Assembly (NCBI GenBank): GCA_038049695.1
Contig: CP142454.1
Coordinates: forward strand, 15,384,501-15,448,500
Direction of reading: 5' to 3'
From: Cinnamomum chago
Taxonomy: Eukaryota; Streptophyta; Magnoliopsida; Laurales; Lauraceae
Length of the DNA: 64,000 nt
A program made the position numbers and the translations under genes. The notes under the pieces are model-generated. The model did no database searches and was not told where the DNA came from. It saw nothing but the letters and a program-made list of their open reading frames with translations. Positions within the stretch are counted from its first letter, which is position 1; every line of letters begins with the position of its first letter. Positions 1-64,000 of this stretch are shown one piece after another.

Positions 1-485
1 ATAGACTTATTTGTCATTGTATTTATACTGCTATAAATGGAAAATTGGATGGTTATGAATAACTTTTTTTTCTTTGTTTAATTTGTAATTATTTTTCAGT
101 TTTATTAGAAAAATAAAAAATCCAACGATTCACGATTCACGATTTGATTCGATTCGATTCATGGGTCCGAACAATTTGCGATATGATTCCAATTTTCAAA
201 ACTATGCCTATATCTAGTAAAAAGAAAGATTCACATTTCTCTTATAGCATAGAACACTAATGAAACGTCTCAAATGAATGGAAATGAGTCCTAATATGGT
301 TTTAAAAACTCCTTTATATAATATATGCATTGGGCAACTGAGACTACAAGAAGGTCTTATTTTGTTTTAAACACTTCCTTTTAATATTTCACCAACATCA
401 ATCTTATCAAGTATGATGTTACTGGATTTGTGATGTATCTTTCTTCATGTTATTGATTTTTCCTCCTTTTTTTGGTTTGATGTAG

Positions 486-3400
486 GACCTGGGGCACCAG
501 CAGTTTTTAATTGTGTAAGTTTGTCATTCAAACCTAGATATAATGTTTGTATCTTTCATTATGCTGTGATTTTAAACAAAAAATCAATTTTCATTTTTAT
601 GTGATTTTAAACAAACAAACAATTTTCATTTCTCTGTGGGTGTCTGAAGTGAGAGATGCTGCTAGCACTTGTGGTGTGTGGAGCAAAACATGCTTTTTGG
701 GGCTCACTTCTCATTAGACTGTTGAATCAAAACCATCTCCTCTGATTGCCAGCTGCCCAAGCATCACATTGGTTGTAGTAACATCACAGATGAATTGATG
801 CATTTTTGCTGCCTGTTTAGATATCACAGGGCCACAAAGGTCAATTCAGTCCAATGCTCAGAGGTAATTTGGGTGAATGGTTTTGATCCAATGGTGTACC
901 TCGGTAAGAAATTGTTTCCATAAGAAAGATATGCTTGATATTGCTGCAAGTTGTTATGATGTCATCAATAATGTACAATGATCCAATCTTGCGTGTCAGG
1001 TCATGTGTAAGCTTAAATGGGATCCCTGTGAGATCCCTCTATGTGGTCCAATCCAAGTGGGATCACACATATTCTGAGGGGGAGTTGTATGGGAAATCTC
1101 ATCACAGATTAGGGATATCTCAAAATAACTCTGCTGTATTTTACTTACTTTCATGGATTTAAAGGTCTGAACGTGACTATACTCAGTCTGGCTGGCCCAG
1201 TTGCAACCTTGTTCGTCTAGCAGTAGAACAAAAGCCAGTTAATTTTTAATAGAGATAGTCAGGATATGACATTAGTTATCTGGTTTATGAGTTCTCTGTG
1301 ACATTAGGATAAAAGTATATGCATTCAAAATCATGTGCATCTAGATTTTTTTTTTTGAATTTTAAGCCAACCCAAGGTTGATGGTATGAAGCTCTGTTAT
1401 GATGACAACATGTTTGTAGATTATACTTTGCCTTGGGTGAACCCATTGATTATGGACTTCACCATTAGTTGGATGCCATGAGGCCTGTGACTACATGCCT
1501 AAAATTCTGTTTGAAGGATTCCTTCTGTATGAGCTAACCTTTGAAGTTTTTAGTACAGTTACAGGATGCAACAGTTATAACGAAGTAGTTATTGAATGTT
1601 TGCATAATGAGTTCAGCCAAAAACCATGGAGGCCACTATGATTCAGTGGCTATGATCAATTATGCCATGGCACTCTTCTCTCACTGGACCACTCCTTGAT
1701 TGTGGGATGAGTCCACCTTCTTTATGACAGTCCCTTATATCACCTAGATCAAAGTGATTCTTTGATATGTCCTGTTGGTTGAACTTAGCTTCGCCCAAAG
1801 ACTGAGAATCTGAGATCACTATTCACTATGGGGATAGGTCTTTCTTCAGTTTTGTGAGTATTACTCTTAGCTGAGAGATATTTGGGCCAGTTGTAATTTA
1901 CAAAGGTGGTTGTTTTGGCCCACAATTCACAGGTTCAACAATAAGAGACACGATTGTTGTAAGTTGATTCTGCTGAGCAGAACTGGGAAATTGAAGGACA
2001 GTTTTTTAGTTGATCTGTGCTTTTAGCAATTTGGGGTTGAGCATATACATCTCACTTAGCATAGAGATATTTGGGCCATTTGTAATTTACAACGGTGGTT
2101 GTTTTGATCCAACTGTCTACCTTGGGGAGAAGTAGGCCCACAATTCACAGGTTCAACATTAAGAGACACGATTGTTGTAAGTTGATTCTGCTGAGTAGAA
2201 CTGGGAAATTGAAGGACAGTTTTTTAGTTGATCTGTGCGTTTAACAATTTGGGGTTAAGCATATACATCTCACTTGGGTTTGTCTTTTTGTTGTTGCCAT
2301 CATTGTTGCTGTTATTATGAATATTATTATTAATAAAGAAGGATAAATACGGGTCTTTTTTTTTCAATGAAATTAAGTCGTAATTCTCTTGCAGGTGGTT
2401 GAAATCGGAAAAGGTAGCAAGGTTAAGTATGAGCTGGACAAGATAAGTGGCCTTATAAAAGTATGAACTTCTAGTTCTCTTGTCTTGCTCCTTTTCATGT
2501 CATTTAGTATCTATATTTACAGGCTTAAGTTCTCTCTTTTATTTTTTGGATTGGTAACAAGGGACGATTTTAAGTTCTCAATCCAGAACTCAGTTTTTAA
2601 ACTGATGATAATGATTGAGTTTTCAATAGCAAGTTTCCTCATTAACTCTTCCTCCAATATCTTATAACTCTTTTTTTTTTTTTGTTACCCTGTAAATTTT
2701 GTGCCACTTGTCCAATTGGTCTTTTTTGGGCAGAATATTATTCTGTGCCACTTGTCCACTTGTGCATCTTTTCATCAATAGAAGTCTACCTTGAACTCTT
2801 TTTGGGTGGTCAGAAATGTGCCTCTGGATTGTGTGGATGTAATGTGTGCAGCCCTGTGGGTGTTCTAACACCATGTGGGGCTTATCCATTGCCCGTTGTC
2901 ATGTGGACATGTGGGGCCTATCCATCAGTTGCACCTCGTAAAAACCAAGGCGTTTTGGCCTCTTGAACGTGGATATCATGTTGGGATCTATCTCTAAGTG
3001 CAGACAAAATCTCATTATGGAAAGTTATCAAACCCAATCCATTTGGGTCTCTCTCTCAGCTTAGGATGGAACTGGAGATTTTCCCTTGGGGTTGCCACTG
3101 TCTTGCATTCAACAAAGTGAGGTAGAAAATGAGAATGCACATATATCCAATAATGTATCCCTATTCCCTAATATATTGATTGGTCAAAAAATGAAGGCAC
3201 AGGAACATAATACTATTAATACAAAATAAAGGAAAAAAGAGTACCGACTATTTCTACCAAGGGTCTATTTAGTTCAGTAAGTGATTCTATGAACAATTTT
3301 TTTTTACATTCCATCCAAAGTCGGGTCTGTAGTTCAGTGCTCTATGCCATCTTATGCTCTGGTTGGGTCAGGTTTACCAATGAGCAGGAGTAAACTTGAT

Positions 3401-6381
3401 CTAATCCCACAATCCAACTTGAAGCTGGCCTGAACCTGACCCATATTTAATGCGGGTCGGATTTGATCTTGAATTTCTGACCTGCTCTTATATACAGACT
3501 TTTCATGTGAGGCATTTTCTCCAATATACAAAATGACTTTTAAGGATCTCTAATGCCTTACCTAATTCCCAATGCGTTGTCCTTGTTAACACCCTTTCCC
3601 AAAAGTTAAGCCCCTTGTGGAACCCACTTGGTTGCATGCCAATCATGGGAGGATAGTGTGATGGAAAGGTCTACTTGTGTACATGATTTTGGGTAAAAAT
3701 CATTTCAATCAGATCATCACAGCCATTGATTTAGGGACCTTGGAGTTTAATGGTTTCTTAACCAATAATGAGTTCAATTTGGATTAGTATCAAATTAGGG
3801 TGGGTGCCAGTTCGTAGGTGTTAAGTGAGGGGGTTGGATTGATCACAAGGGTCCCACTTGGTGGTCAACACAAGCAGTGAGAGATGTTGCTCAGGAAAGA
3901 GTTTTGCATATGTATAATATACATATATGTTAGATTATATATAAATGGAAAACAAAGATGAGGAAGGTGTTTTTTTTTTAATCAATGCTGATTATAAGAT
4001 GACTGATGTGTGGAGATTATGAAAACAATTTCAGATAGATCGTGTCCTATACTCATCCGTTGTTTATCCCCACAACTATGGTTTCATCCCTCGAACAATC
4101 TGTGAAGACAGCGATCCCATGGATGTGCTGGTATTAATGCAGGTACTTTGATTTTTCATTAGATCATTCATTTATAATAACAAAATTTTATTTTTGGAGT
4201 AAATCTTCCAAATCTTTCTTTTTACAGGCAAATCTTCTAAATCTTTGTTTAATTTCCTGGTTTAGGAACCTGTAATATCTGGCTGTTTTTTGCGTGCCCG
4301 GGCTATTGGATTGATGCCTATGATTGATCAGGTAGCTTCTCCTCAAGGAGCATTGTTAAGCTTATATCAAAACACTTTGCATTCCAATCAGTTATATTCT
4401 ATGAGTAATACTCTATTATCATATTTTCATTTTCACACATTGTTTATTTTAGTGGTCTTACCATACTTTTCTCTTTTGGTATTGGAATAGAGGTCACTGA
4501 GACTGTTTCCCCCCCCTCTTTGTAGGGTGAGAAAGATGATAAGATAATAGCAGTTTGTGCTGATGATCCTGAGTTCCGTCATTATAAAGATATTAAGGAA
4601 CTTCCTCCCCATCGCCTTGCTGAGATCCGCCGCTTTTTCGAAGACTGTATCCACCCATTTAACTTGAAGCAGTTTCTCCTCTTTTTGGAAGTTCAAACTT
4701 TATTTTAATTTTTTTGGAAATTTAAGCAGTTTCTCTTGATGACTGTTACCTAATTTCAGTTCATCTTTTATGCTTTTCATTGTGTATTTCTTCAATTCTC
4801 ATTCTTGTTCTTCTTCATAGCCACAATGAAACACTGAGATGGCCAAAACATTTCATCCAGAGTAGTAATGAAATGGAGTTCAAAACAAGGTAGAGGACTA
4901 TTGTCCCCTTGCCAACTAGTGCACCTACTATCCATGTTTGTTGCTGATAAATGTGACTCATGTCCAAGCTCCATGCATGTTCCTTAAGCGGTTGGGTCAT
5001 TTTATTTTTCTTTTATATGGCAGTTTCTTAATATTTTTATGGTTTTATATCAGGCTATTGCCATGATTCATCATCAATCTCAATTTGCAGAAGCATGATA
5101 AAAATGTTGCAGAAACTGTGCAAAAGTGTCTCACGTAGGGCCACCACATTAGTTTATTTCTAACAGGGTTGACTTCAGTATCATTAAACAGTTTCACTGC
5201 CACTTATTTCCTTGACTGTTTACTAACAAAAGATAAGAAGAACGAGAACAAAGAGGTTGCTGTAAATGACTTCCTACCAGCAGATGCTGCCATCAAGGCA
5301 ATCGAGTATTCCATGTGAGTTCACTACTGTCAAATTTGTTCATTCACTGGTTTTTATTGCCTCCGGAGGGCTTAATTCTCATCTACTATTTGCTGGACCT
5401 CTTTTCTAGTTTCTGGTTTTTAAGGATGTGCACATCATTATTCTTCCCAGACTCAACAGAATAAGCAGATCTATTATGATTTAGTTGTCCAGCAAGGTCC
5501 CAGCAGGTCTTTCAGTTAAGGCAATACTTTCCACAATGTGAACGATAGAGCTTATCTTTATCCTAGGCAGGCATTTCAGCACAAATATAGCCATCACCAG
5601 TACAGCCTCGTCCTCAACCTCCTCACTGTATTCTCCATAAAAAATACTAGTTAAAGCTGATTGGTCAGGAAAAGCTACAGTAGCCTCCAAAATTAGAATC
5701 ATCTTTTGCTCTGCTTTTATGGTCTCCAATGGTGGAAACGGATCTAGACTAAAAAGCCTAGGCACAAATAGGCTCAGTCAGAATTTAAGCCCCATGTAAC
5801 TTGTAGATATGTTGTGTTTCCAGTTCTTCTGTTCATACAAGAAGAACGTAAAGGCCTATAAAGATGTGCAATTATCTCCTAAGATTGATCATCCTGTTGA
5901 AACTGTGCAATATAGCTCACAAGCTGATTAAATAGGCATTGTTCTTTTTATGTGCATTCAACACGGATGCTGAATCCTACAATTCCTTGGCTTTTTTACA
6001 ATATTGAAAGATGATAAAAAAAATATTCAAGGACACACCCAAGCATTACATGCAGGTATATTCAAAACTATATAAAAAAAAAACATTTTTTTCCTTTGAT
6101 TGTAATAAAATGACATTATATCATTAACTTGGGGTCCCCATAGCTACCAGTTCTGCACTTGTACAGGTGGAAAAAAAAAAAGATTCATGTAAAAAGAAGG
6201 AAGAAATATTTTGTTTGAACTCTTTAAGCCAAACCCAGATTGATGGGATAAGGTTTTAACCATTTATTTAGTGCGCTCTGTTTTTATGTGCTTTTGGTGC
6301 AGGGATCTCTATGCATCTTATATGTGCTTTTGGTGCAGGGATCTCTATGCATCTTATATTGTGGAGAGCTTGAGGCAGTGA
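486..6381 (+). CDS. PPA: Soluble inorganic pyrophosphatase (family I), 5' end outside window
   Basis: Hydrolyses pyrophosphate to two phosphates with Mg2+, in the cytosol for most plant PPa proteins. Exons read from sequence: 486-514, 2395-2460, 4035-4142, 4266-4331, 4526-4646, 5233-5314 and 6339-6381 (TGA 6379-6381); every intron is GT..AG and all phases join. The translation runs [26 protein letters not shown], then [11 protein letters not shown]. The family signature [10 protein letters not shown] at 4110-4135 carries the metal-binding aspartates. After that come [32 protein letters not shown] and the C-terminus [13 protein letters not shown]. The first exon (roughly 50 residues and the start codon) must lie left of base 1, since 486 opens in phase 1. 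Oddity: the start of the last exon and its splice acceptor are tandemly duplicated (see 6285-6356), so a form 12 residues longer is possible. Isoform and location cannot be fixed without the N-terminus. Confidence 0.95.
1874..2276. repeat. Tandem duplication, about 190-bp unit, in pyrophosphatase intron
   Basis: Two adjacent copies (about 1874-2062 and 2063-2276) share long near-identical stretches, from agatatttgggcca to acatctcactt. The second copy holds about 26 extra bases (around 2108-2135). Identity is high, so the duplication looks fairly recent. No coding content. Confidence 0.85.
6285..6356 (+). repeat. 36-bp perfect tandem duplication covering a splice acceptor
   Basis: Units 6285-6320 and 6321-6356 are identical. 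Each holds the end of the last pyrophosphatase intron (ttttggtgcag) and the first coding bases of the last exon (gatctctatgcatctta). AG acceptors therefore end at 6302 and 6338, exactly 36 bases apart. The frame stays open from the upstream one, adding [12 protein letters not shown] before the normal C-terminus. Confidence 0.95.
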
Positions 6382-6383
6382 TG

Positions 6384-6545
6384 TTCTACGTAAACTGTGA
6401 ATTCATGGGCAAACAGACTTCTCGCTACTTGCCTTTATATATATTACAAATTCAGACAGACTTAATGTGACTTCCCTTTCTATATTCTACTGTAAATTCA
6501 CAGGCAAACAGACTTCTTGCAACTTGCGTTTCTGTGTGCTTCTAT
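6384..6545 (+). repeat. Diverged duplication in pyrophosphatase 3' UTR
   Basis: A segment of about 60 bases just after the stop codon (ttctacgtaaactgtgaatt.. gggcaaacagacttct..) recurs about 100 bases later (6484-6545: ttctactgtaaattc.. aggcaaacagacttctt..). The copies are diverged, so this is older than the 36-bp duplication beside it. Confidence 0.7.
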
Positions 6546-8904
6546 ATAAAGCCATCTCTACTCTATGACTGTCTCACATCCTTTATGCACAGTATTTACC
6601 TGCCGTATGGCAAGTCTATCATATGAAATAATTTCTCACTTCTCCTTTGGGAGTTTGTGTGTACTTGTGCATTGCAATCAACTTCATATTGACTCGAGTT
6701 CATTCATTTGTGCATTTCAACTAGCTCCAGATTGTCATTAAATCTGATATCATGGTGAAACAAAGTGCTACATTCAATGAGTGCTTGCAGGGATTGCATT
6801 TTTTCAGAATATCATCTTTCAACTATCTGCCTATTTCATACCAAGATTAATGGATGTGGTGGCTCTATTTTGACTCATGAAGAGGAAAGGGGTGTGGATT
6901 GAGTATAAGATCACATTATTCTTCCTACGTTTCAAACCAAAACCATCATTATTAGCAATTAAGCAGATCTGGGATGCAAATTTGTTTTTAACTTTTGGGT
7001 TGAAGTGAATCGTCAAAACTAAGCCATTTGTAAACTGAATCAGCAGGCAAAAACTAAAATATTTCTGTCCGTCTGATTGAAAGAGTGTGCGTGCGGCTTT
7101 GAAAATGTCAATTTTTAAATCTATTCTGGACAGAGAAGAGGCTGATTGGCTTCAGGCTGTTGCAATAAAACTAACCAAAATCAATTTTGAATCTACTTTG
7201 AGAATATTAAGTGCTATGTAGTCCCAATGATTCTTTATGCAGAGTACTGAAACTATGTTGTGATTGATTATGACAAATTAAGAAATCCCCGATCACAGGT
7301 AATTTGGATATGAGTGAACTTCTCTTGTGCTCAAACGCTGAAGAGAGTTTTTTTTTTTTTTTTCTGCGTCCCCTGCGCTTATATTTTGCACAGATTTAGG
7401 TGTGCTAGCCAATTGGACATTGGATGACTGAGATTTATATCTACTCACATTTTGTAATCAAATCCCCAAACCGTATGTCCTCCCTCTCCTTTTCCGTTCC
7501 CAAACTGAAAGAAAGAAGAAAAACAACCTACTCTTTCAAATCAGAACTTATCTTTCTCAAGAGTAGTAGCTAAAATGTCCATGTTTGACCAAAGAGATGA
7601 AGAGACAAATGAATTTGGATCCTTAGTTGTCCAATGTCTTGGAAGAATAGGATAAACTCTTTTCAGCCAATGGTAGCAGAAGTAACTCCTTTGGATATAA
7701 CCTGATTTACTATAACAGTTTCGTTCTTTGGGGTCCATTTGTCATTTGTAGACTTATTATTGTAGGGGAACAGATTTTTGAGGACCCAAACAGGGCCTAG
7801 CCATAACCATTAACATGTAATTTGAGTCGGGGCCTGAACTAGGGCTGCAGGGGTGTACCCATGGACACCCAAGAAATTTCAGAAAATACCCTTAAAGTTT
7901 GGGGAAATTTTATAATGTTTTTACTTTTGACCCCTCGAGAAATTTAATTTTATTTATAGTGGCCCCCACAAAAGAAAAATTCCTGGTTCGGCATCTGTTG
8001 TGAGTAATAGGTGTGCAGGGCAGCCCAACCCAATAAGGCCACAGCTGCTACTTGCAACTCCTAAAACTAGACACTTAAAATCATGTGGAGTCATATACTC
8101 ATAGTCATATTGTCATGGAATCTATAGTATTATAAGACATCTAGGGTCATATTGGGTCGAGGTTGGTTCTATGGTGGATCAGGCCCTTATCAATCAAATT
8201 GTAAAATATGGCGTCTACTTTCCAAGGATTCAAACCATTCAAGAAACAGATCCACCAAAGAAACAATGTTAGGCGAACCCACTGTTGGCGAGTTCTAATT
8301 GTTAAGGCATCTGCCCTGAGCTTTCCCATGCGTGACAAGTGCCATGCAAAGCAATCTTAACCATTAGACTGAAGAAATGTTATTAAAGAATTTATAATGA
8401 TTTATAATATTTTTTTAATGAACAATGGGCATATCGTATTGGTGATCCAAACTGTTAATTAGATGATTATTTACTCTCTCATGTGGGAGTCATACGCCTG
8501 CAACAGAAGCTTGGAGCTCCACCATTGGGCCCACATGATAATAATTTGGACCGTTTATCTTAAATCTCATCCCCTCCAATTACACATCCTCAAGTTTCAC
8601 TTCAGAAAAGAGTTTGTCCCACCGTTTGATGGTAGGAGATTAAGGTAAGATTGTTTTAGTCGCACTTTTTGTCAAACAGTCAATTTAACTGTAGAAAAGG
8701 CTCGGATTGATGTAAAATTTAAAGATTACCTTCAGATACATGGAAGAGGCTTATTTTGAACGGTTCGAATTTCATGAGGTGGGCCCACTGAGAGTTTGAC
8801 TGCTCCTTAACTCAGGATTTCTTTGCCTTTTTAAGGCTTAGGATGATAGGGATTCGATGAGACAAACAATTATTCCGACACATGGTGGGCCCCATACTAC
8901 TCAT
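6546..8904. other. Intergenic, no gene recognised
   Basis: Downstream flank of the pyrophosphatase gene, including its probable transcript end. All reading frames are short, with no recognisable protein. The stretch 7910-7990 (ttgacccctcgagaaattt..) resembles 56535-56600, so it belongs to a dispersed repeat of unknown class. Confidence 0.5.
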
Positions 8905-9292
8905 TTCTATCACCATTATAATATATTAAGCTAGGAGGTTTTGACTTTGATTTTGACTGTCGGTTATAATTTTGACCGGTGGTTATGCAACTACCCACTA
9001 ATTTTTTTCATTAAACCACTCATATTTTAATTGTTCCTATATAACTATACCCTTTTTGGTCGGTTATAATTTTGAGGGACGGTTATGTAACTACTCATGC
9101 AACTATCCATTCATTTTTCTATCAAACCACTAATGTTTTACTTGTTCATAGTAACTATACCATTTTTTTGCTTCAATTTCTCAATTTCTATTTTATCCAA
9201 CTTGTCTATTGAAAGAGGATTTTTTTTTAATATGTGATTATTTATTTTGCAGTGTAGGGAGATACCGTGCTAAGCACGGGTTATTGCGCTAG
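8905..9292 (+). mobile_element. Non-autonomous Helitron remnant
   Basis: The 3' terminus is diagnostic. A hairpin ccgtgc-taa-gcacgg (9265-9279) is followed nine bases later by the terminal CTAG (9289-9292) and then T, as plant Helitrons end. The 5' side reads ..attataatatattaagctaggagg, the style of short plant Helitrons, but the exact TC start is uncertain (near 8906). No Rep/helicase coding. A related inverted copy lies at 55721-56160. Confidence 0.7.
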
Positions 9293-9302
9293 TTGTCTTA
9301 AT

Positions 9303-9677
9303 TAGGGATGTAAATAGGTCTCTAATATTCTATGGTTATTTGAAGGTTCTGACTCATTAAAAACCATGTATAGGTCCTTATTTAGGTCCCGATAAGTAAA
9401 TGGGTCCGGGTCTAGTTCCACACTGGTTCGGGCCCATGGACTCAAGACCCGCCATATCACTTCAATTTTAAAAAATCTCTCCTAGAAACTATGTTTTCTT
9501 AATATCATTCTCTACTTAGACTTGGATCCAGATCCGTCCCGTATATTGTTCTAATTCCAGTTCCGGAACTAAGAATCAGGTTCTAAAACGGTTCCGGCCC
9601 CGGATCCGGTTCCACTTTCTCATTAATGGTTCCGGTGGAGGATCCGGACCCGGACCCGGACCCCATTTACAACCCTA
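9303..9677. mobile_element. Non-autonomous hAT-like element
   Basis: Imperfect terminal inverted repeats: tagggatgtaaataggt at the left, and tagggttgtaaatggggt as the reverse complement of the right end. The flanking octamers gtcttaat and gtattaac match at 6 of 8 positions, an eroded 8-bp target duplication. The interior is rich in ggttcc/ggatccgg motifs; no transposase. It begins only 10 bases after the Helitron end. Confidence 0.65.
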
Positions 9678-10029
9678 GTATTAACTTACCACACACGCGG
9701 ATCAGTTAATCGAACGGCTATCATGACGTGAAGTGGGATCCACACTATTGATTTTGACAGCCTGATGGCTCCATCATAACTGACCCCATGATCAGTGATC
9801 AACGGTCATCTCTCGACATAAAAAAATGGCCCCAACATAGACCCACTCTGCTCGCCTGCGTCAGGACTTACCGTAGTGTCGCCAGTTATATCATTTCATT
9901 TCCACCTCTACCCCCGTTTGCGATCTCCACTAAACTGCAGCGGCTGCTCCAGTCCTTTCTCTCCCTCTCTTCCATTTCTTCGGTAAACGAGCAGAAGGAC
10001 GACAGCCCGTTGATCTTCAATCAGCTAAG
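9678..10029 (+). promoter_or_regulatory. Upstream region and 5' UTR of the gamma-CA gene
   Basis: About 350 bases between the hAT-like element and the gamma-CA start codon. The last 80 or so are pyrimidine-rich (ctttctctccctctcttcc), typical of a plant 5' UTR. I see no convincing TATA box. The motif tgacgtga at 9723-9730 contains an ACGT core. The transposon edge caps how much unique promoter DNA this gene has. Confidence 0.45.
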
Positions 10030-13000
10030 ATGGGGACGCTGGGCAAAGCGATCTACACCGTCGGATTCTGGATTCGTGAGACCGGACAAGCCATCGATCG
10101 CCTAGGCTCCCGCCTCCAAGGCAACTACTACTTCCAAGAGCAATGTAATCTCTCTCTCTCTCTCAAACCCTAGATTTTCCATCTCCAATTCCATTCCTTT
10201 TACATCTCCCTCGTTTGGATTCACGGAAAAAAGGAGGATTTTCCAATAACTATGGGGATTTAGAATTCCATCGCACGATCGAACGTAAACGTACCTTGGA
10301 ATCATGAGTTTTAGGGATTTAGAGGTATTGATTTGACGCATTAAAACAGGGCCTTAGACTCACTTCATGAATTCGTCTGAAGTTTTAGTTCTATCGATTG
10401 CTGCTTGATTCCTTTATCTGATTTTTGGTTCTAGAGAGTTGAAGATGGAAATGAATCTAATTTTTACTTAATTTGATGCTGATTAGTGTAGATCCAGCTG
10501 GTAGAACGATTAATGTTTATTTGTCGTTTAGATTTTTAATACTTGTGTATAAAAAAAAAAGTATTCTTTTTTATTTTAAAGTGCTAATTGGTCGGTCGAG
10601 GATCAACGCACGACACACTAGTAATCACCCATTTTATCGATAAAGAGAACTTATCGTCGTCGTAATTGGTAATCTTCACAGAACAAAAGCTAACATTAAT
10701 GTGTTTCAGTTCTTGTGTCATGAAATGCTATAATTAGAGAATGGGGCAAAGAACAAAGCTAGATTGAGGTGTTTCAGTTCGTATTAGGAATTGTCCATTT
10801 TGTTGACAAAGAGAATGTGGTAATCTTCACTGGATAAAGCTAGGATTAAGGTGTTTCTGTTCTTGTGTCATGACAGGCAAAAAATTAGAATAGTCAGGAA
10901 AATATATATTTATTTGGTAAGCCACCATAATGGCTGGCATGTTTGTCCTCCAGCGAGTTGAGGAGAGCTTGAACTCTGGTTCTCACTTTGAGGAGGATAG
11001 TAGCTAAATGGTTACTTCAAGACCTTTGTGGCCATGATACCGCCGGAATTTGGTTGGAGGTTGCATCATCTTGAGGTAAAGAACACATTCCTTCAAGGAA
11101 ATCTACATGAAGAAGTGTACATGTCTTTACCGTCAGGGTTCTACGATAAGAGTGTTAAGTAGATTGGCCTTCCACTTCCCAACAGCTTAAACTTTAGGGA
11201 TGTATTGGTTAGTCGAACTTTTTTTTTTTTTTTGAAATGCATTGGCAAGTCAAACTTTACATGGTATTAGAGCTACATTAGGTCTCAAGTTTGAAGCCCA
11301 GGGAGGCATCGTTCTCCCAGGTCGTGTGGGCAGGCATGCATCACATGCGTAGGCATGTGTGGGTTGCAAATTGAATAAGGGTTGGATTTTAGGTAGAACT
11401 TTCTGGGGTGGAAGTCTTCCTGCCCTGTAGAGGCTTTCTTCTTCCACAAATAAAATATGATTTTTATCTTTTGCATGCTAGTAATCTTGGTGCTAAATCA
11501 TTAGATTCTCATTGCAACTGAATAGAAGGCTTCGTGTGTATCATGGATCTGCTTTAGAAGATCCAAAGTGTTCTAAAGATTGGTTGGTAAACTCATTTAT
11601 TTAACCATTACAAGGTTAGACTAATCCCATGCAGTATGTGTAAAAGTCAATATATGCACTGACCCAAAATAGGCCATATGGAAGAGTCAATATATGCTTT
11701 AAGAGAAGATTTTGGGATACATCACAAATTTTCTAGGAAAAGCTATTCTTTACAGAAATAATGGGATTCTAGATATAGTTGGGCACTCATATTTTGATTG
11801 GAATGTTTCTGTGGATAATAGATGTTCTACTTCTGGATACTGTGTGTCTGTATGCGGGAATGTGGTTACTTTGGAAAATATTGCAGATTCAAGCACAGAG
11901 GTAGAATATAGAGCAATTGAAAATGCTACGTGGGAAGTAATTTGGGTGAAAAAACTAATGGAAGAACTGGGTTATCCCACACAAGCTCCAGTATGGCTTC
12001 ATTTGTGACAATCAAGCTCCAATGGATATTGTTTGAAATCCAGTTTTCCACTAGAAGATTAAACACATAAAAGTATATTGCACTTCATATGGGAAAAAGT
12101 AGAGGCTGGCATTAGCTGCACTTCATTTGTAAATTTAGAGAATTAATTAGCAAATATTTTTACAAAGGCGCTTCTGAGATCTGTAATCTTAGCCTGTTTT
12201 GTCCTATCTATTTGTGGGCTTAAAACTGGTGTAGGCGTGGCTTATGTACCCACCCCAGTTCTTGATGGTGACATCCCAAGAGTCTGGTGTGCTAGCTGGG
12301 GCCATTATCCGGCCTACACACGTCTCATCTTTTCACACATTCATTGTCTTGCACTGCCATATGATGCAATTCAGGGTCTACAATAATTGGATTTCTGAAA
12401 CTGATTTGTAAATGCAGCCCCATAATTCAGCATCATTGAAGTCTTGTCCCAACTATGTTGGGATCAGCTGCATGAATTATATTTCTTTTCAGAATTCATG
12501 CTTGGGTTGTGAGAACATTTTACGCTAGCTGTCAACCTACCTAATGCAACCCTCATTTGTTCGGGCTTGGGACCGGTAGTAAAACTGGTGAATTTAACTT
12601 TTAAATTACCATTCAAAAAAAGAAAAAAGAAAAAGCAGCCCCAAAATTTTAATATATGATCATGTAGATTAGCCTTTTTTTTATAATGTAGATTAGGCGT
12701 TCAAGTTAGAGTCTTAAGGTTTAGCCGATCCTGGAACAAAGAAAGGAAAAAAAATTGTTGAAGGATACCAACTATAAAATAAAATAAAATTTTATAAGGC
12801 CCTTTTCAAAAACAACCAGAAACCTCAATAACAACATCAAAAAAATCCCATACCTTCCTAACAATGCTTACTGCATACGGCTGCCCAGATGTAGGAGCTT
12901 CCATGTGGCCCACTCACACAGTCACACTCATATAACTAGTGTATAAGCATTGTTCCAATTTTGATCCTTTAATCGTAGTCACTGTTGGATTGACATTTTA

Positions 13001-16000
13001 TTAACTTATGGTTAAAATGTTAGGGCATGAGGTGAGGCATTCTAATTGCCCAAAGAATGAGGTGTAAATTCAAGCCTCAACTTGTGGGGTGGGCGTAAGC
13101 TTTACGAGCATGCAACTTGGCTATTTTAAGCCATTTAAAAAGTTAGCTATAAATGAATTAAGTCCAACCTGAAACTGAAAAATAGAACTCTCTAGTAACA
13201 AACTGCCTACTCCTCTTTCTTGAAGACAAGATGGGTTGTGCTTCCTTCCCAACATACAGCATAATTGAAGCGCATGCTTCATCTAAGGGGTACATCTTGA
13301 ATATACCTAATAATTTAATATGTTGAGGTGTATGCTCCAAATGCAAGCTACACCTCAGACTTGAGCTCCACCTTGGATGCCTCACCTTTAGGTGAGCCTT
13401 CAGGAGTCACTTCTAAAAAGCACAACTTACACCTATAGCTATCATCATTCAAGAAGGATGGACTTTGTTCGAACCTTATCCACAATGAGATATTTCTATA
13501 CCACCTCAAATCGTGATGAGCAGAGGACCCAGGTGGCCTCATAATTTTATTCCTAAAGAAAAGGTAAAATGGTGAAGATGATGACAATAAATAATAATAA
13601 TAATAACAACAACAACAACAACAATAATAATAATTCACCTGTAAATTTTGTTGCTAGAGTAACAACTTTACTACAACAGAAAGCATAAAGGCAAATGATT
13701 ATAAGTCTGGGAACGAGCTATAGACTGCTGGGGATAGTCTACTGGCTCTTTAGACTGCATATCCACATCTATGATTGCTTCTCTAACAATGAGAATCTTC
13801 CAACTGTGGTATGGGCTCCTATCGTGTTTTGATGTTGTTTGATAATTGTATATTATCATTCACTCTTAGTATCATGGTATATGTCTGCATAGTACATTCT
13901 AAATTGACCTTTTTTCTTCTTTCCACTGAATTCAAGCATTGTATTCTTTTTTATAACTGTTGCGGTCGCTGAATGGCGTGGTGGTGCTATAAATATGTGC
14001 AGCAGAGGCATTATTGTTTTTTTCCCCCACGTGATTCTCATATGGGTTACATGTGCCATGTTTCTGGTCTCACATTTTTGCCCATCACTATCTAATTGGC
14101 ATCAATCTTACTATTATTTCAGTGTCAAGGCATCGCATGCTGATGAATATTTTTGATAAAGCACCTGTTGTTGATAAGGATGCTTTTGTGGCTCCAAGTG
14201 CATCGATCATTGGAGATGTTCAGGTGGGACGAGGATCCTCAATTTGGTATGGGTGCGTTTTGAGAGGTATGTTATCCTTCATTTTAATCAATAACCACTG
14301 ATTTCTGGAAGGATATTAGTTATATGCTACCATATTATGTGTGTTAGTAAAAGATTTTCATTTGCATCACTCTTTTATTCCTTCTGTCAAGTATGTCACG
14401 GTTCTGTACTTATTTTTAAGGTACTTAACAACACACTTACTTCAGCTGGAGATTCATCATAACCCTGGGGGGCGGGGCCTTTGAGTACAAGCAAGAGGCA
14501 ATGGTTTTGTGGTCTCTACCATTGATCTGATTGTCCATATTTCATATACAAAGGGGCATATATTGAGTGCCTATGGTTTTTTAATCCAGGTTACATGGCA
14601 TGTTCCATTAGATACATTGATCTAGGTCACTGAAACTGACATGTGCACCCAAGGCATACCCAAGCCCAATGATACCGTAGGTATCCACAGGTTGTGGGTG
14701 ATATTATTTATTCACTCATTTGTCCATGCATCTGAAGAAATACAATTTCAAAATTTTCTTATATCTTTCTGTCCTTATTTTTTAGTTTTTACTGCTTATA
14801 AGCTTGTTCACTGCTTGGAGTTGTTTCACATGCATCTGGAGTCCTTTGGTGGGCATGCATACCAGGCAAATTCATGTCAGCTATTTGTGTTCTTTCCTTC
14901 TTTTTCTTTTTTTTTTTATCGGTATGTGTGTTTTTTCTTATACAGGCGATGTAAATAGCATCAGTGTTGGATCTGGAACCAACATTCAGGACAACTCCCT
15001 TGTCCATGTTGCTAAATCTAATATTAGCGGGAAGGTTTTGCCAACAATCATTGGGGACAATGTTACTGTAGGTAAGTGAAATGCTATGTTTTCATTGGAA
15101 ATGATTCGTCCATCATGTCATGGGTGGTCTGATTTTTTGACTGGTCCATGACTTGGATGGTTGTTTTCTTGTTTCTCTTTTCCTGCTTATTCAAGGAAAT
15201 AAAATGGATGGTTTCCCTGATTTTCTTTCTCATGCATATGCAAATAGATACATGGTCATACTCCAATTATATTTTGAATATCAATGCTCACTTTCCATCA
15301 GCTTCTCTTCCTAAAGCTGTGTGCGTAATGAATAGTGGGAACTAGGTTTGCCGTCATCCCATCTCCCTTTTCTTGAGGGTGGTAATTCAGACAGCAAATT
15401 ACAGCAACACTAGGTTTTTTTTTACCTGCATGACTATTTAGATCTTGTACCGTAATAACAGGCCTTCTTTTCCACAGGCCATAGTGCTGTATTACACGGT
15501 TGCACTGTTGAGAATGAGGCTTTTGTTGGTATGGGTGCAACCTTGCTTGATGGAGTGGTTGTGGAGAAACATGCCATGGTCGCTGCTGGTGCCCTTGTGA
15601 GGCAGAATACCAAGATACCATGTGGGGAGGTCTGTCTATAATCATCCTTTAGTGACCTTTTTTTGCCTTTAATTTTTCGATGCTGAAATTATCAATCTGG
15701 GATCCTCCTATTTCATCAGCAATAAGCTTCTTAATTGATCTGGTGTGTTTGGAAAACACTATTGCTACTATGCAGAAAAGAAAATGAAAAGGGAATAGAA
15801 AATTATTGTTGAGGGGAAAGCCCTTGGGTATAGAACAAGGACATGAGGTGCTTAACACAGTTATGCTGTATTGCTGTTGAAAGAAGAATGCCTTCACAAC
15901 TACTCCTGATTATTAAGAGTTTGTTTGGCAAACCTGATCTGTTCGAAATAGAATTGATTGAAATAGATCTGTTCCAATTAATGTATTTTACAATTGTTTG

Positions 16001-19000
16001 GTAAAACACATAGTATATTTGATTTAAATAGATCTAATTGAAAAGGCTTGTTTCATAAAACATGCAATAAGAGCTTATGACAGGGGCGTTTGTTGTCTTT
16101 TCTTAAAAGATTTAGGTTCTTATGAAATTTGATTGCCAGCTTCATCAAAGTGTTTGGTTATTGTTAGTCTTACTTTTCTTTAGGTTGTGAGGCAATCTAG
16201 ACTTTTAAGTGATGTTTGGGATTTTAAGTGTGAGATTTTCCAATCAGGAAGAAATAAACCCAGAAATTTCTTGACTACAAGCAAACCCAGAAATTTCTAT
16301 ATTAAGACAAAGGCAAGAGATTCTAAGAGTGAGATTTTAAGTTAAACATATGTTTTGATCAGTTTTAAGTCAAATAGACCGATGCAAAGCCAATGGGCCG
16401 ATGTAGTCAAAAGTGTCAAACCCATGGCCCATGTGTGGGAACTAAAGGTGTCTAGAATTTTGTTTCTTATTTTACTTCCTTAATCAGTTGTAATTAGGAT
16501 TAGCTTTCTAATTCTAGTAGGAGTCTTTCTTTAGTTTCCTAGTTTGATTAAGAGTCTTGGATTTTAGGGTTTATTTTTCTATGTATATGAGCATTGTAAG
16601 ACATTACAGGCTGAGTTGAAGATTAATAAAAATTATTGTTCATGGGTTTATTTTCTCTTTGAGGCTCATTTCCCTCTTTTGAGTATCATGGAGACATCCT
16701 TCCATGCTTTATCTCTTTGATCCAAATCCTTTTATAGGGTTTTAGACACAGGAAATAGACTTGCCAAATGGCGCCTAATATTAATTTGTAGTAGTGGAAG
16801 AGCTTAGAACTAACAAAGATCTATGCTAAACAGACTTGGATCAATAATAGTTGAATAACACGCCAGCAAAAAAATAATAGTTGAATAGACACAGGAAATA
16901 GACTTGTCAAACGGCGCCTAATATTAATTTGTAGTAGTGGAAGAGCTTAGAACTAACAAACATCTACGCTAAACAGACTTGGATCAATAATAGTCGAATA
17001 ACATGCCAGCCAAAAAAATGATAGTTGAATAACAAGAAAAACCGTCTGCTCCAGATTTTATTGCTGTCAGAGAAAGGGACCCTAGAAACCTGATACAGTG
17101 TACGCTGTTTACACAAATATGATGTGCCATAAGGGACCATTAGAATCCAGAGACCTGATGTAGTATGAGCTGACTTTGCTGTAAAAAAGTGTGGTCCTCT
17201 TTGTGCGACTTGGTTACACCAATAATCACTGTGTGGTATGGGTTGGGAATGTCTCATACTGGATGAGCTTTGGGTGAATCTCCTTGTTGGATGACTATCG
17301 ATTCAAGGCCCCTAAAAATGAACATAGTAAACTAAGGGGATTCATTCTAATTGAATCTCTCTCCATCTAGGGTTAGTGTGGGGGTTTGATTTTCTAGTCA
17401 GCCATCCATATAATTTATTACATTATGAGTTTATGACTTCATGAAGATTGGGTGTGTTGCACTATTAATTTCATTCACCAAAAAAGGTGGTCTGTCTGTG
17501 TGTGTTTCTTTTATGAAGTTATATTCTGTAGATAGTGTTGCGATATTGAAACACTTTTGAGATGATGAATGTTAGCTGGAAAAGATTAGTATTGCACAAG
17601 CATTATTACATCAAGTGATGCAGTTTAAGACATAGGGCCACCCAGATCTGGCCCAGGACACAGGCCCAACCGCCCAAGAATCCATACATTCAACTAGAGA
17701 TGTCAAATGGGCCGGGCCGGGCCGGGCCGAGTCCGCCAGTCAACGGGCCGTGTGGGCCGAGGAGGCTGGGCCCATTGGCCCGGGCCCGCCAGGCACGTGG
17801 GCTGCCTTTGAGGCCCGCCAGGCACGACCCGCCTGGCCCGCCCAAAAGTGACTTTTTTTAACAAAATTGTCCATTTTAACCCCCCCCCCCCCCCCCAAAC
17901 AGCCATAAAACGGTCATATAAGGGGTATTTTGTGTCATTTTTAATTTTACAAAGTCTATAATACTCTAACCATCCTATTCTTTTTCTAAATTTATTAGTG
18001 TTATTTATACTACTCTAAGTCTCTAACCCTCGAATATTTCTAAGTAAGAAGTGTATATCGTGACAAATTGCCTAAAAGGCCATGCTCAAGCTTGAGTACA
18101 CACATTTTTCGTGATCTTGGTTTTTTTTTTTTACCTTTTTTGCTAAGAAGCTCTCCGGGCTGGACTAATCCCTTCGGACCTAAAGAGAAGCCGGGTAAAA
18201 CCCCGACTCTCAAGTGATAGGACTAGTGGACTCAACCTTCATTATGATCTTGTTGAATTTTATTTCTTGATGCCTAGTGGTGGTGCCCTTTGACTCATGG
18301 AAGCATATCTAATCTAGGTGTAGGAGTCTATCAGACAAAATTAGATACACTATTGGAGTTTCTTGCTCCTGATTTCTAATTTTCTATCATTAGTGTTGTG
18401 GGAACCTCCCTGGAAGATGCAGAAATATTTAATACTATTACTACAATTGGCCCTTTACAGAAAAGATAAAAGGTACCTTTTGGTCTTCTCCCTTTCTAGA
18501 CACCTCTTGCTAGTCATTGGTCTTTTTATATCATTATAATTTTGAAAGGCTTGCCGGCTGTGTTGGGTAGTAGTGTTATTTCTTAAAAAATGAACAAAAA
18601 AAAAAAAAAACAGGCCCGCTAACCCGCCCAGCCCGGCCCGCTCCAGCCCGGCCCGTTTGACATCTCTACATTCAACATTAACCTAAATTTGAAAAGGGGC
18701 CCACAAGTCACTCCTGCTTAATTCGTAACTTAAGTGACATTACTAGTTTCAACTTGCAAGTCAATTAAAGTATTAGATTTTATTATATTTTTTTAATCGG
18801 TTGGGGTAGGAGTCGGTCAGAATCCCAAATGCTTCAGACTGGCAATTTTCATTAGTTAAAATATGTCAGAATGACATGCAGTTTATTATTATTATTATTA
18901 AAGAAAGTAGGTGCATTTTATGAGTTATTATTCAGTTACCTATCCAATAAGTGCAAGATCATGAACTGTGACATGATTTCAAGAAGTTATAGCCTGTTTA

Positions 19001-19678
19001 CTGATAGGTTGTAGTCTCAGTTTGAATTTAGGAGTTGAATGCAACATCCAGTTAAATCTTTAGATACTGTTAAACTCTTTCTAATTTCAGAAATTAGATG
19101 AATGAGCATTCTCTCAAAATTGTGAGTTGAATTTCCCTTTATTTGTGTGAGAATTCCTCCCGAAACTACTTTTGACGGCTGTGGACTGGAGTCCCTGAAG
19201 ATGATCATGTGATGACCATAGTCTCTTTCAAAACTCATAAATAACTCTAAAAAAAATCGAGTCCTGCAGATTAAGTTGTACTTGCATAGAGTGAAAATTC
19301 TTGTTATAATAATGTTTGTTACAAAGCGTCTAGCCAATGTGATTCAATGATATCGATCAAAAGACCTATGCATTAATGATTCTTAACTATTGTATACAGG
19401 TATGGGGAGGTAATCCTGCAAGGTTCCTGAGGAAGCTCACTGAGGAAGAGATAGCTTTTATCTCCCAATCAGCACTAAACTACACCAACTTAGCTCAGGT
19501 TCATGCAGCCGAGAATGCAAAAACTTTTGATGAGATCGAATTCGAAAAGTTGCTGCGCAAGAAGTTTGCTCGTCGAGACGAAGAGTATGATTCGATGTTG
19601 GGTGTTGTGCGCGAAGTGCCTCCACAGCTAATTCTTCCTGATAACATCCTCCCGGAGAAATCAGCCAAGGCTGCTTAA
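10030..19678 (+). CDS. GAMMACA: Gamma carbonic anhydrase-type subunit of mitochondrial complex I
   Basis: Plant gamma-CA proteins form the trimeric matrix-facing carbonic anhydrase domain on the membrane arm of mitochondrial complex I. Exons: 10030-10144, 14123-14266, 14946-15071, 15478-15629 and 19400-19678, giving 271 residues against 275-278 for Arabidopsis CA1/CA2. The start [19 protein letters not shown] matches the family. A left-handed beta-helix of hexapeptide repeats follows (about 60-190). The three zinc-ligand histidines of the active type are present: H107 (NSLVHVAK), H130 and H135 (VGHSAVLHG), so this is CA1/2/3-like and not gamma-CAL. The C-terminal part [15 protein letters not shown] and DEEYDSMLG is conserved, ending EKSAKAA. 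A Cys replaces the usual Ser in IPSGEV, probably neutral. Introns 1 and 4 are near 4 kb and full of mobile-element remains. CA1 versus CA2 orthology is not settled by eye. Confidence 0.97.
10149..10164 (+). repeat. (TC)n microsatellite at start of gamma-CA intron 1
   Basis: A perfect TC run begins four bases inside the intron, next to the donor gtaatc. Its position could affect donor recognition, but nothing shows that it does. Confidence 0.9.
11030..12250 (+). mobile_element. Ty1/copia retrotransposon fossil in gamma-CA intron 1
   Basis: Two stretches read as copia polyprotein remains in host-gene orientation. One is a reverse-transcriptase part (around 11045-11160, words such as [18 protein letters not shown]). 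The other is an RNase H part (11712-12008, with [12 protein letters not shown] and [19 protein letters not shown]). The copy is broken in many places, lacks most of its length, and no LTR pair is visible. It is an old fossil. Confidence 0.85.
12425..12486. mobile_element. LINE (RTE-like) terminal fragment
   Basis: The words gtcttgtcccaactatgttg and gggatcagctgcatgaatt form the dispersed plant LINE/SINE-end motif. A fuller version lies at 31655-31815. Too short to classify firmly. Confidence 0.45.
13585..13635. repeat. (AAT)n/(AAC)n compound microsatellite
   Basis: AAT repeats flank a run of AAC repeats within gamma-CA intron 1. The Tyr/Cys-rich reading frame on the other strand here is only this repeat translated. 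Confidence 0.9.
16380..16660 (+). mobile_element. LTR-like fossil fragment in gamma-CA intron 4
   Basis: Composition and phrases resemble the promoter half of a plant copia-type LTR: tttcctagtttgattaagag, a leader-like atgtatatgagcattgtaag, then a polyadenylation-like aataaaaatt. No second LTR, primer-binding site or coding part is nearby, so this is at best an old partial or solo LTR. Family uncertain. Confidence 0.35.
16744..17030. repeat. Tandem duplication, 143-bp unit, gamma-CA intron 4
   Basis: Two head-to-tail copies (16744-16886 and 16887-17030) start agacacaggaaatagac and end near aaatagttgaat. They differ at only a handful of bases, implying a recent local duplication. No coding content. 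Confidence 0.9.
17695..18668. mobile_element. Non-autonomous hAT element in gamma-CA intron 4
   Basis: Perfect 13-bp terminal inverted repeats (tagagatgtcaaa / tttgacatctcta) are flanked by a perfect 8-bp target duplication, cattcaac, at 17687-17694 and 18669-18676. This is the hAT hallmark. Both subterminal zones are rich in gggccgggcc. The interior, 974 bp in all, has no transposase and includes a 16-base C run (17881-17896). A SINE-like unit sits inside it (18120-18244). Confidence 0.88.
18120..18244 (-). mobile_element. SINE nested in the hAT element
   Basis: Read on the minus strand, it carries the tail seen in other SINEs of this window (gggttttacccggcttctct.. gggattagtccagccc.. agcaaaaaa). 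It is flanked by tgatcttg at 18112-18119 and 18245-18252. Its head (aatgaaggttgagtccacta..) differs from the common tRNA-like head. It is therefore younger than the hAT element that holds it. Confidence 0.65.
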
Positions 19679-21960
19679 TGAGTAAAGAGATAAAATCTCT
19701 TTTCTTTTTCTTTTTTTACAGAACAAACTTCGTGGGACATTGCTGCTGGAATCTGATAGCAATTGGATTCTTCCAAATAATTTTTTTGGGTCGGTCTTTG
19801 TTATTGGATCGATCATTGTACTTCTGAATCTGGATAGTCTATTTCTTTGGTTGTCTGAGGTTTCTTCTTGAGATTATGATGACAGTAATTCCATATTCCC
19901 TTCTACTATATCAGATATTGCCCATATATGTATATATATGCCCATCCCAGATGGTTTCTCAGTCCAACCCGGCTATTTTCCCCCATAATTTCCAATATCG
20001 TGGAATTGAAACGAACTGATTTATACTAACAATATGTGATTCCGTGACTTTTAACATGCCATTTTTTTTTTCATGCCCATCATTGGTTGGCCTCACGCAT
20101 GTTTAATGAGAGGAAAGAACTTGTTCGTTTGTTGGAGAAAAGTTGCATAGTACAAATTTTAAATGCCCATCTTATTGTATATCTCATAAGCAGGTTGGAG
20201 AACAAGGGCCAGGAGGAAAAGGAGCATTTGCATGGCTGGATGGATTCCTGATACCGTGTCCTGACTACCCATGAATTTACCTGCCTCGTCAACAAATGCT
20301 CCCTGTCAAATCTGTCTGATCTCAAAAGGGGAATCTAGATTGGGGGCATCCATTTGGAGAAATTTTTGGTGGGAATGACATATGTTAGGGAATTTCTAAT
20401 ATCAATGTCACTGTTACAGGGGAACATTTGGAAATGCCTGTTTGATTAGTGAAATTTCAAATATCCAGCCTTGTGGATTGTCACTGCCGGCTTATAGAAT
20501 TTCTCAAATTTCAGCTTCTAAAAGTGCTGGTGCCTGTGGCACTTATCAATTGTGAATGGACAACATATGGGTAATTCAGATATCTCCCAACAGGAAGTCT
20601 CAGATATCCTGCAAACAGACAGGCCATGAAATTTCCAGCCATCCTCCGTTTTCCATCAGTGATAGGATAATTGCAAAAGAAAGACGGATTTTTATAAGAT
20701 TTCAGTCTTTTATCTCCCATATAAGTATTGTTTAGATTTTTACAAGTTTCGTAAAGAGTTATATAGAAAATATAATGCATTTGGAGAGGCCGTGGCATAC
20801 ATGGGAGATAAATGATAATGCTTTCTTTGCTTTTGGAAGAAGAACGTGAGAAATGCTTTATTTAGTTCTGTCAACAACAGACTCATTTTCAACAATGGCA
20901 ATTTCTTTCTTGTTTTTAAGAAGAGGACTATATAAGAAGTACACTATTAATTGGATGAAATGATAAGATGAGAAAATTGACAATTATCACGAGAGAATTC
21001 AAAAAAAGGGTTCTAAATAAAGGTATCTTCTTATTAATCACATTGTCTAATTTGTAAAAGACGCTTTTGTTAATGTTATTGTCATAATTAGAGACAACCA
21101 CAGTAGAAAATCCAGCCTTTGCTCATATATGCATTTGTGGTCTGGGAATCTTACTTTTTTCTTTTTCTTTCCGAATCTTACTTTTTATTTTTCTTTTCTT
21201 TTTTAGGTTGGTGCAGGCCACTAAGCCCTAATAACTTTACCGCAGATAATCAGAATCCATTCAAAGACAGAAATCCTGAGTCAATGGAGTGGAACTCTTT
21301 TAAGTCCGAGCCGCTAAAAAAAAACCCCTCTCATTGTACACAGCATCTGTAAATTTTACCCAAGTACGAGTTGGTTCCACCTTCAGATTGATCATTTGAT
21401 AAACGTGATAATATAATGTCGTGTATTATTCATTAATCACATTTTTTTACCAAACACTCAATCGTATTGTAATAAAATGTGGAGATACCCCATACATTGA
21501 GAGGACATTTATTTCTAGTGCATTGGATTTTAAATAGGTTTCCACTCTTTCAAATCATGATTTCTCTAAGTCAATGGCTCATAGGATTCGGACTCTTGAT
21601 AACGGGCACCATCAAAAGCAACAGCAATGGTTGGTGCCTCGTGGGGTATGGCCACAAAAAGGCTTGGGTTTAGAAATGCTCTGCTTCAAGTGGTCGTGCA
21701 CACATGCCTATATCGGTATATTCACCCCTACCTACCTGCCAACCCGCATAGGGTTGAGAAATGTTTGGGTGATCATGGCCGGTTCAGCTCAGGGACAACC
21801 TGGGCCCAGCCCACTTTTAACCATAGGTTTTATGACCCGTTAAATATTTTGAGTTGGGCGAGAAGTACTTATGCCGCCTCTACTAATCTTAATATTGTAT
21901 CAAAGCAAATTGGCTACAAGTTCGAATCCAATGAAAAACAAGGACAGAATAATTCCTAGT
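19679..21960. other. Intergenic, gamma-CA 3' UTR then no gene
   Basis: The first 250 or so bases are the probable gamma-CA 3' UTR (T-rich, ending near tatatatgcccatccc). Beyond that I see no coding region, no clear inverted-repeat element and no known RNA gene. Confidence 0.5.
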
Positions 21961-22075
21961 GATCCAGGAGAAAAGGCAGGGTAAAATTCTCCAGTGGCCC
22001 ATGTGGTAGTGCAGTTTCTAACCCACAACCTTCGGGTACAAATCGTGGTCTTAAGTCAACTGACCTACTCTCAGA
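21961..22075 (-). mobile_element. Truncated tRNA-headed SINE
   Basis: The minus strand reads a degenerate head (ggtcagttgacttaagacca), the box-B-like ggttagaaact, then cactaccacatgg.. gaattttaccctgcctt. This is the same family as 34881-35067, with most of the tail missing. Confidence 0.65.
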
Positions 22076-22660
22076 ATTATCTGGTTAGCAATTACAAACA
22101 ACCAATTTCTATTAATTTCTATTATTTTAAGCCTAATGGAGATGGCTTTCGGCTAGTGGAAACAAAAAGGTTGCCGAAATCAATCCACTTCGCCTCTTGC
22201 TCTCAAAGAATCTTTTGGCTGATCCGTCACTAATCACTGCTACGTCTCCTTTTCTTCCCTGTTCCATGATACCGTCCCTGTTGTATGATACTAATATGAT
22301 TACTTCGGCTAATGCTATCACTCAGTTTCCTGTCTTCATTGGCACATGTGCCTTCAATTTTTGTGAGAGACCCTACCCGATAGATGCTGGAGTGAAGTCG
22401 AGTGAACCAGCATGAACATGGGAGAAGACCACCTGCACATGCAACCATACAAGGAAGAAAATGACTAGGAAAGAGGGTACCTGTGCCAATAATGTGATGA
22501 GATCAGCTAAGAATAATCACGATGGATTGATAGTTCCATACATCCAAGAGAGGGATCTAAGAGATGGCAATGGGTCTGGCCTAGATTAGAGGGTCCCTTC
22601 TAATGGGGAGAAAAGTGAGGAGCATAGATTTTCCCTTCTCTTGAAGAGTTTTGACTAAAT

Positions 22661-22967
22661 GGGCCTGTTTGGGCACCTTACTTGTAGAGTCAAGTAAGGT
22701 AAAGACTCATTCTAAAAAAAAAATCCCACAAAAAGCATTTTAATTTAAAATTTTCACCATATTTTTTTCCAAAAAAAGTTAAAAAAAGTAACCTCATTTA
22801 CTTACTAAAAGACAAAAAAACTCCACTTTCCAATAAAAAAAGTAAAAAAGATTCCATCACAAACAACTAAAAACAAAATATCATCATAATCCACTTATAT
22901 TTTATTATTTCTTCAAAATAACATTTACTCCACTTAACTCTACAAGTAAAGCCCTCCAAACAGGCCC
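22661..22967. mobile_element. MITE with long inverted ends
   Basis: The left end gggcctgtttggg..ttacttgtagagt is matched by the reverse complement of the right end, gggcctgtttggagg..ttacttgtagagt, for about 35 bases with a few differences. The interior is A-rich and non-coding. The end motif fits Tourist- or hAT-type MITEs; no clear target duplication decides which. Confidence 0.75.
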
Positions 22968-23834
22968 ACAATACTAGGGGATTTTGGTTGTTTCTACCAA
23001 GAGAGTTGAATAAAGGAAAGTGTCATAGGTGAGGCTTATTTTTCTACTATATAAAAGTGGAATAGCTATTTTTGAGAATAAGCTTCTTCAAGTGCCACTG
23101 GCCGTCCAACTGATCATAAATATGGGGATTAGTAACCATTTATCATCCACTTCTATTGTCTTTTGTGAGAATGTTGGTAACATCCAATGAAGCTAATCTT
23201 TTTATTGATAGTTAAGGATGGTAAGAAAAACCTTCATCCAATGCAACCTTTAATCCCTATTTAGTTCCACCTTTACTGCACCTTATGCTAAACAAACGCC
23301 TAATACAACCTTGTTATTACTTACTACCTTCAAGAGAATAAACAGATGAATCATACCCATGCCTCTACATTGAATATGACTCCAACAAGTCCTAATCACA
23401 TCTGATTAGCATCATTTTCAGGGGGGAGATTGTTGGATTAAATTGTTTAGATGAACATCTCTTGAATAAGAGTTTTAGAGACTGACATGGACCTTAGAGC
23501 TTAGATTCGAGCTTGATGAGGCTCAATTGCAATCAATAAAATGATACTCCACGAATTTTCATTTTTAAAATATAGAAAAGTATACATTCTGACCTCTCAG
23601 ACAAGAAATAAAAATCTATTTATTAAGGAAAAAGTACTTTTTTATTTCTAATTCATTTCCACATGAGAAATATATTTGACTCCATCTAAAATTAGGGCGC
23701 TTTTCCTCTCACTGTAGTCTAAAATGCCCATCAGCTAATGAAACATCAAAATTTTCCCTGTACTACATCGAACTATCATTGCAGGATAAACAGACCAAAA
23801 TACCCAAATTATTGTGATACCGCAATTTCCAAAA

Positions 23835-24530
23835 CTTTACAAAGTCTACTAGAATATAAGGCCCACCTTATGATTGACCATATGATATTAACTAATGATT
23901 AGTTTAAATGGGCTGACATAAGGTTAGAACACTCACAGAATATACAATAATAAGGCTGCATAGAAAATTCGATATCACCTCTAAAATGGACCGAATTGGA
24001 TTGCTCGGATCAGTTTTATAGTAGATCGATTCAGTCTACGATTTGAAAATCGTAAAAACCGCTTATCGGTTTGAACTTTCGGGTTCGCTTTCTAAACTGA
24101 ACCGACCAGTATATTATGTTATTTGAATATTTGACTATTTAGATTTTATAGTTTCATTTAGCTGGAATTCGACAACTCATGCGCCTCTTAAGAGGGTGTC
24201 ATTATTTTGAAATTTTTAATTTTTAATTTTCAAAAAAATTAATAATAAACGAATTAACTGACAGAACCGAAATGAATACTTCGGTTCGGTTTAAGCCTTC
24301 TCTATTAATCAGATCGGATTGGTTGATTAAAAAATCGATAAGTTTGGTTCGATTTGGTGTTGATTTTAATGTTAAATCGGTTTGGTTCAGTTTGGTGGTT
24401 AATTTTAATGCTAAATCAGTTGAAACCGCCCATGTGCAGCCTAGACAATAAGATGGCCTAGGTTAGTATATAATCTCATGCGATGAATCATAAGGTGGCC
24501 CTGTTTATGAGTTAACTTTGCAATAGAAAA
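23835..24530. mobile_element. Long-TIR MITE interrupted by a hAT element
   Basis: The left ggcccaccttatgattgacc and the right end read in reverse (gggccaccttatgattcatc) form an inverted pair. Weaker matching extends outward through acaaagtctact / gcaaagttaact. Long inverted ends and no coding suggest a Mutator-type MITE. Outer limits are approximate. Confidence 0.5.
23951..24443. mobile_element. Non-autonomous hAT-like element, nested
   Basis: Ends taaggctgca and (reverse complement) taggctgca; flanking octamers tacaataa (23943-23950) and gacaataa (24444-24451) match 7 of 8. The interior is full of ggttcggtt-type words in both orientations. It lies within the long-TIR MITE 23835-24530 and so arrived later. 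Confidence 0.6.
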
Positions 24531-24647
24531 TGTGATTATGATTTAAGTTATTATTTATTATACTTCATCAAGAGAGGGGGCAATATCGTCACAATACTTC
24601 CTGCGGTGCGTGGGTTCCAGGTCACGACTCACGAGCGGATTCTCTCT

Positions 24648-24655
24648 TATATAAA
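24648..24655 (+). promoter_or_regulatory. TATA box of the PfkB kinase gene
   Basis: TATATAAA lies 149 bases before the start codon at 24797. The intervening purine-rich leader (gagagagag around 24736-24790) looks like a plant 5' UTR of about 110-120 bases. Confidence 0.6.
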
Positions 24656-24796
24656 AGAAGAGTCTCCACAGGATATTTGGAGAGGGAAGGAGAGACAGAG
24701 GAAGTAGGGGAGGCTCCAAAACCCCAGGGGGGCAAGTAGAGAGAGAGAAAAATCTCAATTTCAATCTCTATCTCATACAGAGAGAGAGAGAAGGGG

Positions 24797-27700
24797 ATGG
24801 GAGCAGAAGCACAACAAGGCCTCCCCCAGCCCGCCGAGAATGACTCTGGGCAGGTGGAGGGGCAGGGGCAGGGGCAGGGGCAGGGGAAGAGGAGACCCCT
24901 GATCTTAGGACTCCAACCCTCGGCCCTGGTAGATCACGTTGCAAGGGTAGATTGGTCTTTGCTCAACCAAATCCCTGGCGACAGAGGCGGCTCCAAACCG
25001 GTATCAATCACCCCACCCAACCCAAGACCTAAAAAAATCCTTTAACACCCCACTTTTCTGTCCCTTTCTCTTGTTCGTTTTCAATAATGACATTTTTAAC
25101 AGAGGGAATAGGCTCTGATTTATCCAACTGTGCATTCAGTTCAACGGTCCAGATTGTTGAGTAGAGGGCCCCACTACTGGCACTATTGTTACCCTGTGTT
25201 GCTTCTGCTTGCAAACGGATTCCCGTGGTGTCACGTGGGAGAGATGTGACATTCCATCTCCTCTATGAATTAAAAAAAATTCTTCTCCTCTATATGTGGC
25301 ACCCCTATTGGTCCCCAGGGGGTTGGATCCTCGGATCCTGCTTGCTTGCATCTATATTTGGAAAACGTTCCCTATTTGATCCTTTTCCCTGTAATTGCTT
25401 TTTTGTTGACTATACCCGGGGCCTAGTTTGTGCATTGGGACCATGTTTGGGTGATCTTGACCGTTGATGGTTGATCTAGTACTTGCAGCCTCTAAAAATT
25501 CGAAACTTTTCCTAGATTTCATTTCCCTTTTCTACCATCACTTTTGGATGCCTCTTTGATCATCAGAGGCCCATTTTTTCAGTTAATCAATGGTCTGCAT
25601 CAATAAATTGTGGGCCCATTTGTACCAACTGAAGGGCAAGGATTCTATGCAAAGTTGATGCCTCTTTTGGATGTTTGGATTTTTGTGTTTTTGATGGATG
25701 ATGATGTTGCATTATCTGTTCTTTCTTTCTTTTTGTTATTTGTTATTATCTTTGGTCGGATTATGTGTCATTACTCCATAAGCTGGGGTGCTGATTCAAC
25801 TCGGTTTGGAGGGTCACTGAGTCAACTCAAATCAATGACTCCACTGATTGTTGGTGGAGTTGTGCAGATGGAAACTAAGTATAAAATATAGCTGAATCTT
25901 GCCAAATTATTTATGGGTCTTACTCACTTTTCCTGCTTTGCTATCCTTACAATCTTTTTTTTATTTTTTAAATTGTGTTAGCTGTACTGAAAAGGATTTG
26001 GGTTGATTACTTTCACCCCCTTCTTGTCTGGGGTCTTGTTTGTTTTTATGATTGCTAATCCTTTATAAGATTTTGTTTATGTGAATATGATGATGATGTT
26101 TCTTGGTGTAAAACACATTTCATTTCAACAGGTTATCAGCCATAAGAACCTTTTCACTTTAACCAACCCTTTTTTTTTAATAATCATGTTTCTCAGTTTA
26201 GGTCGTAAATTGTTTTCATGTAGATATGTTTTTCTCCTCTGTTATGTTTATTAACTAAGTATTTTGTGGGTCTCATCTCTTACTTGTCTCAGTTATTTTT
26301 TCTATGTTTATGCAGTATTTTTGTGTGTGTGTGTGTGTGTGTTTTTTTTTTCAAAGTTGGTGTCCACCATTTGCAGTTTCTGTCACGGCTTGAAGATGGC
26401 CATTCATTCTCTGGGTAGTTGTTGAGTCTGAACCGTCAGTTTTCTGTATTATTGTTTTTATTTAGTCATTTGATATTAAATAAGACCTTGAATGAAGTGA
26501 TTACAATACAGAAGATATGGATTGTGGAGTAATCAGAGAGCATGGCTTTAAATAGAGTTGATTGGGAAAACAGAGAGCATAAAATTGATCCCAGTAGATG
26601 GTGTGAGGCTTAACAATTTAATCTTTAATTACTGTTGATATATTTGCATTACTCGTTCTTTTATTTAGTGGGTTTATTTCTTTTTCTTTCTTTTTTTTTT
26701 AAGCTGGCATTTTGTAGTTTCCATTATGAGGATGAGAGTTCCAACTTCCAAGTCTAGATTTATAGTAGCTATTACAGTTGGGAACTTAGGATGACCTTTC
26801 ATTCTTATTTTTATTTTCAAAATCTCTACTATTTGGCTGCTATGTACCATTCCATGCACTACTGAGTTACATATTTTGTTTATAAATTTGGATCCAAATT
26901 TATTTTCTAGAGGGTGGATTTCTGTGTTTACTTTCCTTTTAACTTATCTCTCAATTAATATGCTCCAGTCTTTCTGTCATAATCTCACCCTCTGTTATAA
27001 GAAAAAACTTACTGAAATGTTTGTTGCTACAACATAGGTTGCAATTCAAGACCTGGAGTATATATTGAGTGAAGTCAATGCTCACATTCTTCCATTATCT
27101 GACGATACTTCTCCTATAAGAACAATGGCTGGAGGCAGTGTTGCCAACACGATACGAGGACTGTCTGCGGGTTTTGGCATCTCATGTGGACTAATTGGCG
27201 CATATGGGGATGATGAACAAGGGCAGTTATTTGTCAGGAACATGGGCTTTAATGGGGTGGATCTTTCGAGATTGCGAATGATAAGGGGGCATACAGCACA
27301 GGTTTACATACAGAATTGTAGTTCTCTTCTGCTAGAGTGGTTTTATGGGTCTTGATGCATCAGGATGCAGTTTAAGTTTATCCTTAATGCACCTATTCTG
27401 TATAAGTGGGTCTTGTGGGTTTAATAATCAAGACTGTTTACTTGATGACCTCTATTGTGGGTGGGGATGCTCCAACAATCTTCCGCATTGACATCCTAGC
27501 CATGCAAAGGCTTTGTCTTTTCCAGACAATTTCTGTTTTTCGTTTTCCTTTATCATCTACTTAGAGGCTTAAGATTGGATGGCTTTGATTTACCTATCTG
27601 AAAGATTACCTCAGAATCTATGGGGCCCATAAAAGCAATTATCTGGGTCATAAATCTGTGTGCCATGGCCCATACCCACTTGTATAGACTGGCCCATCAG

Positions 27701-30700
27701 ACCTGATTGTAAATCCTAGATAGCTGTTTGCCTGTTTTAGAAGAATTTTGCGCCTTCTTCTAATTGACTGTTACAGTGTGCATGTTTGGTTGATGCTGAT
27801 GGCAATCGCACTATGCGACCATGTCTATCGAATGCTGTTAGGCTTCAGGTATACGGCTCTGGTCCCTTTTTTCTTTTTGTCTCGACAATTATTGCAAACT
27901 AAGTCATTTATTTTAACCCATGCACTCACGCTTCTGCTACCACTTTCAGCCTGATGATTTAAGTAATGAGGATTTTAGAGGTTCAAAGGTATTATTTTCT
28001 TGAATCTGTGATGCCTAATCTCCTGTATTAAACGTGTCATATATTTTCTTTAGTTTGTGATGTCTAGTATTTTTTATTAACCATGTCATATTCTTTAGGA
28101 TAATAGCTACTAATGTGCCATCCTTTGATTTATGTTGGCTACACTTGATGCATCTTTGTATCTACAGTGGCTGGCAGTGAGATACGCATTCAACAATTTA
28201 GATCTGATCCATGCAGCAGTTGGGATTGCCAAAAAAGAGGGAGTCTTTGTGTCCATGGATTTGGCCAGTTTTGAGGTAAAACATCAAATCGTTCTCCTTT
28301 TTTCTCTTTCTTTTGCACATGCATTTTGGTGGTTGAAAACAAGTACGCAATATAAATGTGAGCTAAAACTATCTTATTTATGCGGCCATTAACAACTATT
28401 TGCAGATGGTTCGAGACTTTAGTTTACCCCTTCTAGGTTTATTGGAGAGTGGGAATATCGACCTTTGTTTTGCAAATGAGGATGAAGCAAGAGAGTTGCT
28501 AAGGTGACAAGATCTTTCTCTTGCTTTGGTTTATGCAGTTCTAATTTACTTAGGACATTGCTATTTTCAATAAGAAGAAGAAGATGAGACTAATTTGGTC
28601 AATTCGTAAAATTGGTTGGCATTTATATACTAGGAATGTGCATTCCTTTCATCTTGACGTTTTAAAATAAATCACTTAATGACTTTAATAATTTGAAATA
28701 ATTTTCTCTTCAATTTCTTAGGTGAATATAGTGATTTGTGTACAATTTCTCTATTTTTTATCCTAATACCAGTGTGAATCATGAAATCTTATGATACTAC
28801 ATGTACAACTTCCTGTAGGATTCAGATAAAATTATAGATGAATCCTAAGTACTGGTTTGATAAGCATGGTCTGATTTCTGGTTCACTTACATGAAATAAT
28901 CCTTGTTGAATCCCATAATTTCTATTTATGATTTTTTTTTTCTCTTGGGTATATGAACAAGTCCTGACACTAGGCACAGCTGAAGGTAGAAGAAAAGTGT
29001 CCTGGAGTATATCTTTGCACTAAGCAATATAAATGTAATTGTTTGTATGTACTTGCATGCCTTGTGCTTGTCTGTGAAGTGTGAACAATATATGACATGA
29101 GGCATGTGCTAGAGGGAAAACAGAAGTGTCTTAGAGAGTTAAGAGTGTATCTTTTGCTGTAAACGATTTAAGGGCATTGTGCTGTTGAGAGAGGCATGCT
29201 TTGTGCATGTGTTGCAAGAGCTTAACAGAGAAGTGGATGCCCTTGCTAAGGGAATGTGACGAGAGACATTGAGAATTGCCATGGATATATCTTCCTTGTA
29301 ATGAGTCTATAAGCTCAATGGACCAAGCCCTTCAGGGCCCATTTGTTTGCATAGAATTGAGTTTCTAGGAATTCATGATAAAATGTGTTCCAGCTAAAGA
29401 GAAGAGGGGTGAAGGATAAAAGTTGGAGATGTGTGTTGGACCCTGACTTTCCTAGGTCTTAATTACTAAGTTGATGGCTATGGTATTCATTTACCATCTC
29501 CCCTTAAATTCATTTTCCATATTAAAGGGGAGACTATTTGATGGCCATTTGTGGATCTTCACCTTTGTTTCTCCAGTTTTAACCATTTTTAAGAATACAT
29601 TTCTTAGAATTTCTAGGATTTCAATTCCATGCAAACAAACAGGCCCTTAGTTTGATCTTTTTCTTGTAATTCTGTTTCAATGAAGTTCTTTTGTTGTATA
29701 TCTAAAATGCCTGAACGTAGAAAGATACAAATCATTATCTCGTTCCCGTTTCCCTCTTTCTCCTTGTCTCCAACCCCTTTTTAAGTACTATTCTTGTTAG
29801 GTATTGTAATGGGTTGGTGAAGCCTCATCTAGACATTAGTTTAATTACGGGGGTTATCTGTAATTTTGTCGGTTTAATCTGGACCTTCTGATATAAGGGC
29901 AGATCCGGCGATTGTGGGTGTCTAGGAGTTTTAGGGCTTCATGTATTTATACTGAATGGTGATAACATTGTACTCTGAGATTGTCTGAGAGATTGAGAGA
30001 GAAACTCTGAGAGAGAGTGGGGGAGTCTTGTACTCTTGTAACACAAGAAGAGGGTTGTTCTTCTTATGGTAATCTCTAGGAATGGTGAACCGGCTTGAAT
30101 CTCCTGTGGACGTACGCAAGTTTGCCGAACCACGTAAATCTCATGTTTTCTGTGTGTAATTGATTGTTTCTCGTAGATTGCACGTGTGTTCAACCCTAAC
30201 ATATTGTGGGTGTTGCTAGGGATGGTTTTAGCGTTTTCGGTCTTTGATTCTTTGTTACAAAAGCAAATGAAGTAATATACAGAAGCAACAAACAAGAACT
30301 GATTTCTTATCATCATGTAATTAATAATTGTTATACTTGTTGCTTTAGGGGTCAGGGTGAACAAAATGCTGATCCTGAAGCTGCTTTGAGGTTCTTAGGC
30401 AAACATTGCCAATGGGCTGTGGTGACGCTTGGACCAAAAGGATGTGTTGCAAAGCATGGGGAGCAGGTCAGTGCTATTTAGTTTATTAATCTGCATTGGC
30501 AGTATAGATTCATAATGTGTATTCCATGCTTTTCACTCAAATATCTGTCTATGGATAGGTATTAACATATTTGTAATAAAGCTTCAGTACTAATTTGGCT
30601 CACCTGAGCCTCATTTAAATGCAGTGTTCAGTCGGGTTTTTTGAGTTTAAATGCCTATAATGTGATCTGGTTCTTATAGTACTGGAGTCTCAACTGAGTT

Positions 30701-32154
30701 TTTAAAATATTTGAATTAGGTTTACCTTTTTAGTTCTCCTTAAACTTAATGTCCAAATTGAGTCTACTTGTACTTTTCTGAACACTTGGTCGAGTTTGTA
30801 ACCAATTTCACTTTAGTTCTTCAACAACTGTATGATATTCAGGAAAACCATCCTTGCTAATTATGAAGGAACGGTACTTTTTCCTTTTTCAGTGAAAGTA
30901 AAAGGGAATAATAATTATTAAAAAAAAGAGTTAAAGGAATAGTTGATTCTGATTTGAGATCTCAACAGGCCTAACCTCAAACTGATCCGGAATTTTTGGC
31001 GGCAACATCCCTGGCTGTTATATAACTCCCATAGAAATTGTCCATCCATAAGCCGAACTGAGAGAGATGGGAGCGGTATGTCATCTATATGGGATCAGCT
31101 TTGTGAGTCCTATTGTCTGATGACACTTTTCCTCCTATTGCCAATAAATTTGCCTAAATTTAGCCCGACCTGATTCAATCAAAACAAAAAACCAATAGGC
31201 TTGAGCAGACCGCCCAGTTTATAATTGAGTCTGAATATATACAATCCAGCTGGGACCTGACCATTGGTGTGTCAAGCCCAAGGACCCAACAGGCTGGCTT
31301 GACTTGTTGGCATCATTAACCCTGATGAATCCATTCTTCACATCTGGGGTCCATAGTCTGGTTATGCAAATTTCATCGTGATTATCTTCTGTGAAGAATC
31401 CCCACAGGCTTCTTAGATTGAACAGATATAGTCTTCCTATCTATCGTCCCCAGATTAATGGTTATGACATAATACTGAATCAATGTAGAAGAATGATTGT
31501 GACATAATATTGCATCGATGGTCATGATCATTCTTATGAAAAATGATCTCCAGATAAATGGACAATGATAGGATGAAGATTTATGGGGCATTGTCCCTAC
31601 CAGAATGTAGCCTGTTAGACCCTATAATTCATGTGTAATAGTTGATGCTATCATCATCATTAAAGCATTGTCCCATCTATTTTGGGGACAGCTACATGAA
31701 TTCCGTTTCTCCATTTCAGTCTACCAAGGCCAAATCCTTGGATAGATAAGCACTTCTTCAAATCTATTTTACTACTTCCATCTGTCATCTTCAGCTGACC
31801 CCTTTTCCTTGGAGGGCCATTGCATAGTTGATGCTATCTATCATATTTATATAGTAGTAGTGAATAATGCTGGTCTTTTAGGTTGTCCGAGTTCCAGCCA
31901 TTGCTGAAGCAAAAGCAACTGATGCCACTGGAGCTGGTGACCTCTTTGCAGGCGGGTTCTTGTATGGGCTGGTAAAGGGTCTCTCCCTTGAAGATTGCTG
32001 CAAGGTGGGTTCTTGCAGTGGGGGTGCTGTGGTTCAGTCTCTTGGTGGTGAGGTGAGACTGGAGAACTGGCGGTGGATGTACAAGCAGATGAAAATCAAA
32101 GGACTCCTTGTTCCTGATCTCCACCCAGTAAGTTCCAAACCTATTATGTCATAA
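24797..32154 (+). CDS. PfkB-family (ribokinase/adenosine kinase-like) sugar or nucleoside kinase
   Basis: ATP-dependent kinase of the PfkB fold; the substrate cannot be read from sequence. Exons: 24797-25000, 27038-27301, 27777-27848, 27950-27988, 28168-28275, 28406-28503, 30349-30466 and 31882-32154, giving 391 residues with all phases consistent. The sugar-side signature AGGSVANTIRG is at 99-109. The ATP-site signature DATGAGDLFAGG is at 315-326, with the anion-hole GAG and the catalytic base D321; the more usual sequence is DTTGAGD. It resembles a plant clade of uncharacterised PfkB proteins, not fructokinase or adenosine kinase proper. No obvious transit peptide. The N-terminus holds a Gly-Gln repeat from a G-rich minisatellite. 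After codon 382 (LHP) the sequence is cca|gtaagt, a consensus donor. The protein may therefore either read on to TAA at 32152-32154 or splice to a small last exon; one candidate starts at 32358 and ends at tag about 24 bases on. Introns contain a MITE and a LINE tail. Confidence 0.93.
24859..24886 (+). repeat. GGGGCA minisatellite with G-quadruplex pattern in kinase exon 1
   Basis: Five runs of four G separated by CA, on the coding strand about 60 bases after the start codon. They encode alternating Gly-Gln (GQGQGQGQG). The spacing satisfies the usual rule for a stable G-quadruplex in DNA or RNA. Confidence 0.9.
26322..26341 (+). repeat. (TG)n microsatellite in kinase intron 1
   Basis: Ten TG units followed by a T run, about 700 bases before exon 2. 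Confidence 0.9.
29335..29646. mobile_element. MITE in kinase intron 6
   Basis: Left end gggcccatttgtttgcatag is matched by the reverse complement of the right end, gggcctgtttgtttgcatgg. The match continues inward through aattgag..ctagga. About 312 bp, non-coding. A diverged sister copy, carrying a SINE, lies at 53711-54264. Confidence 0.78.
31655..31815. mobile_element. LINE (RTE-like) terminal fragment in kinase intron 7
   Basis: The stretch reads attgtcccatctattttggg, gctacatgaattccgtttct, tctaccaaggccaaatcc, then tttactacttccatctgtca. This order of words is familiar from dispersed plant LINE ends. No reverse transcriptase is present. The orientation cannot be fixed. Confidence 0.5.
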
Positions 32155-34865
32155 CACGGCATCGTTGCATTGCTGGCAAGAGGCAGCTCTAGTGTTGCAT
32201 TTTGGGGACTGATGATTTAAGTTAATTCTGCGAGGAATGTTTTGTATGGAGACATCTCCAGCGTTGGGATCTTGTGAACCCATACCCTTTGGGCAATAAA
32301 ATACCTTCTTCTCCCTTTTATTTTGCTCTTTCCACTCTAGATTCACTTTTGTTGTGACAGTATCATCATATCCGATCTATCTAGGCCTGGCTTAAGGCCC
32401 AGTTATCGTAACACACTCCTGTTTATGTGATTACTCCATTTACATTCATGTGGGAGGTCATTTATTTTAGAGAGCATGCTTCTTCCACTCACATTCATGT
32501 TCAATCTTCCCATTGGATTTCGACACGATCATATGCTCATGCTCACATGGGACTTTCTCACACTGACAACTTTAGTCCACTTTTCCTTGATCCCAGCCAT
32601 TCATATTACATGCCTCCATTGAATGGCTATGAGCTCAATATTTAAGAGTGATATACATCATCGGCATGATGGGTAAAAAGAGATGATAAATATGAGTAAA
32701 CTTTCAAATGTACGTGATCAATCCAAAGGTTTATATTACTTTGATTGGGGTATAATTTGGGGATTGCATTTTTATGAGGGCATGTAGTATTGATGGTTTG
32801 GATCAGCTGAAGATGCGCAGCATTTGGGCTACCTAACTTATCCCCATCGAAACTCTTATACAGACATTCATAATTGGATTATTAATCTCTAAAAGGGAAA
32901 CATTTCAGTGCATTGTTTTAAAGGCTTGTTTTGAGAGTTCAAATTCTCAAGTATCAAAATCTGACCTTATTTAAGAAACAAAAAGACAAAGTTCTAATAT
33001 CTTGTGTATCATGGATCTGGTCAGCTTGGGTTGTCCTGAACCCTGCCTGCATTTAGCCGTTTCTGAGGCATGTAGCTGGGCTTGGGCTTGAGACTGGGTA
33101 ATGTGTTATTGAAGGCATTCTTGAGGTGGTTATCTGTAGTTGTCACAATGCAGATGATGAGATCAGCCATTGGATTTTCAAAATATTGAGAAATTCTCCA
33201 GAGTCCTGGAAGAGTAATGGCCCACACGTAATTGTGAAACTGCACCTCTCTTAATCAGGGAGTTAAAAAAGTTTCTCTTGGGGCCTTTTGCCTTCATGTT
33301 GTATTCATGGGGATTCACAGTAAATGGAGAGTTTTAGTAAATAGTAGTACTGAAGAGGCAAGCAGGGTGGGTATTCACCTCCCATCAAAGGAGAGATTTT
33401 TTTTTTTTTTTTTTTATGACCCCTTGTGTATCTTCCCCTTTGTTACCTTTCAGTCATGGAAAAGGCATTGACTATATAGTAGGCGAGTCGAGCTTAGCCG
33501 AGCTTGAGCTTTGCTTGAAAAATTGAACAAAGGCCCTCAAGCTCAAGCCAACCTTGTCCCAGCATGACCTTGGCTTGAATTAAGTGAAGCTGCCCATGGA
33601 ATTACTGAGCTAAAGAGCATGCATATCAAGTTTGTGCTCAAGTCAATGCAATTCAAGCATATTGAATGTAGTGAAATTCTCTCCATGTGGAGTTCACTCT
33701 TGATTACCAAAAACTACTCTGGGGGTTCACTCTTAGTTACCAAAAAAACCAAGAGAATGAAAGGGACAAGAGGCATAGATGCATAGATCAAGAATAGATA
33801 AGGTCAGACAAACTAGATCTCAGTAGGTATAGTTTTTAAGATGGCAAAGTTAAATTAACATCAACAGTAAAAAAAAACAATGAAAACAAGATCACTCATA
33901 TATTTTTTGGTTGATTAGAGAGAGGTCAACACAAGATGGTCCTCTTATGAGGATATGATCATTTACCATTCTAATGTAATCTCATTATTCTTCAAAAAAT
34001 CATGATTGAACTTATCTATCAAGTTGATAATATGATATAACATTCTCCAAAGACACGGTATTTTGCGTATTTATATATTTATGATATGCAGACACATAGC
34101 CAGTTACCTAGCTGAGCTTGAATAGAGTCAAGGTTAGATGGACCTAGATTTTGGTCTGGGCATCTCCTGAGACAACGAGCTGAACTGGAAGCTAGCTTGG
34201 CTGGTTGGCAGCCCTGAAATCCTAGGAATTCAATACTTTTGATGGCCCTAAATGGGGCACTTTTATGAGGTGATGAATTTGAGATTGTTAAAAACCCTAT
34301 TCAGAAATATTTGTGTTCAGTAGTAATTGCAATTTTGTTCCAAGGAAGGGTCTTTACCTTTTGCCTTAGAAACAACTTGGTGAGAGATTGAATTGAATTA
34401 CTGGGCCTGGAGGTTAGGCCCAGATCCAGCCCGTTTCCAAAACAATATCTTCCCTTTCTGAATAAATAAGTTGGTCATTCGGGCCTTTAAACATACCTGT
34501 CTCGGGTCTAGGGTAGGAGGCCCATATCCGTACTCAAATAGCGCTCGCACCGGCCCAGAATAAAGGGCCTGGAGGGCCTGGAATCTTTCCCAAATTGATG
34601 TAAGTGCTTTCATTCTAATATAATGTACTAGTATGCTCTTTTTTTGCTGCTTGTACTTATATGCTTTTATAATGTGCTAATCATACTAATAATATATAGT
34701 CATTTTCAACAATAGCCAGGCCATATTTAAGTTTGAGATCCTAGTCTCCTATTTGGCTCCAATCCCTTTTTTCTATCCAATACCCTCTCCCCTCTTTTCT
34801 ATCCCATTAATAATTTCTAACTGTTCACAACTACCGTAAATTTTATGGGCCAGAAGCAATCATTA
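32155..34865. other. Intergenic, kinase 3' flank, no gene
   Basis: The kinase 3' UTR is followed by repeat-like DNA. Around 33480-33660 and 34090-34220, words such as gagcttagccgagcttgag suggest the interior of a decayed hAT-like element, but I could not pair its ends. Around 34400-34580 are gggcctgg/ggcccag words of another decayed repeat. Confidence 0.45.
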
Positions 34866-34880
34866 ACTAATTTGTAAGAT

Positions 34881-35067
34881 AACCTCGAGGGGTAGCTCAG
34901 TTGGTCTAGAACCACGGTTTGCACCCAGAGGTTGTGGGTTTGAAACTACACTACCACACTAGAGTCACATGGGATTTTACCCGGCTTTCGGCTTTCTCTC
35001 TTGAGCCCTGTAGGGATTATTATAGCCCAAAAGGCTGGGACACCCTACCTTATCAAAAAAAGAAAAC
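34881..35067 (+). mobile_element. tRNA-headed SINE, full length
   Basis: Head ggggtagctcagttggtcta contains an A box, and gggtttgaaact a B box of tRNA type. A body and the tail tttacccggc.. agggattattatagccc end in a short A-rich tract. A perfect 15-bp target duplication (actaatttgtaagat) sits at 34866-34880 and 35068-35082. The tRNA likeness is only in the head; it is not a tRNA gene. Confidence 0.92.
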
Positions 35068-35580
35068 ACTAATTTGTAAGATTAATAACATCCTAGGAAT
35101 TATGTGACATTCTCACTAGCAGCTAGACATACGCAGCGTAGTGATGAAGTACTGCAGTATGTCCCTGTGATTTTTGCACTCTATAAAACCCGGCCCATTA
35201 CCTGCTCACAAAGATCTTGTCAGGTATCCTTCTAATCTCTTGTTTTATGTACTTTCTATGTGAACTATGGCAATGCTTATCTCAAAAAAATTGGGTAGAA
35301 TGCCTCCATATTAATCATTCTACTCAAAAGCCCAACAACTCATAAATTGGGTCGAATGCCTCCATATATTTCCTCAACCCTTTCACCGCTCCTCCTTTAT
35401 CAAAGCCTCTGAAACATGACTTAGTCATGACCCTACCTTTATGGTCACTTAGCCAGTTTGGGTCTTTTAATTTTACCAGAAATATTGGATCTGGTCAAGC
35501 CTATTTCCTAGCCCAATGGTTATATAGGCTGCAGCTTGGTCTATATTTTTATGACTTACTATAAGATTCATCTGTCATTT

Positions 35581-35765
35581 TTTTTTTTTTTTTTTTTGAT
35601 AACGTAGGGTTCCTAGCCCTTTGGGCCAGAATAATCACTACGGGCCCAGGAGAGAAAGTCGGGTAAAATCCCCATGTGGCCCTAGTGTGGTAGAGCAGTT
35701 TCGAACCCACAACCTACGGGTGCAAACCGTAGTCCTAGGCCAACTGAGCTACCCCTTGGAGTTTG
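35581..35765 (-). mobile_element. tRNA-headed SINE, full length
   Basis: Same family as 34881-35067, inverted: the T tract is at the left and the A box (ctgagctacccctt read in reverse) at the right. A perfect 16-bp target duplication (gattcatctgtcattt) lies at 35565-35580 and 35766-35781. Confidence 0.92.
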
Positions 35766-35940
35766 GATTCATCTGTCATTTAACACAAAGGATTTGTCAT
35801 TTTCGAACGACACGTTTGACACTAACAAGTCATACAAACAAGAGTCGGTCTAGAATTACATAAATCTTTCCTGATCAACTCATTTTCATATCAGTACACA
35901 CAGTTTTATTGGTCATTTTTATACTTTTCATTTAATATAA

Positions 35941-36124
35941 TGAGTTGGCCGAGTGGTCAAGACCACGGTTCCTCCCTCTTTCGAAGTTAGAGGTCTTGGT
36001 ATTGACCCTAAGTTCCTCCTCTTCATGAACCTAAGGTTGAATTCACTTATCTGCAATAGAGGTTTTACCCGACTTCTCTTTAAATCCAGAAGATTAGTCG
36101 AACCCACATTAGCAAAAAAAAAAA
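35941..36124 (+). mobile_element. SINE with a tRNA-Ser/Leu-like head
   Basis: The head gttggccgagtggtcaagac has the Ser/Leu-type A box. The tail, gaggttttacccgacttctc.. agattagtcgaaccc.. agcaaaaaaa, is the one shared with the other SINEs here. Flanks catttaatataat and catttataat hint at an eroded target duplication. Confidence 0.75.
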
Positions 36125-36583
36125 TGCTAAACTCATTTATAATCGAATATCCAAAAACATCCAATGAACCCTCCGGCCTAACCTTCCACCTGGTTGGACC
36201 AACAGACCTGCTTCTTGCCACGTGGCATGACATTGCATGGAATAAAACAGATATGGAAGCATCTCATCTCACCAATCAGAGAACATCCCACCTGGTTGTA
36301 GATAAAAAGAAAGCCAAGAACAGATATGAAAACCTCCAAAAACAATAAAAAGAAAAATGCAACTGTCCGATGCTGTCTATGACTAAGGTGGGGCCCACTC
36401 AGTTACATGCATACAACTCATCCATCCAATAAAAAAAGTCCCAGGAAGGGAAAACGGAAGTTGTGCCTCCCACTATCCAGTAATCATGAGATGCAGATGA
36501 AAATATTACTGATATTGCCATTCCCATTTCTTTGCCCTATCTCGAGTTAAGTACTCGGTCTAAAGATTGAACTCGGGTGTTCC

Positions 36584-36772
36584 TCCGAGGGGTAGCTGAG
36601 TTAGGCTAAGACCACGGTTTGTATTCGGAAGCTGTGGGTTCGAAACTGCACTACCATATTGGGGCCACAAGAGAATTTTACCTGACTTTCTCTTCTGGGT
36701 CCGTATAAATTATTCTGACCAAAATGGCCGAGAATCTTGCGTTATCCAAAAAAAAAAATAATAATAATAAAA
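36584..36772 (+). mobile_element. tRNA-headed SINE, diverged
   Basis: Head ggggtagctgagttaggcta and gggttcgaaact (B box), tail tttacctgactttctcttc.., ending in an A tract then AAT repeats. Clear family member but with more changes than its neighbours and no obvious target duplication, so older. Confidence 0.82.
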
Positions 36773-38339
36773 TGAGGCTTAGTTATTCTCATATCCGAAC
36801 GAGATATGATAGAAGTATGAAGGTTTGATAGAAGTATGAAGGTTTGAGCATATTTGGTAGTCAGTCTTCTGCCTTGTGGACCTATCCAAGCCCCTAACGT
36901 GGACAGTCAGAACTCAGATGGGAATTATCAGTGTAACTGATATGCCTGAAATGTCTATAACGTGTCATTTGTATCAGTGTGATTTCACTTTCAGCTAATA
37001 AAGATAAACAAATGATAACACTTATTGATCCTTAACAGCCTGTGTTTGCGTACACTGGCACACATTTTGATGTATATTTTGGACCAGGTGTCTTGGTGTG
37101 GCCCACATGACCACACCATATTATGGATGAGTCTTTTTCACATCATTTTAATTTCTATTTTGGTTGTCTTTTATGATCACTTAGAGTTTTCAAATTGTTG
37201 TCATTTATTGCTAAGGTCAAGGGATAGAGATAAAGCTTTGGATCCTCTTTGCTTGATGGGAGAAAAGATTATAGAAGATATGGGTCTATAAATAAATTGG
37301 ACTCTTGGCTAACTCTATTTGCTAAATGAGTTTGATAAGACTTGTTATATTTGGAATTTATAGTCTAAACTTTGTATGACTAGGATTAATCCCAAAGATC
37401 CCCAATGGGTTGTAAAACATTCTAATAGTATGATATTCATTATTTATGGCTTTAATTTTAATTTGATTGTAACCATGCAAAACAAGTACATGCAAAATGA
37501 ATGGGTAGACTAAATAATCAAAGCTGTTCAGTTTGAAACCCCATGATCTCCAAAAGAAGCTAAAGATTCAGGTTGTACACAAGTTAAGAAAAGCTCTTTT
37601 TATCCAATCATGGGCCACACGTATGGACAGGGAAATGTGGCCCATGAAATAGGTTGGAAAACAGTGGAAGGAAAAAGACCTCTCATTTGTACTAGTTTTC
37701 AAGGTAGCTAGGTTGAAATATGATGGAAAAGTATCAAACTGATGTACTAAGTCCCATTGTTGTAGCACCGCAAAATAATTGGGGAGGGTAAAGACTGAAA
37801 CTTTTCATTAGACGAGTTCATTTGATCATGAATTTCTATGCATTGTATATAAACAAAGATACCCTTAGCATTTGATGCCATCATGTATTAAATATTGTTA
37901 TTATAATATTGTCGTTGTAATTTTCATCATCATCATCATCGCTATCGCTGCAAGAAACGCAAACCAGGAAATTATTTCTTGACCGAGTCATTGAGTCAAC
38001 TCGCCCTAGCCATGTTTCTCTTGAAATAGTAGGTTGCAAGTGGGCAAGTTCTGAAACCTTGACAAGGAAATGAGAGATGGTCGTCCTTGATATGCATCTT
38101 TCTTTTTTTTTATCAACAAAGGGAATGAGTAGAAGCCTTTTTATTACATGTGATGCAGCGTGGCCAACATGAGGTCCCATACGCCTACCTTTGCACCGGT
38201 TTTTAAGATATGGCTTTTAAATGAGACTGCTCTCTCTTGCATTAAACACCCAGCAAATAGATTTTTCTTCTATCGGGAACAGTGGTCAGTCCATTTTGTT
38301 GGGCCCTTGAATTGAGAGAACCAAAGAAGTAGAAGAAAA

Positions 38340-38519
38340 CCCCAAGGGGTAGCTTAGTTGGCCTAGGACCACGGTTTGCTCCCGAAGGTTGTGGGTTCGA
38401 AACTCCGCTACCACACTAGGGCTACAGGGGATTTACCCGGCTTCCCTCTGGGCCCGGAGGGATTAGTCCAGCCCAAAGGGTTGGGAACCCTCCGACAGCA
38501 AAAAAAAAAAAAAAAAAAA
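38340..38519 (+). mobile_element. tRNA-headed SINE, full length
   Basis: Head aaggggtagcttagttggcc, B box gggttcgaaact and tail tttacccggcttccctc.. ggattagtccagccc, with an A tract of about 20. A perfect 17-bp target duplication (aaagaagtagaagaaaa) lies at 38323-38339 and 38520-38536. The intact A tract and duplication mark a young copy. Confidence 0.9.
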
Positions 38520-38706
38520 AAAGAAGTAGAAGAAAAAACAAGAAGCAAAGAGACCAAAAAGAAGATACTGCCATCATTCATGGGTCCTCCACAAATTCCA
38601 AGTGCTCGACGTACCTCCTTTTTTTATACCCCCTCTTAAAAGGAGAGTGGAAAGGAAAAGCTTAGTTGTTTGTTTACCTCATCTGCATTGGAATGTACAT
38701 AATTCC

Positions 38707-38709
<3 letters not shown>

Positions 38710-38743
<34 letters not shown>
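38710..38743 (+). repeat. (CT)n microsatellite
   Basis: About 17 perfect CT units in intergenic DNA. Confidence 0.95.
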
Positions 38744-38747
<4 letters not shown>

Positions 38748-41700
38748 ATGCATGAATCAGAACCTTGAGGATGGTCAAAAGAGTCCAAGAGGACCCTACC
38801 TTAAATAAAAACATGGATCTCTCTCCTGGTACTAACAAGAATTTCCCTGTGTATGATGGTTGATTATAAAATGTTAAGACTTGAGCATGAGACTTAACCC
38901 CAGCCAAATGAAGTGGTTAACTAGTAAAATATATACTAACCTTTGTAAAAAAGAAAAAGGGTCTATCATTTTTATTTAAAAGAACATGAGTACATAAGGC
39001 TGATCATATCTTGCAGGTCAAATCAAACTGATATACGTGGGGTCCACCTTCAAAAGATTTAAACGATTGAAGTTGTGGCTGCATCCTATTCATCTGTAAC
39101 AGGATTTTGCTCTACCCCAGAGATGTTTTTAATGGTTGGAGTGAAAAAAAAAAAAAAGTAGCGATAAATTACTAATTAAAATGACTATTTATTAACTAAT
39201 TTTTGTGCACAATAGGGCTCATCTTTTGCCCTCATACAAATCGCTCATTCAATGCATAGTTTTATTGAGTATAATTTAAATTAGTGTTAAACTAGGGTCA
39301 GTACTTATTCATGGAGAGTTAGTGAGTATGACGGAGGTTGAATTAATCATGGGTGGGGGTGGGGTAAATCTTACTCATATATTATATATGGTTATGTTAT
39401 GCGAACAAGGACCTTTCACGCAATCCGTGCGAGGTTACTTTTTTGCCACCACATGGGACCCCTATGACAAATTTGACCCCTCATACTCAATAAACCGGCC
39501 CCTATGAATTAGTACTCACCATAATTTGATGATAATCAAAATTAAACCCACACTTATATTAAATTTGATAAACTATATAACTTAAGAAATCAAGGGCCTT
39601 AAAATCAATAACTGTGATGATCTAAATGAGATGATTTTTCCTTAAAATCATGTCTATAATAATGAGACCTTTCAATCACACTACCCTTCCATGATTAGCA
39701 CACATCCAAGTGAATCCCACAAGGGACTCAAAGTTTTACTTACCTCTTACGAATTGTGTGAGAAGTACCTCTTAGCAGAACATGCCCATATAAGAAGACT
39801 AAGATTTTTTTTTATCATTATAAAAAATAAATATAATAAATAATGAGGTTATTATTTGAACAATTTGGATGTACCATGTATGAGAACTGGGCCCTTCACA
39901 AAGATTTGTAGGAGTGCTGCAATTTTCCAGTGTTGTTCACTAAGTTTTGTTGGCTAAATCGATCTTGCTTTCATCTGTTTCCTAATCAGAGGATGGTAAC
40001 ATCTAGATGACCATGAAAATCGACTATATGTGTTATCCTAAAAAGTTTCAAATTTCCAAATTCAAGGAGAGATTAACCAGTGAAACCATTATTAGTAAAA
40101 TCCAAAATGCAAAGGCCTCTTTTGAGGTTTGTGTGATAATATAGGTCCTTGTAAAAGCTCTTCTTAAAATGAAGCCAATATTACAAACAACAAGGCTGAT
40201 ACGAATCATCGATACGGTGATACAATGTTAGATAAGAATAATTGATACCAGGGAGGCCGTCAAGTTGATCACATGTAAAAAAAAACATGATTTACCAACA
40301 TTAATTTTATTTTAATCTTACTTTTGTTTCACATGATCAATCTCACTGCTAATCCAATTTTTATTAAAGCGAAATTTGGTCTAACCGTGGAATAAGGCTT
40401 TTCATTTAAAGAAGGTAGGCTCCACTGAATGAGTTTTGGCTGCCCTGGGACTGGAAGGATGTCGATCGTACGTGCACATTTCTATCTCTAACATTCAAAT
40501 ATTGTCTCTTTTACCATGCGGGACTCTCTGGGATTCTCAAATTTCAATCCCTGCCATCCAAGTGCAGAGACCCCAACCAACTTGAGCTGCAGAGATTGAA
40601 AATCCAAACATTGGTATGACATCCATTTCATATGTATATCACCCACTCAGATATACAGGCCTACATGAATTACTATTCTACCTTTTATACTTAAAATAGT
40701 AATTTTTATATGCTTTTGATATGTTGATCTGTATCACCTGTATAATCAATTCATATCAATTTTCACATGTCTAATGCAGGCTCCAAAGTCCAATACCCAT
40801 TCCTGAAATCCATGTCACAACAAGCTTAAAATAAAAGAAAACGAGAAAAAGGAAAGTGAAACTGACACATAAACCATGATTAAGGTGATTTCAAATGTAA
40901 ACCTCTCTCCCATTTGAAAGAAACACATTAAATGCATGATTTAGTTGGTGAAATGAAATGCTTGAGTAGTCAGTCTGTCACATTTTGCGTAGAAAGAAAG
41001 TATATATTATATTTAAGTGATGATACAATCGATGATACTGTTTCCCATTCCTGTTTTATAATAATCCTTAAATGCAATGACAACACATATTTTATACTTG
41101 AAATTGAAGTATTCAATACATTATGCCAAAGAGACCTTTCTACGCTTAAAAGAGTTTTTGCAATCGAGTTTGCTCTTAGCAGACATCCATGAGGTAGGAT
41201 TCTCTGAGAAAAGGCTATGGTAATGGTAATGACCTGAACTTAGACCTAATTAAGTGATCTCTGTGTACCTGAATTTGAACTTTACATGGATTGGATGTAA
41301 AATTACCAAATGGGAGTCTTGTCCAAGTATTCGGATTCTTCAATTATAGATAAAACGGGTATAAAATCTATTTTTGAATTTGGAAGAAATCTGAATCCAA
41401 GTCTGGATCGATGAAGATAGAATGCTGAACATTTGGATCGGGATCTAGATCCCTATATGTTTTGAGATGAGGATCTAGATCCAGCACAATTACTTTCACA
41501 GATTAAAAATTATATAGGTTTGAAAGACCTACATAGTTTGAGTTGGATTGATATTTAAGAGTTACGTAGCTTTAATCATATACCATTTAATAGCCTCCAA
41601 TTGTATATCCAGATTTTTGTTAAAGCCCCTTTATCCAATTATACTATTACACTACTCATCTTATTTCAGATAGGGATAAAAAACCGTATCCATTTTTTTT

Positions 41701-43156
41701 TTCATGTCTGTCCTGGATCCAAGTATAACAAATTTGTTCTGTTTTGTATCCATATCTAATCTATTAAAAGGGGTCTGGTCGTGATCCACCATGTTTCCTC
41801 GCTGGATCCGACCAATTTGCATCCCTAATTTTATGTATAGAGCATGAACTCAACTCACGTGGACCCAATTGATGTGGACGTGACAGCATGCTCTATACTC
41901 AAAGCGCAAGTCCATTAGTATTGTTAATATATTTATGATATCACAAATGGTAAAAGATGCATGGACCACACCATGTGGTAAAGTCTAAAACAAATTTGTA
42001 AATGTGAAGTTGACTTTGTGAAGATTCAAACCGTTTAAAATACGTGTGTTTCCATGAATCACAACAACAATCACCGTTGGATTTGGACATTTTTCAAAAC
42101 AAAGGTTAATTCTTCTCACATATTAATCATGTTTTGTAATAAATTTAAATGTTATAAACATTGAGATTGCATTATTTGGATACAAACTGACATCTAAATT
42201 CCGTCTTCATATATAAGTACATGCCCCAAATTTTAAGAGAACCAAAATTACCTTTTTTTTATCGACTTGAACCAAAACGGCTGAGACTAAAAGAGCCTAC
42301 ACACCAGCACCCATAAGAGGAGTATGCTTGACACTTGAAAAGATACAGTGTAAGGAGATCGAATCCTAAGCAATTATGTGAAAGATGGAGTTGCTACCAA
42401 CTGAGGAAATCCAAGTTCTCAAGTCAACGGGATTACTATTAACGATTGGGTTGGACCCATGCGAAATATATGTCTAAATTTTGCTAGTTCAATCCCATAA
42501 TGAAAGTAACTTCCATTGTATTAAGTTTACCATATCATCATGTATATTTGCCTCTTTTTGAACGAAAAATGCTTACAATTCAAAAGAAAAAAAAATAAAA
42601 AAAATCTATGATGAAAACATGAGATCCTGAAATGAACGAATGCATGGGAAAGATAGGGTGGGCCAAGCCCCAAAGTGAAGGCGCCACTTTTTCAACTCGA
42701 AATAATTGGATAGGGAACAGACCCACGCTCCTGGTAGGCCAAAAGCAATTTCATAAAGCTAATGAAAATCCACTTGCTAGGTATTATCTTTGTAAGTATA
42801 TATATGCATATTTCATTTCGAGGGATGCTGCAGCCGACTGCTTGGGCTCTTTTTAGTGGGGTTTAACTTGGAATATGGGATTTAGGGCCTATCTATGAAA
42901 TTATTATAATATTTAGTTATAAGTCCTTAAAGTTTTATTTAGATTTAGATGATGCAGATCTAATGCAATAAAATCCAATGGTGAATAATTTCTGGAACAA
43001 TATGAATATACAACCCGTGCAAATCCAAATGAGGTCAATGTGTGTCATAGAGAATTATGGTGATTAAAGGTGGGCCCCAAGTATCAAGACCTTAAAAATG
43101 GGCGCAGTAAACTGGAAGATTTCTTGTATAAGATATACTACATGTAGACTTATTTG
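38744..43156. other. Intergenic, no gene recognised
   Basis: 4.4 kb of AT-rich DNA with short, unconvincing reading frames. The only structure I can suggest is a weak hAT-like candidate at 41291-41829. Around 42245-42420 a stretch (accaaaacggctgagac..) may be a decayed SINE of another family. Confidence 0.45.
41291..41829. mobile_element. Possible decayed hAT-like element
   Basis: Left ttggatgtaaaattaccaaa and the reversed right end tagggatgcaaattggtc look like a diverged inverted pair. The interior repeats ggatctagatcc and ggatccaa motifs, as other hAT-like elements here do. No target duplication found. Confidence 0.35.
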
Positions 43157-43165
43157 GGATATGAT

Positions 43166-43342
43166 TTTTTTTTTGGCTATCGGAGGGTTCCTAACCCTTT
43201 GAAGGGGACTAATTCCTCCGAGCTCAAAGGGAAGTTGGATAAACTCCCCTATAGCCCCAGTGTGGTAGTGCGGTTCCAAACATACAACCTCCAGGTGCAA
43301 ACCGTGATCCTAAGCCAACTGAGCTACCCCTTAGAGTTTTAT
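43166..43342 (-). mobile_element. tRNA-headed SINE
   Basis: Inverted copy: T tract at the left, then ggctatcggagggttccta.., and the head ctgagctaccccttag at the right. Flanking ggatatga (43157-43164) and ggatacga (43343-43350) suggest a target duplication with one change. Confidence 0.8.
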
Positions 43343-43678
43343 AGGATACGAAGTAGATACTGGAAATTCTACTCCCACTGACAAGCAAATTAAAGTATAA
43401 ATTTGGGTATCCCACCCAAGTCAATATGGATTATACCAAATTCCACTCGGATAGACAATTTGGGCTGGTCAGATATGTGCAAGATTTAGTACATCAAGGT
43501 CATTAGGTCAAGATCAGGCTTGAGTTGGCCTAACAACAACTAGGTAATCTTGGAAGTTGGAACGCTGATGATATCATTAATATTTTACTAATCTTTAAAA
43601 AAATCGGAATTCATTTATGCTGCATTATCATTTTTATACAACGGTCCCATTCTTCATGAATGCAAGGGAAATGATTAG

Positions 43679-43703
43679 GAGAGAGAGAGAGAGAGAGAGA
43701 GAG
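43679..43703 (+). repeat. (GA)n microsatellite
   Basis: About 12 GA units in intergenic DNA. Confidence 0.95.
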
Positions 43704-44111
43704 TGAGGGCCACAGATAATGCTATCATTAAATGATGCTTAAAACATGATTGGAGTCGAGATTCCCCAAATGGTCTCCCACATGTTTCTTATTTGTGCGT
43801 GGAACTCCACCCTGGACTCATATAGAAATAATAAGAACAATTCAAAATGAATGTCATCTCCTCCCATGACATATGCTCAATTTTTTATTTTCACAAGAGC
43901 TGCATCTCACTGTACGATTGAGTACATGACTAATAATTTGATTAGTACATTATCAATCTTATAGTAGGTTCAACTTCATCTGAAGCAAAATTTAAATTAA
44001 TATCATTGGAACGGATGACATTCATTTTGAACATCCAGATTATAAGTAGGTTCGCCCTACGTTGGAGTATCATACATTCCACTCATAGGAAGCATGTGGG
44101 AGGGACCTGAA

Positions 44112-47100
44112 CAGGGCCGGCTCACCCCATAAGCTGCTGAAGCAGGTGGTGGGGGCCTCACCATGAGGGGGGCCTCAAAATTTTGTAAATCAGGCTAAGG
44201 CAAATCCCAATTTTCAAGCCTCATTCATCATTATCTACCACTTAACGGTAAATAAGTTAACCAACCAAAAGCCTAATTCATCATTCTCTACCAACGGTAA
44301 ATACATTAACCATTAACCAACCAACGCCCAATCGAAAGAAAGCATTAACCCCCAGCTCTTCGTTTTCCACGGACTGCCCAACCTACGGTGCAACTGCAAC
44401 TCTTCGTTTTCCACAGACTCCCCAACCCACTCTGCTCTATTTATCTCCTCCACCCAAACCCAAAACCCATTGTTTTATTCTCCATAATCTAGCAAACAAC
44501 AACAAAAAAAAAAAAAAAAAAATTGTGTCCCCCAATTCCAGCCGCCCCCCAATCGAGCTCTTCCATCCATACCAAATCCGATCTCAGCCCCTCTTCTCTG
44601 ATTGAATCAAGCAGAAAAAAAGAAAGAAAAAAGCAAAGAAGAAAAAGCAGCAGCGAGGCACCGAGGTGGAGAAGGTACCTGGCACTAGACCATCATCGCA
44701 TCAGCCCCTCTTCTCTTCTCAGCCGATCTCAGCCAATCTCAGGCCCTCTTCTCTTCTCTTCTCATCATCTCCCCGATCTCAGACTCAGCCCCTCCAGACA
44801 GCAGGTAGCAGTCAGTCCCTCTTCTCTGATTGATTCATTGAATCAAACTGAAAAAAAAAAAAAAAAGAAAGGAAAGAAGAAGAAGAAGCACCGCCGAAGA
44901 AGCACCGCCTGGGAGTTCCATCCATTTGACATAGAGCATCAGAAGAGCAGAACCCTTTAATAAGGGTTTTAACTTTTAAGCTTTGACCTCATTCTATGCA
45001 CAGTACAGAACACGTTTACTGTTTACACGAGTGGGCTGTGGGCCGAGTGGTGGAGTGGGCTGTGGGCAAGTGGCAGGCTGGCAGCTGCATCTTAGCATCA
45101 TCATCACTTATTCACTTCATTGGAGTGGGCTTACATCAGTAAGACAGTAACAAACATCACGAGGGCCTGGTTTGTAGATCCGGACTTGCCGACTTGGACT
45201 GCGCTTGCTCTCTTGGAACAGGTTCTTGGCTTTTTTTGTTCTTCTTTTTTTTTAATCAAATCTGCATCTAATATACTGTTACAATATAGGTGATATTTAT
45301 CTATTTGTTATTACTATGAAACGTGAGTTTGAATCTGGTGCTCAAAAACGTCAACGGAAAAAAAAAGAACAAGAGTTGATTCAATCTCAAAAAGATGCGA
45401 TGTATAAATTTATTAAAAGAAATAAAGAAGATGAGATAGTGAACCCACCTATAGAGAATGAACAGCTAGAGGGTAATGACGAACATAAATTAGATGATAT
45501 TGAAACCATTAGAGAAAACGATGAAATTGAACATGAACTCGATGATAATGAAAGAATTAGACAAAATGATAAAATTGAACATGTTCTTCCTAGCATAGAA
45601 CCTAATGAAAGTGCTGAGCTGAATGAGAATAGGAAAATAAACTTAAACTCAGCGGAAGTTTCGTCATTTGAGGAGAACCCCGGTGAACCATCTAACACTC
45701 TACTTGCAGATATATATGACCCGGGACAATGGAATAATGTTGATATAAAACTAAGAGATTTATTAGTAGAAAAAGGTCCAGTTAGGGAAATCGGTTTAAA
45801 ATATCCAGTCGGTGAAAAGTCAAGGAGATTTTCAATTAGACATTATACTCAAATAGCGCCAAATGGAGAAAAGTTTGATAGAAAATGGTTGGTATATTCA
45901 AAACATTGTGATAAGGTTTTTTGTTTCTGCTGCAAGTTATTTTCAAAGTCTAAGAAAAGTCAATTGAGTAATGAAGGATGCAAAGATTGGAGAAATATTA
46001 GTCTTAAACTAAAACGTCATGAGAACTCAACTGGACATGCTAAAAACATGCTTTTGTGGATTGATTTAAAACAAAGGTTATTAAATAATAAGACAATTGA
46101 TAAAGATATCCAAGAACAAATTGATAAGGAAAAAAAACATTGGAAAAATGTACTAGTAAGAATTATTGCTGTGATTAAAACCATTTCTAAGAATAACATG
46201 GCATTTCGTGGAAGCAATGAGAAGCTTTATGAAGAGAATAATGGGATTTTCTTAAGTATTATTGAAATGATTGCTGAATTCGATCTAGTAATGCAAGAAC
46301 ATGTTCGGCGTATCAAACAAGGTGTAATTAATAATCACTATCTTGGGCACATAATCCAAAATGAATTGATACAATTGTTGGCAACTGAAGTAAGAAATTT
46401 CATAATTACAAAACTTCGAGAAGCAAAATACTTTTCTGTTATCCTTGATTGCACTCCGGATATAAGTCATCATGAACAAATGACCCTCGTTTTACGATTT
46501 GTAAATGTTTCAATAAGCCCAGTACAAATTGAAGAATATTTTTTGGATTTTATAAAAGTTGATGATACATCAGGAAAAGGACTTTTTGAGGAACTCATCA
46601 AAGTTTTAGAACTATTTAATCTAGATATTAATGATGTAAGAGGGCAGGGATATGACAATGGATCGAATATGAAAGGTAAGCAACAAGGTGTACAAAAACG
46701 ATTGTTAGATTTGAATCCTAGAGCATTTTATACACCTTGTGGATGTCATAGTCTTAACTTAGTTATTAGTGATATGGCAAGCTCTTGTATAAAAGCGGTG
46801 TCTTTTTTTGGAGTAGTCCAACGTATCTATTGTTTATTTTCTTCATCAACTAAGCGGTGGAAAATCTTTACAGACAATGTGAAAAAGCTTACTGTTAAGA
46901 CATTATCAATAACACGTTGGGAGAGTCGAGAAGAAAGTGTTAGAGCAATAAGGTATCAAGCTCCAGAAATAAGAGATGCATTACTTGAGTTAGCAAATAG
47001 TAGTGACGATCCAAAAGTAAAAAGTGAAGCTGAAAGTTTAGCTATACATGATATAGGAAATTATGAGTTTTTATTAGGTATGGTTATTTGGTATGAAATA

Positions 47101-48055
47101 TTATTTTCTGTTAATTTGGTTAGTAAAAGTTTACAATCTAAAAAAATGCATATTGATGGTGCCATTAGTGAATTAAAAGGTCTTGTTACATTCTTTGAAA
47201 AGTTTAGAGAAAATGGATTTGAGAAATCTATAGATATTGCAAAATGTATAGCACGTGAAATGAATGTTGAACCAATATTTCATGAAAGACGTATAATCCG
47301 AAGGAAAAAACAATTTGATGAGAGTGCCGATAACGAGGTGACTCAATCCCCAGAAGAGTCTTTTAGAACTACTTATTTTTTATGTATTGTGGATCAAGCA
47401 CTTTCATCTATTAGAAATAGGTTTGAACAACTTAAGAGCTACGAAGAAATGTTTGGATTTTTATTTGATATCAAAAGGTTGAAGTTATTAGATGATGATG
47501 ATTTGAAACAGAGTTGTCTTAATCTTGAGCAATTCCTAAAACATGGGGAGCATTCTGACATTGAAGGTATAGACTTGTTTGGAGAACTAAAAGTATTAAG
47601 AGAAGCTTTGCCAACAGGAACTCAAAGTGCACTTCAAGTATTAGATTATTTAAATAAAATTGAGTCTTTTCCAAATTCATATATTTCTTATAGAATACTA
47701 TTAACAGTACCTGTTACGGTTGCTTCCGCCGAAAGAAGTTTCTCGAAATTAAAGTTAATAAAATCTTATCTGCGATCAACTATGTCACAAGAGAGATTAA
47801 GCGGGTTAGCCATTTTATCTATTGAGAAGAAAATTTTGGAAAACCTTGAATACAAAAACTTGATCAATAAATTTGCATCACAAAAGGCAAGAAAGGTTAA
47901 ATTCACTTAAAAAAATGAATCCCTTAACAAGTTCCAAAAAAAAAAAAAACTAAAAAAGAAAAAACAAATTTTTTGTACTTTTGCCTGGAGCCACAAATTT
48001 TGGGGCCTCATTTATACTTTCGACTGGGGCCACATATTGTCTTGAGACGGCCCTG
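44112..48055 (+). mobile_element. Complete autonomous-looking hAT DNA transposon
   Basis: Ends cagggccggctca (left) and cagggccgtctca (right, reverse complement) match at 12 of 13. The host octamer gacctgaa is duplicated perfectly at 44104-44111 and 48056-48063. Subterminal gggggcctca words occur at both ends. The 3.9-kb element holds one uninterrupted transposase frame (45316-47910). Its long leader (44112-45315) is built of internal duplications, among them ctcttcgttttccac at 44359 and 44401. A possible leader intron runs 45222-45289 (gttctt..atatag). An intact frame plus a perfect duplication indicates a recent insertion. Confidence 0.95.
45316..47910 (+). CDS. hAT transposase, TTF zinc finger/ZMYM1-like type
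   Basis: 864 residues with no introns or stops. Cut-and-paste transposase acting in the nucleus on the ends of its own element. Order: a Lys/Glu-rich, charged N-terminus (1-140); a TTF-type zinc finger (about 165-245; C203, C206, H235, H241); and an RNase H-like catalytic core. Candidate catalytic acids are D378 in ILDCTPD, D447 in GYDNGSN, and E806 in ASAERSFSKLK. The hAT-specific CxCH (475-478) and TRW (533-535) motifs are also present. The C-terminal dimerisation block (about 780-850) reads YRILLTVPVTVASAERSF and onward to LAILSIE. Every block expected of a working enzyme is present. The same family has been co-opted as host genes elsewhere (ZMYM1-like). Here the TIRs and target duplication show that it is still a transposon. 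Confidence 0.94.
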   Translation: MKREFESGAQKRQRKKKEQELIQSQKDAMYKFIKRNKEDEIVNPPIENEQLEGNDEHKLDDIETIRENDEIEHELDDNERIRQNDKIEHVLPSIEPNESAELNENRKINLNSAEVSSFEENPGEPSNTLLADIYDPGQWNNVDIKLRDLLVEKGPVREIGLKYPVGEKSRRFSIRHYTQIAPNGEKFDRKWLVYSKHCDKVFCFCCKLFSKSKKSQLSNEGCKDWRNISLKLKRHENSTGHAKNMLLWIDLKQRLLNNKTIDKDIQEQIDKEKKHWKNVLVRIIAVIKTISKNNMAFRGSNEKLYEENNGIFLSIIEMIAEFDLVMQEHVRRIKQGVINNHYLGHIIQNELIQLLATEVRNFIITKLREAKYFSVILDCTPDISHHEQMTLVLRFVNVSISPVQIEEYFLDFIKVDDTSGKGLFEELIKVLELFNLDINDVRGQGYDNGSNMKGKQQGVQKRLLDLNPRAFYTPCGCHSLNLVISDMASSCIKAVSFFGVVQRIYCLFSSSTKRWKIFTDNVKKLTVKTLSITRWESREESVRAIRYQAPEIRDALLELANSSDDPKVKSEAESLAIHDIGNYEFLLGMVIWYEILFSVNLVSKSLQSKKMHIDGAISELKGLVTFFEKFRENGFEKSIDIAKCIAREMNVEPIFHERRIIRRKKQFDESADNEVTQSPEESFRTTYFLCIVDQALSSIRNRFEQLKSYEEMFGFLFDIKRLKLLDDDDLKQSCLNLEQFLKHGEHSDIEGIDLFGELKVLREALPTGTQSALQVLDYLNKIESFPNSYISYRILLTVPVTVASAERSFSKLKLIKSYLRSTMSQERLSGLAILSIEKKILENLEYKNLINKFASQKARKVKFT

Positions 48056-48063
48056 GACCTGAA

Positions 48064-49310
48064 CTAAAAATGGTCTAAAATGCCTGTGAAACAAAGGTGC
48101 AAGTCCAAATTTAGTATGGCTTGAATATTAAACAAACCACGTCAAGCTTGAGCTTAGCAAATTGAGCTCGTCTTTAAGTAAGTTTATGATACTAAATTAA
48201 CTAATGCAAATTGAATAATAAATTAAAGTCAACATCAAAAATTTAAATTTTTTTTTTTAAAAACACATAATCTGATTGAATAATAAAATGGATGGTAACT
48301 AGATTTTTTAAATTATCCATTTAATGATTGTTGGTTGCATAGGTGGCAACATAAAATGGATCTGGTTTTTATAAATGATTGTAGGTTCCTATGTGTGTCG
48401 GCCAAACTGAAAGGATTTAGTAGGAATATACTCTTTCTAGTTTTTCAAAATATGACGTGTGGCAAAATTTATGGGTCTATTGGCCGAACAAGTATAAGAC
48501 GCCTTTAAGATCTAGCCTCCTACTAAATAAATGAAGTCATTTGGTTGTAGACAACCATCTAATAAAGGGCAATGAAATAACAATCAAAATAGAAACTAGC
48601 CTGGGATATATTAGTTATTAGTTAGCACTTAGTAGTGTACTCTGTGGATTTCGATTGGATAACTATCAGCATCCATTAAATTTTTTAAGTTTTTTCTTTT
48701 ATAGTTGACAAAATTTCAAAGCCCTTTTGAATTATGTAGTACAGAAAAATCCTACAAACTCTATCACATGTCTTAACTCTGCCTCATAATTATTTTGAAA
48801 CATGATAGGAAAAGTCCTAGTGTTGAAGTTATAGTGGATCAAATTAAAAAAAAAAGAGAGGAAAGAACCGTATCTATATAAAGGAAAGGGCATTTTTATC
48901 ATTTAAAAAATAATAGCTCGATTGACAAAAAAAAAAATTGGTCCGACCACTGGTCACGGTGGCTGACTGTTATCGCATGTGAAACCAAAACTACATGTGG
49001 TTCTTGTAAATATGAAAAAAGACTGGTAGGCATGTGCAGATCTCCCTTGTTAAAAGACCATCTCATAGCCCTCAGCATGGTGTGAAGCCAGGTAATGCAT
49101 CACATAATACTAGGTCATGTAGGATGGAACTAATTCTTTGTTTTCTTGTCTAGCTCCATCTCTTCTCCTCCTGTCTTTTTTTCTCCATGTCTACTTCCAT
49201 TGTATCTTATCCTCATCGACCTATTTTAGGCTGAGCATTTGATAAATTCAATAACTCCAAATGCCCAATTCCCTATTTGAAAGTAAACATGACGTCACTA
49301 GTTTGCTGGC
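48064..49310. other. Intergenic, no gene
   Basis: AT-rich DNA right of the hAT element. Short reading frames only, and no inverted-repeat pair found. Confidence 0.45.
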
Positions 49311-50006
49311 TCTTTTTTTTTTTACCCTATCCCTTCGGGCCCAGAAGAAAGTCGGGTCAAGAGCGGAGCCAGGATTTCATCTTGAGGGGGGGGGGGGGGC
49401 AAAACTTTTAAAGTTTCTTTTTGAAATAATTGTAAGTTCAACCATGAAAATTATATTACGATTCAAGACTAAATTTACATAAAAGAAAGGGAAATTCTTA
49501 GGAACCCATCTTGATCACCTCTTTTAGTTCTCCTACAATAAGACCATCTTTACTGTGAATTCTTAGGAACTCATTGCAAAGTTGGCATTAAGGGAGCTCA
49601 GTGACCAAATAGTTAAATTTGGAGAATTGAAGTAAGAATGAATTACATGTTTACTGAATATATGAGCTAAAAATAGAACAGAGGGTGAATTGATAATTTT
49701 TCTTCATTTTGATATTTGTGTGCTTCTGGAAACTGTTGTGGATCTTCAGGCTCTCCGCCAAATTACCAATTCAACTCACCCAGTTCCAGGGTTAACTCAC
49801 CCAGTTCATATTTCAACTCACCTAATTCCGTGAATACAATAGGAACATCATCCAGCTACAGTAGTAAGAATTTACCAGTGCCGTGGGGTGGGGGCCAGGG
49901 CAGGATTTAAAAAAATCCAAAAACCTGGGGGGGCGCATTTTGGTGTTTTAAAAGGATTTCCAAAGGGGGGGGGGGGGGCGCTGGCCTCAATGTAGTTCCG
50001 GCCCTG
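49311..50006. mobile_element. Decayed TIR-element debris related to the intact hAT
   Basis: It begins with a SINE tail fragment on the minus strand (49311-49356: ccctatcccttcgggccc..). Then come gagccaggatttcatcttga and a long G run. The right edge, ttccggccctg at 49996-50006, is the reverse of cagggccggaa, the same terminal motif as the intact hAT at 44112. A partial partner, cagggcagga, starts at 49896. G runs at about 49385 and 49966 flank the debris. No target duplication found. Confidence 0.45.
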
Positions 50007-52295
50007 AACACTCCAGTGGCGTCAAGGTGGTAGCACTAATGACCTCAACCTTCGATTCATGAAAAAGAAAGAATTTAGAGTCAATACTAAAACATCTAAC
50101 TTTGAAAGAGGGAGAAACTTTGTCCTGAATACTCGGCTAATCCCTTGGAGAATTCACACCATGAGTGAGGATGGACTCTCATTTTCTTGGGGTGGCTGCT
50201 GCATTATTAATTCAACAGGGTGATCAGCTCTCGAACTTCATTTCTCCTCCGTATGGGAGTCAAATGTTCCTACCAACCCACTTTGTACGGGGACGAGCAT
50301 ATGGACTTTTAAGCATGGTTTACTTTTTAGTATCAGTAATACATAACTGTTTTCATGATCAGTACTTAAATGTGATTTCATTTCTGTCCAAAAAACTTCG
50401 ACAAAAACTCAAAAAAGTTGATATTAAAAAAAAACCCAAAATTTATATCTTCGTTGAGTTAGTGGGACATTTTTAGTAATGTAATGTATGTTAAAGTTGG
50501 AAGTTTATTGTTACCCCAGGGTCATTTGTATTTTTATAAAGGGATGGATATGTAAATTAAACTTATATATTTAAGTCTCACATATGTAAATTTACATTTG
50601 TTGAATAAATTAATAGGGAAAAATTGTATGACCCAACTGCCATGAGGGTCACACCATGTTAATTAGAGCAGTGTGCCATGGATGAACTCTCAATAAATCT
50701 TGATTTGATAGAGTTAAATATAGATCAAACTCTTGATTGTAAAGTTTCAATCAGGATCAGACTCCAGATTTGGTAGAATTTTCATGTTGATCGGGATACA
50801 TGGGATTCCATGAAAAGTAGAGTCTGGGTTGGTCGTGACTCTTAGGAATTACTTTATTTGAAGGAGATGAAAATCTTAGTTGATCATCTAATAAATTTGA
50901 GAGTATTCGCAGCGAGTTCATTTGATCTATCTAATATTCAAACGTACAAAAGTTCTCGGCGAGTTCGATTCCAACACCATCTACAACCGACAGTTTATTT
51001 AAATTAAAATCTTTTTTCGTAGACACCATTCTCATATCTTTTTAATGTATGATTCATTTTACCATGTTTGTTTTAGTTAGATGAGTATGGGCACGAAGAG
51101 GGGGAAAAAGAGATCATATATCTCAGCCTTGTGCAATTTAATAAGCCATAAGACTTTCCAAAGAAAGAAATAATATGTCTCAAACACATTAAATGGTTCA
51201 AATCATGAATAAGAACGTACCTAAAGGGATTTGATCCAAATACCACTTTGCCAGAAATCACATCTAGCGCCAACTTGGCGTCCTTTTGCAATGTGTAAAG
51301 GATTCTTAGCATTGACATATCCAAATGACTTTTCCAGGGTAGGAGGTGTGAATTTTCTACAAGAAAATGGACACTTTTGCACACCATTTTTTACACATGT
51401 GATTTGTTTTTTTTTCTAAGAAGAGGTACATGTGACTCATTTGTATATGTAAGTCTTATAAAATAAATATGATCATTTATTAATCTTCACATGAGTAATG
51501 GTCACATGTGTAAAATGTTGCAAACAAATAACCCCTAAGTAATGTTTAACCTCATGAAGTGTTTTAAGTGGATGATAAATATAAATTGGAGCCCTTTTTT
51601 TGGAAAAATAAGGGTCGGTTTGGTTTCAAGTATTTATAACTAATCGCTACGAGTGTTGGGCATTTATGATATAGTGACATACCATGTCCCCAATAGTTGT
51701 GTTTAATTGCTGTAATTCTAATTACTAGCTCACCTAAAAAGTCAATTTTAGCCTTTAAAATTCTCACAATTTAAGCATTTAGAGTGCTTAATGAGTAACC
51801 AGCATTTGGAATTTACACCAGGAACAACATTGGGAGAATTAATTTTCCCAAACAAGAATTTCAGGATTCTTGCAGACAAGCAGGCCAGTCTAAGTGGTCC
51901 TGATACCAACCCCTTCTTCACCCATGGATATGCATACGGGTATCTTGAATGAACATCATCAGCAATGGCGGACCTAGGATTTTCATTTGAGTGATGCGGT
52001 ACATGGTCAAGTGAAAACGTTAAATAATAAAATTAAAATTTTTAAGATATTATCTAAGAGTATCTTGAGTCGCACCCGTGTGACAACACTTGGGTCCGAC
52101 CTGCTCATTAGATAGGTTGGGCTTCAACCAATTGGTTGGACTTGATCATTTATAGGAAGTGTCATGCATGGAAAAAGGTTTTAATTTCTTCTTGAAACCG
52201 TGTGCCTTACAACAAGCCCATAGGGCAGAAAATCCAATTGGAATAGAGGAAGATTTTAAGGAGTCCATATTTAGAAACAGAGAGATCAACTATTT

Positions 52296-52331
<36 letters not shown>

Positions 52332-53710
52332 CAAAGAAGAAGCGAGTTCAGAAGAGAAGCAGTAGCAAAGAAGAAGTGATTTCATTTTTTTTCCTAATAG
52401 GTAAGAATTTCTCCCCCTTGTGTATATCTGAACATTCATTTGGGTTTCTAAAACCTGATTTTCATTTAGTTTCAAATTCCATATTTGTTTTATCTTTTTT
52501 TTTTTTTTTTTTTTATAAATTCCTGAATAAAATTACTCAAACCAGCAGATATGGCAGATACATCAATAGTACAAAAGACGCCAATATCTGTTCCATTTTC
52601 CATATCAAAATATGCCTAAAGAAATATTTATCGGCCGATATTTAGGACCATACTTTCGAATATTTGGCTTTAAAACTATTAATTCATTTATAAATCATCA
52701 TGATAAGAAATCACACCTAACTAGTCAATTCTGATTATACCGGCCTTATAACATAATTCACAAACAAACATTATTTAGTGGTGAAAATCGAATAAGATGA
52801 TGAACACTAGGAACCTAAGTTATGATAATTTGTCCCCACCTTAATAATCACATAAAACACTTATGGGAAATTATTCAATCATTGTTTTTTTTTTTTGGTA
52901 GAAATTCAATCATTGTTTTAAAACTCACTAAGACCCGGCCCGCTGAATTAGTTGCAGACCTCCATTTGCCCAAATTTGCCCAAAAGAACACAAGTCATAA
53001 TCTTTCTACTTATATTCTCTATCTTTCTTTTTACCGTTACACGCAACAACCTCAATATTGCAATAATAGGCACATTCCATTGTCACGGGCTTTTACGTAA
53101 CTTGTCCATGTCAACATCCATTTGTTTTTTTTTTTTTTTTATCTTTGTAGAAGTTAAGATCCATTTGTTAGAGCCCTCAAAGTCAGCATAAGTTGTCTAG
53201 TTGGGTAAACGTGTAAGACCGAGTCTAGCCGAAAAACTCAGTCAGACTCATCAAATTACTCTACTCAGAGTTTAAGGTTTTGAAACATTGAGTGCAGTTA
53301 TTTGTGGACTAGATCTAATGGTACTGGCCTTCAAATCTAGCTTACAAACAGAAGACACGGCCGGTAGATAAATTTGACACTGTAGTACTAATAATAGGAA
53401 GCTAGGTGGATGATTTATTTATTTTTTTTGTTGGGGGGACTCACATGCATGCCTGAATATGACCTGGATTGATTTGGTATGTGAAAGGGAGGAATTCAGA
53501 TTCGACAGAAACCCTGTATGTTAGATCTGGATCCACATCAACTAGAACACAAAAATGGCAAGGAGACAAGAAGTAGGGCTAATATGAGTGTACTTTAATC
53601 AACAGGTCTCGACATAAGATCTGTTAAGCTTACGAGTGAAGCTTTTAAAAAGAACAAGAATACTCAAAACTCAAAAAAAAAAAAAAGAAGGAAAAAAACA
53701 AAACAAAACA
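50007..53710. other. Intergenic, no gene recognised
   Basis: Short frames without recognisable domains. Contains a (GA)n run at 52297-52328 next to a short repeated phrase (gtagcaaagaagaag, at 52328 and 52363) and scattered T tracts. Around 51963 the words atggcggacctaggatttt are typical of decayed element ends. Confidence 0.45.
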
Positions 53711-54264
53711 ATTTGAGCTTTGTATACATAGGAATTGAATAGATAGGAATTTATGATCAAATGTGCACGAGCTCAAATATTTGCACGGAAATTAAGTATA
53801 TAGGAATTCATGGTCAAATGTTCTCCAATGAAGAATTTTTAATGGGACTACGCTTACGAGTGAGTCTTGACTTTCCTATTATATGAATTACTATGGTATT
53901 ATTTTTATTTTTATTATTATTTTTATAACGGAGGATGTCCCAGCCCTTTGGTCTGAACTAATCTCTATGGGCTCAGGAAAAGCCTAATAAATTCCCTATA
54001 GCTCTAGTGTGGTAGCGCAATCTTGAATCCTCAACCTCTGGGAGCAAACCATGGTCGTAAGCCACCCATTGGGGTTATTTGAATTACTATAGTGATAGCT
54101 AAGTATTCATTTATAATCTTCTCTTAGACTCATTTGACAGTAAAAGGGAGAATAGTTGGATGGTCATTTTTTTTTATATGCAACTTTGTTTCTTCATTAT
54201 AAATACTTTCAAAAATACAAGTTTTAGAATTCTTAATAGCTCAATTTCATGAAACAAACAGGCT
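53711..54264. mobile_element. MITE copy interrupted by a SINE
   Basis: Diverged sister of the MITE at 29335-29646. Both share aggaatt.atgat.aaatgt, ttgactttccta, the middle tatggtattcattta-like block, and the right end caattt.atg.aaacaaacaggc. The left end is poorly preserved. The SINE 53895-54079 splits it. Confidence 0.65.
53895..54079 (-). mobile_element. tRNA-headed SINE inside the MITE
   Basis: Inverted copy: a T-rich tract with ATT interruptions at the left, and the head (ttgctcccagaggttgagga.. in reverse) at the right. An 11-bp target duplication (tgaattactat) is at 53884-53894 and 54080-54090. The sister MITE at 29335 shows the unoccupied form of the site. Confidence 0.82.
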
Positions 54265-54599
54265 ATTAAATTGTATCCTTTTATAATACAGCTGTATTAG
54301 GTTCTGGTTTGAATCCTTGGGCTGGAATACACAAGGTTTGGAGTTTGGACCTATAGACAGATACTTTTGTATCCTGTTCCAGATAAAATAATAAATAAAT
54401 TTCTTTGTATCTAACTTTTTTTCGAGTTGTAGACTTTAAATATTTGGCTGATTGGATCATTGGATAGCCATAGACATCCCTTAAGTGAATCCAATTCACT
54501 CTTTTACCAAAGAGAAAAAAAGTGAATCCAGTACACTATGGAGCAAATCTTTGGTTTTAATTTCTGTCATCATTTAAGAACATGGAGACTTGACTCAAG

Positions 54600-55080
54600 A
54601 AAATGTTGTTCTTGGAAAGTTATCTTCTTAGAAAAATGAGGGGACATTTTATACTTGGGAGTTTTCTTAGGATGTTATTGGGAAAATTATAAGGAAATTA
54701 TTTTAGGCCCATTACTTGGACCACAAGTCCTTTCCTTTCTAGAAGTGTGGTCATTATAGGAATTCCGTTTTCATAGGATACATATGCTATAATTACTCAA
54801 AACGGTTTCCTAATGAGATAGTTTCCTTAATATTCTCTACCTTGATGGACGGTTGAGATTAAGTCTAAAGTAAACCTAATTGGGAATTCGGTCCTCTCTC
54901 CACCTATAAATAAAGTCTTTCGTCCATCACAAAGGCTACACACAAAACCTCAACACATTAAGGTTTATAGGCAAGGAGAGAGAAACCGAAACCATTCACC
55001 CAGCCTCTTCTTCGACGGATCTCAACAACAGGGCCAGACAGCAGGATCAGAAAGCTTTCTGCATCAGAATGTCTGGAGGT
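54600..55080 (+). mobile_element. LTR-like fossil fragment with TATA box
   Basis: The left part (ttcctaatgagatagtttcc..) resembles LTR upstream sequence. Then comes a strong TATA-like tataaata at 54904-54911 and a leader-like stretch (caaaacctcaacacattaag). No partner LTR or coding part is visible, so it is at most a solo or partial LTR of unknown family. An orphan promoter and first exon of a lost gene would look alike. Confidence 0.35.
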
Positions 55081-55720
55081 ACTCTTCAACTTATTTAAGA
55101 TTGAATCATATATGTGATTATCATGCTGCTCTCGATCTTAGGGTTCATGTTAATAATGGTATAACAAAAATGACATAGGAAATAGACTGGTTTTTAAAAA
55201 AAATAACAAAAATAGATAATAAATATAGAATATTGATAATAAAAAAATCTCTTAGGTTTACTTATTTTTCTCACCCATTTATTCTGATGATATTGCATAA
55301 GCTACACATCCAAATTTGGACCCAGAAAATTTTAATCAAATCTGGATGATCTGTTCCAAATCCATGTGGACCCAGCCCAATTATATAGACAGCCCCCAAC
55401 CTTCTATAGTATATGCAGTGGAGATATTGTTTTAGACTAAAAAAAGAATATAATTAAAGTAGAAAATATATCCTACCAATAGAGGGAAAAAACTGTAGAA
55501 ATCTATATAACACATAAAAAAGGAGCTGTAATTTGGCCCTCTTTTGAGAGTTTCATAGCTTCTCTTTTTGACTTAGGTGACAACATCTACTTTAGCAATT
55601 GCCTTTATTATAATCACATTGTTAGCGTTTTTTAAGGTTACTGTAATAAGATAGTCTGTCTGATTTGACATGTTACCCTACAAACCTCCTTGTATTTGAG
55701 CATTTTAGTGTAATATAATA

Positions 55721-56160
55721 CTAGCACAAGAACCCCCGCATGACTCTATCTATACAATTCAAACCAAATAAAATTACATAACAAATTTTTTTTGAAAGAA
55801 AATGAAGAAGAATTTCTATGATTGTACCTATTTTTGCAATTAAGAGAGGTATAATAGAAAGAAAATAGGAGAAATGAAGTAAAAAAAAAAGAGAGAAAAA
55901 TATATAGAAATGAGAATAAGAGATGTGAGTAGAAAGGAACTTTTGCAAAAACTAAAAAAGAAAAATGGAAAAGTTACAAGGGACATTGGTAGTTACATGG
56001 GTAGTGAGAAAATGATAGTTATATGAGATGATTAGTGTTATATATGGGATAAGAAATAGGCAATTACAAGAGTTAAGGGAGGAGGAAATAACTGAGATTC
56101 AAAATAAAAAAAGAAGGTCAAAATTAGATTGAAAACCTCTTAACTTAATATAGTATAATG
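55721..56160 (-). mobile_element. Non-autonomous Helitron remnant, inverted
   Basis: On the minus strand the left side of the element (near 56160) reads tatactatattaagttaagaggttttcaa, similar to the start of 8905-9292. The 3' end reads atgcgggggttcttgtgCTAG then T (55720). The hairpin is degraded. The interior shares taactac..catgtaactacc-type phrases with the first copy. Confidence 0.6.
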
Positions 56161-56225
56161 CGGGTATTTTTTTTATACCCACATTAAGTGGAAGAGGTGA
56201 CAAACAGATCCAACCAAACCTATAA

Positions 56226-56295
56226 TCTTTTTTTTTTTTTATAACGGTGGGTGTCCCAGAATCATCTCTATGAGCCCAAAGAGAGCCGGGTATGT
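56226..56295 (-). mobile_element. SINE tail fragment
   Basis: T tract, ataacggtgggtgtcccaga.., then gagcccaaagagagccgggt: the tail of the common SINE family in reverse. The head is missing. Confidence 0.6.
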
Positions 56296-56956
56296 ATAAA
56301 ATAATTGATTCTACAATCCAATCTTCTTCCCCAATAAACTCTATAACAACTTCTAACGCATGTGAACAGAGATGGATTTTGAGAAGCCACTTCCTCTAGC
56401 CGACTCTATCTACCAGAGGATCGCCTCACAGCCAGTGATACCAAACTAAAGTAATAGTTGGTGTCGATAACACATCATAATTGGTAAAGCGGTTATGTTA
56501 ATATCTCTTAACACCTTCCCTCAAAATTTGCATATTGACCCCTCCAAGAATTTTATTTTTTCAAGTGCCCCCCTTCCCCAAACCACATTTTCTGTTTCCA
56601 CCCCTGAATTCGTTGCTCTTATCTAAACTTCTTGCCCTGACCTTCCCTCGCCGAATCTCGACCATCAATAAACCACTTTTGCTTTATTTGACCAATGTAA
56701 GCTGATTGGTAGAGGAATTTTAAATGGCCGCCCATTTAAAACAGTCAGGCTAAAGTAGGCTCAGGTGGAACCCACTATTGTAAAAACAGAGCCTAAATCC
56801 GGCCCGATATGTGCCTGGTTTTTGTCTATTTATCAATATTGTAAAATTGATACTTTCTTAGAATTTTTCTCAAATATTGCATCCCTATTGTGATAAATCT
56901 AGTTTTGCCAATATTCTGAAAATATCATAATACTATTAAAAAATATTACTTTAATT

Positions 56957-57050
56957 TTTTTATTTTTTGCTATCAGAGGGTTTCCAACCATTTGAACTGA
57001 ATTAATCCCTTTGGGCCCAAAGGGAAGCCGGATAAACTCCCATGTGACCT
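56957..57050 (-). mobile_element. Truncated SINE
   Basis: tttttgctatcagagggttt, ctgaattaatccctttgggccc, and agccggataaactcccatgt form the tail and part of the body of the common SINE in reverse; the tRNA-like head is absent. Confidence 0.65.
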
Positions 57051-57180
57051 CCGTGACTCTACATCAATATTACAACATTCTCATGCTTTCTCCTACATTT
57101 ATGACATGTTACATGCTTTTCCTTGATACCAATCCAAATTTCAAAATGATATGTGGCAAAAGGTTAGACAGGTTGTTTTA

Positions 57181-57363
57181 CCATGGGTAGCTCAGTTAGT
57201 CAAAGATTCCACGGTTAGATTTGCGCTCCAATACATTTTCGAGCTCCACACCACACCTTAGCATTGTAGGATTTTGATTTCTTGCCTTTCTAAATTTTAA
57301 AGAGGGTCTTACTCTATCAATTTTGTAGAGTGGTGCTTGGTCCTAGGGTCTTATTAAAAAAAA
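57181..57363 (+). mobile_element. tRNA-headed SINE of a second family
   Basis: The head ccatgggtagctcagttagtc has the A box. The body then differs from the common family, running through cttgcctttctaaattttaa and gagtggtgcttggtcctagg to an A tract. The head is shared but the tail is not, so this is a separate family or a rearranged copy. Confidence 0.5.
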
Positions 57364-57932
57364 TCAAACTGATAAGGTAAGTTAGCCAAATAGATTTATG
57401 AATTTTTTGGTAAGGAAAAGAATAAACCATCATTTTCCCATCAAACCTAATCAAGTGAGGGAGAGTGACCAGCTTCCGTTTCATGATTCAAATGGTACAA
57501 TTTTAGTTGAAGAGTCGAGGGTATTTTTGTCATTTCGTTCACTCTAGTGGTCGCTCCCCCTGCCGATCTTTATAACCGACTAGCCTTCTCCGCTCCCGCT
57601 CTTTTCAAAAAATCGCCAATTCTTGGGAGGAAGAAGACACAGGTACTCCCAACTGTCCCGTAGTACTTCATTTCTCTGTTTTCGAAAAAGAAAAATCTCC
57701 TTGTCCAATTTCTATTTTTTCAAAATTATTTCGCTCTTCGCATATCAGTAGTCCGCAAGGTTACCTAACTGGAATTTCATTTGAGTCCTACGGGTCAGTG
57801 GGTTTGGTTCCAGGTTGGGTCCACTTGGAGAATAGCAGGGCACATTTGAAAATTTACACCCCCTGGGGATTATATATATATGTGCCTTTTCCATGCATAT
57901 CTCAGAAGTGAATTTTACATTCATAGTTTTAG

Positions 57933-58506
57933 GAAAAGAGGGCTTGTATTGGCATCTCAAAATTTGCTCTCCCCACCACACTAGAAAACAAAAAAAAAAA
58001 TACATAAAGTTTTTCCTAAACTATCATTTTCCCCTCCTCCCTTGTCTCTAGCGGGGAGGGAGCACCAACCAGCATGGAAGCCCTGGTCGACCTCCCTCCC
58101 CACTCTCCCTCTTTCTTCTTCCCTCCCCCTCTATTTTCTTTTCATTTGCTTCCTCTCTCCCTTTCTCTTCCTCTCTGTCCTTCCCTCCCCTACTCCCCCT
58201 CCCCCTCCCCCTCCCCCTCCTAGTAGCCGGTGGGGAGGGAGATCGAGCTGCAGCAAGTGGAAACCCATCTGCAGCTCAATCTCCCTCCCCACCGACGAGG
58301 GGGAGGGGGAGGGGGAGGGAAGGAGAGAGAAGAAGAGGAAGGGAGAGAGGGAGAGAAAATAGAGGGGGAGGGAGGAAGAAAGAGGAAGAGAGAAGGAGAG
58401 GGGGGAGAGGGGGGGAGGAGGGTAGTTTAGATTATTTTTTTTATTTTTATTTTGTTGTGTGGTGGAAAGAGCAAATTTTGAGGTGCCAATAGAAGCCCTC
58501 TTTAGG
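57933..58506. mobile_element. Foldback (hairpin) element rich in polypurine/polypyrimidine
   Basis: The outer arms match as an inverted pair: aaagagggctt.tattggca and cctcaaaatttgctct..ccaccacac, against 58450-58506 reversed. The middle arms are a CT-rich tract (58098-58220) and its GA-rich mirror (58300-58420). The core arms 58230-58253 and 58269-58292 pair at 23 of 24 with a 15-base loop. The left arm holds an extra insert (about 58050-58095). Reading frames here on both strands are translated low-complexity DNA, not genes. Confidence 0.85.
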
Positions 58507-59042
58507 GGAAATGTTCTCCCATGAACAAATGCAAATGCAATCAGCACTGTGGGGTCCACCTTTCATCAATGTGGCCCCTTTGATTCTCTCTTCATCCTAT
58601 AATGTAGCATAGGCCTAATTTCATAGGCACTAGACCTTCATGCATTATTGGATTGGATTTCAAAAAAATCTAGAGTTTTGATGCCATTAGACCTTTTAAG
58701 ACTATTAAATTAAGGTTCGGGAAAAAATGATGGGGTTGATTTTTCTATATTCAACTTGTACATTAGTAGATAGACTTGCATCTAAGTTGGGCTTACAAGC
58801 TGGATTGCACATAAGCTATATGCAATCTACTTGTAGGAGATCAATCCATCTAACTTCTTCCGCGTAACTTTGATGATGTCTCTTACCAATGGAGCTAGCA
58901 GGCCAATGGAGCTAGCAGAAAGAAAAACACCTTGCCTTGTCATGGACCATTTTTAAATCTTGATCGAATAAACCATCTTGTCTAATCGTCTTGCTGAATA
59001 TTGTAATTTCTCCCCCTTTAGATGAGTGCACATATGTTTCGA

Positions 59043-59180
59043 TAGGGGTGTAAATCGGGTTGGTCAGGTAAGTATTTGTTCATCTAAAGTTTAACTTAAG
59101 TTGTGCTCTCTCCAAAAAAAAAAAAAAAAACTCAAGTTGTGTGTAGGTAAATTCTAACTCAAATCCAACCTTTGCACCTA
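59043..59180. mobile_element. Short hAT-like element
   Basis: Left taggggtgtaaatcgggttgg and reversed right taggtgcaaaggttgg form a diverged inverted pair around 138 bp with an A tract inside. No target duplication seen. Confidence 0.4.
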
Positions 59181-60157
59181 TTGAAATTGTAAATTCCTTA
59201 CTGAAATGCATTTCCAGTCGAGCTGAGTCAAACGAGGTGCCCAATTTTTTTTTAGTTTGGTTTTCTAGGATATGGAATCACCCTTGGTAGTCACTAATCC
59301 CTAGGATCGTCGACTGGACTGAACCGTTGGATCGATGGTTAAATATTTTTTTTAATAAGAAGTTATTAAACTTGTGGGTCACGGATGAAGGAGTTATGGG
59401 CATGAGATTGAAGTCTAACTTGATAATTGAAATTGTCTCACAAAGATCTTCCCATCTCTCTAGTCCCATCCTAGTGTGGGACCCACAGCTGGTCCTGGCT
59501 GAAAGTTCATATATAATAGTTCTCATTATATCATATCTTTGTAAAAAACTAATAATAAAGAAACAAAAACCTTTTGCAAGATTTGTTTACATCAAACATC
59601 AAATTAACACCTACTGGCTACAACTGGAGACTTTGCATTTTTTCTGCGAAAATGTTACTGTGCAAACGCGTCCGCAGGCAGTGCTTCAACATGGGTCCTA
59701 AATATCTTTCCTTGACTTGCCAAGTCTTTGACAAAGTTGACTTGACTCAGTGGGTCTTGACTTGAGTTTACGCGTTTGTGAGATTTCAATACCCTTTTTA
59801 CTTTTATCGTATGGTCAAAACACTGAGTCCTGACCCCATCGAAATTACTAGGGCCGGGATGAACTTTGAATACATATAAAGCTATCCCACCCCATTTGCC
59901 CAGCAGGCTAAAAACTCAACCCGGACTATATTCATCACCTATAAGCAGGTTATTAGACACGAACAGGCAGGTCATAGTAGGCAAGAAGGAAACCAATTGA
60001 TTAGATGACAAATAAAACTGACTCATAAGTGAGTTGATTGAGCCAAGGCATCGAGAGGGCGAACTCATTCCCAATCCTTTTGATTTGATTTAGAGTTGTT
60101 AATGAGTTGGGTTAAATGTGAGACCCCACACGAAAGATATTGGGTTGGATGCAAGTT

Positions 60158-60734
60158 GGGATGTCAAATGGGCTGGCCCAGCCCGGCATGGCCTGCCAGG
60201 GGTTGTGCCTAAAGCGGGCTGCTGGGCTGTGCCGTGACTCCGTGCGCGTGGTCTGCGTGCCTCTTTAGTTTTTTTTTTCCGATTAATTTTTCTTTGTTTT
60301 TCTGTTTAAAAATCAAGGTCATATACATTATCCATGCATTATACGGACTTCATGCTCTCATTATCTACATCAATGTTCATCAAGTGACAGTGATGGACTT
60401 TAGTAGACAAATATTAGGTGAGAAATTTGAGTTTTAAATTTTTCCTTCAGTTTTCTCTGTATAAATTGGGATCTAAGATATTAGGATAAAAAGATAAAAA
60501 AATTGTAAGATAATTATTTGTACATTACTCAACTGAATTGTAACAATTTAGATCATAAAAGAGGAAGTTCCTTCAAGCAGGACGTGCTTGCGAGCTGACC
60601 ATGGGATGAGCCAGGCCGGCTGATAGTTATAAATGGATCAGCCCATAGCGGGTCATACCGAAACAGGCCAGCCGTGCCTATTCCCTCATCCCGGAACGGC
60701 CTTGGATTGGCGGGTCAGGCCGTGCCGAATTCTA
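60158..60734. mobile_element. Non-autonomous hAT-like element
   Basis: It starts gggatgtcaaatgggctgg and has gggctg/cagcccgg-rich subterminal zones. The direct repeat gatgcaagtt at 60148-60157 and 60735-60744 is a likely target duplication. The right terminus (ccgaattcta) has lost its match to the left. It resembles the element at 17695-18668 in ends and GC pattern. Confidence 0.6.
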
Positions 60735-60744
60735 GATGCAAGTT

Positions 60745-62524
60745 GAGACCCTTTTTTACAAACCCAGGACTCGACAACAACAAACCCCACTATAAGATGA
60801 TTAAGCATATGATTCAAAATATAATATTATAGTATTATATGTTGCTATTGTATAACATTTTTGTACCTTGGTGATTTGGCTGAAATTATACCTTTGTAGC
60901 AGAATAGTGGTTTGGATTTTGAAGCTGGTCCCCTCAATGGAACTTGACTGTAGAGCTGCCACCAGAGGATCCAAATTGAAAAATGACTTGCAATTTAAAT
61001 AAAAAAAATCTAACCTTTTTTGTTTTTTGTTTTTTTCCGTTTTTAACAGAATATGGCTGATCTTCCATAGCCTACTTTGATCCAACCTAGAATAAGGTAC
61101 ACATTCCGCACTTTGCATTTGATGGGCATGGTTTCAAGGTAGAATTTCATACCCAATATCAACCGGTAAAAAAAAAAAAAAAAAAAACACTGTCAAAAGT
61201 TACTTGCAGGCCCTCCCCAAATATGCATACAACTAAATATTACTTCATTCTAGACAACCAAATCAATCTATGAAAAAAATAAAAATAAAAGAATATAAAC
61301 GAACATCAAAAGTTAATATCATTATTCACACGTATCTATGTAATGATGAACTAGCTTGATTGATATGGAAATTTTAGCCACCAACCAGATATGACGGAGC
61401 ATGTGATGTTTAAAATTTGATTGATCAACAAACGTCAACTGTTGAAAGAAAAGGTGAGAACCACATGAGCCACTTATAAATGGTTCGCATGGGAAAGCAT
61501 TTGATTTTTCACCTTATATGCATGGCATCAAGATCCGATATCCATTTTTTTTTCCCGAGAAATCCGGACATCATAAATTTACTCAGTGTGTATAAATGGA
61601 TCCAATAACCTCAATTAAAATAGTCTTCCTACATCAGACCAATTGACCCGGCAAATCAGGTTCTACCGGGATCAGTCAAACCTGGTTAGAAACTGGGAGG
61701 GACACTAGCCAAAATTCAGTTGAACCTGGTGAATAACAATGATCAAATTGGTTGGACCCACCATTAGTTTTAATTTTTTTTAAATCATATTTAACAAAGT
61801 TTTTTTTTTTTTAAAACTACTTTAAAGTGAAAAAAACACAACAAAAAGGCCCAAACATTCCATAACGACCACAAAGGACTTCTCAATAATTTATTATTAT
61901 TATTTATTTTGACAAATTTACCCCTATTCGGCAATATCACGGTATGTCAGGATAATACCATTTTCATGATATCGTGGAATGTACTTTTTTTTTATTTTAT
62001 AAAATTTACATTTCAGACAAGCCTTATCATTTTTCTCGAATTTAAAGGATTTTAAAAAAATATTATAATTTGTTTACATGACATTGGGCTGGGTTAAATT
62101 GGATGCCCAAACTGATTTGGACCGAACCACACCTTTTCACCCGTTGCCAAAGACATTGTGATATTTGAAAAACCATGGACAAAGTTCAATTCGTAGTCCC
62201 GCGGACTACTGTTATTTTTTTTTTTAATTATAAAATTTTGGAAAAGGAAAGAAAAGAAAAAATAAAAATAAAAATAAAAATAAAACAAATACAACAAAAG
62301 CCAGCTCTCATTCCTCATTTCTTCCCTTCTTACCTTTTCTTTCTCTGACCACTGCAGCAGCAGATACAGAAGCAAGAAAAAAAAAAAACCTCTGAGACAC
62401 ACAGCACAGAGAGCAGAGAGAGAAGAAGAACAGATTGAGATAGAAATAGAAACCCTAGAAAAAACTCTCTCTCTTCTCTTCTTCTTCTTCTTCTTTCTTC
62501 TTCTTCTTCTTCATCTCATCATCA
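60745..62524 (+). promoter_or_regulatory. Upstream region of the auxilin-like gene
   Basis: The distal part is AT-rich with nothing recognised. The last 310 bases hold a TATA-like tataaaa (62229-62235), an AAAAT minisatellite (62257-62285) and a leader rich in gagagag. A CTT/TTC run (about 62473-62512) lies just before the ATG. The transcription start is not determined. Confidence 0.45.
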
Positions 62525-62880
62525 ATGGCGGATTTTCATCATCCTCTCTTCACCAAGAGGTCCTCTGCAACTCTCTCCAAGAAACCTACAATCTCGGACG
62601 GACGAAACGGCTACAACGATGTCTTCGGAGGCCCTCCAAAGTTCTCCGACCCTCGGATCGACGACTACACCGAGATTTTCGGCAACTTCTACGCACACCG
62701 ACCTCCGCCGTCGATCCCGGTCCTCGACTTCCCCGGCGACGGCTCCGAAGACTTCTCCGTCGACATTCGCAACCCCAATTTCGACTACTCGGAGGTTTTC
62801 GGCGGTTTCGGCAGCGCCGGAGACTTTGCCGTCTCCTTCGATGAGATGTTCGCGGCGAAAAAAACCTCCGGAGAGTTCAG
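62525..62880 (+). CDS. Auxilin-like J-domain protein, first exon only
   Basis: Plant auxilin-like proteins carry a C-terminal J domain that recruits Hsp70 to strip clathrin coats. Only the N-terminal 118 codons are in the window, so the J domain itself is not seen. The recognisable N-terminal motifs of this family are YNDVFGGPPKF (37-47), DDYTEIFGNF (52-61), SIPVLDFPG and DYSEVFGGFG, repeated acidic-aromatic 'VFGG' boxes. The start codon context atcaATGGCG is good. The exon ends at the donor gagttcag|gtgtgtg, in phase 2. GC content is much higher than the surroundings, as usual for such first exons. The JAC1-like branch is an alternative. Confidence 0.75.
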
Positions 62881-64000
62881 GTGTGTGTTCTCTGTTGATG
62901 TATGGCTTTTGTTAAGGTTTTTGTTGTGAGGCTGGAGAGTTGAGTCTGTTATTAGTTAGTTCTAGGGCTTGGAGGTGTTTGATTTTGATTTCTTTCTGTT
63001 TTTCTGGTTTTTTTTCTTCAGTTTTCTCTTGATGTATTATGCTTGCTTTTTCTGTTTTCATCTCTGGCTTTGTTTTCCTTGTTTGGTGGTGGTGGACTAG
63101 CATGATATTTTTCTTGTAGTAGTAGAAAGCAAAAACCTTGTTGCAACTCTCATTTGTACTTTATTGATTACTAAAATGGTAATCCAAACCGTCTAGATGG
63201 CGAGGTTCATCACATATAGAGAGTACGCCGAAAATCATGCTGGTTTCATTACCAGGAGGTGTTTCAGCGGCTGAATTTGGGCATTTGATGCTGTTTTGAT
63301 AACCATTTGTTTGAGGGGCTCTGATTGGATGGTTAGGATCACATGATGGGTCTATTTTTGACCAATCTCATGGGATCCACTATTTTAAAGGTCTAGATAA
63401 GAGTTTGGATTAATCGGCGCAGCAGCGTTTTTCTTTGTGGAAGGTTATTAACATTACAGTTGGTTTGTTTGGTAGGTTTGATTGAAAGGATAGGATGTGG
63501 TTTCTATAAACTTTATTTTTATATTATATAAAACTTTTTTTCCAAGTTTTGATGGGCTCTGTATGTGGATGAAAAAGAGTGATAATGAAGCTGATATTAC
63601 AATGGCCGACTTTACAAGACATCAACAGTTTCCTCTCAATGTTCCTAAAGCTGTTATTTTACATATATTAGTTGTGGAATTTGGAAATTTATGCACATTC
63701 GATTTGGGATTATTGATAGCACTTTGAGTTGAGTTGGAAGGATATTAGTTTCCATTATAATTTCCTTTCTGCGGGTGCATGGTAATGGTACTTTGCCAGG
63801 CATGAGAAATGACTAAAGTACGTTTTAGAAATATTCCTTGGGTATGTGAACTTTTTAATGAGCCATATAAACAGAAATATCATATAATGATGAATCAGGT
63901 GAAGTTTTCCTTACGCTGAGATGTGATATGATGTAATTATTGTGGGGGAAAAAGTAATGAGGAGTTTGATTATAGCTGCTTGCTGATATGGAAACAAGTA
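62881..64000 (+). other. Start of intron 1 of the auxilin-like gene
   Basis: T-rich DNA after the donor, with no second exon that I can recognise before the window ends. The short frame at 63497-63727 lacks similarity and has poor codon structure. Confidence 0.5.

Follow-up and report, generated by a model that had tools for sequence, protein, structure and literature searches.

The window analysed here is a 64-kb stretch (G000:C4:15384501-15448500) of a 1.06-Gb genome of 14 contigs, and at its left edge lies a gene for a soluble inorganic pyrophosphatase, whose structure and best matches suggest a flowering plant. The product scores 190.4 bits against PF00719 in a short form and 190.1 bits in a long form, the two being described below, with a curated cut-off of 23.5. 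Its best solved relatives are 4lug (E 7.3e-98), 5ls0 (E 2e-96) and 6mt1 (E 3.1e-95), which we take to be plant enzymes and whose alignments cover 165-169 of the 170 residues. These matches place the gene among the soluble family I inorganic pyrophosphatases of plant type, with pyrophosphate hydrolysis as the predicted activity.

The compared part of the gene consists of eight exons, open throughout, in a structure common to its paralogs (five genes, short form), and all of its donors and acceptors are GT and AG. The first of these exons (LNERILSS...HDLEI) lies about 0.7 kb upstream of the window start, and the others follow on the forward strand at 486-514 (second), 2395-2460 (third), 4035-4142 (fourth), 4266-4331 (fifth), 4526-4646 (sixth) and 5233-5314 (seventh), the fourth containing a DSDPMDVL stretch that is presumably the metal-binding signature of the family. 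The last intron starts with the donor GTGAGT at 5315 and extends over 988 nt to the first of two acceptor AGs (5315-6302), and the last coding exon of the short form occupies 6339-6381, with the stop TGA at 6379-6381. The idea that the gene was already a pseudogene before the duplication described below was rejected, given the lack of any stop or frame break, the GT and AG at all its splice sites in the compared part and a dN to the paralogs of 0.087-0.109, in a test where the NG86 dS is saturated for all four gene-paralog pairs and which says nothing on the duplication event itself.

Other repeats occur in and around the gene. A 29-nt tandem repeat (4183-4250; 2.4 copies, 80%) contains the acceptor-like TTTTTACAG near the acceptor of the exon at 4266, on its upstream side, and a 43-nt direct repeat (6394-6436 and 6489-6531, 86% identical) is found just 3' of the stop, likely in the 3' UTR. 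Farther along the window, a 143-bp unit is present in two copies with 94% matches (16743-17031), and an unbroken frame of 864 amino acids with DUF4371 and hAT dimerisation domains (45316-47910) represents a hAT-type transposase-like gene.

At the end of the last intron, the 3' splice site is present in two copies. Direct comparison shows that positions 6285-6320 and 6321-6356 are identical 36-mers, with 39 nt matching when the sequence is shifted by 36, and Tandem Repeats Finder reports the same repeat (6285-6359, period 36, 100% match), in agreement with the first-pass annotation of this DNA, which had described a perfect 36-bp tandem copy of the 3' splice site together with 18 coding bases. 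On the forward strand, the first copy (6285-6320) is composed of the last 18 nt of the intron (6285-6302; TATGTGCTTTTGGTGCAG, with CAG at its end) and 18 nt from the start of the last exon (6303-6320), and the second copy (6321-6356) is followed by TAT at 6357-6359. TAT also starts the unit, which gives 3 nt of junction homology such as slippage or end joining would leave. The unit occurs exactly twice in the 1.06-Gb genome, both times at 6285-6356, and its reversed pattern has no occurrence in the whole genome, so that a chance repeat was rejected.

The upstream acceptor (AG at 6301-6302) would open an exon from 6303, and the downstream one (AG at 6337-6338) an exon from 6339, which would give the form of ancestral length. 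Both joins from the donor at 5315 are in frame and end at the same stop (6379-6381), the acceptors being 36 nt apart, which bears out the earlier claim that each yields a full-length protein. The upstream join adds 12 residues near the C-terminus, including two cysteines, a tryptophan and a phenylalanine. In the predicted long form, 19 residues would replace the tail IVESLRQ after an unchanged ...SMDLYASY, and since the first DLYASY stands at its ancestral place after SM, the change would amount to a tail that is 12 residues longer and not to a break in the fold; the catalytic core of the long form should therefore be intact, and the PF00719 score is nearly the same for both forms.

A search of the genome, which scores its best candidates only, returned four other intact genes of the family, named L039 (C4), L040 (C6), L041 (C7) and L042 (C2), giving at least five intact soluble pyrophosphatase genes. 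All four paralogs have a single acceptor at the homologous place, where the start of the exon occurs once and leads straight to the stop, and the compared part measures 585 nt in all five genes (short form in the gene studied here), with equal exon lengths and no indel. This length has been kept across considerable divergence, as the NG86 method returned a dS for two of the ten pairs (0.770 and 0.824) and found the other eight saturated, with dN from 0.046 to 0.109 among the five genes. The single acceptor in every paralog and the constant length indicate that one acceptor is the ancestral state and that the duplication is derived, which makes the predicted long form an exception to a length kept in five genes. 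Among the 169 positions compared, six sites that do not vary across the other five sequences carry a private change in this gene, against none in L039, one in L040, two in L041, one in L042 and five in the 4lug sequence. The description of the product as an otherwise strongly conserved enzyme is thus appropriate for the family but less so for this copy, with its six private changes against zero to two in the paralogs, and the duplication was perhaps tolerated through the faster evolution of this gene copy.

The family has further features. L040 has a GC-AG intron after its fifth exon (donor GCACAT), the corresponding donor being GT in the other four genes, and L039, on the minus strand at 2.29 Mb of C4, contains a 43-nt tandem duplication of 98% identity, from 6610 in the locus as given, which in gene orientation corresponds to a derived position of about 2806-2891, in the intron preceding the exon at 3004. 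Two degenerate copies returned by the genome search, L043 (C6, 61.96 Mb) and L044 (C8, 54.23 Mb), probably descend from one broken ancestor, as their similarity stops at a shared odd sequence, CALNKNIQNRK. Moreover, eight examined dispersed stretches (L022-L029, on C1, C2, C4, C8 and C10) carry pieces of L042, introns included: positions 1308-2002 of that locus are found in six of the eight and a shorter part, from 1586 or 1609, in the other two, and the segment from 2724 to 3010 or 3124 is found in all eight at 92.3-99.3% identity, the intervening part being absent. These stretches are mutually 95.95-99.03% alike wherever two of them align over more than 800 nt, as 24 of the 28 pairs do, and it looks as if a repeat had captured part of a pyrophosphatase gene and spread it at the DNA level.

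From -20 to +3 (23 bases) the two acceptors of the duplicated site differ at -19 only, with T upstream and A downstream. A PWM trained on 34 acceptors of five genes, from which the two tested sites were left out, scores the upstream acceptor at 14.48 and the downstream one at 13.75, a gap of 0.7 bit, both values being inflated by the four homologous last-intron acceptors among the 34 training sites. When left out in turn, the 34 acceptors score from -0.90 to 12.33 (median 6.39), all below both copies, and the best of the 62 other AGs in the last intron reaches 8.27. The single difference and the two scores make this a pair of strong and nearly equal acceptors. A third acceptor, TTTAG ending at 6271, was also considered and rejected, as it scores 3.83, below 25 of the 34 true acceptors, and its shift of 31 nt would break the frame. 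A stronger pyrimidine run had been attributed to the upstream copy, and this holds over -40 to -4 only, where the T fraction is 0.57 upstream and 0.41 downstream; nearer to the acceptors the tracts are nearly the same, with 0.59 vs 0.53 for T and 0.65 vs 0.59 for pyrimidines over -20 to -4, and 0.65 for pyrimidines at both sites over -23 to -4.

Five branch-point-like motifs, defined by consensus match only, are found between 6201 and 6338. Their candidate adenines are A 6243 (59 nt to the upstream AG and 95 nt to the downstream AG), A 6259 in TTAAC (6256-6260, forward strand; 43 and 79 nt), A 6266 in TTTAT (36 and 72 nt), A 6286 in TTTAT (16 and 52 nt) and A 6320 in CTTAT (6317-6321, forward strand), which precedes the downstream AG only, by 18 nt, and is exon sequence that the duplication moved in front of that AG. 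In the predicted fold, the pyrimidine tract is more open in copy 2 than in copy 1 for all three stretches folded (0.67 vs 0.34, 0.36, 0.62), which would favour the downstream site, and both acceptor AGs are mostly paired.

Taken as a whole, the explanation that we consider probable is that one small 36-bp tandem duplication doubled the last intron's 3' splice site in one of at least five intact pyrophosphatase genes, that both acceptors are used with the upstream one somewhat favoured, and that the change is near-neutral. The duplication may have arisen by replication slippage or by repair of a staggered break, and its outcome is a pair of in-frame acceptors of nearly equal strength, separated by 36 nt. 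The upstream site retains the entire ancestral upstream context and the downstream site the ancestral exon, and the latter now has a branch-point-like CTTAT 18 nt upstream that may serve it. The spliceosome would then use both acceptors, with some preference for the upstream one.

The published data considered here on acceptor choice come from humans and yeasts, and none of them is a plant test of copied acceptors. A designed human library reports that equal tandem 3' sites, unlike 5' sites, are chosen without preference for the first one, and that an optimal branch point in general has no effect on the choice between tandem acceptors (PMC6783452), and a human catalogue reports that upstream minor acceptors are more used even at similar strength (PMC8055015). 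In fission yeast a longer branch-point spacing is described as weakening splicing, and budding yeast is cited in the same source as preferring the nearer acceptor (PMC9508853). The first-pass annotation had argued that the upstream site is met first and that the long form could therefore be common; this argument is weak, as the two human studies point in opposite directions, and the downstream copy has its own branch-point-like CTTAT as well as a tract predicted to be more open. From this conflicting human and yeast evidence, both sites are expected, with moderate confidence, to be in use with some upstream bias, and such double use is plausible.

A first alternative is near-exclusive use of the upstream acceptor, under which the gene would make the long form only and the mutation would be a coding change and not a source of alternative splicing. 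The upstream AG keeps its full upstream context, including the branch-point-like TTAAC at a distance of 43 nt, just 12 nt separate A 6259 from the AG at 6271, a spacing at which AGs are reportedly bypassed, and both the upstream preference in the human catalogue and the spacing effect in fission yeast point the same way. We nevertheless regard exclusive upstream use as rather unlikely, since the downstream site comes close to the upstream one in strength and is preceded, at 18 nt, by a branch-point-like sequence, the library study reports no order preference, and the long form breaks the length common to all five genes. That fixed tail length suggests selection for length, and together with the more open tract predicted for copy 2 it favours the opposite alternative, in which the downstream acceptor is used almost alone, the protein is unchanged and the intron has simply gained 36 nt; this is more doubtful still, given that the upstream site is complete and scores 0.7 bit higher. 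Little credence is given to the birth of two isoforms in one step, with both acceptors used at comparable levels and the 12 residues changing assembly, stability or partner. An assembly artefact or misjoined haplotype pair, with a single copy in the plant, is the least credible alternative, as the perfect identity of the copies would fit it, but the 3-nt junction homology resembles that of a real mutation, the repeat is not of low complexity and occurs nowhere else, and its 72 nt are shorter than common read lengths; that an assembly error or a minority haplotype may lie behind the repeat nevertheless counts against the preferred explanation.

Under the preferred explanation, with both acceptors in use, the duplicated allele is probably near-neutral, as the paralogs encode the same enzyme, and the duplication was most likely tolerated on account of these paralogs and of the position of the insert in the tail. 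The function of soluble pyrophosphatases is likely buffered. In Arabidopsis, quadruple mutants of the soluble pyrophosphatases are cited as having a normal phenotype, which fits this tolerance, but the same source also reports that the quadruple mutant has larger seeds and that loss of two pyrophosphatases along with the vacuolar pump has near-lethal effects, both of which count against neutrality (PMC7266078).

The age of the event is loosely bounded by the copies themselves. Their 36 bases being identical, divergence has a 95% upper bound of 0.080 (0.084 corrected). At assumed substitution rates of 1.3e-8 to 1.5e-9 per site per year the bound corresponds to 3-28 million years, a span that would become longer under purifying selection on the exon half. 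The very recent event proposed earlier is thus possible, but the 36 identical bases are compatible with an older one. Small tandem duplications that double a 3' splice site are an ordinary and already known kind of mutation. According to a review, a study in rice found inaccurate repair of breaks to be the likely source of insertions of 10-1000 bp, including tandem duplications (PMC7407515), and work in mouse and human cells has established a mechanism by which breaks give rise to small tandem duplications (PMC8355091). In 153,378 bases, made up of the window and 12 loci after leaving out loci that overlap these or are copies of one repeat, three perfect two-copy duplications with a period of 18-200 passed a complexity filter, the 36-bp one being alone in having a period of at least 25, and six places have two copies with a period of 25-80 and at least 85% identity, a rough base rate in which both counts include the 36-bp duplication itself. 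Over a billion bases, such duplications should strike many acceptors.

With 18 identical bases on each side, the acceptor pair constitutes a clean natural experiment on order preference in plant spliceosomes; the human results on acceptor order disagree (PMC6783452 vs PMC8055015). It also illustrates that a protein whose length is otherwise fixed can gain an in-frame segment through a single small duplication, although the expected effect on enzyme biology is small, as the same activity is encoded by other genes. If two isoforms were indeed made at comparable levels, one of at least five pyrophosphatases might have gained a distinct assembly, stability or partner, and the gene would provide a natural plant test of acceptor order when two sites are equal. 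As regards the first-pass annotation, its observation is confirmed and its interpretation partly supported, the arguments from strength, order and age being weaker than claimed.

Tandem acceptors of the NAGNAG type are described in plants, and the literature search found no direct plant precedent for a duplicated acceptor. Here two intact 3' splice sites lie a multiple of three apart (36 nt), and both score above 34 other acceptors. Of the two GTs between the acceptor AGs, the one at 6324 leaves 15 nt and the one at 6333 leaves 6 nt, in either case too short for an intron; an intron gain as known from potato was rejected on this ground, as no donor between the AGs leaves room for an intron (15 nt at most, from 6324), and in the lack of a usable donor only a choice of acceptor is possible. 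The potato gene in question, the RdRp gene PGSC0003DMG402000361, is the closest precedent found, and in the published account a new intron arose there when a segment spanning an intron-exon boundary was duplicated in tandem (Ma et al. 2016, PMC4974935). Both cases concern a plant gene in which an intron end, CAG and an exon start were duplicated and the splice signals came from the parent intron, but the potato duplication is described with a cryptic GTAAG donor, a new intron and 106 supporting RNA reads, whereas the present case is read from the DNA alone. The pair also resembles the tandem alternative 3' splice sites of the human catalogue (PMC8055015) in having two close in-frame acceptors at one exon, and differs from those catalogued in that its acceptors are 36 nt apart, that the whole site was copied instead of a nearby AG arising by chance, and that it is known from sequence. 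Likewise, novel intron positions in Drosophila are attributed to short tandem duplications that doubled a splice motif (PMC2891723); there, exonic proto-splice sites gave rise to new introns, whereas here an existing acceptor was doubled.
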